Translations under genes and position numbers: made by a program
IMG/VR virus record: IMGVR_UViG_3300044294_000217
Span: 1 to 29,119 of that record
From: a virus
Direction: 5' to 3' (one strand)
Length of the DNA stretch: 29,119 nt
Shown: positions 1 through 29,119 of the stretch, piece by piece
How positions within the stretch are numbered: the first letter of the stretch is position 1
Layout: every line of letters begins with the position of its first letter
The notes under the pieces: generated by a model
What the model was told of the DNA's origin: nothing
The model's database searches: none
What the model saw: only the letters and a program-made list of their open reading frames with translations

Positions 1-1694
1 CTACCAGCGCCACCGCCGCGCGGCCGCCCGACACCTCGGAACGCATCCAAGAGGTGCAGGGATCGCTGACTCCCAGTTCTTTGGAAAAACCAAGTGGGTA
101 CGCGGATAATCCTGATTTTCTTTATCCCGGTGGAACAGTACGTGATAACGCTGGAAACCTTGTTCAAATTCACCGAGGGTATGTTCGTCGTTTAAATGAA
201 TATTTTGCACGCATGCCAAACGCTCCTCAAATTAGTGGCCGCAAAGTTAAATTTCAATTTCAGCCAGAGCAGGTTGTGCGAAATGTAACTGCCAACATGA
301 GCACACACTTTTTCTTTAATCAAGATCCGGCTCAGTTGGCTGTTCCTAAATACGGTGAATCAACGTACACACTTGAATTGCTTTTTAACCGCGAGGCTGA
401 ATTGCGGTCTGGAAAATACAAAATTGGAAATAAAATTGCAACCGCAAATCTTGAGTTTGCCCGAAGGGCGCTGCAAACCAAACCTGAGGACTTTATTACC
501 GGAGAATATAACCCAAGTTGGGTTTGTGGCATTGGTATTCTTGCCGATCTAATGGTTCTTGACGCTGTAATTGGTCAAGGATTTAACCAAGAAATGTCTA
601 TGATTGTACAAAACATTGCTTCAAAAATGGATTCTGAACCCGCAAAAACTGAAAACACTGACGATACGGATAAGTCAAACGAGGCTGGGACTCCCGTTGT
701 CGCCTCTCAATTTACCAAAGACTATGAAAATCCAAATCTGGGCAACACCGCATTTATTACGCCAGTTCCTGTGCGCGTTCAACTAGCCCCATGGATGATG
801 GTTGAAGGTTTTGTGCTCAGCAGCGAAGTAAATATTCACAAATTTAATAGTAATTACGTACCAACGCAAGCAAAAGTATTTCTAACCGTGCAGGCGATCT
901 ACATGGGGTTTGTAAAAGAAAAGGGAACCATTTTTACAATAGATACTCCCATTCCTACCGGCTCCGATGCTTCGCCAGATGCAACAACAAATCAAGAGGA
1001 GGACGTGACAATTAGAAAGGCAACGATTGAAGGTCTTTCTAACTTTTTTACAGGTGTGGAAGCAACGAGGGACTATGTCTCAGCCAGTCTACTTGGTTTT
1101 GCATTTACTAAAGAGCCGAAGGTAAAATTTGATTTGAAGATAAGTGATGCGGCAAAAAATTGGCGCCCAAGCGGAAACGCTGATAAAGATATTTCCTTTA
1201 CTTACGCTGCAAAAATAACAATCTACTGGCATGCTTACATAGATGGGGCAAGCAATAGTCGAGACATTCAGGGTTGGATTAGTGCGGATGGATTGCACAA
1301 GACTTTAAAGCAAATTAATTACTTCACAAAAGAAAACGTTAATTCAATTCCCATTCCCGCATGGGGTACAAAAGAAAAACCTTATGTGATGACTTCCAAT
1401 GGTCCAATACGTTTTACTGGCGACAAGTGGGTTATTGATGATGGGTCGGGCGGGTACATTAATAATTGGATCAGAGACATACCCAAGGCTCTTGTTCCTT
1501 TTAAAGAGGACAGATTTAACTTTGAAATGGAAATTAAAATTAATGCAACAAGGTTTGGTGCATCTTATACTTCTCCACAAAGTTTTCATGCTTCTCACTT
1601 CAACATCACAGCCTCTGGTATCCATATGATTGATGACATTACTATTAAATTTACTCCACCAAGCGCTCCTGCCCCACCAGCACTTCGGCCATGA
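1..1694 (+). CDS. Baseplate/tail-tube end protein, CIS-tube-like (5' partial)
   Basis: The reading frame (codons in phase with base 3) is open to the left edge, so the gene probably starts outside the window. A GTG at 54 is the first possible internal start. The N-terminal part reads GRKVKFQFQPEQV followed by ESTYTLELLFNR. That combination of an F-x-F-x-P-E strand and a later 'YTLELLF' strand resembles the CIS-tube domain of Afp7/Pvc7-type and T4 gp53/gp54-region proteins that join tube to baseplate. The remaining ~400 residues are beta-rich with no motif I recognise. In Afp7-type proteins a LysM domain is fused to the C-terminus; here a LysM protein is the next gene, overlapping by 4 bp (ATGA). 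Role in tube-baseplate assembly is inferred from this resemblance and the gene order; a generic baseplate protein is the alternative. The first ~50 bases are far richer in G+C (Ala/Pro/Arg codons) than the rest. Confidence 0.6.
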   Translation, partial: TSATAARPPDTSERIQEVQGSLTPSSLEKPSGYADNPDFLYPGGTVRDNAGNLVQIHRGYVRRLNEYFARMPNAPQISGRKVKFQFQPEQVVRNVTANMSTHFFFNQDPAQLAVPKYGESTYTLELLFNREAELRSGKYKIGNKIATANLEFARRALQTKPEDFITGEYNPSWVCGIGILADLMVLDAVIGQGFNQEMSMIVQNIASKMDSEPAKTENTDDTDKSNEAGTPVVASQFTKDYENPNLGNTAFITPVPVRVQLAPWMMVEGFVLSSEVNIHKFNSNYVPTQAKVFLTVQAIYMGFVKEKGTIFTIDTPIPTGSDASPDATTNQEEDVTIRKATIEGLSNFFTGVEATRDYVSASLLGFAFTKEPKVKFDLKISDAAKNWRPSGNADKDISFTYAAKITIYWHAYIDGASNSRDIQGWISADGLHKTLKQINYFTKENVNSIPIPAWGTKEKPYVMTSNGPIRFTGDKWVIDDGSGGYINNWIRDIPKALVPFKEDRFNFEMEIKINATRFGASYTSPQSFHASHFNITASGIHMIDDITIKFTPPSAPAPPALRP

Positions 1695-1942
1695 TTTATA
1701 CACTTTCTCGCTACACTTATAACTCTGTTGTTGCGGACGACGGGATTGTTACAGCAGAGAGAAAAGAGTCTTACAACGTCGCTGTTTACAAGTACTACGT
1801 TGTTCCCGGCGACACGTTTGAGTCAATTGCTGCAAGCATTTACGGTGATGCGAGACAATACTGGAGAATTGCTGATCTTAATCCACAAATTAAATTTCCT
1901 CTTGACCTTGCTCCGGGGGATGTCATTCGTGTGCCGCAATGA
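1691..1942 (+). CDS. LysM-domain baseplate protein
   Basis: This 83-residue protein has a short N-terminal strand region (1-30) followed by one complete LysM domain (about 32-82): YYVVPGDTFESIA, then YGDARQYWRIADLNP, then LAPGDVIRVP. These are the standard LysM positions (hydrophobic start, GDT, helix, N-P, G-D-x-hydrophobic end). Small LysM proteins sit beside the hub in contractile-tail phages and injection systems. There they are thought to bind the baseplate centre or peptidoglycan. Start and stop overlap both neighbours by ATGA, so translation is probably coupled. There is no signal peptide, which fits a virion part rather than a secreted lysin. Confidence 0.85.
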   Translation: MIYTLSRYTYNSVVADDGIVTAERKESYNVAVYKYYVVPGDTFESIAASIYGDARQYWRIADLNPQIKFPLDLAPGDVIRVPQ

Positions 1943-3108
1943 TTTTTCGTAATGCTTTTGAGGATGCGCCGCTTCTTTCAGTAAATATTCAAGGAAGTTC
2001 TATTCCTGACACTCAAATTGCCATTGTTGAACTGATGTTGGCAGAGAACAAACACGATATGGCAGTCATTACTTTTTCTGGATTTCCCGGTGAAGCAGTA
2101 ACAGCATTTCGAGGACTTCCGGTAACGATCAATCTGGGAAACAACGAAGCCAACATGATTAATTTTTTTGGTTATGTGGGTTACGTTGAGTTTGAGGCCC
2201 TTACGCGAATGGGAAAAGTTAATAATTCTAATATCCAAGCGGCTCGTGTTGTGTGCTTTGGAAGCAGTTATGACATGAAAACGGTGCGTAGCACATCGTA
2301 CCAACGCAAAACTATTCTTGACATTGTTAAGTTGCTTGCTAACAAATACAACTTTAGTTATTCCGTCCCCAACAATCAGTATGTGTTTTCCCTAGTTGAG
2401 CAAAGTGAAAAAAGCGATTGGGAACTTCTTGTTGAGTTAGCAAACACTGTCGGCTATTACGTACAGGTGCGTGGAACGCATATTCACGTATATGATCCGT
2501 TCTCTTCTTATTTTCGATCCCTTCCCCCAACAGAACTTTCAAACCAAGCAGAAAATGTGAATGTGGGTAAGGAACGACGGCCCGGAAACATTTATGAATT
2601 TCGTGGAACATTTGGGGACGTTACTCCTGATGGAAGTACTTCGCAATGGATTCTTAAATCGTTGGATGTAACAGGAAAAGAAATTCAATATTCATTACCT
2701 GCTTCTCGCAACAGTGGCCTTGGTTCCCCTGTTGAAAGGCGTTTTACAAATGAAGTGACTTTTAACGCCACCTCTTCAGAAACACTTCGGCAGTTTGCTG
2801 AAAAATACATTAAACAAGAGTTCCCAGTAAACGCCGATGCTGTGGTTATGGGAACATCAGGAGCGATGCCGGGGCGACTTGCACAAGTTTCAAACTACAA
2901 TTCAAAATTTGATGGTCTGTGGCTCATTGCGGAAGCAACACACATTGTAAACAATTCCCATTACATTACAAATTTAAAATTAAAAACCGATTCAACCAAT
3001 GAAAAACCCCCTCAGGGGATCATTGGCGCAACGTATCGAGAACCGCCTGCGCCAAGGCTGGTTGGTAACCTGTGGCAACGTTCACGAGAGTTTTCTTATG
3101 TTTACTAA
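1939..3108 (+). CDS. Baseplate hub protein, gp27 / phage late control D-like
   Basis: 389 residues, the usual size for the gp27/gpD family that forms the trimeric hub under the tail tube and holds the central spike. The most telling stretch is EQSEKSDWELLVELANTVGY followed by a 'YVQVRGTHIHVYDP' strand. It matches the 'QSxxSDxEFLxxLAxxxGY' signature of late control D proteins. An early beta domain (about 10-80) and a C-terminal beta region around 285-345 (DGLWLIAEATHIV) complete the two-barrel pattern typical of the family. The gene lies between the LysM protein and the OB-fold spike protein, the conserved order. It overlaps the next gene by 11 bp (3098-3108). Confidence 0.85.
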   Translation: MIFRNAFEDAPLLSVNIQGSSIPDTQIAIVELMLAENKHDMAVITFSGFPGEAVTAFRGLPVTINLGNNEANMINFFGYVGYVEFEALTRMGKVNNSNIQAARVVCFGSSYDMKTVRSTSYQRKTILDIVKLLANKYNFSYSVPNNQYVFSLVEQSEKSDWELLVELANTVGYYVQVRGTHIHVYDPFSSYFRSLPPTELSNQAENVNVGKERRPGNIYEFRGTFGDVTPDGSTSQWILKSLDVTGKEIQYSLPASRNSGLGSPVERRFTNEVTFNATSSETLRQFAEKYIKQEFPVNADAVVMGTSGAMPGRLAQVSNYNSKFDGLWLIAEATHIVNNSHYITNLKLKTDSTNEKPPQGIIGATYREPPAPRLVGNLWQRSREFSYVY

Positions 3109-3352
3109 CAAAAGTCAAGTTGCAGGGATTCATCGCGCTATTGTGTCGTTTTCAAGCGCTGAAACAGGCGAAATAAGGGTTAGAATCCCCGCTAAGTTTG
3201 GGCCTGAAACTGTTGTTAATATTTCTATGATTGGTAGGAAGAAAGTTAATGGCGTTTGGCCCGTCCCACAAATTGGAGAAATGGTTGTAGTTACCGCTGA
3301 TGGCGCTGACTTTTCTAATGTATTCATTCTCAACGTCAATCCGAGTGTGTAA
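3098..3352 (+). CDS. Small OB-fold baseplate spike protein (gp5/gpV N-domain-like)
   Basis: An open frame extends upstream to 2999, but that part lies inside the hub gene. The ATG at 3098, overlapping the hub stop, gives an 84-residue protein. It is all beta: GIHRAIVSFSSAETGEIRVR, then VNISMIGRKKVNG, then WPVPQIGEMVVVTADG. The last piece has the 'P-x-x-G-E-x-V-V-V' pattern of the OB domain at the N-terminus of gp5/VgrG/gpV spike proteins. It lacks a beta-helix needle and any lysozyme domain, so it would be a minimal adaptor between hub and tip. The function is inferred from fold pattern and position. Confidence 0.65.
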   Translation: MFTNKSQVAGIHRAIVSFSSAETGEIRVRIPAKFGPETVVNISMIGRKKVNGVWPVPQIGEMVVVTADGADFSNVFILNVNPSV

Positions 3353-3354
3353 TT

Positions 3355-3771
3355 ATGGCCGTACTTAAAGCACCATTTCAAATTGATCCCGCCTCGGGAC
3401 GCGTTATGATGTTGACAGACAATGAGAAAATCATTGCTCAAAAAATTAAAGACTTTATGGTTACTAACGTCATGGAGCGCTCAATGTCTCCAGCGTACGG
3501 CGCCAACACGGACAAACTTGTGTTTGAAAACTTTGATTCTCTTTTTTTTCAGGAGTATAAGGCTGAAGCGCTTATTGGCCTTAGAAAAAACGTTTCTGGT
3601 GCCCAAATTCTTGACATGAGGCTTCGCAATTACGGCCCAGCAAGCCTTGCAACTGGTGAACAGAACTCAATGCTTATTGAAGTACAGTATAAAGTGCCGC
3701 CGTTTGGGATTAAAACCACCGCTATTTCAGTTGTTAACCCTAGCGACCTTAGTGAGAAAGATCCGATATGA
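3355..3771 (+). CDS. Baseplate wedge protein, gp25-like
   Basis: 138 residues, within the usual range for the gp25/GPW family that links baseplate wedge to sheath. After a short tail (FQIDPASGRVMMLTDNEK) comes the family's first helix with RSMSPAYGANTDKLVFEN, where an early turn rich in G/R/P is typical. Then follows a helix ending in EALIGLRKNVSGAQI, and two strands, NSMLIEVQYKVP and KTTAISV. It starts 2 bp after the spike gene and overlaps baseplate J by 4 bp. The arrangement gp25 - baseplate J - protein I is among the most conserved in contractile tails, which supports the call. Confidence 0.85.
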   Translation: MAVLKAPFQIDPASGRVMMLTDNEKIIAQKIKDFMVTNVMERSMSPAYGANTDKLVFENFDSLFFQEYKAEALIGLRKNVSGAQILDMRLRNYGPASLATGEQNSMLIEVQYKVPPFGIKTTAISVVNPSDLSEKDPI

Positions 3772-5576
3772 GCACGTTTGATTACACAAGTAGGGATTAC
3801 ACGGCAATTCGAGAAGATTTGCTTGAGCGCGCATCTCTTGTTTTGCCCGAATGGACATCGCGAGACGCGTCGGACTTTGGCATGCTCCTTGTTGATCTTT
3901 GGGCGTACATGGGTGATGTTTTGCATTATTACATTGACCGTGCTGCTAAAGAAGCATTTCTTGGAACCGCAACCCAGCGTGATTCCTTGCTGGCTATTGC
4001 AAGTCTTCTTGATTACACCCCGGTTGGCCGTACTTCGGCTGTGTCATCCATCACTCTTAACGCATCACAATCTCTTGCAACCAACGCATTGCCAATCCTG
4101 ATTCCGGCGGGTACGCGTTTTGTTGCTACACCTCTTTTGGAAACCGCTGAGCCGGTGATCTTTACCCTTGATAGAAACATTGCTTTTAACACTGACGGAA
4201 CAACAATTTCTGATTACGCAACTTACCCCAAAGCAACGCCAGTCACGGTTAACGTTACTGAAGGTGAAATTTTTATAGAAACGTTTACAAGTAACGGTCG
4301 TTTGAGTCAACGTTTTACTTTGTCTAAAACTGGCATTGTGGCCACTTCGTTTGTCGTGTCTGTGGCCGAGGGGGTTGGTGGTGCAGCAGTTCAATATGCA
4401 CGTGTTAATAGGCTTATTGAACACACCAATACTGACCCCGTCTACTTGGTTGAACTTCAGGCCGACGACTCGTCAACCCTTGTTTTTGGTAATGGAATTC
4501 ATGGAAAAATTCCTACAACCAATGCGGTAGTGTCTATTGCGTATCGCCGTAGTCGTGGCGCTGCTGGAAACGTAAATCCTAACTCTATTAAAGAGTTTGA
4601 GTCACTTAGCAATGTTTATGGACCGTCTTACGACGGCATTGTAATTACGCCAAATTCTTCTCGAGCGGTCCTTGGTTCTAATTCAGAAAGTGCTGCTTCT
4701 CTAAAAGTAAATATTCCTGCGGCATTCCGCTCGCAGGACCGGGCTGTGTCCCTGCAGGATTACATTGATTTGAGTTTGCGCGTTCCCGGAATTGTCAAAA
4801 CCACGGCTGAGGTCGTGGTTGGGGCCACAGCAAAAAGAGGATTCATTACTAACAAGGCATTGTCGGCAAGCGTTGCTACTCTTACTACCGGTGCTGATCA
4901 CGGACTAACTGTTGGTGAAACATTTGCTATTTTTGGGGTAGACGACACCTTTGATGGTACGTACGTTGTCAAAAGTGGATCGTCGGGAACCAATCTTTTA
5001 TATGATCTCAACTCCGCAAGCGTTGCGTCTGCAAGTGTTTCGTCTTCAGCAACGTTCATGAACGCACAAGTAAAAATTTATGGACTTGACCCACAAGACA
5101 CCTATGACGGAACTCTTGTGGTATCTCCTACGACAGGCCCCCTCTCCCTGTCATCTTCGTACCGCGATGCAATGTATGAGTATCTTCGTCCTAGGGAAAT
5201 GGTTGGGGTGAACTCTGTAATAATGCCGTCAATAACTTTGGACCTTGTTAGAATTTCTTGTTCCGTTGCAGCACTGCCAACATTTGTTCAAGAAAGCGTT
5301 GTTGGTGATGTTGAGGACGCAATCAAAGCATTGTTTACATTTGACAACGTTTCATTTGGGCAGAAAATCACACTTGGAGAGTTGTATCGAGCAATCCTTG
5401 CCGTAAGTGGGGTTGATTATGTAAACATCACTCAGTTCACGACTACTTCATCTACAGTAATTGACACCATCAGTATTTCTCCAAATGTTCAAGGTGTCAA
5501 GGCAGCAGATGCGCGCCTCCTTCTTTTAGATGACCTTACAGTCAGTGGCTTTGGTGGCGTTGATACGGAGATTTAA
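3768..5576 (+). CDS. Baseplate J-like protein (gp6/gp47 family)
   Basis: 602 residues. The N-terminus reads DYTSRDYTAIREDLLERA, then PEWTSRDASDFGMLLVDLWA and GDVLHYYIDRAAKEAFLGTA, the hallmark opening of baseplate J proteins. Further family strings are IPAGTRF, VFGNGIHGKIP, IAYRRSRGAAGNV and RDAMYEYLRPREMVGV. It forms the dimeric wedge core of the baseplate. Residues about 365-430 carry an extra beta domain (TGADHGLTVGETFAIFG, DDTFDGTYVV) that splits the usual V-x-V-Y region; similar 'HGL-GD--GTY-V' modules occur in other virion proteins. It overlaps its neighbours at ATGA (3768) and TAATG (5576). Confidence 0.92.
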   Translation: MSTFDYTSRDYTAIREDLLERASLVLPEWTSRDASDFGMLLVDLWAYMGDVLHYYIDRAAKEAFLGTATQRDSLLAIASLLDYTPVGRTSAVSSITLNASQSLATNALPILIPAGTRFVATPLLETAEPVIFTLDRNIAFNTDGTTISDYATYPKATPVTVNVTEGEIFIETFTSNGRLSQRFTLSKTGIVATSFVVSVAEGVGGAAVQYARVNRLIEHTNTDPVYLVELQADDSSTLVFGNGIHGKIPTTNAVVSIAYRRSRGAAGNVNPNSIKEFESLSNVYGPSYDGIVITPNSSRAVLGSNSESAASLKVNIPAAFRSQDRAVSLQDYIDLSLRVPGIVKTTAEVVVGATAKRGFITNKALSASVATLTTGADHGLTVGETFAIFGVDDTFDGTYVVKSGSSGTNLLYDLNSASVASASVSSSATFMNAQVKIYGLDPQDTYDGTLVVSPTTGPLSLSSSYRDAMYEYLRPREMVGVNSVIMPSITLDLVRISCSVAALPTFVQESVVGDVEDAIKALFTFDNVSFGQKITLGELYRAILAVSGVDYVNITQFTTTSSTVIDTISISPNVQGVKAADARLLLLDDLTVSGFGGVDTEI

Positions 5577-7192
5577 TGGCATACGTTTCATTTCGAGTCA
5601 GGCGAGAAGACCTTGCAGGCGCACCTGATGTAAACCCGTTTGGTTCGTATGTTCGTGGTATTGACACAACGGCCCCCGCCGGGTTGACTCGTCAAGATTC
5701 AGACTTTGCCCTTCGCGCAGATGGATTTGTCAATATTGTCCCAGAACTAGTTGTTACCGCAGAATTTTCTGCTACTGCAAGGTCACACAACAGTGTGCGC
5801 CTTAATTGGTCACAGTTTTCTCTTAGCAATCCTGCGACTAACAGTGTGGGGAACACGGAAATTCAAGCAATTGTTGTTGTGTACTCACCTACAGGGGCCC
5901 CGGAAACCGTTGCGGATGGCGAAGTAGTCAAACGACAAGAGTATTACGATGTCACGTACGCCATTGACCATGAGGGGTTGGTTGCGGGGAAGTGGGCGTA
6001 CTATTCGTTGTTTCTCCACTGGAACCAAAACGGTACAGGCATTTCGGGAGTCAACTGGTACGAGCGTGTGGCCACGCTTCAAGAACTTGTTCCAAAAAAT
6101 TATGGGTCAATTGATGCTCTATGGACCCGCATTCCCCGTTACTACCGTGAAAACGATTACCAAGGCGCCTCGTACGGACATTTGCGTCACCTTCTTGAAA
6201 TCTTTGGTTTTGAAATGGATCGCACGCGTACCCTTATTGATTCTGTTATTGCCCAATATGACCCCCGCGTTACGGAAACAGAATCAATTGAACAACTAGC
6301 AAGCATGCTTGGGCTTGAGGTCAATATTGATGATATTGGTACTTCGCGCATTCGTCAAATTATTCAAGATATTGGCTATTACCGGCAGCGTAAGGGAACG
6401 CTTGATGCCACACGGCAATACATGACAGCGTTAAGCGGATGCAATGTTGATGTTGTTGAGTCTATTAACAATCCGAAATATACTTTTCGCGTGTACGCAG
6501 AACGTGCAAACCTTGTAGCAGACTCTTTGTTTGTAGTTACATCAGCAACTAAGAAATGGAATTACTCATCGAACTCTGCTAGCGTGTCGGTTACCAACAC
6601 TGGAGATGGTCTTCAAGTTGTTAACACTGGTTCATCCTCTGCACAATTTGCCCTTATTTCACAAATTGGGGTTCCCGTATCAGCATCGGTAAATTATTGG
6701 TCGTCTGCAACCATGACTGCCAGTGCTGGTCAAATGTGGGGCTCACAGTGGGCAACTACTTCGGCGGCGTGGTCTGACTGGGCAACAGAAAAACAAACAA
6801 ACAAAATGATGCCGTCAAACCTTTCTCCGGTTGGCCGTTCAGTTATTTTGATGCCGGATCAGGAGGACGCCTTATCAAAATATCCGGTGATGATTTTTGA
6901 GATCAACGCTAATGCAACAATGAATATAAATAAGTGGATGGTTGAACCTCGTACATACGGAACTTTTTTTAATGGAGATTCAGACTTTGGTGGATTTTTG
7001 TACCAAAACAACTTTGCTGACTATCAATGGAGTGGAATTCGGTATGCTTCGTATTCAACCTATACAACTAACCGACAAAAAGTTAACAATGCAATTGTTC
7101 GGTTGTTGCCAAAACTGCTTCCAATCACTATGCTGATCGATACGTCAATTACCTACACCATCCTTTACGATTGGATTCCTAACAAAACATGA
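5576..7192 (+). CDS. Tail protein I-like baseplate protein with N-terminal FN3-like domain
   Basis: 538 residues, much longer than P2 gpI (~180). Residues about 55-175 alternate strands in the way of a fibronectin-III domain (SHNSVRLNWSQFS ... WAYYSLFLHW ... NWYERVATLQELVPKNYG). Residues about 175-310 hold the protein I core: LWTRIPRYYRENDYQG, HLLEIFGFEMDRTRTLIDSV, SIEQLASMLGLEVN and GYYRQRKGTLDATRQYM. The last ~220 residues are beta-rich and aromatic and could be a fibre-docking or carbohydrate-binding domain; I do not recognise it. It follows baseplate J directly, as in P2 and related tails. It overlaps the next gene by 4 bp. Confidence 0.8.
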   Translation: MAYVSFRVRREDLAGAPDVNPFGSYVRGIDTTAPAGLTRQDSDFALRADGFVNIVPELVVTAEFSATARSHNSVRLNWSQFSLSNPATNSVGNTEIQAIVVVYSPTGAPETVADGEVVKRQEYYDVTYAIDHEGLVAGKWAYYSLFLHWNQNGTGISGVNWYERVATLQELVPKNYGSIDALWTRIPRYYRENDYQGASYGHLRHLLEIFGFEMDRTRTLIDSVIAQYDPRVTETESIEQLASMLGLEVNIDDIGTSRIRQIIQDIGYYRQRKGTLDATRQYMTALSGCNVDVVESINNPKYTFRVYAERANLVADSLFVVTSATKKWNYSSNSASVSVTNTGDGLQVVNTGSSSAQFALISQIGVPVSASVNYWSSATMTASAGQMWGSQWATTSAAWSDWATEKQTNKMMPSNLSPVGRSVILMPDQEDALSKYPVMIFEINANATMNINKWMVEPRTYGTFFNGDSDFGGFLYQNNFADYQWSGIRYASYSTYTTNRQKVNNAIVRLLPKLLPITMLIDTSITYTILYDWIPNKT

Positions 7193-7443
7193 ACTACATT
7201 ATTGGAGCATTAGCCGTCTACAAATTGTTGCAACTTATTGATGCCCTTCTTCCCCGTGAAGCCATGCCGTGGGTCAAGATTGTTGCTGGGATAGTGTTGT
7301 CTTACGCCGCATCCTATATTGTGCGCGTCGACAACTATTTGGTGGGCGGATTGGTAATCGCAACACTTGCGGGTGCATGCCACACCGTGCTACGCTGCCT
7401 TACCCTCATCGGGGATATGGCCCTTCGCAAATCACTTAGATAA
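7189..7443 (+). CDS. Small membrane protein, holin candidate
   Basis: 84 residues with hydrophobic stretches at about 2-20 (IIGALAVYKLLQLIDALL), 27-45 (WVKIVAGIVLSYAASYIV) and 50-70 (YLVGGLVIATLAGACHTVL), and a basic C-terminus (RKSLR). Size and topology fit a phage holin, but no endolysin is adjacent, and holins have no diagnostic motif. It could equally be a host-envelope protein. It overlaps the protein I gene at ATGA, so it would be produced with the tail genes. Confidence 0.5.
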   Translation: MNYIIGALAVYKLLQLIDALLPREAMPWVKIVAGIVLSYAASYIVRVDNYLVGGLVIATLAGACHTVLRCLTLIGDMALRKSLR

Positions 7444-7456
7444 ATAGGAGAACAAC

Positions 7457-8107
7457 ATGGTCAACAAAAGGTACTACCTAGTTGCCGGTACTGGCAACGC
7501 AAACGAAAACGTCATTGAGGCGGGGCTGGCTGACGTAGAGCACAATGCCCACTTTGTGATTTTGTGGACAGGGAAACCCACGGATGGGCAAGCGCGTGTG
7601 TTGGATTGGTTGATTGATCGTGGTTCTGACTTCACTCTGCTGCATGAGGGTGGGAAGGTTCACCCCGTCGTAAAGCGGGCGGCTGGCGAAGTAATTAACG
7701 TGGAAAACCTTGTGACCGATGCCATGGATTTGCACCCCCAATTTGAAGTGCTGGTGCTGTGGGATCAAGACGAACAGGGCAACCCTACCGTTATGACTGA
7801 GCACATTGTGCTTTTGGCCACTGAACGTGGGGTGCCTGCCCTTGACCTGTGCAATGGGCTTGTTCCTCTGAGCGTGGTTGAGGAGGCTTCTGAGACCCCT
7901 TCCGTGGACACCCCTATCGGGACACCCATCCCCACCAAAACACCCCTTAAAACGGCTCCTATTGCGTCTCACGACACCCCCACGGCGCCAAGCCTGTTCT
8001 CCCTTTCTTATGTGGGGACTGACGGGAAACTGCGTAATTACATGGGAACCTATGCCGAGGTGGTGGAGTTTCTTGGGGGATGGGCCCTTGCAAAGGGCCT
8101 TATTTAG
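7457..8107 (+). CDS. Hypothetical protein, Rossmann-like N-domain and Pro/Thr linker
   Basis: 216 residues, not recognised. A good Shine-Dalgarno (AGGAGA at 7445) precedes the ATG. Residues 1-145 alternate strands and helices: YYLVAGTGNANENVIEAGL, HFVILWTGKPTDGQARVLDW, EVLVLWDQDE, MTEHIVLLATERGVPALDL. This suggests a three-layer alpha/beta fold. The 'VAGTGNANENVIEA' start looks like a nucleotide-binding loop, but I cannot assign an enzyme. Residues 146-180 are a Thr/Pro/Ser linker. The last ~35 residues (GKLRNYMGTYAEVVEFLGGW) form a small C-terminal domain. It is the last gene before the structured non-coding gap and the replication genes. Confidence 0.6.
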   Translation: MVNKRYYLVAGTGNANENVIEAGLADVEHNAHFVILWTGKPTDGQARVLDWLIDRGSDFTLLHEGGKVHPVVKRAAGEVINVENLVTDAMDLHPQFEVLVLWDQDEQGNPTVMTEHIVLLATERGVPALDLCNGLVPLSVVEEASETPSVDTPIGTPIPTKTPLKTAPIASHDTPTAPSLFSLSYVGTDGKLRNYMGTYAEVVEFLGGWALAKGLI

Positions 8108-8108
8108 C

Positions 8109-8221
8109 GCTCACGGGGGGCCGAGGTCAAGAAGGGCAACCACCCGGCCCGCTCCCGTGAGCCCCGCCCACACACACTACGGCGGGAAGACAAGCAGGTC
8201 CAGCGACGAACCTACTTGTCT
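8109..8221 (+). other. Structured intergenic region: three consecutive stem-loops
   Basis: The 150-base gap between 8107 and the initiator gene contains no ORF but much dyad symmetry. Stem 1 pairs GCTCACGGG (8109-8117) with CCCGTGAGC (8154-8162), continues with GGGCCG (8118-8123) and CGGCCC (8145-8150), then GGT (8125-8127) with ACC (8142-8144). Stem 2 pairs CCCGCC (8163-8168) with GGCGGG (8181-8186). Stem 3 pairs AGACAAGCAGGT (8188-8199) with ACCTACTTGTCT (8210-8221), 11 of 12 bases matching. No T-run follows any stem, so a simple intrinsic terminator is unlikely. A structured leader, small RNA or replication-associated element upstream of the initiator is possible. Confidence 0.6.
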
Positions 8222-8264
8222 CAGGCATTAAGAGTACCAGCAAATAACAAGAAAGGCAATGATT

Positions 8265-8816
8265 ATGGTGTCTAAATTGGGAGGCCCGTTTATTCCGGTG
8301 CCTCGATGGGTGTTGGAATACATCAAAAAAGATGCAGTCGCCCTGCACGTGCTGGTGCAAGCCCTCATGTATCTCAACAGCGAAACGCAAGAACTGACCA
8401 CTTCTTACGATCATTTATCGACTATGACTGGTCATAGCCGTCGCACGGTCATTAGGGCCATGCACCGTCTTAGCGAAATAGGAGTCATCAAGCGAACCCA
8501 AAGGTATGGAAAGAGTGGTAAAAACCTTTCCAACCGCTACGTCATTGATTTCAATAACCCCAACGCCTTGCTAAACGGTAGGGGTGTCACGGGTGACACT
8601 AGGGTCTTTAGTGGTGTCACGGGTGACACTCCTAGGGTGTCACGGGTGACACCCCTTAGTGGTGTCACGGGTGACACCCAATCAAGAAAGAATAACCTAA
8701 ACCAAGAAAGGGGCCAAAGGGGGAAGAAGAAAAAGATTTCTGAATTGGATCTATACACTACTGATCCGAAGTGGCAACATCAAAAGAAACTTAGCGAGAG
8801 GAATGATCCGACGTGA
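8265..8816 (+). CDS. Replication initiator, winged-helix, lambda O-like, with the origin inside the gene
   Basis: 183 residues from the ATG at 8265; AAAGG at 8252-8256 is 8 bases away, while the ATG at 8259 would be only 2 away. Residues about 5-90 form a winged-helix domain: PFIPVPRWVLEYI, a helix VALHVLVQALMYL, then LTTSYDHLSTMTGHSRRTV and MHRLSEIGVIKRTQRY. This is the arrangement of phage initiators that bind iterons. Residues about 107-138 are encoded by the four iterons (repeated GVTGDT). The C-terminal ~45 residues are Lys/Arg-rich and end in a short segment that could contact the loader. It is shorter than lambda O (~300 residues). A DnaC-like loader and DnaB-like helicase follow within 2 kb. 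The initiator role is inferred from domain, iterons and context together. Confidence 0.8.
   Translation: MVSKLGGPFIPVPRWVLEYIKKDAVALHVLVQALMYLNSETQELTTSYDHLSTMTGHSRRTVIRAMHRLSEIGVIKRTQRYGKSGKNLSNRYVIDFNNPNALLNGRGVTGDTRVFSGVTGDTPRVSRVTPLSGVTGDTQSRKNNLNQERGQRGKKKKISELDLYTTDPKWQHQKKLSERNDPT
8584..8599. repeat. Iteron 1
   Basis: GTGTCACGGGTGACAC: 7-bp inverted arms GTGTCAC/GTGACAC around GG. It is read in the same codon phase as copies 2 and 4. The base before it is G in all four copies. Confidence 0.9.
8614..8629. repeat. Iteron 2
   Basis: Identical 16-bp palindrome, starting 30 bp after copy 1 (about three helical turns). Confidence 0.9.
8637..8652. repeat. Iteron 3 (different codon phase)
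   Basis: Identical 16-bp palindrome, starting 23 bp after copy 2. It falls in another reading phase of the host gene and encodes RVSRVTP instead of GVTGDT. The DNA is conserved although the peptide is not. Confidence 0.9.
8662..8677. repeat. Iteron 4
   Basis: Identical 16-bp palindrome, starting 25 bp after copy 3 and directly before the A/T- and purine-rich tract. Confidence 0.9.
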
Positions 8817-9022
8817 TGGTAACTATGTGGCAATACGAGGTGCCCGGGGTGGACGGCAAGGGTAAACCGACCCGAGTTATCCAATTGAAGGGAAGGCCCC
8901 TGCCCGCAGAACAGGTTGACGGCAAGAACATTTCTATTCCCAAGAACGGTAAGGGTGTGGAAGTTCCGACCGTGCGCGTCAGATATCACGGCCCCAAAGG
9001 GTCCAACCCCGCTGACATCTGA
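8816..9022 (+). CDS. Small hypothetical protein downstream of the initiator
   Basis: 68 residues from ATG 8816, which overlaps the initiator stop (TGATG). An in-frame GTG at 8813 and ATG at 8825 are alternatives. The protein is mostly short strands with many Lys and Gly (WQYEVPGVDGKGKPTRVIQL, VPTVRVRYHGPKGSNP) and could be a small beta-barrel. I do not recognise it. Its place between initiator and loader suggests a replication-related role, by position only. Confidence 0.6.
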   Translation: MVTMWQYEVPGVDGKGKPTRVIQLKGRPLPAEQVDGKNISIPKNGKGVEVPTVRVRYHGPKGSNPADI

Positions 9023-9426
9023 TGCACGGTGACGACGAATGGGATGTCCGAACACTAGGCGCCGATGGCGCAAAGGAACCAAATCCCGGAAAAAAAGGCG
9101 AGTCTCTTATGGGATTGGTCCAGCACTTCAGGGATATGACTGCCGGAATTATGTCGTTGAATTCCCCAACGAACGGCCCTGCCCTGATAAAGATTTTTAA
9201 AGGTTTAAAACAAAAAGGCGTTACACATAAGCAAATAACACAGATGATTGATCTATTTGCGTTTGACATTCGTAAGACTCCGCTGCCGTCCGACGTTCCA
9301 GCGTGGCGAGGCTTTGCAGGAAGGCTTGACAACTTGCATAAGCGTGTTGGAGAATCTGCTACAACGTACGACTACTCCGAGTATGGTGTTGACACACGGT
9401 TTTTAAAGAAGGAATCAAATGAGTGA
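9022..9426 (+). CDS. Hypothetical protein between initiator and helicase loader
   Basis: 134 residues, starting at an ATG that overlaps the previous stop by one base. The N-terminal ~28 residues are Gly/Lys/Asp-rich and probably disordered. Residues 30-115 are helical (GLVQHFRDMTAGIMSL, KGLKQKGVTHKQITQMIDLF, GRLDNLHKRVGES). The 'KGVTHKQITQMIDLF' helix pair is the sort seen in small DNA- or helicase-binding domains, but no family is recognised. It overlaps the loader gene by 8 bp. Confidence 0.6.
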   Translation: MHGDDEWDVRTLGADGAKEPNPGKKGESLMGLVQHFRDMTAGIMSLNSPTNGPALIKIFKGLKQKGVTHKQITQMIDLFAFDIRKTPLPSDVPAWRGFAGRLDNLHKRVGESATTYDYSEYGVDTRFLKKESNE

Positions 9427-10066
9427 GTGGAGAGGTACGCGGTATTGGCGCAACCGCCCGACTGCGGAACGACTGAAAAACGCGCACGTACCCAAACGAT
9501 TTGTCGATAAATCATTTGACAACTACAACGCGGAACAGGGTAGCCCCGACGTGCTGGATTACGTTCGTCAGTGGTGGGACAACTATGCAATTAATTCCGC
9601 ACGGGGAGAGGGCTTGTATTTGTTTGGCGGTCCGGGCTCTGGGAAAACCCATATTGCCGTAGCCACCCTCAACGAGGTAATCGTTCACCACAACGCCTGT
9701 GGCTTTTTTATTACCGCAGAGAAATTTGTTGAAGCGTCGTATGATGAGATGAAGAACGACGATGAACTGCCAGACATTTATGGTGAGCCGTTTTTGCTCA
9801 AGTACATCAACTCGGTCTACGAGATTCTTGTTCTTGACAATCTTGGTGGGGAGCGCCTTACCGACTTCACCAAACAAGTAATAACTTCAATGCTAAATAG
9901 CCGTTACGAGAATCAGTTGATTACCATCATTACCAGTGAAATTCCACCCAAGAAGTTGGATTCCATTTATGGTCCCCGCCTTGCCTCAATTCTTGCGGAG
10001 TGCTGTTTGTCCGTCCCCTTCTTAGGTAGTGATTACCGCAAGAGGGAACTTAATGGAGAAGGGTGA
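9419..10066 (+). CDS. DnaC-like helicase loader (AAA+ ATPase)
   Basis: 215 residues. Walker A is GGPGSGKT at 70-77. Walker B is ILVLDNLGG with the key Asp at about 140. A sensor-like strand is LITIITSE. The N-terminal part (RFVDKSFDNYNAEQGSPDVLDYV) is the usual lead-in of DnaC/IstB-type ATPases. The C-terminus has GPRLASILAECCLSVPFLGSDYRKRE, where 'SRL/PRLASIL-E' carries the arginine finger. Such proteins load the replicative helicase at the origin; a DnaB-like helicase is two genes downstream. Walker B has Asn instead of Asp/Glu after the catalytic Asp (DN rather than DD/DE), which may slow ATP hydrolysis. Confidence 0.88.
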   Translation: MSEWRGTRYWRNRPTAERLKNAHVPKRFVDKSFDNYNAEQGSPDVLDYVRQWWDNYAINSARGEGLYLFGGPGSGKTHIAVATLNEVIVHHNACGFFITAEKFVEASYDEMKNDDELPDIYGEPFLLKYINSVYEILVLDNLGGERLTDFTKQVITSMLNSRYENQLITIITSEIPPKKLDSIYGPRLASILAECCLSVPFLGSDYRKRELNGEG

Positions 10067-10493
10067 CATCGCCCCATACGTGACGCCGCAACTTGCGGTC
10101 ATGTTTGAACACGTCCTCGCTGCTGAGCCATCTGGCGTTCATGCCCTTGCCGCCGCAACCCGCTTGCGCGCACGAAAGTACGAAAAGTATTTGTCGTATT
10201 GGAAGCCTAACGAACTTCAAGTCAAGCACGTCATTGACACGATTGGGCGTAAGAATATTGGCGTCGTCGTGTACACCCTTTTTGAAAATGAGTTGTCCGA
10301 CGAAGTGGAAAAATGGCTTGTACGCCGTAATATCTCCACCACCGTGACGGCCTACAACAGCATCTACGAACTTGCCTCCGATCAAAAGTTCTTTCCCGGC
10401 ATCAAGCAAATATTTGTAGGCAATCAAGATCACGCGCGTATTATTGGGATTAAAGCCACCGTAATTACGGCTAATACTGGATGGTCGCTCTAA
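10053..10493 (+). CDS. Hypothetical alpha/beta protein, HAD-like C-terminal half
   Basis: 146 residues from ATG 10053, chosen over GTG 10029 because GAGGG at 10042-10046 is 6 bases upstream. Residues 1-60 are helical (ALAAATRLRARKYEKYLSYW). The rest alternates strand and helix: NIGVVVYTLFENELSDEVEK, STTVTAYNSIYELASD, IKQIFVGNQDHARIIGIKAT, VITANTGW. The 'IFVGNQDHARIIGIKATVI' segment resembles the last motif of HAD-type phosphatases (VGD--D--A/G----G), but the N-terminal DxD nucleophile is missing, so activity is doubtful. The gene lies between loader and helicase and overlaps the loader by 14 bp. Confidence 0.6.
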   Translation: MEKGDIAPYVTPQLAVMFEHVLAAEPSGVHALAAATRLRARKYEKYLSYWKPNELQVKHVIDTIGRKNIGVVVYTLFENELSDEVEKWLVRRNISTTVTAYNSIYELASDQKFFPGIKQIFVGNQDHARIIGIKATVITANTGWSL

Positions 10494-11755
10494 TGGCTAG
10501 TGCGGAAAGCCTGTTGATCAGTAAAGTTGTTCAGGAACAGGACGCGGCGTATGTGCTTAAGGCCGGAGTCAAGGCTATCCACTTCACTGAGGAGTGGGGC
10601 AAAGTTTGGTCGTGGGTCATCACCTATTGGCGCGACCACGGTGCGGTTCCCACGCCCCGTGCGGTTAAGCAGGAGTTTGGTGATATCACTCTCATTGACG
10701 CACGGAACGAGCCGTTTAGTGCGTTGGTTGATGAGGTATACGCCGCCTACAAACACCGCAACTTGTTGGAGGCAATGTCGCAGGCAATGCCTGCTCTTGA
10801 GGGTGGTAACACCACGGCGGCGCTGGAGGCGTTGGTACAGGGTGTCCACAAAGCCTCCGCGGACATTGCCCGCCTGCGAGATGTCAACTTGATTGAAACG
10901 TGGGAACAACGCGTACAAAAGTACGTTGAACTTCAAATTACGCCCAATTCTTTGCGGGGTATTCCCACCGGACTGCTTGGTCTTGATCGTATTACCTCCG
11001 GGTTCCGACCACAGCAGTTGATTACGTTCGTTGGTGAAGCAAAGCGCGGCAAGTCGCTTATGACTTTGTTTATGGCTAATGCCGCCCACCTTCATGGCAA
11101 GACCCCCCTGTTTGTTTCCTTTGAGATGTCTGCCGAAGAACAGTCGGCGCGCTATGACGCCATCGTCGCAAAGGTTCCTTACAGCAACATTCTCCGTGGA
11201 TCGATGAGCCCTAGAGAATTGGAAAAGGTTACCGAGACGTTGAAGATGCGTCGTAACATGCATCCGTTTATCATTACGGAAGATACTTCTTCGCTTACCA
11301 CCGTTAGTTCTTTGGTTGCCAAAATAAAGGAATACAGTCCTGACATTCTGTTTGTTGACGGCGTTTACCTTATGGATGACGAGAACGGCGAACCAAAGGG
11401 CTCTCCGCAGGCACTGACCAACATCACAAGGTCGCTTAAGCGCATGGCCCAGAACGAAGACATTCCGATTATCGGCACCACGCAAGTGCTTTCATGGAAG
11501 TTGGGCAACAAGAAATCTCGTCGGATTACCGCTGACGCCATTGGGTACACCTCCTCGTTTGCGCAAGATTCCGATCTTGTGCTGGGCGTGGAGTCTGATC
11601 CCGATATTGAAAACCAAGCCATTGTTCGCGTTGTCCTTGCGCGCTCCGCCCCCCTTGGGGAGATTCGCATTAATTGGGATTGGGCCAACATGGACTTTAC
11701 TGAATTAGGAGAGGATGATGATGTCGACAATGACACCGACTCGTGGTATTACTGA
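10493..11755 (+). CDS. Replicative DNA helicase, DnaB-like
   Basis: 420 residues from ATG 10493, which overlaps the previous stop as TAATG; an ATG at 10481 would add four residues. The N-terminal ~150 residues are helical, as in DnaB N-domains. The RecA-like motor starts at about 155 (LRGIPTGLLGLDRITSGFRP). Walker A is GEAKRGKS at 181-188. A DnaB signature follows (PLFVSFEMSAEEQSARYDAI), then Walker B ILFVDGVYLM with Asp289, and GTTQVLSWKLG as the sensor. The late QDSDLVLGVESDPD and ILAR/VLARSAPLGEI strings are typical. It would unwind DNA 5'-3' at the fork after loading by the product of 9419-10066. Confidence 0.88.
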   Translation: MASAESLLISKVVQEQDAAYVLKAGVKAIHFTEEWGKVWSWVITYWRDHGAVPTPRAVKQEFGDITLIDARNEPFSALVDEVYAAYKHRNLLEAMSQAMPALEGGNTTAALEALVQGVHKASADIARLRDVNLIETWEQRVQKYVELQITPNSLRGIPTGLLGLDRITSGFRPQQLITFVGEAKRGKSLMTLFMANAAHLHGKTPLFVSFEMSAEEQSARYDAIVAKVPYSNILRGSMSPRELEKVTETLKMRRNMHPFIITEDTSSLTTVSSLVAKIKEYSPDILFVDGVYLMDDENGEPKGSPQALTNITRSLKRMAQNEDIPIIGTTQVLSWKLGNKKSRRITADAIGYTSSFAQDSDLVLGVESDPDIENQAIVRVVLARSAPLGEIRINWDWANMDFTELGEDDDVDNDTDSWYY

Positions 11756-12650
11756 CGTAGCCACGGTTCTACAAGAACTTGGTGTAGACGTTACGCGAGT
11801 AGGAGAAAAAGAAATCACTGCGCGTTGCCCCGTCCACCGCAGTCGTACAGGTAAGGATGATCGCTCCCCGTCGTGGTCTATGAATGCAAGCACTGGTCTT
11901 TGGATTTGCTATGCCTGCGGAGCAAAAGGAACGTTGTCTCAACTCGTATCAGAGTTGACCGGGGAAGCCGACACCATTGTCGCTGTCCATCAATTTCTTG
12001 TTCAGAATGGTTTGAAGCGGCTCACTTGTGAAGAAACATTTACAAAAGCACCCACCATCGATTGGATGGAATTTAGTAAGTTTGTTGTGCCTTCTGACGA
12101 ACGCCTTAAGGAACGCAACCTTGATCGTGAGTCTGTGCGTAAGTATGGCATTCGATGGGCCAAGGAAAAGCAAGCGTGGGTCATTCCAATTGTTTCTGCC
12201 ATGGGTGAACTTTTTGGTTGGCAGTTGAAGGCAAAAAACTTTGTTCGCAATTACCCCTTGGGTGTAAAAAAGTCTTTTACTCTTTTTGGCATTGATCAAA
12301 TTAATTCTGACACTTGTGTGCTTGTTGAATCACCTCTTGACGTTGTGCGCATCAACACCGCCCTTGACGGCGTGTGTGGGTTGGCTACGTTCGGTGCGCA
12401 CATTAGTGACACCCAAGTGCGTCTTATCAGTACCCACGTTAACCGTTTAATTATCGCCATGGACAATGATGATGCCGGAAAATCGGCTACTAAAAAGTTG
12501 AGTAGTCGTCTTCCTGCCCTTCGTTATCCTGTTACATACCTCCAGTACAATCACACTACCGCAAAAGACATTGGTGATATGACTGACAATGAAGTGTACG
12601 AAGCCGTGAAAAATTGTTCCGTATTTCCGACGTGGGTGCCTCGTGTTTAA
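11721..12650 (+). CDS. DNA primase, CHC2 zinc finger and Toprim
   Basis: Three ATGs in tandem lie at 11715, 11718 and 11721. AGGAGAGG (11707-11714) touches the first, so the ATG at 11721 gives the best spacing and 309 residues. A zinc-binding domain uses C36-x2-H39 (CPVH) and C63-x2-C66 (CYAC). Toprim follows: CVLVESPLDVVR with Glu203, then LIIAMDNDDAGKSA with Asp248/Asp250/Asp251. Together these are the RNA-primase core of DnaG, without a helicase-binding C-domain of normal size. The start lies inside the helicase gene, so the two are translated together and probably work as a helicase-primase pair. Confidence 0.85.
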   Translation: MSTMTPTRGITDVATVLQELGVDVTRVGEKEITARCPVHRSRTGKDDRSPSWSMNASTGLWICYACGAKGTLSQLVSELTGEADTIVAVHQFLVQNGLKRLTCEETFTKAPTIDWMEFSKFVVPSDERLKERNLDRESVRKYGIRWAKEKQAWVIPIVSAMGELFGWQLKAKNFVRNYPLGVKKSFTLFGIDQINSDTCVLVESPLDVVRINTALDGVCGLATFGAHISDTQVRLISTHVNRLIIAMDNDDAGKSATKKLSSRLPALRYPVTYLQYNHTTAKDIGDMTDNEVYEAVKNCSVFPTWVPRV

Positions 12651-14187
12651 GGGCACGCTGTATCCGTTTCAACAGGAGGCCGCCGAGGCAATGGTGGACC
12701 GAGGGCAACTGCTTCTTGCTCTTGTCATGGGTGCCGGTAAAACAGTCACAACCCTTGCGGCACTTGAGGCGCTACACGAGCAATCTGAGATTGAGAAAAC
12801 TTTGATTGTTGTGCCGTCATCCCTTAAATATCAATGGGCACGAGAAATTAAAAAGTTTACTGATTCTTCTTGTGTGGTTATCGACGGTAGCGCTGGGGCT
12901 CGCCGTTCACAATGGCGCACCGCACTTAGCGCTAACTATGTCGTGGTAAATCCTGAATCACTTAGCAACGACATAGTTTTGTATGAACGTCTAAAGTTTG
13001 ACGCCATAGTGATTGATGAGGCCACCCTTATTAAAACACCAAGAGCAAAGCGTTCTCGAATGCTTAAGAAGTTGGGCAAGCGTTATCACTATCGATTTGC
13101 TCTTACTGGGCAACCTATTGAAAACAAACCAGAAGAGTTGTTTTCTATTATGGAATTTGTAGACGTTGACGTATTAGGTTCGTTTAAGATTTTTGATCGC
13201 ACATTTATTGTGCGTGATAAAAACTTTGGCAAACCAATTCGATATAGAAATCTTGCCGCCCTTCACGCGTCGCTCAAAGGTGTTATGGTTCGCAAAACTC
13301 GCGAAGACATTGCGGATCAATTGCCGGAGATTATTCACAACGTCGTCCCAGTGCCCTTTGATGTTGGTGGGTCTATTGCCTATCGCAAAATTGCAAACGA
13401 TCTTTTGCATGCCATTCAGCAGGCCATTTCTCAATACGGACGCGGGTTTGATCTGTGGTCCCACTATTACGGGACCTCTGGCAATGACGCAAAAGGCGAC
13501 ATTATGTCTAAGTTGACAGTGCTCCGGATGTTCTGTGATAATCCTGAACTGGTGCGATTGTCGGCCACCAACTATGCAGATACTAGTACGGACGAAGGGA
13601 GTCAATACGCGGCCAAGATTGTAAGCCAAGGCATTGTGCCCACAACGTGCGAAACCCCCAAACTTGATGCTGTAATTCAATACATTGCAGATGTTCTTGA
13701 ACAAGATCCTAAGAACAAAATTGTATTGTTTTCCTTTTTTAAAGCCAATCTTCGCATTATTCAGCAATCTACGCAACACCTAACAGGTAGTGTTCTTTTT
13801 ATGGGTGGAATGAGCGTACAAGAACGAGATAAATCTAAACAAATGTTTACGGACGATCCTACCGTGCGCCTATTTCTTTCCTCGGACGCCGGTGGCTATG
13901 GTGTTGACTTGCCGGTAGCCAACTATTTGATTTCCTATGACCTGCCGTGGTCGGCGGGTAAGTTGGATCAACGCGAGGCTAGAATTGTTCGCCTATCTTC
14001 AGAATTTCCACACGTCAACGTTGTTTCTTTCGTCATGCGCGGTAGCATCGAGGAGCGACAGTACGAAATGCTTCAAGAAAAAAGGAACATTAACAAGGCA
14101 TTTGTTGACGGTGGGTATGACTACAAGGGTAATTATCAGATTAACCTTGGGGCTCTCTCCGACTTCATCAGAAACAGCGAGGTATAA
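12643..14187 (+). CDS. SNF2-like DEAD/DEAH-box helicase
   Basis: 514 residues from a GTG start that overlaps the primase stop. This start is needed to include the Q-like motif LYPFQQEAAEAM. Motif I is MGAGKT (29-34). Motif Ia is TLIVVPSSLKYQWAREI. Motif II is VIDEAT (Asp125-Thr128). Motif III is FALTGQPIENKPEEL. The second lobe has KIVLFSFFKANLRI, LFLSSDAGGYGVDLPVANYL and motif VI QREARIVR at about 443-450. 'LTGxPIxN' and 'GGxGxDLxxAxYLI' are signatures of SNF2/RapA-type translocases. Such proteins are common in phage replication modules and may clear DNA-bound proteins or remodel forks; strand separation is not assured. DEAT in place of DEAH/DEAQ is a mild oddity. Confidence 0.88.
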   Translation: MFKGTLYPFQQEAAEAMVDRGQLLLALVMGAGKTVTTLAALEALHEQSEIEKTLIVVPSSLKYQWAREIKKFTDSSCVVIDGSAGARRSQWRTALSANYVVVNPESLSNDIVLYERLKFDAIVIDEATLIKTPRAKRSRMLKKLGKRYHYRFALTGQPIENKPEELFSIMEFVDVDVLGSFKIFDRTFIVRDKNFGKPIRYRNLAALHASLKGVMVRKTREDIADQLPEIIHNVVPVPFDVGGSIAYRKIANDLLHAIQQAISQYGRGFDLWSHYYGTSGNDAKGDIMSKLTVLRMFCDNPELVRLSATNYADTSTDEGSQYAAKIVSQGIVPTTCETPKLDAVIQYIADVLEQDPKNKIVLFSFFKANLRIIQQSTQHLTGSVLFMGGMSVQERDKSKQMFTDDPTVRLFLSSDAGGYGVDLPVANYLISYDLPWSAGKLDQREARIVRLSSEFPHVNVVSFVMRGSIEERQYEMLQEKRNINKAFVDGGYDYKGNYQINLGALSDFIRNSEV

Positions 14188-14188
14188 A

Positions 14189-14626
14189 ATGCAGAAGACC
14201 ATCAAAAAAGTTGTGCGCACTACGGAAGCAAAAAAGCCTGCAATGGATAAGGAATACATTAAGCGTCTTGTCCATGAGTACAAGAAGGCCAAAGAGATGA
14301 TTGATGCGCTCGAGACTCGCAACTCCGAGATGCGCGCAACCATTCACAAGGCCGTCATGGAGCATGGCCAGCCCGACGACAAGGGCAGTGTTTGGCTTGC
14401 GCTGGACGACATTGAATTGAAGCGCGAGCGTCGCGTGTCTAAGAGTTTTAATTCTTCCGCCGCCGAGGCTTGGGCCAAGACTAATGGGCACTGGGACACG
14501 GTTAAAGAAGTTGTTGAGGTGCTAAGCGAGGACAAGTTGCTGGGTCTCGCATGGAACAACGATGACATTCAAGAAGTTCTTAAGACTTTCTATGAGGAAA
14601 AGGAAACGTGGGCGTTGAAGGTTTAG
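14189..14626 (+). CDS. Hypothetical protein with coiled-coil N-terminus
   Basis: The open frame runs from 13937, but the first ~250 bases are inside the helicase gene. The ATG at 14189, two bases after the helicase stop, gives 145 residues. Residues 20-60 form a charged helix, likely a coiled coil (YIKRLVHEYKKAKEMIDALE). A strand pair KGSVWLALDDIELKRERR follows, then helices to the end (AEAWAKTNGHWDTVKEVVEV). Not recognised. The small, acidic/basic helical build would suit a protein-protein adaptor in the replisome, but that is only a guess from context. Confidence 0.7.
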   Translation: MQKTIKKVVRTTEAKKPAMDKEYIKRLVHEYKKAKEMIDALETRNSEMRATIHKAVMEHGQPDDKGSVWLALDDIELKRERRVSKSFNSSAAEAWAKTNGHWDTVKEVVEVLSEDKLLGLAWNNDDIQEVLKTFYEEKETWALKV

Positions 14627-15048
14627 ATGATTTTTTTGATGACTTGCCAAACTACCCCGGCAAGCGTCTTCCAAAAAATCGCAAAAACACCAAGACAAAG
14701 TCCGGCAGTCCGCTGCAAGACCTTCGTCCGGTGTCGTATAAGATCAATGGAGTCATACACGAGTTCTACACGATTGGACAACTGGCGCGCGCGCTCAACC
14801 GCCGCGTTGGAACAATTCGGTCGTGGGAAAGCAAAGGGCACATCCCTATTGCTTCATACAGGACATCCGCACCTAAGCAAAAAACCTTTTGGGGCAAAAA
14901 AGGCCCTCAAGGTCGTAGACTTTACAGTCGCGCTCAGGTAGAGTTCCTGATTGCCGCCGTATCTTCGTACTTGGGGGACAACGTTCGTCTCGCAAGTGCA
15001 GATTGGACGGCATTTAAAAAATACATTAAGCAACATTGGCCAAAATAA
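14608..15048 (+). CDS. MerR-like helix-turn-helix protein
   Basis: 146 residues from a GTG start overlapping the previous gene by 19 bp, with GAGGAAAAGG upstream. Residues 53-82 read FYTIGQLARALNRRVGTIRS followed by WESKGHIP, the classical MerR DNA-binding helix-turn-helix (I-G-Q-L-A ... R-x-W-E-x-x-G-x-I-P). Residues 102-116 (GRRLYSRAQVEFLIAAV) match the wing and second helix of that family ('R-x-Y-x-x-x-x-x-x-L'). There is no dimerisation coiled coil or effector domain. The first 45 residues are basic and disordered. It may be a transcription regulator or an accessory DNA-binding protein of the replication module. Confidence 0.75.
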   Translation: MGVEGLDDFFDDLPNYPGKRLPKNRKNTKTKSGSPLQDLRPVSYKINGVIHEFYTIGQLARALNRRVGTIRSWESKGHIPIASYRTSAPKQKTFWGKKGPQGRRLYSRAQVEFLIAAVSSYLGDNVRLASADWTAFKKYIKQHWPK

Positions 15049-15066
15049 ACACAAAGGACAAAGCAC

Positions 15067-15777
15067 ATGCCTAACCGATACGACGAAGACTTCGATTCTG
15101 ACGAAGTGGAGTTTGCTGAGGCTCCCGCCACCGCGACCGCCACTCTCTCCAAGAAGAAGCGTGTGGAGACGCCCGCGCCGAGCGCGGCGCGTGTCGTCAC
15201 CATCAAGCGTGGATGGGGCGCCGCCCAGAAGGTTCAAGAGTCCACCTCCACTTTTGCTCAGCGCTTCAAGGTCACCGAAACGTTGCAGATCATCAAGTTC
15301 ATTGAGGACGAGCCGTACGCTTCCTTCCGAACCCATTGGGTGGAGCGCACTGGGCAAAAGTCGTTCGTGTGCCTTGCCGACCACGCCGAGGGTTGCCCCC
15401 TCTGTGACGCCGGTAACCGTCCGTCTACGAAGTTTGCGTTTAACATTGCGCTTCTCAACACCGACGGAGACCTTGAGGTTAAGTCGTTTGAGGTTGGCGT
15501 TCGTCTTATTGACCAGTTGAAGAACTTCCACAACAACCCGCAGCAGGGTCCGTTGTCCAAGAACTACTGGTCGGTGTCCAAGACGGGCAAAGGTGCTCAG
15601 ACGCAGACGCTGCTCCAAATGGTTCGCGAGCGCGACCTCGAGGAGTACGGCCTGCGAGCATTTACCGACGAAGACCTTGCGTCGCTCAAGCGCGGCGCGT
15701 ATGACCCGTCCATCATTCAAATTCCGACCCGCGCCGAGTTGCTTGAGATCGCTTCTGAACTGATCGACGCTAACTAA
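15067..15777 (+). CDS. Single-stranded DNA-binding protein, gp32-like with zinc site
   Basis: 236 residues after a clear ribosome site (AAAGGAC at ~15053). The first 45 residues are acidic then basic and probably flexible. Residues 70-200 look like an OB-fold: TLQIIKFIEDEPYASFRTHW, KSFVCLADHAEGCPLCDAG, KFAFNIALLNTDGDLEVKSF, FHNNPQQGPLSKNYWSVSKT. A zinc site is visible as C102, H106, C110 and C113 (C-x3-H-x3-C-x2-C), similar to the zinc ribbon of T4 gp32 and to SSBs annotated in other phages. G+C is clearly higher here than in neighbouring genes, as expected for a highly expressed product. It sits just before the DNA polymerase. The alternative is another zinc-containing DNA-binding protein. 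Confidence 0.7.
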   Translation: MPNRYDEDFDSDEVEFAEAPATATATLSKKKRVETPAPSAARVVTIKRGWGAAQKVQESTSTFAQRFKVTETLQIIKFIEDEPYASFRTHWVERTGQKSFVCLADHAEGCPLCDAGNRPSTKFAFNIALLNTDGDLEVKSFEVGVRLIDQLKNFHNNPQQGPLSKNYWSVSKTGKGAQTQTLLQMVRERDLEEYGLRAFTDEDLASLKRGAYDPSIIQIPTRAELLEIASELIDAN

Positions 15778-15779
15778 AC

Positions 15780-17831
15780 ATGATCCAAACGGTTCACACC
15801 GTTTCGGAACTCCACGAGGTAATTGCCGCCGTACAAGACAGCGGTACATTTGCCTTTGACGTTGAATCGCGTGGGGTTCTTGAACGTCACGAAGATGTGT
15901 ATGAGTACTTCACTAAGGAGTGCGCTGACCACATTAAGACGCTTAAGAACCCTACGTCGGATATTGTTGCTCGCTCTACTGAAACAATTCGCGCGCGATA
16001 CCTCCAAGAACTTGCGCTTGACCCTTTGCGCAACGAGGTGTTTTGGATTGGCATTGCTACCGCTGGCCGCTCGTGGGCAATTCCTATGGGGCACAAGTTA
16101 GGCGTAGTGCTTCGCCCAGAGGAGCGTGGAGAAGGAGATACCGTCCCCCCACCGGGACATCGCAAGGTTCTCAAAGACGGGTCGGAGTCTATAGCAAAAG
16201 CCAAGTATGTAATTCCGGCTGAGCATAGTCCCGCCCCCGAGCAGTTGTCCAAGTCGGAAGTTTTTGAGACACTGCGCCCCATTTTCTTTTCTAACTACAT
16301 CAAAGTTGGACACAACATTAAGTTTGATGTGCGTTCTATCCAAAAGTACTACGAAGAAATACCCGATGGTCCGTTCCGTGACACGATGGTCCTCCAACAC
16401 ATTTACGATGAAAACATTCCTTCTTTTGCTTTGAAGCAACTTATTGCCCACAACTTTGGCGGACATGATGCCTATGCCAAGGATGGCAAGATTGGAAAGA
16501 TCATTGACACTGTTCCATTTGACAAGGCTGCTGTTTATGTTCACCTTGACGTTCGGTGGACGTGGCTTCTCTATAACAAGTTGATGGCAAAACTTAAGAT
16601 TAATGCTGATCTCTTGCCCGCCATGGAACAGGACATGCAGGTGTTGAACGTTTTGATGCATATGGAAAACGAGGGAATTCAAGTAGATACGCATGCGCTA
16701 AAGCGCCTTCGTAAGGAACTTGATAGCAAGTTGACGCAGACGCTCCTCGCCATTTCTGAAATCGCTTACCCCGGATTTAATCCGGACTCTAATAAAGATA
16801 AACAAACATTGTTGTTTACTGGAAAACGTAAAGGTGGTCTTGGACTCAGGCCCACCAAGCGGACACCCAAAGGTGCACCATCTGTAGATAATGAGGCACT
16901 GGAGAGACTCCGGGGTAAGCATCCAATTATTCCTCTGCTTCTTGACTGGTCAGAACTTCAGAAACTTAAGGGAACTTATGTTGAAGGCTTGCTGCCCAAG
17001 TTGAATCGCGGAAAGTTGCATCCCTCGTTTCACCTTCACCGCACGGCGACAGGGCGGCTTTCTTCGTCTGACCCCAACCTGCAGAACATTCCTCGAGACT
17101 CCAGCATCCGTGGTTTGTTTGTTCCGCCTGACGGACACACCATGCTCGTAGCCGACTATGACCAAATTGAACTGCGTGTCATGGCTATGTTCAGTCAGGA
17201 TAAAGAGTTGTTGCGAATCTTTAGGACAGGCGAAGACATTCATACGGCCACCGCTGCCGCGGTGTTCAAGAAGGACATTTCTAAAGTTACGGCAAGCGAG
17301 CGGCAGGTGGGAAAAGGCGTTAACTTCCTTACCGCTTACGGGGGAGGCGCCGCCAAGTTAGCCCGCGTCACCAGTATTGATGATTCTCATGCCGCAGATA
17401 TTCTTAAGGCGTACTACAGAAGTTTTGCTGGATTGACACAGTGGAAGCAGACGGCAATTGCCAAAGCAACCCGGAATGGTTACGTTACAACTATCAGCGG
17501 ACGGCGTAGGAGGCTTCCAGACCTTACTTCCCAATACCAAGAAATGGTGTCGCGGGCGCAGAGGCAAGCCATCAATGCCATCATTCAGGGAAGTGCCGCA
17601 GATATTTGTAAAGAAGCAATGGTAGCAGTTAACAAGGCTTTTGCGGGAACGCCCGCTCGCATGCTTGTTCAGGTTCACGATGAATTGGTCGCCACTGCCC
17701 CCGAAGACAGACAAGAATATTTTATCAAAACTCTTGTCCACGCCATGGGCCACGAAAGATCTATCATGGGGGTCTCTCTTAAGGTTTCGTGCCACTCGGC
17801 ACGTAGTTGGTCGGAGGCCAAAGGCAAATGA
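15780..17831 (+). CDS. DNA polymerase I (family A) with 3'-5' exonuclease domain
   Basis: 683 residues. The exonuclease domain occupies about 1-280, with FAFDVESRG (Asp27, Glu29), KVGHNIKFDV and a YVHLDVRWTWLLY motif (Y-x3-D). It contains an insertion of roughly 60-70 residues after Exo I, with no motif I know. The polymerase domain has TGRLSSSDPNLQNIP, motif A VADYDQIELR (Asp459), motif B RQVGKGVNF with Arg508, Lys512 and Phe516, and motif C VQVHDELVA (His633-Asp634-Glu635). Phe516 aligns with E. coli Phe762, the residue used to group viral PolA. There is no 5'-3' exonuclease domain. It would be the phage replicase. Confidence 0.95.
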   Translation: MIQTVHTVSELHEVIAAVQDSGTFAFDVESRGVLERHEDVYEYFTKECADHIKTLKNPTSDIVARSTETIRARYLQELALDPLRNEVFWIGIATAGRSWAIPMGHKLGVVLRPEERGEGDTVPPPGHRKVLKDGSESIAKAKYVIPAEHSPAPEQLSKSEVFETLRPIFFSNYIKVGHNIKFDVRSIQKYYEEIPDGPFRDTMVLQHIYDENIPSFALKQLIAHNFGGHDAYAKDGKIGKIIDTVPFDKAAVYVHLDVRWTWLLYNKLMAKLKINADLLPAMEQDMQVLNVLMHMENEGIQVDTHALKRLRKELDSKLTQTLLAISEIAYPGFNPDSNKDKQTLLFTGKRKGGLGLRPTKRTPKGAPSVDNEALERLRGKHPIIPLLLDWSELQKLKGTYVEGLLPKLNRGKLHPSFHLHRTATGRLSSSDPNLQNIPRDSSIRGLFVPPDGHTMLVADYDQIELRVMAMFSQDKELLRIFRTGEDIHTATAAAVFKKDISKVTASERQVGKGVNFLTAYGGGAAKLARVTSIDDSHAADILKAYYRSFAGLTQWKQTAIAKATRNGYVTTISGRRRRLPDLTSQYQEMVSRAQRQAINAIIQGSAADICKEAMVAVNKAFAGTPARMLVQVHDELVATAPEDRQEYFIKTLVHAMGHERSIMGVSLKVSCHSARSWSEAKGK

Positions 17832-18181
17832 ACTCACTTGCAGATCAAAGATTGTTTTACTTAATGCTTTCAACTTATACTGGGCGTGACGTTACAAATG
17901 ATTTGGGTTTTACTTCCCCATCTCCTGACGTTGCTAAAAAAGAACGAGAATGGGTTCAAAATCAGTGGGAAGCAATGTTCTACCTTGGAATTTTTAACGA
18001 GGTAGTTGAGGCCGTTGAGTGGTTTGGCCGTTCCCTTGAAGTGCAGGCCCCCGAAGGGCAAGGGCCCACCGAAGAGATGCTTGAAGGTGCTAAGACTATG
18101 ATGCTATCTTTCGGCATGGCGTTGCTTCAAAAACTTATGCTTAATGAAAAAATTGCTTTGCTAGGAGAGGCTGAGATTTGA
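17828..18181 (+). CDS. Hypothetical helical protein
   Basis: 117 residues from ATG 17828, which overlaps the polymerase stop (ATGA). An upstream frame back to 17807 lies within the polymerase. The protein is largely helical (LADQRLFYLMLSTYTGRDV, EREWVQNQWEAMFYLGIFNE, VVEAVEWFGRSLEV, MMLSFGMALLQKLMLNEKIA). It has no signal or membrane span and no family I recognise. The operon position points to the replication/recombination module. Confidence 0.65.
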   Translation: MNSLADQRLFYLMLSTYTGRDVTNDLGFTSPSPDVAKKEREWVQNQWEAMFYLGIFNEVVEAVEWFGRSLEVQAPEGQGPTEEMLEGAKTMMLSFGMALLQKLMLNEKIALLGEAEI

Positions 18182-18555
18182 TGGCATCTTGGTGGGAACG
18201 TAAACTATCCGGTGGACAAGAAGAAAACAAAACATCTCTTCCGCCAGTAACTAAGAAATATACTTTGCCTGCTCTTCAGCGACAGGCTGCGGCAAGTATC
18301 CAAAACCGTACAACACCTACGCGTCACACTATCGATGCGCAGGGACAGACGGATATGGGCACCGCTATTAGAATGTGGCGTGGAGGAGAAGCCCATTCCG
18401 TTGATGGACATCTTGCGTGTCCCCGCTGCGGAAGTAAGAATATGTTTAGTAGGTCAAACGGAAATACATTACAAAAAGCCCCCGCACCAAGATGCTTTGA
18501 GTGCGGCTGGAATGGGCTTTATCAACAAGCGGAACAGGCATCATGGGCCGTCTAA
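18181..18555 (+). CDS. Zinc-ribbon hypothetical protein
   Basis: 124 residues from ATG 18181 (TGATG overlap); a TTG at 18178 would add one residue. The N-terminal 70 residues are polar and probably disordered, with a helix PALQRQAAASIQ. A zinc ribbon follows: C80-x2-C83 (LACPRCGSKNMFS) and C105-x2-C108 (PRCFECGWNG). Ribbons of this type are found in transcription and replication accessory proteins. It ends 10 bases before recA. Partner and role unknown. Confidence 0.65.
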   Translation: MASWWERKLSGGQEENKTSLPPVTKKYTLPALQRQAAASIQNRTTPTRHTIDAQGQTDMGTAIRMWRGGEAHSVDGHLACPRCGSKNMFSRSNGNTLQKAPAPRCFECGWNGLYQQAEQASWAV

Positions 18556-18564
18556 GGACACAAC

Positions 18565-19584
18565 ATGGCAGATTACAGTTCACTTGCTTCTATCATCGAT
18601 TCCGTTAATAAGAAGTACGGCGTTGAAGCCGTTATTCGCGGGAGTCAAATTCAAGAGCATATAACGAGAGTCACCACTGGCATCCTTGCGTATGACCTGA
18701 TGCTTGGCGGTGGCTGGCCCGCAAATCAGTGGAGCGAGATCATTGGTGATGAGTCGTCTGGCAAAACGGCCATTGCCCTCAAGACCATTGCAGCAAACCA
18801 AATGCTTGACCCTGAGTGGACTGCTGTGTGGATTGCTGCTGAGGAGTTCGTACCGGAATACGCAAAAGCAATTGGCGTCGACCTTGACCGCCTGTGGATC
18901 GTTGAAATTAACCTTATGGAACAAGCGTACAACCTTGTAATTGACATCATGGCCAATCGTGCCGCCGATTGCGTAGTCATTGATTCCCTTCCGGCGCTCG
19001 TTCCCTCTGACGAATCTGAGCGTCCCATGGACGAATTCACCGTTGGTCTTGGCGCGCGTCTTACTTCCAAGTTCTTCCGTAAAGCCGCCCCGGCGCAGAA
19101 ACGTTCAAAGACTGAACAGGACAGGGCATGCACTGGGCTTATCGTTAATCAGTGGCGTGAAAAAATTGGTGTCATGTGGGGTGACCCGCGCACCACCCCG
19201 GGCGGTAAGGCCAAAAACTTTCACTACTTCACTCGCGTTGAGGTTAAGCGCGATGAATGGATTAAGAACAAGGATGAGATTGTGGGACAAACCATCAAGG
19301 CTCGCACTATGAAGAACAAGACGTATAGGCCCTCGCAAGCAGCCGTGGTTGATTTCTATTTTGCTCCCTATCAAAATTTCAACCTTGGTGGGTTTGACAC
19401 CATCAAGGACATGGTGAATATTGCCACCGTTGTTGATATCGTTACCCGCGCTGGTGCGTACTACGCCTACAAAGATCAGCGCTGGCAGGGAAAAGACAGG
19501 ATGCTTGAATCGTTCCGCGAAGACCTTTCTCTGCAGGCAAACCTCAAGACGGATATTGAACAACGTTTCAAGGTGTCTCGATAA
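18565..19584 (+). CDS. RecA-like recombinase
   Basis: 339 residues. Walker A is GDESSGKT (61-68) within EIIGDESSGKTAIALKTIAA. Then follow VWIAAEEFVPEYAKAIGVDL, Walker B DCVVIDSLPALVPS and the L2 region GLIVNQWREKIGVMWGDPRT, which continues TPGGKAKNF as in bacterial RecA ('N-Q-x-R-x-K-x-G-V-x-x-G-x-P--TPGG-A'). The length is close to bacterial RecA and it reads as RecA/UvsX rather than RadA. It would form filaments on single-stranded DNA for repair and recombination-dependent replication. Two PD-(D/E)XK nuclease genes follow directly. Confidence 0.92.
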   Translation: MADYSSLASIIDSVNKKYGVEAVIRGSQIQEHITRVTTGILAYDLMLGGGWPANQWSEIIGDESSGKTAIALKTIAANQMLDPEWTAVWIAAEEFVPEYAKAIGVDLDRLWIVEINLMEQAYNLVIDIMANRAADCVVIDSLPALVPSDESERPMDEFTVGLGARLTSKFFRKAAPAQKRSKTEQDRACTGLIVNQWREKIGVMWGDPRTTPGGKAKNFHYFTRVEVKRDEWIKNKDEIVGQTIKARTMKNKTYRPSQAAVVDFYFAPYQNFNLGGFDTIKDMVNIATVVDIVTRAGAYYAYKDQRWQGKDRMLESFREDLSLQANLKTDIEQRFKVSR

Positions 19585-19925
19585 TGATCATTGGTCGTGA
19601 CCCCGATAGAAAGCGTCAACTTCTAAAGAAGTCACGCAAACAGGAGCGCCGCACCGCCGATACTTACCGCGGCTCGCGCAACGCGGGCTCTGGTGCTGGG
19701 TGGGTTCGTAAAAACGATGTTCGTAATCTTGATTTTTTATTTGAGAATAAGTTCACCGCTAATCAAAAGACCATTACTTTGAAGTCGTCTGATTTACGTG
19801 AATTACGAGAAAACGCTCTTGCCATTGATCGCATTCCCGTGTTGCAGTTTGACCTTGCCAACCACCGGTACGTGGTTCTAATTGAGGATGACTTTTTGGA
19901 AATGATTAACCATGATTCCGTCTAA
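19584..19925 (+). CDS. PD-(D/E)XK Holliday-junction-resolvase-like nuclease (1)
   Basis: 113 residues, starting on the last base of recA. The first 35 residues are very basic (KRQLLKKSRKQERRTADTYR). A nuclease-type core follows: GSGAGWVRKNDVRNLDFLFE, with Asp45, Asp50 and the E-x-K pair Glu54/Lys56 (FLFENK). Then come ITLKSSDLRELRENAL, RIPVLQFDL and RYVVLIEDDFLEM. The D...E-x-K strand pair followed by a 'P-V-L-x-F' strand and a final 'Y-V-V-L' strand fits small Hjc-like resolvases and related phage endonucleases. Catalytic assignment is inferred from spacing. It overlaps the next gene by 14 bp. Confidence 0.6.
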   Translation: MIIGRDPDRKRQLLKKSRKQERRTADTYRGSRNAGSGAGWVRKNDVRNLDFLFENKFTANQKTITLKSSDLRELRENALAIDRIPVLQFDLANHRYVVLIEDDFLEMINHDSV

Positions 19926-20784
19926 AACGGAGACTGATAGTTACAAAAAGTTGTTGACCATGGATGGCCGCATTCTTCCAACTGTCGCTATTCAAATCCT
20001 CAAAAGCAAACAGGAACGCGATAAGGAAAGGGACAATACCAAGTTTCACCCCAGCGAACTTGCCAAGAAAGATTGGTGCCCTCGCGCATCGTGGTATTCG
20101 TTTACTTCTGCAGACAAAAAAGAAGAATCATTTTCGTTTCAACGCCTTAACGTTTTTGCAGAGGGCCACGCTATTCATGCTAAATGGCAAAAGTGGCTTC
20201 GTGATGCCGGAGTACTCGAGGGCATGTGGCGTTGCATGGTGTGCGGGCATAAGTGGTGGGATGTATCGCCACATCGTTGTACCGAGTGCTCTAGCAATCT
20301 TGTTTCCTATGAAGAAGTACCACTTGCCTGCGAGGAATACATGCTTGTCGGTCGAGCGGACGGCATTGTGTCGGATCGCAGGGGGCGCACGCTTATTGAA
20401 ATTAAATCTCTTGGACTAGGAACTATCCGTTGGGAGGCACCCGATCTTTACGGCGAATACATTTCCAACAATTTCTCAATGGACGAATTGTGGAAAAAAG
20501 TTAGACAGCCATTTGCCAGCCACGTTCGCCAAGGAATGTTGTATATGCATTTCACCGGCATTCACGATCTTGTGTTTCTTTATGAGTGGAAACCAACTCA
20601 AGATGTAAAGGAATTTTCAATTAAGTATTTGCCTGAACTTGTTGAACCAATTCTGGATAATTGCAGACGTGTCATTCGCGCACTTGATGGAAAAATTCCA
20701 CCAATGCGTCCGGCATGGGCAGAATCGATATCTTGTAATGGTTGCAAGTTTTGTCCCTTTAAGAACATTTGCTGGAAGGAATAA
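19912..20784 (+). CDS. Cas4/RecB-like PD-(D/E)XK exonuclease with zinc-ribbon insertion
   Basis: 290 residues. The opening HPSELAKKDWCPRASWYSF has the 'S-x-L-x-x-x-x-x-C-x-R' motif of Cas4/AddB-type nucleases (Cys56). The nuclease core is GRADGIV (Asp150) and TLIEIKSLG (Glu163-x-Lys165). Later come HVRQGMLYMHFTGI, which holds the family's QxxxY-like helix, and the C-terminal Cys cluster C275, C278, C281, C287 (CNGCKFCPFKNIC). With Cys56 these would bind an iron-sulphur cluster. Between Cys56 and the core is a separate C108/C111/C123/C126 zinc ribbon, not part of the standard domain. No Cas1/Cas2 or repeat array is present, so a replication/recombination exonuclease is more likely than a CRISPR adaptation factor. 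Confidence 0.85.
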   Translation: MIPSKTETDSYKKLLTMDGRILPTVAIQILKSKQERDKERDNTKFHPSELAKKDWCPRASWYSFTSADKKEESFSFQRLNVFAEGHAIHAKWQKWLRDAGVLEGMWRCMVCGHKWWDVSPHRCTECSSNLVSYEEVPLACEEYMLVGRADGIVSDRRGRTLIEIKSLGLGTIRWEAPDLYGEYISNNFSMDELWKKVRQPFASHVRQGMLYMHFTGIHDLVFLYEWKPTQDVKEFSIKYLPELVEPILDNCRRVIRALDGKIPPMRPAWAESISCNGCKFCPFKNICWKE

Positions 20785-20786
20785 GC

Positions 20787-21263
20787 ATGAGTCAATCGTT
20801 AGAACTTGAGAGGTTTACTCGTAACTTTTCATTGCCCGAACGTCCCCACGGACAATTGCCTGAGATCCCCACCCACATTGGGGACATGGGAGAGTTGGAG
20901 TTGATGGAACTTTATACAGAGTTCATGGCATGGTTGAATTACGCCAAAGCACAACTTGTCATTGCGGAGATTGACGAAGAGCGCGAATTGAATCATCTTG
21001 AGTACGTCAAGTCCGCGACCCTCATTTCTTTGTGGGACAACAAGAGCAAGGGGGACATGGTCACTATCTCAAAAGCCAAACGAGATGTGGATGTTAAGAT
21101 TCAAACTCAGCAAGAAGCGTACATTCAGGCTCGCGCATACCGCAAACTGGTTGATACAGTATTTGATCGATGTGAACGTGGCACTCAAATTATCTCTCGA
21201 GAGTTGAGTCGTCGCATTAGTACTGCGCCTCAAGAGCGGCGCCTTGCTAGATACGCGCCATGA
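20787..21263 (+). CDS. Hypothetical helical protein in the recombination cluster
   Basis: 158 residues from ATG 20787, two bases after the nuclease stop; an upstream frame to 20769 lies within that gene. After a proline-containing lead (LPERPHGQLPEIPTHIGDMG) nearly all is alpha-helix: LELMELYTEFMAWLNYAKAQ, LVIAEIDEERELNHLEYVKS, KAKRDVDVKIQTQQEAYIQA, RAYRKLVDTVFDRCERGTQI. The long charged helices suggest a coiled-coil dimer. A recombination mediator or nuclease partner is conceivable from position, but there is no motif to support it. Confidence 0.65.
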   Translation: MSQSLELERFTRNFSLPERPHGQLPEIPTHIGDMGELELMELYTEFMAWLNYAKAQLVIAEIDEERELNHLEYVKSATLISLWDNKSKGDMVTISKAKRDVDVKIQTQQEAYIQARAYRKLVDTVFDRCERGTQIISRELSRRISTAPQERRLARYAP

Positions 21264-21427
21264 TGAAAGTAAAATGTTTAAAGTGCGAAGGTATAGTTGA
21301 ATACATTAAAGGACGCACGGCGGGATGTTTTTGCGACCCAGACGCCCCAACTTGGATTGGTATTGGGCCAGATAAAAAATTATTGAAACTTTCTAATGTC
21401 AAATACGAGGTCATAGACGATGGGTAA
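21260..21427 (+). CDS. Tiny Cys-rich hypothetical protein
   Basis: 55 residues from ATG 21260 (or 54 from the adjacent ATG 21263). It fills the gap between two longer genes with overlaps on both sides: ATGA-type upstream, 8 bp downstream. C6-x2-C9 (VKCLKCEG) and C23-x-C25 (AGCFCDPD) could bind one zinc. The middle reads APTWIGIGPDKK. Exact tiling with its neighbours makes it a likely real gene. Function unknown. Confidence 0.6.
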   Translation: MMKVKCLKCEGIVEYIKGRTAGCFCDPDAPTWIGIGPDKKLLKLSNVKYEVIDDG

Positions 21428-21785
21428 CAAACACAAGGCTAAGGGCACGTCGTTTGAAACGTTAGTGGTCAACTATCTTAAGGAAAAGGGTTTTTGCAAA
21501 GCACGACGCACTGCCTTGCAAGGCATCAACGATTCCGGCGACATTAATGGAATTGTCAACCGTGTCAGTCAGTCAGAACTGGCCGTCCAATGCAAAAACC
21601 AAAAAGCCTTTGACTTGAGCGGCTGGCTCAACGATACGGTTGAACAAGCCAAAAAACTTAACGACGGAGTACCCCTGTTGGTGATTAAGCGTCCCGGAAA
21701 GGGTGCTAAAGCATTGGGGGATTCGTATGCCGTTATGCGCCTTGACGACATTATTCGTCTGCTGCAAGAAGCCGAATATTTCTAA
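21420..21785 (+). CDS. PD-(D/E)XK Holliday-junction-resolvase-like nuclease (2)
   Basis: 121 residues. KGTSFETLVVNYLKEKGF (Glu13) begins the helix of Hjc-like nucleases. ALQGINDSGDINGI supplies Asp41. LAVQCKNQKAF supplies Gln57-x-Lys59, the Q-x-K variant of E-x-K used in several resolvase families. DLSGWLNDTVEQAKKLND and VPLLVIKRPGKG with SYAVMRLDDI complete the fold. It would cut branched DNA during recombination or packaging. It is the second resolvase-type gene within 2.2 kb and is not similar in detail to the first. Confidence 0.75.
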   Translation: MGNKHKAKGTSFETLVVNYLKEKGFCKARRTALQGINDSGDINGIVNRVSQSELAVQCKNQKAFDLSGWLNDTVEQAKKLNDGVPLLVIKRPGKGAKALGDSYAVMRLDDIIRLLQEAEYF

Positions 21786-21796
21786 TTGCTGCCCTC

Positions 21797-21805
21797 TGGT
21801 AAAAT
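21797..21805 (+). promoter_or_regulatory. Candidate extended -10 promoter before the SpoVS gene
   Basis: TGGTAAAAT fits the extended -10 pattern TGnTAnaaT. No -35 hexamer is visible 17 bases upstream. The expected start near 21812 would leave a ~23-base leader with Shine-Dalgarno AGGAGA at 21825-21830. A small dyad CTAAC (21810-21814) / GTTAG (21822-21826) overlaps that leader and touches the ribosome site. Confidence 0.4.
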
Positions 21806-21834
21806 TGCCCTAACTTGTACAGTTAGGAGACAAA

Positions 21835-22125
21835 ATGTCACAGGAATTGCACGCCAAGATTGAGGATGTTCTCAAAGTTTCAGGAAGTAGTAATCCACAA
21901 AGCGTGGGATCAATCCTTGCCCGCTCTGTTGTGGCAGGGCACCTCCCTAAGATTCGAGCCATTGGCGCCAGTGCGGTAAATCAGGCGTCTAAAGCCTGCG
22001 CCATTGCGCGTGGTTTTGTCGCGCCTCGAGGCCTTGATCTTTGCTTTATCATTGGCTTTGATGATATTATTGGAGAGCACGGAGAAAGCATTTCTGCCAT
22101 TTCGTTTAAACCTGTTGTGAGGTAA
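21835..22125 (+). CDS. SpoVS-family (Alba-like) protein
   Basis: 96 residues, close to the bacterial SpoVS length (~86). Family strings are nearly continuous: LKVSGSSNPQSVGSILARSV, IRAIGASAVNQASKACAIAR, GFVAPRGLDLCFIIGFDDI, ISAISFKPV. These match the bacterial pattern 'LKVS--S-P-SVAGALA ... I-AIGAGA-NQA-KA-AIARGFVAP-G-DL'. SpoVS is a small Alba-like nucleic-acid-binding protein acting in B. subtilis sporulation, and it occurs in other bacteria without spores. Here it stands just after the recombination cluster with its own likely promoter. Its job in the phage could be DNA or RNA binding, or influence on host development; neither is shown by the sequence. Confidence 0.9.
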   Translation: MSQELHAKIEDVLKVSGSSNPQSVGSILARSVVAGHLPKIRAIGASAVNQASKACAIARGFVAPRGLDLCFIIGFDDIIGEHGESISAISFKPVVR

Positions 22126-22127
22126 TC

Positions 22128-22724
22128 ATGCCGTTGTTTCGACATAAGGGTTACAAGCCTGACGCGAGTGGACGAACCGACAACCCCCACGGCGCCCCGT
22201 CGTTACCTCCTAAGCCAGAAGAGCGCCCTCGAACGCTGCGAGACGCACGAAGGCCACCGCCGTTACCTCCTAGGCCAGTGATTGGAGGTGGCGAAACTAC
22301 GTATCCGACTGCTACAAAAGATACTGCTCCTCGCAGTAAGAAAAAGGCTATTAAGAGAGTCAACAAAGAAATTAGACAACGCACTCCTGAAGAGGCTGCT
22401 CGTGGAAAACTTCGCGGCGAAGCCTACGACATTGCTAGGTCACAGGAAGCGAGTTATGATCCAGACAAGAGAGAATATGGTTATCTTCCTCAGGGTTCTG
22501 GCTTTAAGAGGACTATGGTTAGTAGAGGCATTGACGCGGCTGCTGACAAACTTCAAGAAACTCGTAAGAGCATTCAGTCAAAAACAGAACAAGGCCGCAC
22601 CATTAAGAAACGCATGGATGGTGGGGATATGGATGCCGTGTTTGAGCCGGGACCCGCACCACTTGTTGGGGACGAATTAGATGTGCAATACTACGACAAA
22701 GGCAAGGCTAAAAAGTCTCGATAA
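22128..22724 (+). CDS. Basic, proline-rich hypothetical protein
   Basis: 198 residues, starting 2 bases after the SpoVS stop with GAGG upstream. The first 75 residues are Pro/Arg-rich with a repeated element (APSLPPKPEERP and PPPLPPRPVIG, matching at DNA level as CGTTACCTCCTA-GCCAG at ~22200 and ~22262). Residues 75-175 are charged helices (KKKAIKRVNKEIRQRTPEEA, ADKLQETRKSIQSKTEQGRT). No enzyme motif, signal or membrane span. The composition suits an internal virion or nucleic-acid-binding protein, which is inference only. Confidence 0.65.
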   Translation: MPLFRHKGYKPDASGRTDNPHGAPSLPPKPEERPRTLRDARRPPPLPPRPVIGGGETTYPTATKDTAPRSKKKAIKRVNKEIRQRTPEEAARGKLRGEAYDIARSQEASYDPDKREYGYLPQGSGFKRTMVSRGIDAAADKLQETRKSIQSKTEQGRTIKKRMDGGDMDAVFEPGPAPLVGDELDVQYYDKGKAKKSR

Positions 22725-22736
22725 CAATCAACAATT

Positions 22737-23036
22737 ATGGGCCATATTCGTAAAAAACTTACTTCAGTCACTAAAATTGAGGAGTACAAGGGCCGCAAGG
22801 CTAGTCGTGCTCGTGATGCGCATCAAGCCATTGCGCCTGACTATAAAATGCGTGACACCCCTCCCGGAGACTTCATTGACGCTGAAGCGCTTGGTTGGTA
22901 CGATGAACCAGTCTATGAAGACAGCGACCCTACGCCCCCCTTTGGCATGCGTCGCCCACCCTCGTTTGCTGTCGGTCTTTTTAGTAGACCCATTGATCGT
23001 TTTTTTAGGTTTATTGAAGGACCGGACAGTGACTGA
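22737..23036 (+). CDS. Hypothetical protein
   Basis: 99 residues, no clear Shine-Dalgarno. A basic N-terminus (HIRKKLTSVTKIEEYKGRKA) is followed by an acidic, proline-containing middle (ALGWYDEPVYEDSDPTPPFG) and a hydrophobic-aromatic end (GLFSRPIDRFFRFIEG). Not recognised. It overlaps the next gene by one base. Confidence 0.6.
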   Translation: MGHIRKKLTSVTKIEEYKGRKASRARDAHQAIAPDYKMRDTPPGDFIDAEALGWYDEPVYEDSDPTPPFGMRRPPSFAVGLFSRPIDRFFRFIEGPDSD

Positions 23037-23479
23037 TGCCTCGTGACCATCGACTCCGACAAATTTCCGCACCGTACCAAAACCAAGTTCGCGAGAAATC
23101 TTCGTCTGCTCCCGCCACTGCGACCTCGGGCGGGTCTCGAAAGCCTCCCCGACGACCCCGCACTAAAACAGGCGGCGCTAGAGGTAACGGCGGTGGTGAC
23201 AATCGTGGCCCTAAGGGCCCTAAAGGGAACTCATCCGACTATTCTGGCGAATACTTTGACTACAGAAACAGAGGGAGACGGAGAGGGAGAAAAGATTTTA
23301 CCCCCCCACAAGAATCTGTAGATAGACCTAGTCAGGATGAACCAAAACCTGATCAAGATAAACCAAAAGACAAGCCTTATAAAGGCGAAAATTTTATGCG
23401 TTATGATAGACGCGGCAATAAACGTTGGAAGCCGTATAAACCCTTTGAAGGGGATGACCCAAACGATTGGCCGGACTAA
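23036..23479 (+). CDS. Basic, low-complexity hypothetical protein
   Basis: 147 residues, ATG overlapping the previous stop (TGATG). It is Arg/Lys/Gly/Pro-rich throughout: RKPPRRPRTKTGGARGNGGG, NRGRRRGRKDF, a PQESVDRPSQDEPKPDQDKP stretch, and an aromatic-basic end FMRYDRRGNKRWKPYKPFEG. It has an RGG-like composition typical of disordered nucleic-acid binders. No known family. The alternative is a disordered linker-type virion protein. Confidence 0.6.
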   Translation: MPRDHRLRQISAPYQNQVREKSSSAPATATSGGSRKPPRRPRTKTGGARGNGGGDNRGPKGPKGNSSDYSGEYFDYRNRGRRRGRKDFTPPQESVDRPSQDEPKPDQDKPKDKPYKGENFMRYDRRGNKRWKPYKPFEGDDPNDWPD

Positions 23480-23601
23480 TGGCAACCAAGTCTAAGAAAA
23501 AAAAGAAGAAAGTTGTTGCTAAAAAGACTCGTCCTCGTCCCATTTCCTCAGTCGCCGGAGCAGGAGGTGGGTTCATGACATCCACTGGTGGGATGTCATG
23601 A
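23479..23601 (+). CDS. 40-residue lysine-rich protein / leader ORF
   Basis: Starts with TAATG overlap and ends with ATGA overlap, exactly bridging its neighbours. The protein reads MATKSKKKKKKVVAKK, then TRPRPISSVAGAGGGFMTS and TGGMS. It may be a real small basic protein, or mainly a leader that couples translation to the next gene: its last 11 codons run through the 14-bp hairpin at 23570-23604. A strong AGGAGG (23562-23567) inside it lies 7 bases before an in-frame ATG at 23575, so an 8-residue mini-ORF with the same stop is also possible. Confidence 0.5.
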   Translation: MATKSKKKKKKVVAKKTRPRPISSVAGAGGGFMTSTGGMS

Positions 23602-23604
23602 ACC
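23570..23604 (+). promoter_or_regulatory. Perfect 14-bp hairpin over the stop/start junction
   Basis: GGTTCATGACATCC (23570-23583) pairs exactly with GGATGTCATGAACC (23591-23604) around a 7-base loop. The right arm contains the start codon at 23598 and the stop at 23599-23601. No T-run follows, so it is not a standard terminator. Translating ribosomes from the upstream small ORF would have to melt it before the next start is free. Confidence 0.7.
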
Positions 23605-24089
23605 AGCAAGCATTCTCTGATTGGAACAACCCATCGCTTCCCCCTGAAGCAGGGACTCAGCCTCTCATGGGGCCCGCTCCCGTTTTTCGAAGCGCTAAAG
23701 ACTATCAATTAGCGGGATATAGGACATTGCAAGATACGACGTATCCAGACGGCTACCTCGGCACTATGTCCTCTAACCGTCGTCAAGACAAGATTTTGGG
23801 CACACTAAACCGCATGAATGCTCGCCAGTATTCTCGCGGTGTGCACAAAGGAGAGCGCATCAACCAAGGCGACTATCTATGGCCCAACGAATTCAACTTG
23901 TATACGGGCCTTCAGTATCAAGATGCTGGAGTTAAGTTTGCCCCTCCCGGCGCCGAACCGGTTCGCCTCACCAACGATGGCAAAGTTGGTCCTAAGGGGC
24001 TACCCCGCACCACTGATCAAGAGCCCGCGGCAGAAATTAATGCGGAACGGCGAGCAAAACTGCAAACTCTAAGACCCACGTGGCGATAA
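23598..24089 (+). CDS. Hypothetical protein, start codon inside a hairpin
   Basis: 163 residues, ATGA overlap with the small lysine-rich ORF. GGTGGG in the hairpin loop (23587-23592) is the likely ribosome site, 5 bases before the ATG. The protein is polar and Pro/Asn/Gly-rich (FSDWNNPSLPPEAGTQPLMG, GYRTLQDTTYPDGYLG, NQGDYLWPNEFNLYTGLQYQ, GVKFAPPGAEPVRL). There is little predicted helix except TMSSNRRQDKILGTLNRMNA. No family recognised. Confidence 0.65.
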   Translation: MNQQAFSDWNNPSLPPEAGTQPLMGPAPVFRSAKDYQLAGYRTLQDTTYPDGYLGTMSSNRRQDKILGTLNRMNARQYSRGVHKGERINQGDYLWPNEFNLYTGLQYQDAGVKFAPPGAEPVRLTNDGKVGPKGLPRTTDQEPAAEINAERRAKLQTLRPTWR

Positions 24090-24092
24090 ACT

Positions 24093-25577
24093 GTGGCAAA
24101 AGTAGATAAACGCAAAGTAACTGGTAGAGGGGAAGTTGTTACTGGGCCCTTGGCCGGGGAATATGCTTTTCCGCATGAAACCAAAGAGTTTGAAAAGGCC
24201 GTTATAGCAGCAAAAAAAGAACGCAGAGCAGTTGTCAAAGAGGCTTGGGAGAAAACACCACGTGGAACACCAGCAAGATATGATTTGGAGAACGCTAAAC
24301 GTAAAGGACTTAAATACTCAATAGCACTTCCTGAACCTGACGCTGATACGCACAATGCAAGGTTAAAAGAGGAACGAATTAAGGCAGGAACGTGGAGACA
24401 GTCCCAGTACTTGAAGTCATTAAGCGCCGCTCTGGAAGCCCCACGTGAAGCACAAAAGGCTGCTGGATATGACAAGATGACTAAAGAAGAAAGGGACCAA
24501 TGGTGGGCCACCAATAACCTGACTGTGGGAGACAAATTAGCGTCCAACAGGGGCAAACCGGATAAAAAAGCACAGGATCGTGATAATCTTTCTAAACCTA
24601 ATACAACGGGAGATGTAACAATGGCTGAAGACACTGAAAAAGACCCTACACCCACCGACACGAAGACGGGTAAGGGGAAACCAAAAAGAAAAAAGGTTAC
24701 TATGACTCCTGCTGTTGCTGCCGCAACTGAAAAAGCCGCTGCCGCAGTTTCTGATAAAGGTGGAAGTAAAAAGCCTGCTGCTAAGAAGCCTGCTGTTAAA
24801 AAGCCTGATGCCAAAAAGCCTGATGCTAAGAAGCCCGCAGATAAACCTTCCGCAATCACCCGGGTTGATGGGCCTCCAAAGAATTTTGGTGCAAACAAAC
24901 GTGGCGATGGTGGATACAACGATGATGTTCGCCGCTACAGCGAACGACTGGGTAAGGAAAAAGGACTTACTGGTGCTTCACCAAAGGATGACGGCGATCA
25001 GCGTCAAACCCCGTCGATAAAACCGCTTACGCCTAATGATGGCCCTGCTACCACGGGTGGCCCTGCTACCACGGGTGGCTCTGCTACCACGCCAACATCT
25101 AAACAGCCAAAAAAGCCGAGTCTTGGTGCTCGCATTCGTAATTTGTTTGGTAATCGCGGCAAACGAACTCCTGCTGCAACCCCCACACAACCCGCCCCCA
25201 CACAGCCCGCCCCCACACAGCCCGCCCCCACACAGCCCGCCTCCACACAACCCGCCCCCGCCGACGCTGGCAGTTCTCGCGCAAATACCGGCGGCCACAA
25301 TGCGTTTAGCAACTCGGGCAATGTCAACATTAGTGGAACCATTAATGCCAACGGCTCTGACATGCGTGGAGCATTTCGTGGTGGCGATCCCTATCAACAG
25401 CACAACCAGCAAATTTCTGGAAGTGGTCCAGTCACTGCAACGACCTCCGGTCGCGCGCAGCGTTTTGGAGCAGGCGCAGGCGGTGTTGTTGCCAGCACGA
25501 CTGGCAGTGCAACAAGCGACCATCCTCGAGCAAGAAATTCTTCTCGCAGCAGTCGTCCCACCTCTCGTAAAAAGTAA
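24093..25577 (+). CDS. Large low-complexity Lys/Ala/Pro protein with a shared C-terminal module
   Basis: 494 residues from a GTG without good ribosome site, 3 bases after the previous stop. Residues 1-175 are charged helices. About 225-250 hold five KKPxx pentapeptides (KKPAAKKPAVKKPDAKKPDA). About 317-334 hold three (G-P/S-A-T-T-G) units. Then come a basic segment (LGARIRNLFGNRGKRTP) and TQPAP repeats. Residues about 402-440 form a module (GNVNISGTINAN, DMRGAFRGGDPYQQHNQQIS) also present in 27911-28684. The last 50 are Ser/Gly/Arg-rich. An in-frame ATG at 24621 with GGGAG 8 bases upstream could start a shorter product (MAEDTEKDPTPT). Probably disordered apart from the module; function unknown. 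Confidence 0.6.
   Translation: MAKVDKRKVTGRGEVVTGPLAGEYAFPHETKEFEKAVIAAKKERRAVVKEAWEKTPRGTPARYDLENAKRKGLKYSIALPEPDADTHNARLKEERIKAGTWRQSQYLKSLSAALEAPREAQKAAGYDKMTKEERDQWWATNNLTVGDKLASNRGKPDKKAQDRDNLSKPNTTGDVTMAEDTEKDPTPTDTKTGKGKPKRKKVTMTPAVAAATEKAAAAVSDKGGSKKPAAKKPAVKKPDAKKPDAKKPADKPSAITRVDGPPKNFGANKRGDGGYNDDVRRYSERLGKEKGLTGASPKDDGDQRQTPSIKPLTPNDGPATTGGPATTGGSATTPTSKQPKKPSLGARIRNLFGNRGKRTPAATPTQPAPTQPAPTQPAPTQPASTQPAPADAGSSRANTGGHNAFSNSGNVNISGTINANGSDMRGAFRGGDPYQQHNQQISGSGPVTATTSGRAQRFGAGAGGVVASTTGSATSDHPRARNSSRSSRPTSRKK
24768..24842. repeat. Five 15-bp tandem units (KKPxx)
   Basis: Units start at 24768, 24783, 24798, 24813 and 24828, each AA(A/G)AAGCC(T/C) plus six variable bases. In frame; silent changes between units show age or selection against exact repeats. 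Confidence 0.75.
25041..25094. repeat. Three 18-bp tandem units
   Basis: GGCCCTGCTACCACGGGT is repeated exactly at 25041 and 25059, and as GGCTCTGCTACCACG with a changed end at 25077. Near-identity suggests recent expansion. Confidence 0.85.
25191..25260. repeat. 15-bp tandem units (TQPAP)
   Basis: CCCGCCCCCACACAG is repeated exactly at 25191, 25206 and 25221, then CCCGCCTCCACACAA at 25236 and a partial unit at 25251. In frame, near-identical, so probably variable in copy number between relatives. Confidence 0.85.
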
Positions 25578-25588
25578 TTGTAAATAAC

Positions 25589-25594
25589 TAAAAT
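25589..25594 (+). promoter_or_regulatory. Candidate -10 box in the A/T-rich gap before 25611
   Basis: The 33-base gap 25578-25610 is very A/T-rich and contains TAAAAT, with AAGGG (25601-25605) as ribosome site 5 bases before the ATG at 25611. No -35 is evident. Confidence 0.3.
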
Positions 25595-25610
25595 AAATTA
25601 AAGGGTTACA

Positions 25611-25883
25611 ATGGCTAAATCAGCCGCATGGCAACGTAAAGAGGGGAAGAACCCTGAAGGTGGGTTGAACGCTAAGGGTCGTGCTTCGTACAAGCGTGAA
25701 ACTGGCGGAACTCTCAAGCCCCCGGTATCGAGAGAAGAGGCTTCTAAGTCTAAATCCAAAGCCGCTCGTCGTAAATCGTTTTGTGCTCGTATGGAGGGCA
25801 TGAAGAAAAAGAACACATCCTCTAAAACCGCTCGTGATCCAAATAGTAGAATTAATAAGTCACTAAGAAAGTGGGATTGTTAA
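25611..25883 (+). CDS. DUF6321-like small basic phage protein
   Basis: 90 residues. AWQRKEGKNPEGGLNAKGRA, YKRETGGTLKPPV, KSFCARMEGMKKKNTSSKTA and RDPNSRINKSLRKWDC form a strongly conserved pattern that I associate with a small protein found in many unrelated tailed phages (DUF6321). The name is from memory and the function is unknown. It is short, basic and free of membrane segments. Confidence 0.75.
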   Translation: MAKSAAWQRKEGKNPEGGLNAKGRASYKRETGGTLKPPVSREEASKSKSKAARRKSFCARMEGMKKKNTSSKTARDPNSRINKSLRKWDC

Positions 25884-25884
25884 T

Positions 25885-26049
25885 ATGGCTAAGAAACCCG
25901 TCTGGAAAAAAGAAAATCCAAATAAGGGCAAGTCTAAAAAACTTACTCCTTCGGAAAAGTCAGAGGCTAAGGCACGTGCTCGTAAGGCCGGACGCCCATA
26001 CCCTAACCTTGTTGACAACATGGCGGTTGCAAAAAAGAAAAAGGGCTAA
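25885..26049 (+). CDS. Small basic phage protein with RPYPNLVDNM motif
   Basis: 54 residues, one base after the previous stop. It reads MAKKPVWKKENPNKGKSKKL, then a helix TPSEKSEAKARARKAG, then RPYPNLVDNMAVAKK. The N-terminus echoes the neighbouring DUF6321-like protein (MAK-x-x-W-x-K-x-x-x-N-x-x-G), so the two may be related or act together. Similar 'AGRPYPNLVDNM' proteins occur, to my knowledge, in other large phages. Function unknown. Confidence 0.7.
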   Translation: MAKKPVWKKENPNKGKSKKLTPSEKSEAKARARKAGRPYPNLVDNMAVAKKKKG

Positions 26050-26050
26050 C

Positions 26051-26323
26051 ATGGTGGAAATTAACTTTTCTGGCGATAAGTCAGAAGAGCCTCCCACTAC
26101 GGTTCACATGGAAGACGGCCAACCCTACACATTGGACTCCGAGGGGGTTACAAAGGGTATTCAAATGATTCCCTTTCATTGGCGCAACCGTCAAACTGGC
26201 AAGCCCGTTCCAGTAACGTTTTTTGCACTTGGCAAACGCAACCTTGAGTTTCGTCGTGCTGAGGCTGAAAAAGCAGGATATGAGTTTGTCATAGGCCATC
26301 ACAATGCCAACGCCTCCGAATAA
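26051..26323 (+). CDS. Hypothetical protein
   Basis: 90 residues from ATG 26051; the open frame continues upstream to 25871 but that part overlaps the previous gene in another phase. Strand-rich: VEINFSGDKSEEPPTTVHME, GIQMIPFHWRNRQTGKPVPV, TFFALGKRNLEFRR, then helix AEAEKAGYEFVIGH. It looks like a small compact alpha/beta domain. Not recognised. It overlaps the next gene by 20 bp. Confidence 0.65.
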   Translation: MVEINFSGDKSEEPPTTVHMEDGQPYTLDSEGVTKGIQMIPFHWRNRQTGKPVPVTFFALGKRNLEFRRAEAEKAGYEFVIGHHNANASE

Positions 26324-27593
26324 CCCCCCTACGCCGCGTCGGAGGGTTACTCCCACCCGCCGCACACAGGACGGAGAATCATCGCGCGTCATGTCAACGA
26401 TTGAAGAACTGCTTCAAGCCAACGAAGATTTACGTCTTGAGCAGGGTTTTGACAAGGATAAAGAGGACGCCCGACGTTCGCGAATTAATGCTCGTCTAGA
26501 AGAAGTGTTTCCGGGTTTGGCTGAAGATGAAACCACCAGATCTGGGATATACGAACCTGATCGAAAACATTTTCCGAGCAATTTTTTGATTCATCGCCCC
26601 TCTTGGAAAACTGTGACGAAATATGACTTTAATGCGATACCGGAAGATTCTAAGACACAACATGGAGAATCTCGCCATGAGTATGGTACGGGACCTGAAC
26701 TAACTAGGAACATGACACGTTCCACTCCCGAGTTCCCCGACTCTCCCATGACACATTCGGAGATCTCAAATTATTTTAACCGTCATTTGTCACGTGCATC
26801 ACGAGAAGACCTAGATTTCGCCACTCCGGATTTTGCAACTGATAGAGCGGATAGGACTTATGGGGGTTTTGAACCCGGAATCACAAGAAATCCTTATCAA
26901 GTAGGTAGTGCGGCCTATTGGGCACACATTGATAAACACAATGACGACGTACGTCGTTTAGAAAGGGGGGAACCCGACCCGAGGTGGGAGCGGCAACATC
27001 AGCGCCGTCTGCGCCGTGAGCGCAGTCAGCGCAGTGCGCGCGCGCGTGGGCGCCGCCCCATAGATGAGGCTGCAGACGGGGCTATTGATTTGCACACAAC
27101 TAACGCCGGTGCACGCAGACATAGCGCCTTTACTAGAACGACATTTTCTTCTCGATCTGGTGCTCCTCAATTTGGTGTTGGGCGCAGCCATCACTCGGAA
27201 GATTTGGACATGTATCCGCACCGAATGTCTTTCGTAAATCGTGCTATTCGTGAAGGAGTACACACAATTTATTCTTATGACACTCCTATTGCGTGGCGAG
27301 AAAATTATGAACATCAAGGTGGACCACGACATCGCTGGATTCTTGACGAGAGTAGATACAGCCACACCAGCGGAAGACATCGAGAGGCCATTCGTTCAGC
27401 ATTAAATCGAAATGGATATTACTCCGCTGCAAGTTCTCACAATGTTTCGGTGTATATGTCCAACGATTATATGGATTATCAACCAACACTTGATTCTTAC
27501 GTTCAAGATTGGAGATATAATCAAACCCACGCCATCGGCGGTGACCAATACGTTTCAGAACACATAAGGAGAATGCAAGAGGAAGATGATTGA
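26304..27593 (+). CDS. Large hypothetical protein with phage 'SYxTPIA...RYS-T-RH' C-domain
   Basis: 429 residues. Residues 1-30 are Pro/Arg-rich and 31-75 helical (TIEELLQANEDLRLEQGFDK). The middle (to ~300) is polar with an Arg-rich segment around 225-255 (RRLRRERSQRSARARGRRPI) whose codons are unusually G+C-rich. Residues about 310-370 are a compact domain: FVNRAIREGVHTIYSYDTPI, AWRENYEHQGGPRHRWILDE, SRYSHTSGRHREAIRSALNR. The pairing 'SYxTPIA' plus 'RYS-T-RH' recalls a small domain of unknown function seen in many phage proteins (possibly DUF8033). The rest is not recognised. It overlaps the next gene by 8 bp. Confidence 0.65.
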   Translation: MPTPPNNPPTPRRRVTPTRRTQDGESSRVMSTIEELLQANEDLRLEQGFDKDKEDARRSRINARLEEVFPGLAEDETTRSGIYEPDRKHFPSNFLIHRPSWKTVTKYDFNAIPEDSKTQHGESRHEYGTGPELTRNMTRSTPEFPDSPMTHSEISNYFNRHLSRASREDLDFATPDFATDRADRTYGGFEPGITRNPYQVGSAAYWAHIDKHNDDVRRLERGEPDPRWERQHQRRLRRERSQRSARARGRRPIDEAADGAIDLHTTNAGARRHSAFTRTTFSSRSGAPQFGVGRSHHSEDLDMYPHRMSFVNRAIREGVHTIYSYDTPIAWRENYEHQGGPRHRWILDESRYSHTSGRHREAIRSALNRNGYYSAASSHNVSVYMSNDYMDYQPTLDSYVQDWRYNQTHAIGGDQYVSEHIRRMQEEDD

Positions 27594-27903
27594 TAACTAC
27601 CGTTCTCGCCGCCCATGGCAGTCTCGCGAAGAGATGCTTGTCGATATTGCTCTTCAATCTGCTATTTCTGATCCCGACACCATTAGATCAATCCGTCCTG
27701 TCGTTCCCCAACAATTGATGCCCGAAAAACGCGGGTTCCTTAAGCAAGAACTGGGCGTGGTGGATATCTTGTCGATTAACAGACACGCCCCGACCTACCG
27801 CTCTTGGGTGTCTGGTGCCCCCGTTATGTTTCAACGCGCTCAAATGACTGACGATCAATTCAACGGGTCAGGTCGATATTCCATGCAAAGTCTTTGGGTA
27901 TAA
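27586..27903 (+). CDS. Hypothetical protein
   Basis: 105 residues. An N-terminal helix (SREEMLVDIALQSAISDPDT) is followed by RPVVPQQLMPEKRGFLKQEL, GVVDILSINRHAPTYRSWVS and a polar end. No family recognised. The stop codon lies inside the candidate -10 box of the next gene. Confidence 0.65.
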   Translation: MIDNYRSRRPWQSREEMLVDIALQSAISDPDTIRSIRPVVPQQLMPEKRGFLKQELGVVDILSINRHAPTYRSWVSGAPVMFQRAQMTDDQFNGSGRYSMQSLWV

Positions 27904-27904
27904 T
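27899..27904 (+). promoter_or_regulatory. TATAAT box six bases before ATG 27911 (leaderless candidate)
   Basis: A perfect TATAAT overlaps the stop of the upstream gene. Transcription about 7 bases downstream would begin at the A of the ATG. No Shine-Dalgarno is close enough to the start. No -35 is visible, but TG stands 2 bases upstream of the box. Confidence 0.5.
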
Positions 27905-27910
27905 TAGCAT

Positions 27911-28684
27911 ATGCCAACAACCCGCTTTGGTCAATCTAATGTTGAGCCAATTTATAACGTTACTGGCCGCAACCCTCGAGACATTGGGAGGCAGGGCGCT
28001 AGTTCTTTGCTTGGTTCTGTTCCTAATGCAGGAGTTAGTAAAAACTTTGCTGCTGATCCTGAATATCAACCAAAACAGGGCTATTTTGGGGCAAATTTAG
28101 TGGGGTGGAATCCCCTCAATCCCCTTAGCAGGTTTGGTCAACGAATGGCATGGGGTAGTTTTGGAAGGTCGGGAAAAGGCAACGATAGTTCGCAGGAAAA
28201 TGGAAATAATGGAAATGAGGGTGGTCGCGGAGGCGTCACTGTAGTTTTTGGTGATCAGAGTGGTCATAAGGCATTTGCAGATTCTGGCAACGTTACTGTT
28301 AGTGGAACCATTAACGCTGACAACGCCGACCTGCGTGGGGCGTTTCAGGGTGGCAACCCCTTTCAGCAGCATAATCAGCAAATCACTCAAAATCAGCCGC
28401 AGGCTGCAAATCAGCCGCAGGCTACAAAAACTCCTAGGGTTCGCAAACCACTAACTGACGAACAAAGGGCTCGTAAAAATGAGGGTCAAAGAGCCCGACG
28501 CGCCTCAGCAAAAACCCAAACTCCGGGTAACAAACCTTCGGGTAAAGCGCCGCGTACTCCCTCGAAACCCGCCCGCACTCCCTCGCAACCTGTTAAAGTC
28601 TCTCAAACAATTAATGCCGCTCCTTCAGTAGATCAAAGCAACAGCCCAGTTACTAATAAAGCCAGAGTTATGGGTAATTTCTAA
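27911..28684 (+). CDS. Hypothetical protein sharing a module with 24093-25577
   Basis: 257 residues. Residues 1-100 are Gly/Asn/Pro-rich (FGQSNVEPIYNVTGRNPRDI, GANLVGWNPLNPLSRFGQRM). Residues about 119-158 are the shared module: HKAFADSGNVTVSGTINADN, then ADLRGAFQGGNPFQQHNQQI. The C-terminal 95 residues are Lys/Arg/Pro/Thr-rich (PRVRKPLTDEQRARKNEGQR, PSKPARTPSQPVKV) and probably disordered. The build (module plus low-complexity flanks) is like the larger protein, and the two probably interact with the same partner or with each other. Function unknown. Confidence 0.65.
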   Translation: MPTTRFGQSNVEPIYNVTGRNPRDIGRQGASSLLGSVPNAGVSKNFAADPEYQPKQGYFGANLVGWNPLNPLSRFGQRMAWGSFGRSGKGNDSSQENGNNGNEGGRGGVTVVFGDQSGHKAFADSGNVTVSGTINADNADLRGAFQGGNPFQQHNQQITQNQPQAANQPQATKTPRVRKPLTDEQRARKNEGQRARRASAKTQTPGNKPSGKAPRTPSKPARTPSQPVKVSQTINAAPSVDQSNSPVTNKARVMGNF

Positions 28685-28686
28685 GG

Positions 28687-28695
28687 TGGTAAACT
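28687..28695 (+). promoter_or_regulatory. Extended -10 box five bases before ATG 28701
   Basis: TGGTAAACT fits TGnTAnnnT and closely resembles the box at 21797 (TGGTAAAAT). Five bases separate it from the ATG at 28701, so the transcript would be leaderless or nearly so. No Shine-Dalgarno follows it. Confidence 0.45.
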
Positions 28696-28700
28696 AAAGT

Positions 28701-28913
28701 ATGGCCGTAAACAATTCTCGTTCAATGAACGCCGATCTTCGCCTTGGGGCAACTGACGGCGAGTTTAAGAACCTCACTCCAGATCGCGGTGGTGACGTAG
28801 AGACGGAGGCCGTTCTCAAGCGTGCATCCGTTTCTGATAACGGCGCCTACCCGGCGATGCATGGTTTTGTAAATCGTTCGCCCCTCGCTGAGGTTAACGA
28901 GCAGTATCTTTAA
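28701..28913 (+). CDS. Small hypothetical protein
   Basis: 70 residues, polar: NNSRSMNADLRLGATDGEFK, NLTPDRGGDVETEAVLKRAS, VSDNGAYPAMHGFVNRSPLA. No helix-rich or membrane segment and no family recognised. It is preceded by a possible leaderless promoter rather than a ribosome site. Confidence 0.6.
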   Translation: MAVNNSRSMNADLRLGATDGEFKNLTPDRGGDVETEAVLKRASVSDNGAYPAMHGFVNRSPLAEVNEQYL

Positions 28914-28919
28914 CCCACA

Positions 28920-29119
28920 ATGGGTAAAAAGAGAGACCCTCGTGAGTTTGTAAGGGGGCCTGCACCGCGTGCGCGGGGTTCCCGTTTTTACAACCCTAAA
29001 CCCGACGCGGAAAGCGTCCATCCCCACATTCTTCGCGCAGCAATGGCACAGGTCAGTCCCGGGCAATTTTTTGCCGTACTACGTAAAGACCAAGATTACG
29101 AAGTTCGACGCAAACCTAT
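28920..29119 (+). CDS. Hypothetical protein (3' partial)
   Basis: The frame is open from ATG 28920 to the right edge, 66 residues visible. Basic N-terminus (MGKKRDPREFVRGPAPRARG), then NPKPDAESVHPHILRAAMAQ and a helix/strand PGQFFAVLRKDQDYEVRRKP. Starts 6 bases after the previous stop; ACCCA/TGGGT form a small dyad around the start. Not recognised; the C-terminus is outside the window. Confidence 0.55.
   Translation, partial: MGKKRDPREFVRGPAPRARGSRFYNPKPDAESVHPHILRAAMAQVSPGQFFAVLRKDQDYEVRRKP

Follow-up and report, generated by a model that had tools for sequence, protein, structure and literature searches.

A probable lambda O-like replication origin within the initiator gene of an apparently undescribed phage group

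Introduction

Phage replication origins that lie inside the gene of their own initiator, as in lambda O and SPP1, are an already known architecture. In lambda, two O proteins bind each iteron and a 39-bp AT-rich region adjoins the array; complementation persists when O carries small in-frame deletions in this AT-rich region (PMC6022878). In SPP1, the gp38 gene contains oriL with repeats and an AT-rich unwinding element, and the system includes a separate loader and a phage DnaB-type helicase (PMC6316719). The O genes of Stx phages carry mid-gene iterons beside an AT-rich tract, and their O proteins are dimeric (PMC7466680). For the actinophages, an origin has been proposed just upstream of or within repA of mycobacteriophage Miko, and no repeats were recognised in the region examined in the Miko group (PMC7157519).

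In this study, we analyzed a virus record of 29,119 bases (hereafter the window, meaning this stretch at its full length), in which an earlier note had proposed a lambda-type origin on the basis of four iterons within a putative initiator gene. Our results suggest that the segment from 8584 to ∼8760 is very probably a lambda O-like phage replication origin, located within its own initiator gene; the relatives, whose iterons occupy the same place, support this reading. To our knowledge, few lytic origins have been mapped in actinophages that themselves encode a family A polymerase and a DnaB.

Results

Four exact copies of GTGTCACGGGTGACAC were identified on the plus strand of the window: iteron 1 at 8584–8599, iteron 2 at 8614–8629, iteron 3 at 8637–8652 and iteron 4 at 8662–8677, with starts spaced by 30, 23 and 25 bp. 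The arms of this 16-mer are perfect 7-bp inverted repeats flanking GG. When up to three mismatches were allowed, eight matches were found on both strands, compared with a mean of 0.17 in shuffles of the window, and the four-copy array is far beyond chance. All copies lie inside a single plus-strand open reading frame (8259–8816, 185 aa), in which copy 3 differs in codon phase from copies 1, 2 and 4, which are all in the same phase. Thus, exact searches, family matches and the reading frame all agree with the earlier note on the positions of the copies within a winged-helix initiator gene and on the deviating phase of the third. It should be noted that iterons 2 and 4 are identical across 22 nt, comprising the 16-mer and its left flank, and hence part of the identity may stem from recent duplication or conversion. 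It is unusual for the four sites to be perfectly identical, as they are in the window: this was the case in just 1 of 32 arrays.

Comparison with known systems revealed that lambda O, which was run as a control, is similar to the window in having four palindromic in-gene iterons at near-equal offsets and spacing (gene offsets 348, 368, 392 and 415 for the annotated iterons of lambda O and 325, 355, 378 and 403 in the window), with an A-rich stretch after them (the 60 nt past the lambda iterons have A 0.50 and T 0.18). The phage group to which the window belongs differs from lambda in its iteron, a 16-bp GTGWC-N6-GWCAC, in the size of its initiator (160–190 aa versus 299 aa for lambda O), in a DnaC-like AAA+ loader (phrog_50) instead of lambda P, and in having its own DnaB, primase and PolA. 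The SPP1 gp38/oriL system shares the in-gene origin, a dedicated loader and a phage-encoded DnaB with the window, whereas it uses the gp39 loader, host PolC and DnaE, and a second origin, oriR; the window phage has its own PolA. No second array of the oriR kind was detected in the records, in which sites outside the gene are isolated and single, the window itself being a 29-kb fragment. Stx phages are Gram-negative lambdoid phages with six iterons, four of them strongly bound, compared with four in the window. The RepA-like initiators of Arthrobacter phage Prairie and of Miko resemble that of the window in coming from actinophages and having a helix-turn-helix domain, although the Prairie protein is longer and only a weak match. 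Four palindromic repeats ∼22 bp apart, placed after a winged-helix region and followed by A/T-rich repeats, were also observed in the DnaD-like gene of Geobacillus phage PT9.1 and in saliva caudovirus D_HF5_3, but their iteron sequences are unrelated to those of the window and there is no close protein relationship. A different arrangement was noticed in Klebsiella phage KpS8 (L090:1506–1820), in which a winged-helix 'replication initiation protein' of 98 aa precedes ∼310 bp that have no annotated gene and contain GTGAC-like and A/T-rich repeats, possibly an origin outside the gene.

The initiator gene (8259–8816, plus strand) encodes a winged-helix domain, a linker that would contain the origin and a C-terminal helix, as judged by PHROG matches, homologs and an AlphaFold2 model. 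It matched PHROG families annotated as 'replication initiation' or 'replication initiation O-like' with E-values of 4.5e-14 to 2e-6; among them, the O-like families 391, 678 and 345 gave 1e-9 to 2e-6. Pfam winged-helix models matched below their cut-off. Profile comparison with lambda O itself (hhalign) was not significant (E 0.14), so direct homology is carried by the PHROG families only. Both the family matches and the structural model placed a winged-helix DNA-binding domain at the N-terminus (8304–8549, residues ∼16–97, pLDDT mostly 70–91), with helices 50–57 and 61–74 and the wing strands forming a confident fold. The best Foldseek matches were generic winged-helix regulators, none below E 0.001, and searches of solved structures gave only generic winged-helix proteins. 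Confidence was low from ∼105 to 168, which includes the iteron-encoded part and was modelled as disordered, and also for the C-terminal helix (170–181). This predicted helix and the motif LDLYTTDPKW, in which D169 is invariant across 40 sequences, are together encoded at 8745–8801 (plus strand) and are a candidate contact to the loader or helicase. The likeness of LDLYTTDPKW to LDLTNTDW at the end of lambda O, noticed by eye only, is a lead.

To examine the relatives, a profile built from six homologs was used, which detected 63 loci in viral metagenomes, corresponding to 43 distinct proteins with that of the window counted. As the earlier note had suggested, the homologous gene was searched for iterons at the same place. 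Using GTGWC-N6-GWCAC with at most one deviation as the criterion, we found exactly four sites at the same gene position in 37 of the 43 distinct homologs; since the motif was derived from the same data, its fixed positions are invariant partly by construction, which does not apply to the number, place and spacing of the sites. The four-site genes showed spacings of 22/24/24, 24/22/24, 22/24/23 or 30/23/25 (range 22–30 bp). Across phages, conservation is restricted to the half-sites GTGWC and GWCAC, which are 11 bp apart, or about one helical turn, and this fits two protomers on one helix face. The relatives showed the reverse of a retained peptide with lost palindromes, the pattern that would have spoken against the lambda-type reading. 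Exceptions to the four-site rule included L078 and L079 with additional sites, L076 with three sites and one decayed, and L072, which is truncated by the contig end. In L075 (2501–2836), one iteron remains and the shortened initiator frame stops just past it, possibly due to a deletion between iterons or to an assembly effect. The sites of L063 (2492–3022) are of the variant form GTATC...GATAC. In the predicted recognition helix of the same protein an R-to-I change (SRRT to SRIT) was noticed, a possible site–protein co-change in a single case. The 18 related records have sizes of 29–97 kb, and those fully listed contain 3–5 exact sites in the gene and 0–3 scattered outside it.

The segment following site 4 (8678–8760, plus strand) is A-rich (A 0.47, T 0.16), contains CAAGAA repeats and, on the basis of composition and repeats, is a likely unwinding element. 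By A content it ranks among the top 0.03% of 50-nt windows, but its duplex stability reaches only the lowest 2.3%, and other stretches of the window are less stable. Most relatives have CAAGA repeats 13–16 bp apart past site 4, on a plus strand that is A-rich and T-poor. However, in L022, L025 and L026, the three relatives nearest to the window, A+T makes up only 50–52% of the 60 nt past site 4. Given this moderate stability and composition, the unwinding role appears likely but not strong in the clade of the window.

The genes downstream of the initiator form a replication operon. A small, poorly conserved open reading frame (8813–9022) and a conserved gene with no family match (9022–9426, plus strand, in 59 of 63 loci) precede the DnaC-like AAA+ helicase loader (9419–10066, plus strand; phrog_50, E 3.8e-42), which was present one to two genes downstream in all 45 loci with enough downstream sequence. 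They are followed by a conserved open reading frame (10029–10493) and a DnaB-like replicative helicase (10481–11755, plus strand; PF03796, E 2.5e-29; phrog_19, E 6e-60; 57 of 63 loci). Each of the frames 9022–9426 and 10029–10493, the loader and DnaB was found in 57–59 of the 63 related loci. Further along the plus strand lie a DnaG-like primase with Toprim and zinc ribbon (11715–12650; phrog_47, E 2.8e-48), an SNF2-type helicase (12643–14187; PF00176, E 3e-37), a family A DNA polymerase with a 3'-5' exonuclease domain (15780–17831; PF00476, E 2.8e-111), which is present in all 18 related records, and a RecA-like recombinase (18565–19584; PF00154, E 2.4e-54). The lambda O layout proposed earlier stands as to the N-terminal domain, the mid-gene iterons and a loader downstream, but the loader is not adjacent because the frames 8813–9022 and 9022–9426 intervene. 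The polymerase, RecA and SNF2 helicase bear out the view that the replisome otherwise differs from that of lambda. The genes upstream of the initiator are of contractile-tail type. In the gap before the initiator (8108–8258), two apparent inverted repeats were observed (GCTCACGGG...CCCGTGAGC and AGACAAGCAGGT...ACCTACTTGTCT), which might serve as a terminator or as a regulatory site separating the tail genes from the replication genes. A strong AT skew (0.34 and 0.20) was observed across 24001–26000, where the open reading frames have no family matches.

With regard to hosts, WhiB genes were detected in 12 of the 18 records (the window has none) by a profile that, in the control set, matched Corynebacterium only. 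This points to actinobacterial hosts, and the phage group is probably actinobacterial. The nearest isolate DnaB proteins were those of Streptomyces phages (35%). The closest of these isolates, phage BRock, was considered as a relative and rejected: it gave no family match to an initiator, and no iteron array was present at 55–62 kb around its DnaC gene. No relatives were found among bacterial genome contigs or plasmids, and no near DNA match to the window was found among phage isolates. We also scanned DNA for GTGTCN6GACAC pairs using no protein information. Among the matches listed, 43 of 80 were arrays inside an initiator gene of the window family, and others belonged to different O-like initiators (for example, phrog_8540, E 1.4e-63). 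L099, L131, L105, L133 and L094 are such O-like or winged-helix initiators outside the family with GTGTC...GACAC arrays; some of the 37 listed loci outside the family resemble chance or other features.

If the sites were selected as protein, VTGDT-like repeats would be the target and the DNA repeats a by-product. Three of the four sites of the window do encode GVTGDT, but in every four-site gene (37 of 37) the sites occupy two codon frames and yield peptides that have nothing in common (VSHESP, VTLETL and SVTGDT, among others), within a segment modelled as disordered. Resampling of synonymous codons in the window left a mean of 0.09 sites, none of 2000 replicates reached four, and the outcome was alike in nearly all homologs. 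The use of two frames in each gene and the failure of synonymous reshuffling to recreate the sites indicate that selection acts on DNA. Codon conservation in the gene was highest at iteron 4 and the block after it: codon identity at shared residues was 0.45 in the winged helix versus 0.92 at site 4 and TQSR. The A-rich, repeated block past site 4 (CCAATCAAGA...) is maintained in two reading frames, with CCCAATCAAGA being read as ACC-CAA-TCA-AGA in most genes and as CCC-AAT-CAA-GAG in L080. Selection on the peptide thus appears highly unlikely, and selection on DNA, as the earlier note had claimed, is borne out by mixed frames, resampling and codon conservation. The note's own ground, the identity of the four copies, is weaker, as it could reflect recent homogenisation. 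With regard to homogenisation of site centers within a genome, likeness of the central six bases was equal within one array (0.55) and between same-numbered sites of different arrays (0.54); a permutation test that ignores phylogeny gave 0 of 2000. The array, its conservation, the DNA-level selection and the linked operon are direct outcomes of computation.

DNA-level selection could also serve a function other than an origin. The winged-helix protein might be a transcription regulator whose sites repress or time the downstream replication operon. This agrees with the palindromic sites, the operon downstream and a fold whose nearest matches are generic regulators (CodY and MarR, for example). 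However, the sites lie ∼325–420 nt into the gene and away from the promoter, A-rich repeats adjoin them, the geometry is lambda-like, the PHROG matches are O-like, and loader and DnaB are constantly linked. We consider a purely regulatory array improbable, though the same sites may have a regulatory side effect. Alternatively, the inverted repeats might form mRNA hairpins, as this segment of the window is predicted to fold much more stably than its shuffles (z −6.2; relatives, z −3.1 to −6.6), but any inverted-repeat array yields low energies and the predicted topologies vary between relatives. Moreover, of 162 sites, 44 lack the pair between positions 4 and 13, pairs 7–10 and 8–9 occur at or below chance, and conserved compensatory changes across homologs are absent. 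As the half-site sequence is kept and the pairing is not, double-stranded DNA binding is favored, and an RNA structure would be very surprising. Palindrome arrays also mark partition, incompatibility or packaging sites, which counts for such a role here. Nevertheless, the neighbors are replication proteins and the open reading frames scanned (part of those in the window) yielded no recognisable partition gene, making this reading scarcely credible. Several observations count against the origin reading itself. The GC-skew signal predicted near 8.6 kb was not found, as the skew along the window shows neither an inflection nor a switch there; the moderate stability and composition of the A-rich segment, the non-significant profile comparison with lambda O and the single iteron of L075 are further contrary points.

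Discussion

On the basis of motif symmetry and the domain present, we infer that each 16-bp iteron would be bound by the winged-helix domain of the initiator. Two protomers would most likely do so together, reading GTGWC half-sites that face the same side of the helix at a distance of 11 bp. By analogy with the lambda O-some, four bound iterons, 22–30 bp apart, might wrap into a nucleoprotein complex, and the resulting strain may open the adjoining A-rich repeats at 8678–8760. Gene order and motif suggest that the conserved C-terminal helix would then recruit the phage DnaC-like loader, which would place the phage DnaB, and that synthesis would be started by the primase and the family A polymerase. 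The iteron-encoded protein segment would act as a disordered tether whose sequence is of little importance.

Relative to the origins already described, what this study adds is the phage group, its site model and the combination of such an origin with a replisome built on a phage family A polymerase. More generally, there may be an even chance that a large, apparently undescribed actinobacterial phage group relies on a replisome encoded largely by the phage itself (DnaC-like loader, DnaB, primase and family A polymerase) and starts it from a very compact initiator gene of 160–190 codons that unites origin DNA and protein, and that four iterons and unwinding repeats persist over deep divergence while slipping between frames. 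The frame-switching sites offer a clear example from nature in which signals in DNA take precedence over the protein sequence. Using a site model as simple as four copies of GTGWC-N6-GWCAC in the initiator gene, sequence data alone would suffice to place a predicted origin within ∼180 bp in the genomes of dozens of uncultured phages. If this holds true, replication origins would be readable directly from the DNA of uncultured phages.

Follow-up and report, generated by a model that had tools for sequence, protein, structure and literature searches.

A SpoVS-family, Alba-like protein is the constant partner gene of Holliday-junction resolvases in a large group of phages

The stretch of DNA analysed here, hereafter the window, is the whole of IMG/VR record IMGVR_UViG_3300044294_000217, a linear fragment of 29,119 bases in which no tRNAs were found. 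Along it, tail and baseplate genes are followed by genes for a helicase loader, a DnaB helicase, a primase, a second helicase, a DNA polymerase and RecA and, further on in the same replication and recombination module, by a small gene of the SpoVS family (Table 1). The position of this gene behind recombination genes, pointed out in a preliminary description of the sequence, is confirmed: RecA, the Cas4-type exonuclease and a resolvase all precede it. The closest named relatives of RecA, the exonuclease and the polymerase are found in BRock, LuckySocke, Alone3, GiJojo and pSt2308, Streptomyces phages that all carry SpoVS, and those of the exonuclease are limited to BRock-group Streptomyces phages and Thermus phages. 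BRock has been described as a virulent myovirus (PMC7453282). The SSB-like protein yielded no match in a Pfam search. The window phage seemingly encodes two resolvases, the PHROG 2002 protein and the Hjc-like one. A DUF6321 protein at positions 25611-25883 (PF19846, E 4.6e-24) has further matches, at the C-terminal end, to several families of larger phage proteins whose function is unknown.

Table 1. Features of the replication and recombination module in the window
Feature	Position	Strand	Evidence and remarks
Family A DNA polymerase	15780..17831	+	PHROG 17, E 9e-130; same module
RecA-type recombinase	18565..19584	+	PF00154, E 2.4e-54
Second Holliday-junction-resolvase family protein	19584..19925	+	PHROG 2002, E 3.6e-19; between RecA and Cas4-type exonuclease
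Cas4-type exonuclease	19912..20784	+	PHROG 2506, E 1.5e-36; anchor gene of the SpoVS-independent scans
SSB-like protein	20769..21263	+	Homologue of LuckySocke protein annotated SSB, 34% identity, E 4e-15 to 6e-15
Predicted Holliday-junction resolvase, Hjc-like PD-(D/E)XK fold	21420..21785	+	121 aa; PHROG 244, E 1.3e-25; Mrr_cat, E 1e-4; AlphaFold model
Spacer/leader between resolvase and SpoVS	21786..21834	+	Hairpin CTAACT-tgtac-AGTTAG overlapping the Shine-Dalgarno sequence
SpoVS-family Alba-like protein	21835..22125	+	96 aa; profile searches, AlphaFold model

The spoVS open reading frame starts with ATG behind an AGGAGA Shine-Dalgarno sequence, and its product is a genuine member of the SpoVS family with an Alba-like fold, as the preliminary description had claimed. 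In the profile search that it had proposed, Pfam SpoVS (PF04232) matched with 70.1 bits (E 1.3e-19; cut-off 24), residues 11-92 covering positions 1-81 of the 83 in the profile, and matches were also obtained with PHROG 35646 'sporulation protein' (E 5e-16) and the Thermus SpoVS crystal chain 2eh1 (E 1.2e-10). An AlphaFold model computed from 51 window and locus sequences (pLDDT 91.2, pTM 0.79) has the order b-a-b-a-b-b and fits solved SpoVS structures first, namely B. subtilis 9a7h (Z 16.3) and Thermus 2eh1 (Z 15.8) and 2ek0 (Z 15.7), all with an rmsd of 1.2-1.3, followed by archaeal Alba (Z about 10-10.7; 1udv, Z 10.7), Rpp25/Pop6 and IF3-C. In relatives, the gene is under purifying selection: the median dN/dS was 0.077 in 216 pairs, the other 1162 of the 1378 falling outside the usable range. 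Judged by family and fold, nucleic-acid binding, raised earlier as a possibility, is plausible.

The gene directly upstream, whose stop codon lies 49 nt before the spoVS start, encodes a protein that matches a known resolvase fold and family and is predicted to cleave junctions. Archaeal Hjc and Hje resolvases fill PDB ranks 1-8 for its AlphaFold model (pLDDT 85.5) with Z scores of 7.9-8.2, and the resolvase of Thermus phage 15-6 comes next (Z 6.1); the best Foldseek E-value is 2.3e-3, and a Z near 8 is modest by itself, the ranking being consistent. Residues D41, Q57 and K59 are invariant among 51 homologues.

A viral scan with the SpoVS of the window returned 80 loci with 76-93% identity. 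SpoVS was located by tblastn in 80/80 of them, and each of the 80, like the window, has the same resolvase upstream, with its end 31-160 nt from SpoVS. A second viral scan, with LuckySocke SpoVS as query, returned 80 further loci, which together with LuckySocke and BRock make up 82 BRock-type loci; here, the upstream gene encodes a distant resolvase of the same family in 65, a RuvC-like protein in 11 and endonuclease VII in 6. These loci had all been found through SpoVS, and the Cas4-type exonuclease was therefore used as query instead. Among Cas4-anchored contigs, part of which are identical to those from the SpoVS scans, all those reaching at least 4 kb beyond Cas4 carry SpoVS (52/52, 36/36 and 36/36, a total of 124/124), and with 2.5 kb beyond Cas4 the counts are 61/61, 39/40 and 56/56. 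The 32 loci without SpoVS are contigs that stop short, 11 of them, from the first Cas4 scan, ending no more than 1.7 kb from Cas4. Thus, SpoVS belongs to the core of the recombination module of these phages and lacks the optional character expected of a viral auxiliary gene. This status as a core gene rather than optional cargo speaks against the earlier suggestion that the protein might alter host development.

Across all scans, 360 loci gave 328 with SpoVS, and once 98 duplicates and a single contig-end locus had been removed, 229 distinct loci were left. In every one of them (229/229), a resolvase gene of the same orientation directly precedes SpoVS, as counted with HMMs built from the loci themselves, the independent Pfam and PHROG naming being confined to representatives. 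Four resolvase types are involved: the Hjc-like PD-(D/E)XK type of the window (185 loci), RuvC-like proteins (25), endonuclease VII (17) and RusA (2). Representatives matched Endonuclease_7 with E 3e-27 to 2e-22, PHROG 244 with E 2e-8 to 4e-24 and the RuvC-like PHROG 159 with E 3e-27 to 7e-29, the Pfam RuvC matches (E 5e-4 to 7e-4) being under Pfam's cut-off; the true RusA upstream of SpoVS in two contigs matched PF05866 with E 2e-11 and 1e-5. The gap between the two genes is at most 200 nt in 224 of the 229 loci and 200-800 nt in the other 5, with a small ORF in between in the examined cases. A downstream resolvase was found in none of 302 SpoVS loci. By comparison, a resolvase within 1.5 kb upstream occurs in 0/21 SpoVS loci of other phages and in 1/116 cellular ones.

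The map around the two genes is far less stable. A tree of the Cas4-type exonuclease, which took in 60 of 108 distinct proteins, shows five or more switches of resolvase type. Cas4 and the resolvase are 400 to 5022 nt apart (n = 221), and the next conserved gene follows SpoVS at a distance of 157 to 6259 nt (n = 127), as against 63-690 nt, with a median of 80, from the resolvase to the SpoVS domain (n = 229); neighbouring genes fall into 17 clusters downstream (153 loci) and 3 upstream (163 loci). Given that distances and neighbours vary, the pair of resolvase and SpoVS is held together while the map changes. Our central result is that, throughout a large group of phages, spoVS constantly accompanies a junction-resolvase gene; the SpoVS family itself is already known, and this place as a partner gene is new. 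In two distant loci, a deoxynucleotide monophosphate kinase gene lies shortly upstream of the pair (L428, 10714-11382; L222, 2443-3021, minus strand).

The SpoVS proteins of BRock, LuckySocke, Alone3, GiJojo and pSt2308 (PHROG 35646 family) are homologous to that of the window, with 41-43% identity, and have been annotated solely as hypothetical or sporulation proteins. In LuckySocke and BRock, SpoVS belongs to the same module and occupies the same place behind a resolvase, there RuvC-like; the BRock paper mentions neither SpoVS nor a resolvase (PMC7453282). The proteins of this phage group share family, fold and the NQAxKA core with bacterial SpoVS of B. subtilis and Thermus thermophilus but differ in an N-terminal extension of about 10 residues, in a more positive charge and in two arginines, R41 and R65, that are present in 79/79 distinct phage proteins (39 window-type and 40 BRock-type). 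R41 is found in none of 15 proteins of other phages, in 11% of 79 cellular proteins (a set that includes L089, discussed below) and in 2% of 34 more, and arginine at position 65 does not rank with the four commonest residues of the other-phage group or of either cellular group. The mean net charge of the core is +3.1 in window-type and +6.0 in BRock-type proteins, compared with 0.0 and 0.65 in the two cellular sets.

In a quick tree of 110 of 180 distinct rows over 85 columns, phage SpoVS of this group, together with the matches from Actinomycetes genomes, lies on one side of a branch with an SH-aLRT of 94, which rises to 100 after removal of five long-branch rows (L089 among them; L222 was kept). 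No cellular sister of the phage clade was found in the repeated tree. The phylogeny called for in the preliminary description thus bears out that the phage copies form a clade, but the clade is their own and does not name a host. A search for a close cellular donor, made as a scan with two short exact peptides and hence biased towards Chloroflexota, reached a best identity of 54%, with no close relative.

Both matches in Actinomycetes genomes, L089 and L222, are pairs of a RuvC-like gene and SpoVS on the phage side of the tree. They look phage-derived, judging from the RuvC-like gene before SpoVS and from a phage zinc-finger protein nearby in L089. They are also the only two genomes with SpoVS above the cut-off among 394 of the class of the Streptomyces genome G034, which does not favour the proposal that the phage protein replaces a host copy; however, of 396 genomes sampled across the phylum, 127 carry SpoVS, and the host of the window phage may belong to another class. 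WhiB, which the accessible parts of two papers present as an actinophage marker (PMC10202952, PMC6802176), was found in 24 of 34 records, namely the window and 33 of the 80 loci from the scan with its SpoVS, the window being among the 10 without it. Taken together, WhiB in related contigs and the Streptomyces-phage relatives indicate that the host is probably an actinobacterium, and that the window phage and its group probably infect Actinobacteria (Actinomycetota). Relatives of the resolvase in Actinomycetes genomes (9/394, at most 39% identity) were uninformative as to the host.

The preliminary description had also credited spoVS with a likely promoter of its own. A sigma-70 scan of positions 20700-22700 gave 2 sites where chance alone predicts 2.1, with no site in the 200 nt upstream of spoVS, and does not bear this out. 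The leader of the window is weakly structured (z -0.74 for 76 nt, -1.91 for 54 nt). In Hjc-type loci, 50-nt SpoVS leaders fold with z below -2 relative to shuffles in 23/53 window-type and 39/67 BRock-type cases, compared with 32/334 control leaders of six other genes from the same phages, and the Shine-Dalgarno sequence is mostly paired in 38/53 and 46/67, respectively; elsewhere, the structure is weak (endonuclease VII, 2/8; RuvC, 6/21; RusA, 0/2). The hairpins, seen in the window and across L002-L518, often cover the SpoVS Shine-Dalgarno sequence, but their sequences differ and show little conservation. When aligned leaders were folded to a consensus, 3 of 4 groups showed no structure; the HMM behind these alignments extended beyond the start codon on its upstream side and misplaced leaders.

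In some loci, and weakly so in the window, the partner strand of the hairpin is the end of the resolvase gene, a pairing that would couple translation of resolvase and SpoVS. A uniform coupling hairpin between the resolvase stop region and the SpoVS Shine-Dalgarno sequence was considered and rejected: it holds in part for window-type loci (mean pairing 0.42 versus 0.16 in shuffled sequences, 31/57 loci above their own shuffles) and not for BRock-type ones (0.09 versus 0.13). In loci with RuvC or endonuclease VII, a GC-rich, terminator-like hairpin often lies between the two genes, which implies that resolvase and SpoVS may not share one transcript. Hairpins of this kind, several of them followed by T, precede SpoVS in L082, L087, L226, L228, L229, L231 and L245, relatives of Streptomyces phages, and SpoVS may have its own promoter in these loci.

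SpoVS is the standard gene behind one of four unrelated resolvase types and is therefore probably involved in processing phage DNA. The reading that we favour, with a probability of about 0.5, is that SpoVS serves as an Alba-like DNA-binding partner of the phage Holliday-junction resolvase. Encoded right behind the resolvase, it would be expressed within the replication and recombination module alongside RecA, the Cas4-type exonuclease, SSB and the resolvase. SpoVS dimers would then bind duplex arms or branched DNA through their arginine-enriched surface, giving the junction its shape or clearing it for cleavage by the phage's resolvase, of whatever type; branched replication intermediates would thereby be removed before packaging. 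The survival of SpoVS when the resolvase is replaced by one of another fold suggests that it acts on the DNA and not on one protein surface. We infer that the protein may bind DNA, act directly on the junction and touch the resolvase physically; against such a partnership, gene neighbourhood stands for a shared task, not contact, and the extra arginines could also serve RNA binding. Moreover, 239 INPHARED records hold a relative of the resolvase and only 11 a relative of SpoVS, so that Hjc-type enzymes do not generally need SpoVS. A broader claim, that SpoVS is a general Holliday-junction cofactor which remodels four-way junctions for four unrelated resolvase folds and that cellular SpoVS may share a role in recombination, is possible but doubtful; if true, the sporulation defect associated with SpoVS in Bacillus would be a side effect of that role.

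The same map could arise if SpoVS were a core protein with an unrelated task, such as genome compaction, nucleoid displacement or packaging, and the resolvase slot merely a position at which resolvases are exchanged by flanking recombination, SpoVS being the flank on the downstream side. Such a task would suit an Alba-like protein, since proteins of this kind coat DNA generically. We consider this rather doubtful, as genes and spacing on either side differ from locus to locus, whereas the pair itself is rarely parted (only the 5 loci at 200-800 nt), and as both SpoVS matches in Actinomycetes genomes adjoin a RuvC-like gene too. It is unlikely, again, that SpoVS is chiefly an RNA-binding regulator of its own operon, acting for instance through the leader hairpin, in the manner in which Alba- and IF3-C-like folds often bind RNA. 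The Hjc-type leaders do fold better than shuffles and controls, RNA-binding Rpp25/Pop6 and IF3-C are among the structural neighbours, and some Chloroflexota have their spoVS downstream of the gene for RNase Y; yet the leader of the window is not strongly structured, those of the endonuclease VII, RuvC and RusA groups are weak, and a regulatory role leaves the constant junction-resolvase partner unexplained.

Viral SpoVS is reported as a sporulation gene in the accessible portions of several virome papers (PMC8940887, PMC6172770, PMC9765229), and papers tie WhiB, present in 24 of the 34 records, to septation in those of their passages available to us. For the present group, it is nevertheless very improbable that SpoVS is an auxiliary gene acquired from the host and affecting host sporulation or development: SpoVS is a core gene inside a recombination module, it forms a clade apart from cellular SpoVS, the two Streptomyces-class genomes that have it among 394 owe it, by the look of the loci, to phages, and spoVS is widespread both within and outside Firmicutes according to the part of PMC3533761 available. 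Gene context thus argues against a role of phage SpoVS in spore formation, and the protein probably helps the virus to process its own DNA rather than to change host development. Virome papers count viral spoVS as a sign of sporulation manipulation, a label that looks wrong for this phage group, in which SpoVS is a core DNA-processing gene of phages probably infecting Actinobacteria. The available part of a further paper, PMC6292020, concerns soil transcripts.

The proposed partnership of an Alba-like protein with a junction resolvase has a precedent in virus SIRV2. SIRV2 Hjr and archaeal Hjc share their fold with the resolvase of the window, and in the accessible part of the report on SIRV2 Hjr, an archaeal-type viral resolvase, the enzyme pulled down Alba, Sso10b, Sso7d and Cren7, directly or through nucleic acid according to its authors (PMC3157427). 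The architectural protein is the host's in SIRV2, whereas in the window it is phage-encoded, directly behind the resolvase. Archaeal Alba chromatin proteins (Sso10b) have the same overall fold as the window SpoVS, for which nucleic-acid binding would be expected, but belong to a different family, with 10-21% identity over aligned residues. We know of no junction partner gene of archaeal Alba. The part available of a paper on Alba confirms the relation between SpoVS and Alba and mentions no phage (PMC11621453). In the titles and abstract openings of the open-licence literature, we found no link between SpoVS and resolvases, an absence that is weak evidence, and in that literature we found neither biochemistry of SpoVS on DNA junctions nor an established function for this old protein family. 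The phages described here tie it to one biochemical step, the resolution of Holliday junctions, and a role in this step is directly testable with the small proteins of cultivable Streptomyces phages.

SpoVS of other phages, namely Stenotrophomonas phage TS-12, Lysinibacillus phages LysYB1/2 and faecal phages, belongs to the same family but groups with the cellular proteins in the tree and has no adjoining resolvase. The TS-12 type (L305-L321, L083) is a second kind of phage SpoVS and likely a true host-derived copy. Of the 49 cellular loci whose upstream DNA was long enough, 6 (L099, L104, L106, L118, L129 and L137) have recA and the RNase Y gene ahead of spoVS. These are all Chloroflexota where the title names the phylum, so that some Chloroflexota have spoVS near recA, as the phages do. 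The title of PDB entry 9a7h, the part of this source on which we rely, describes a crosslinking-based model of B. subtilis SpoVS with YunD, a possible cellular partner.
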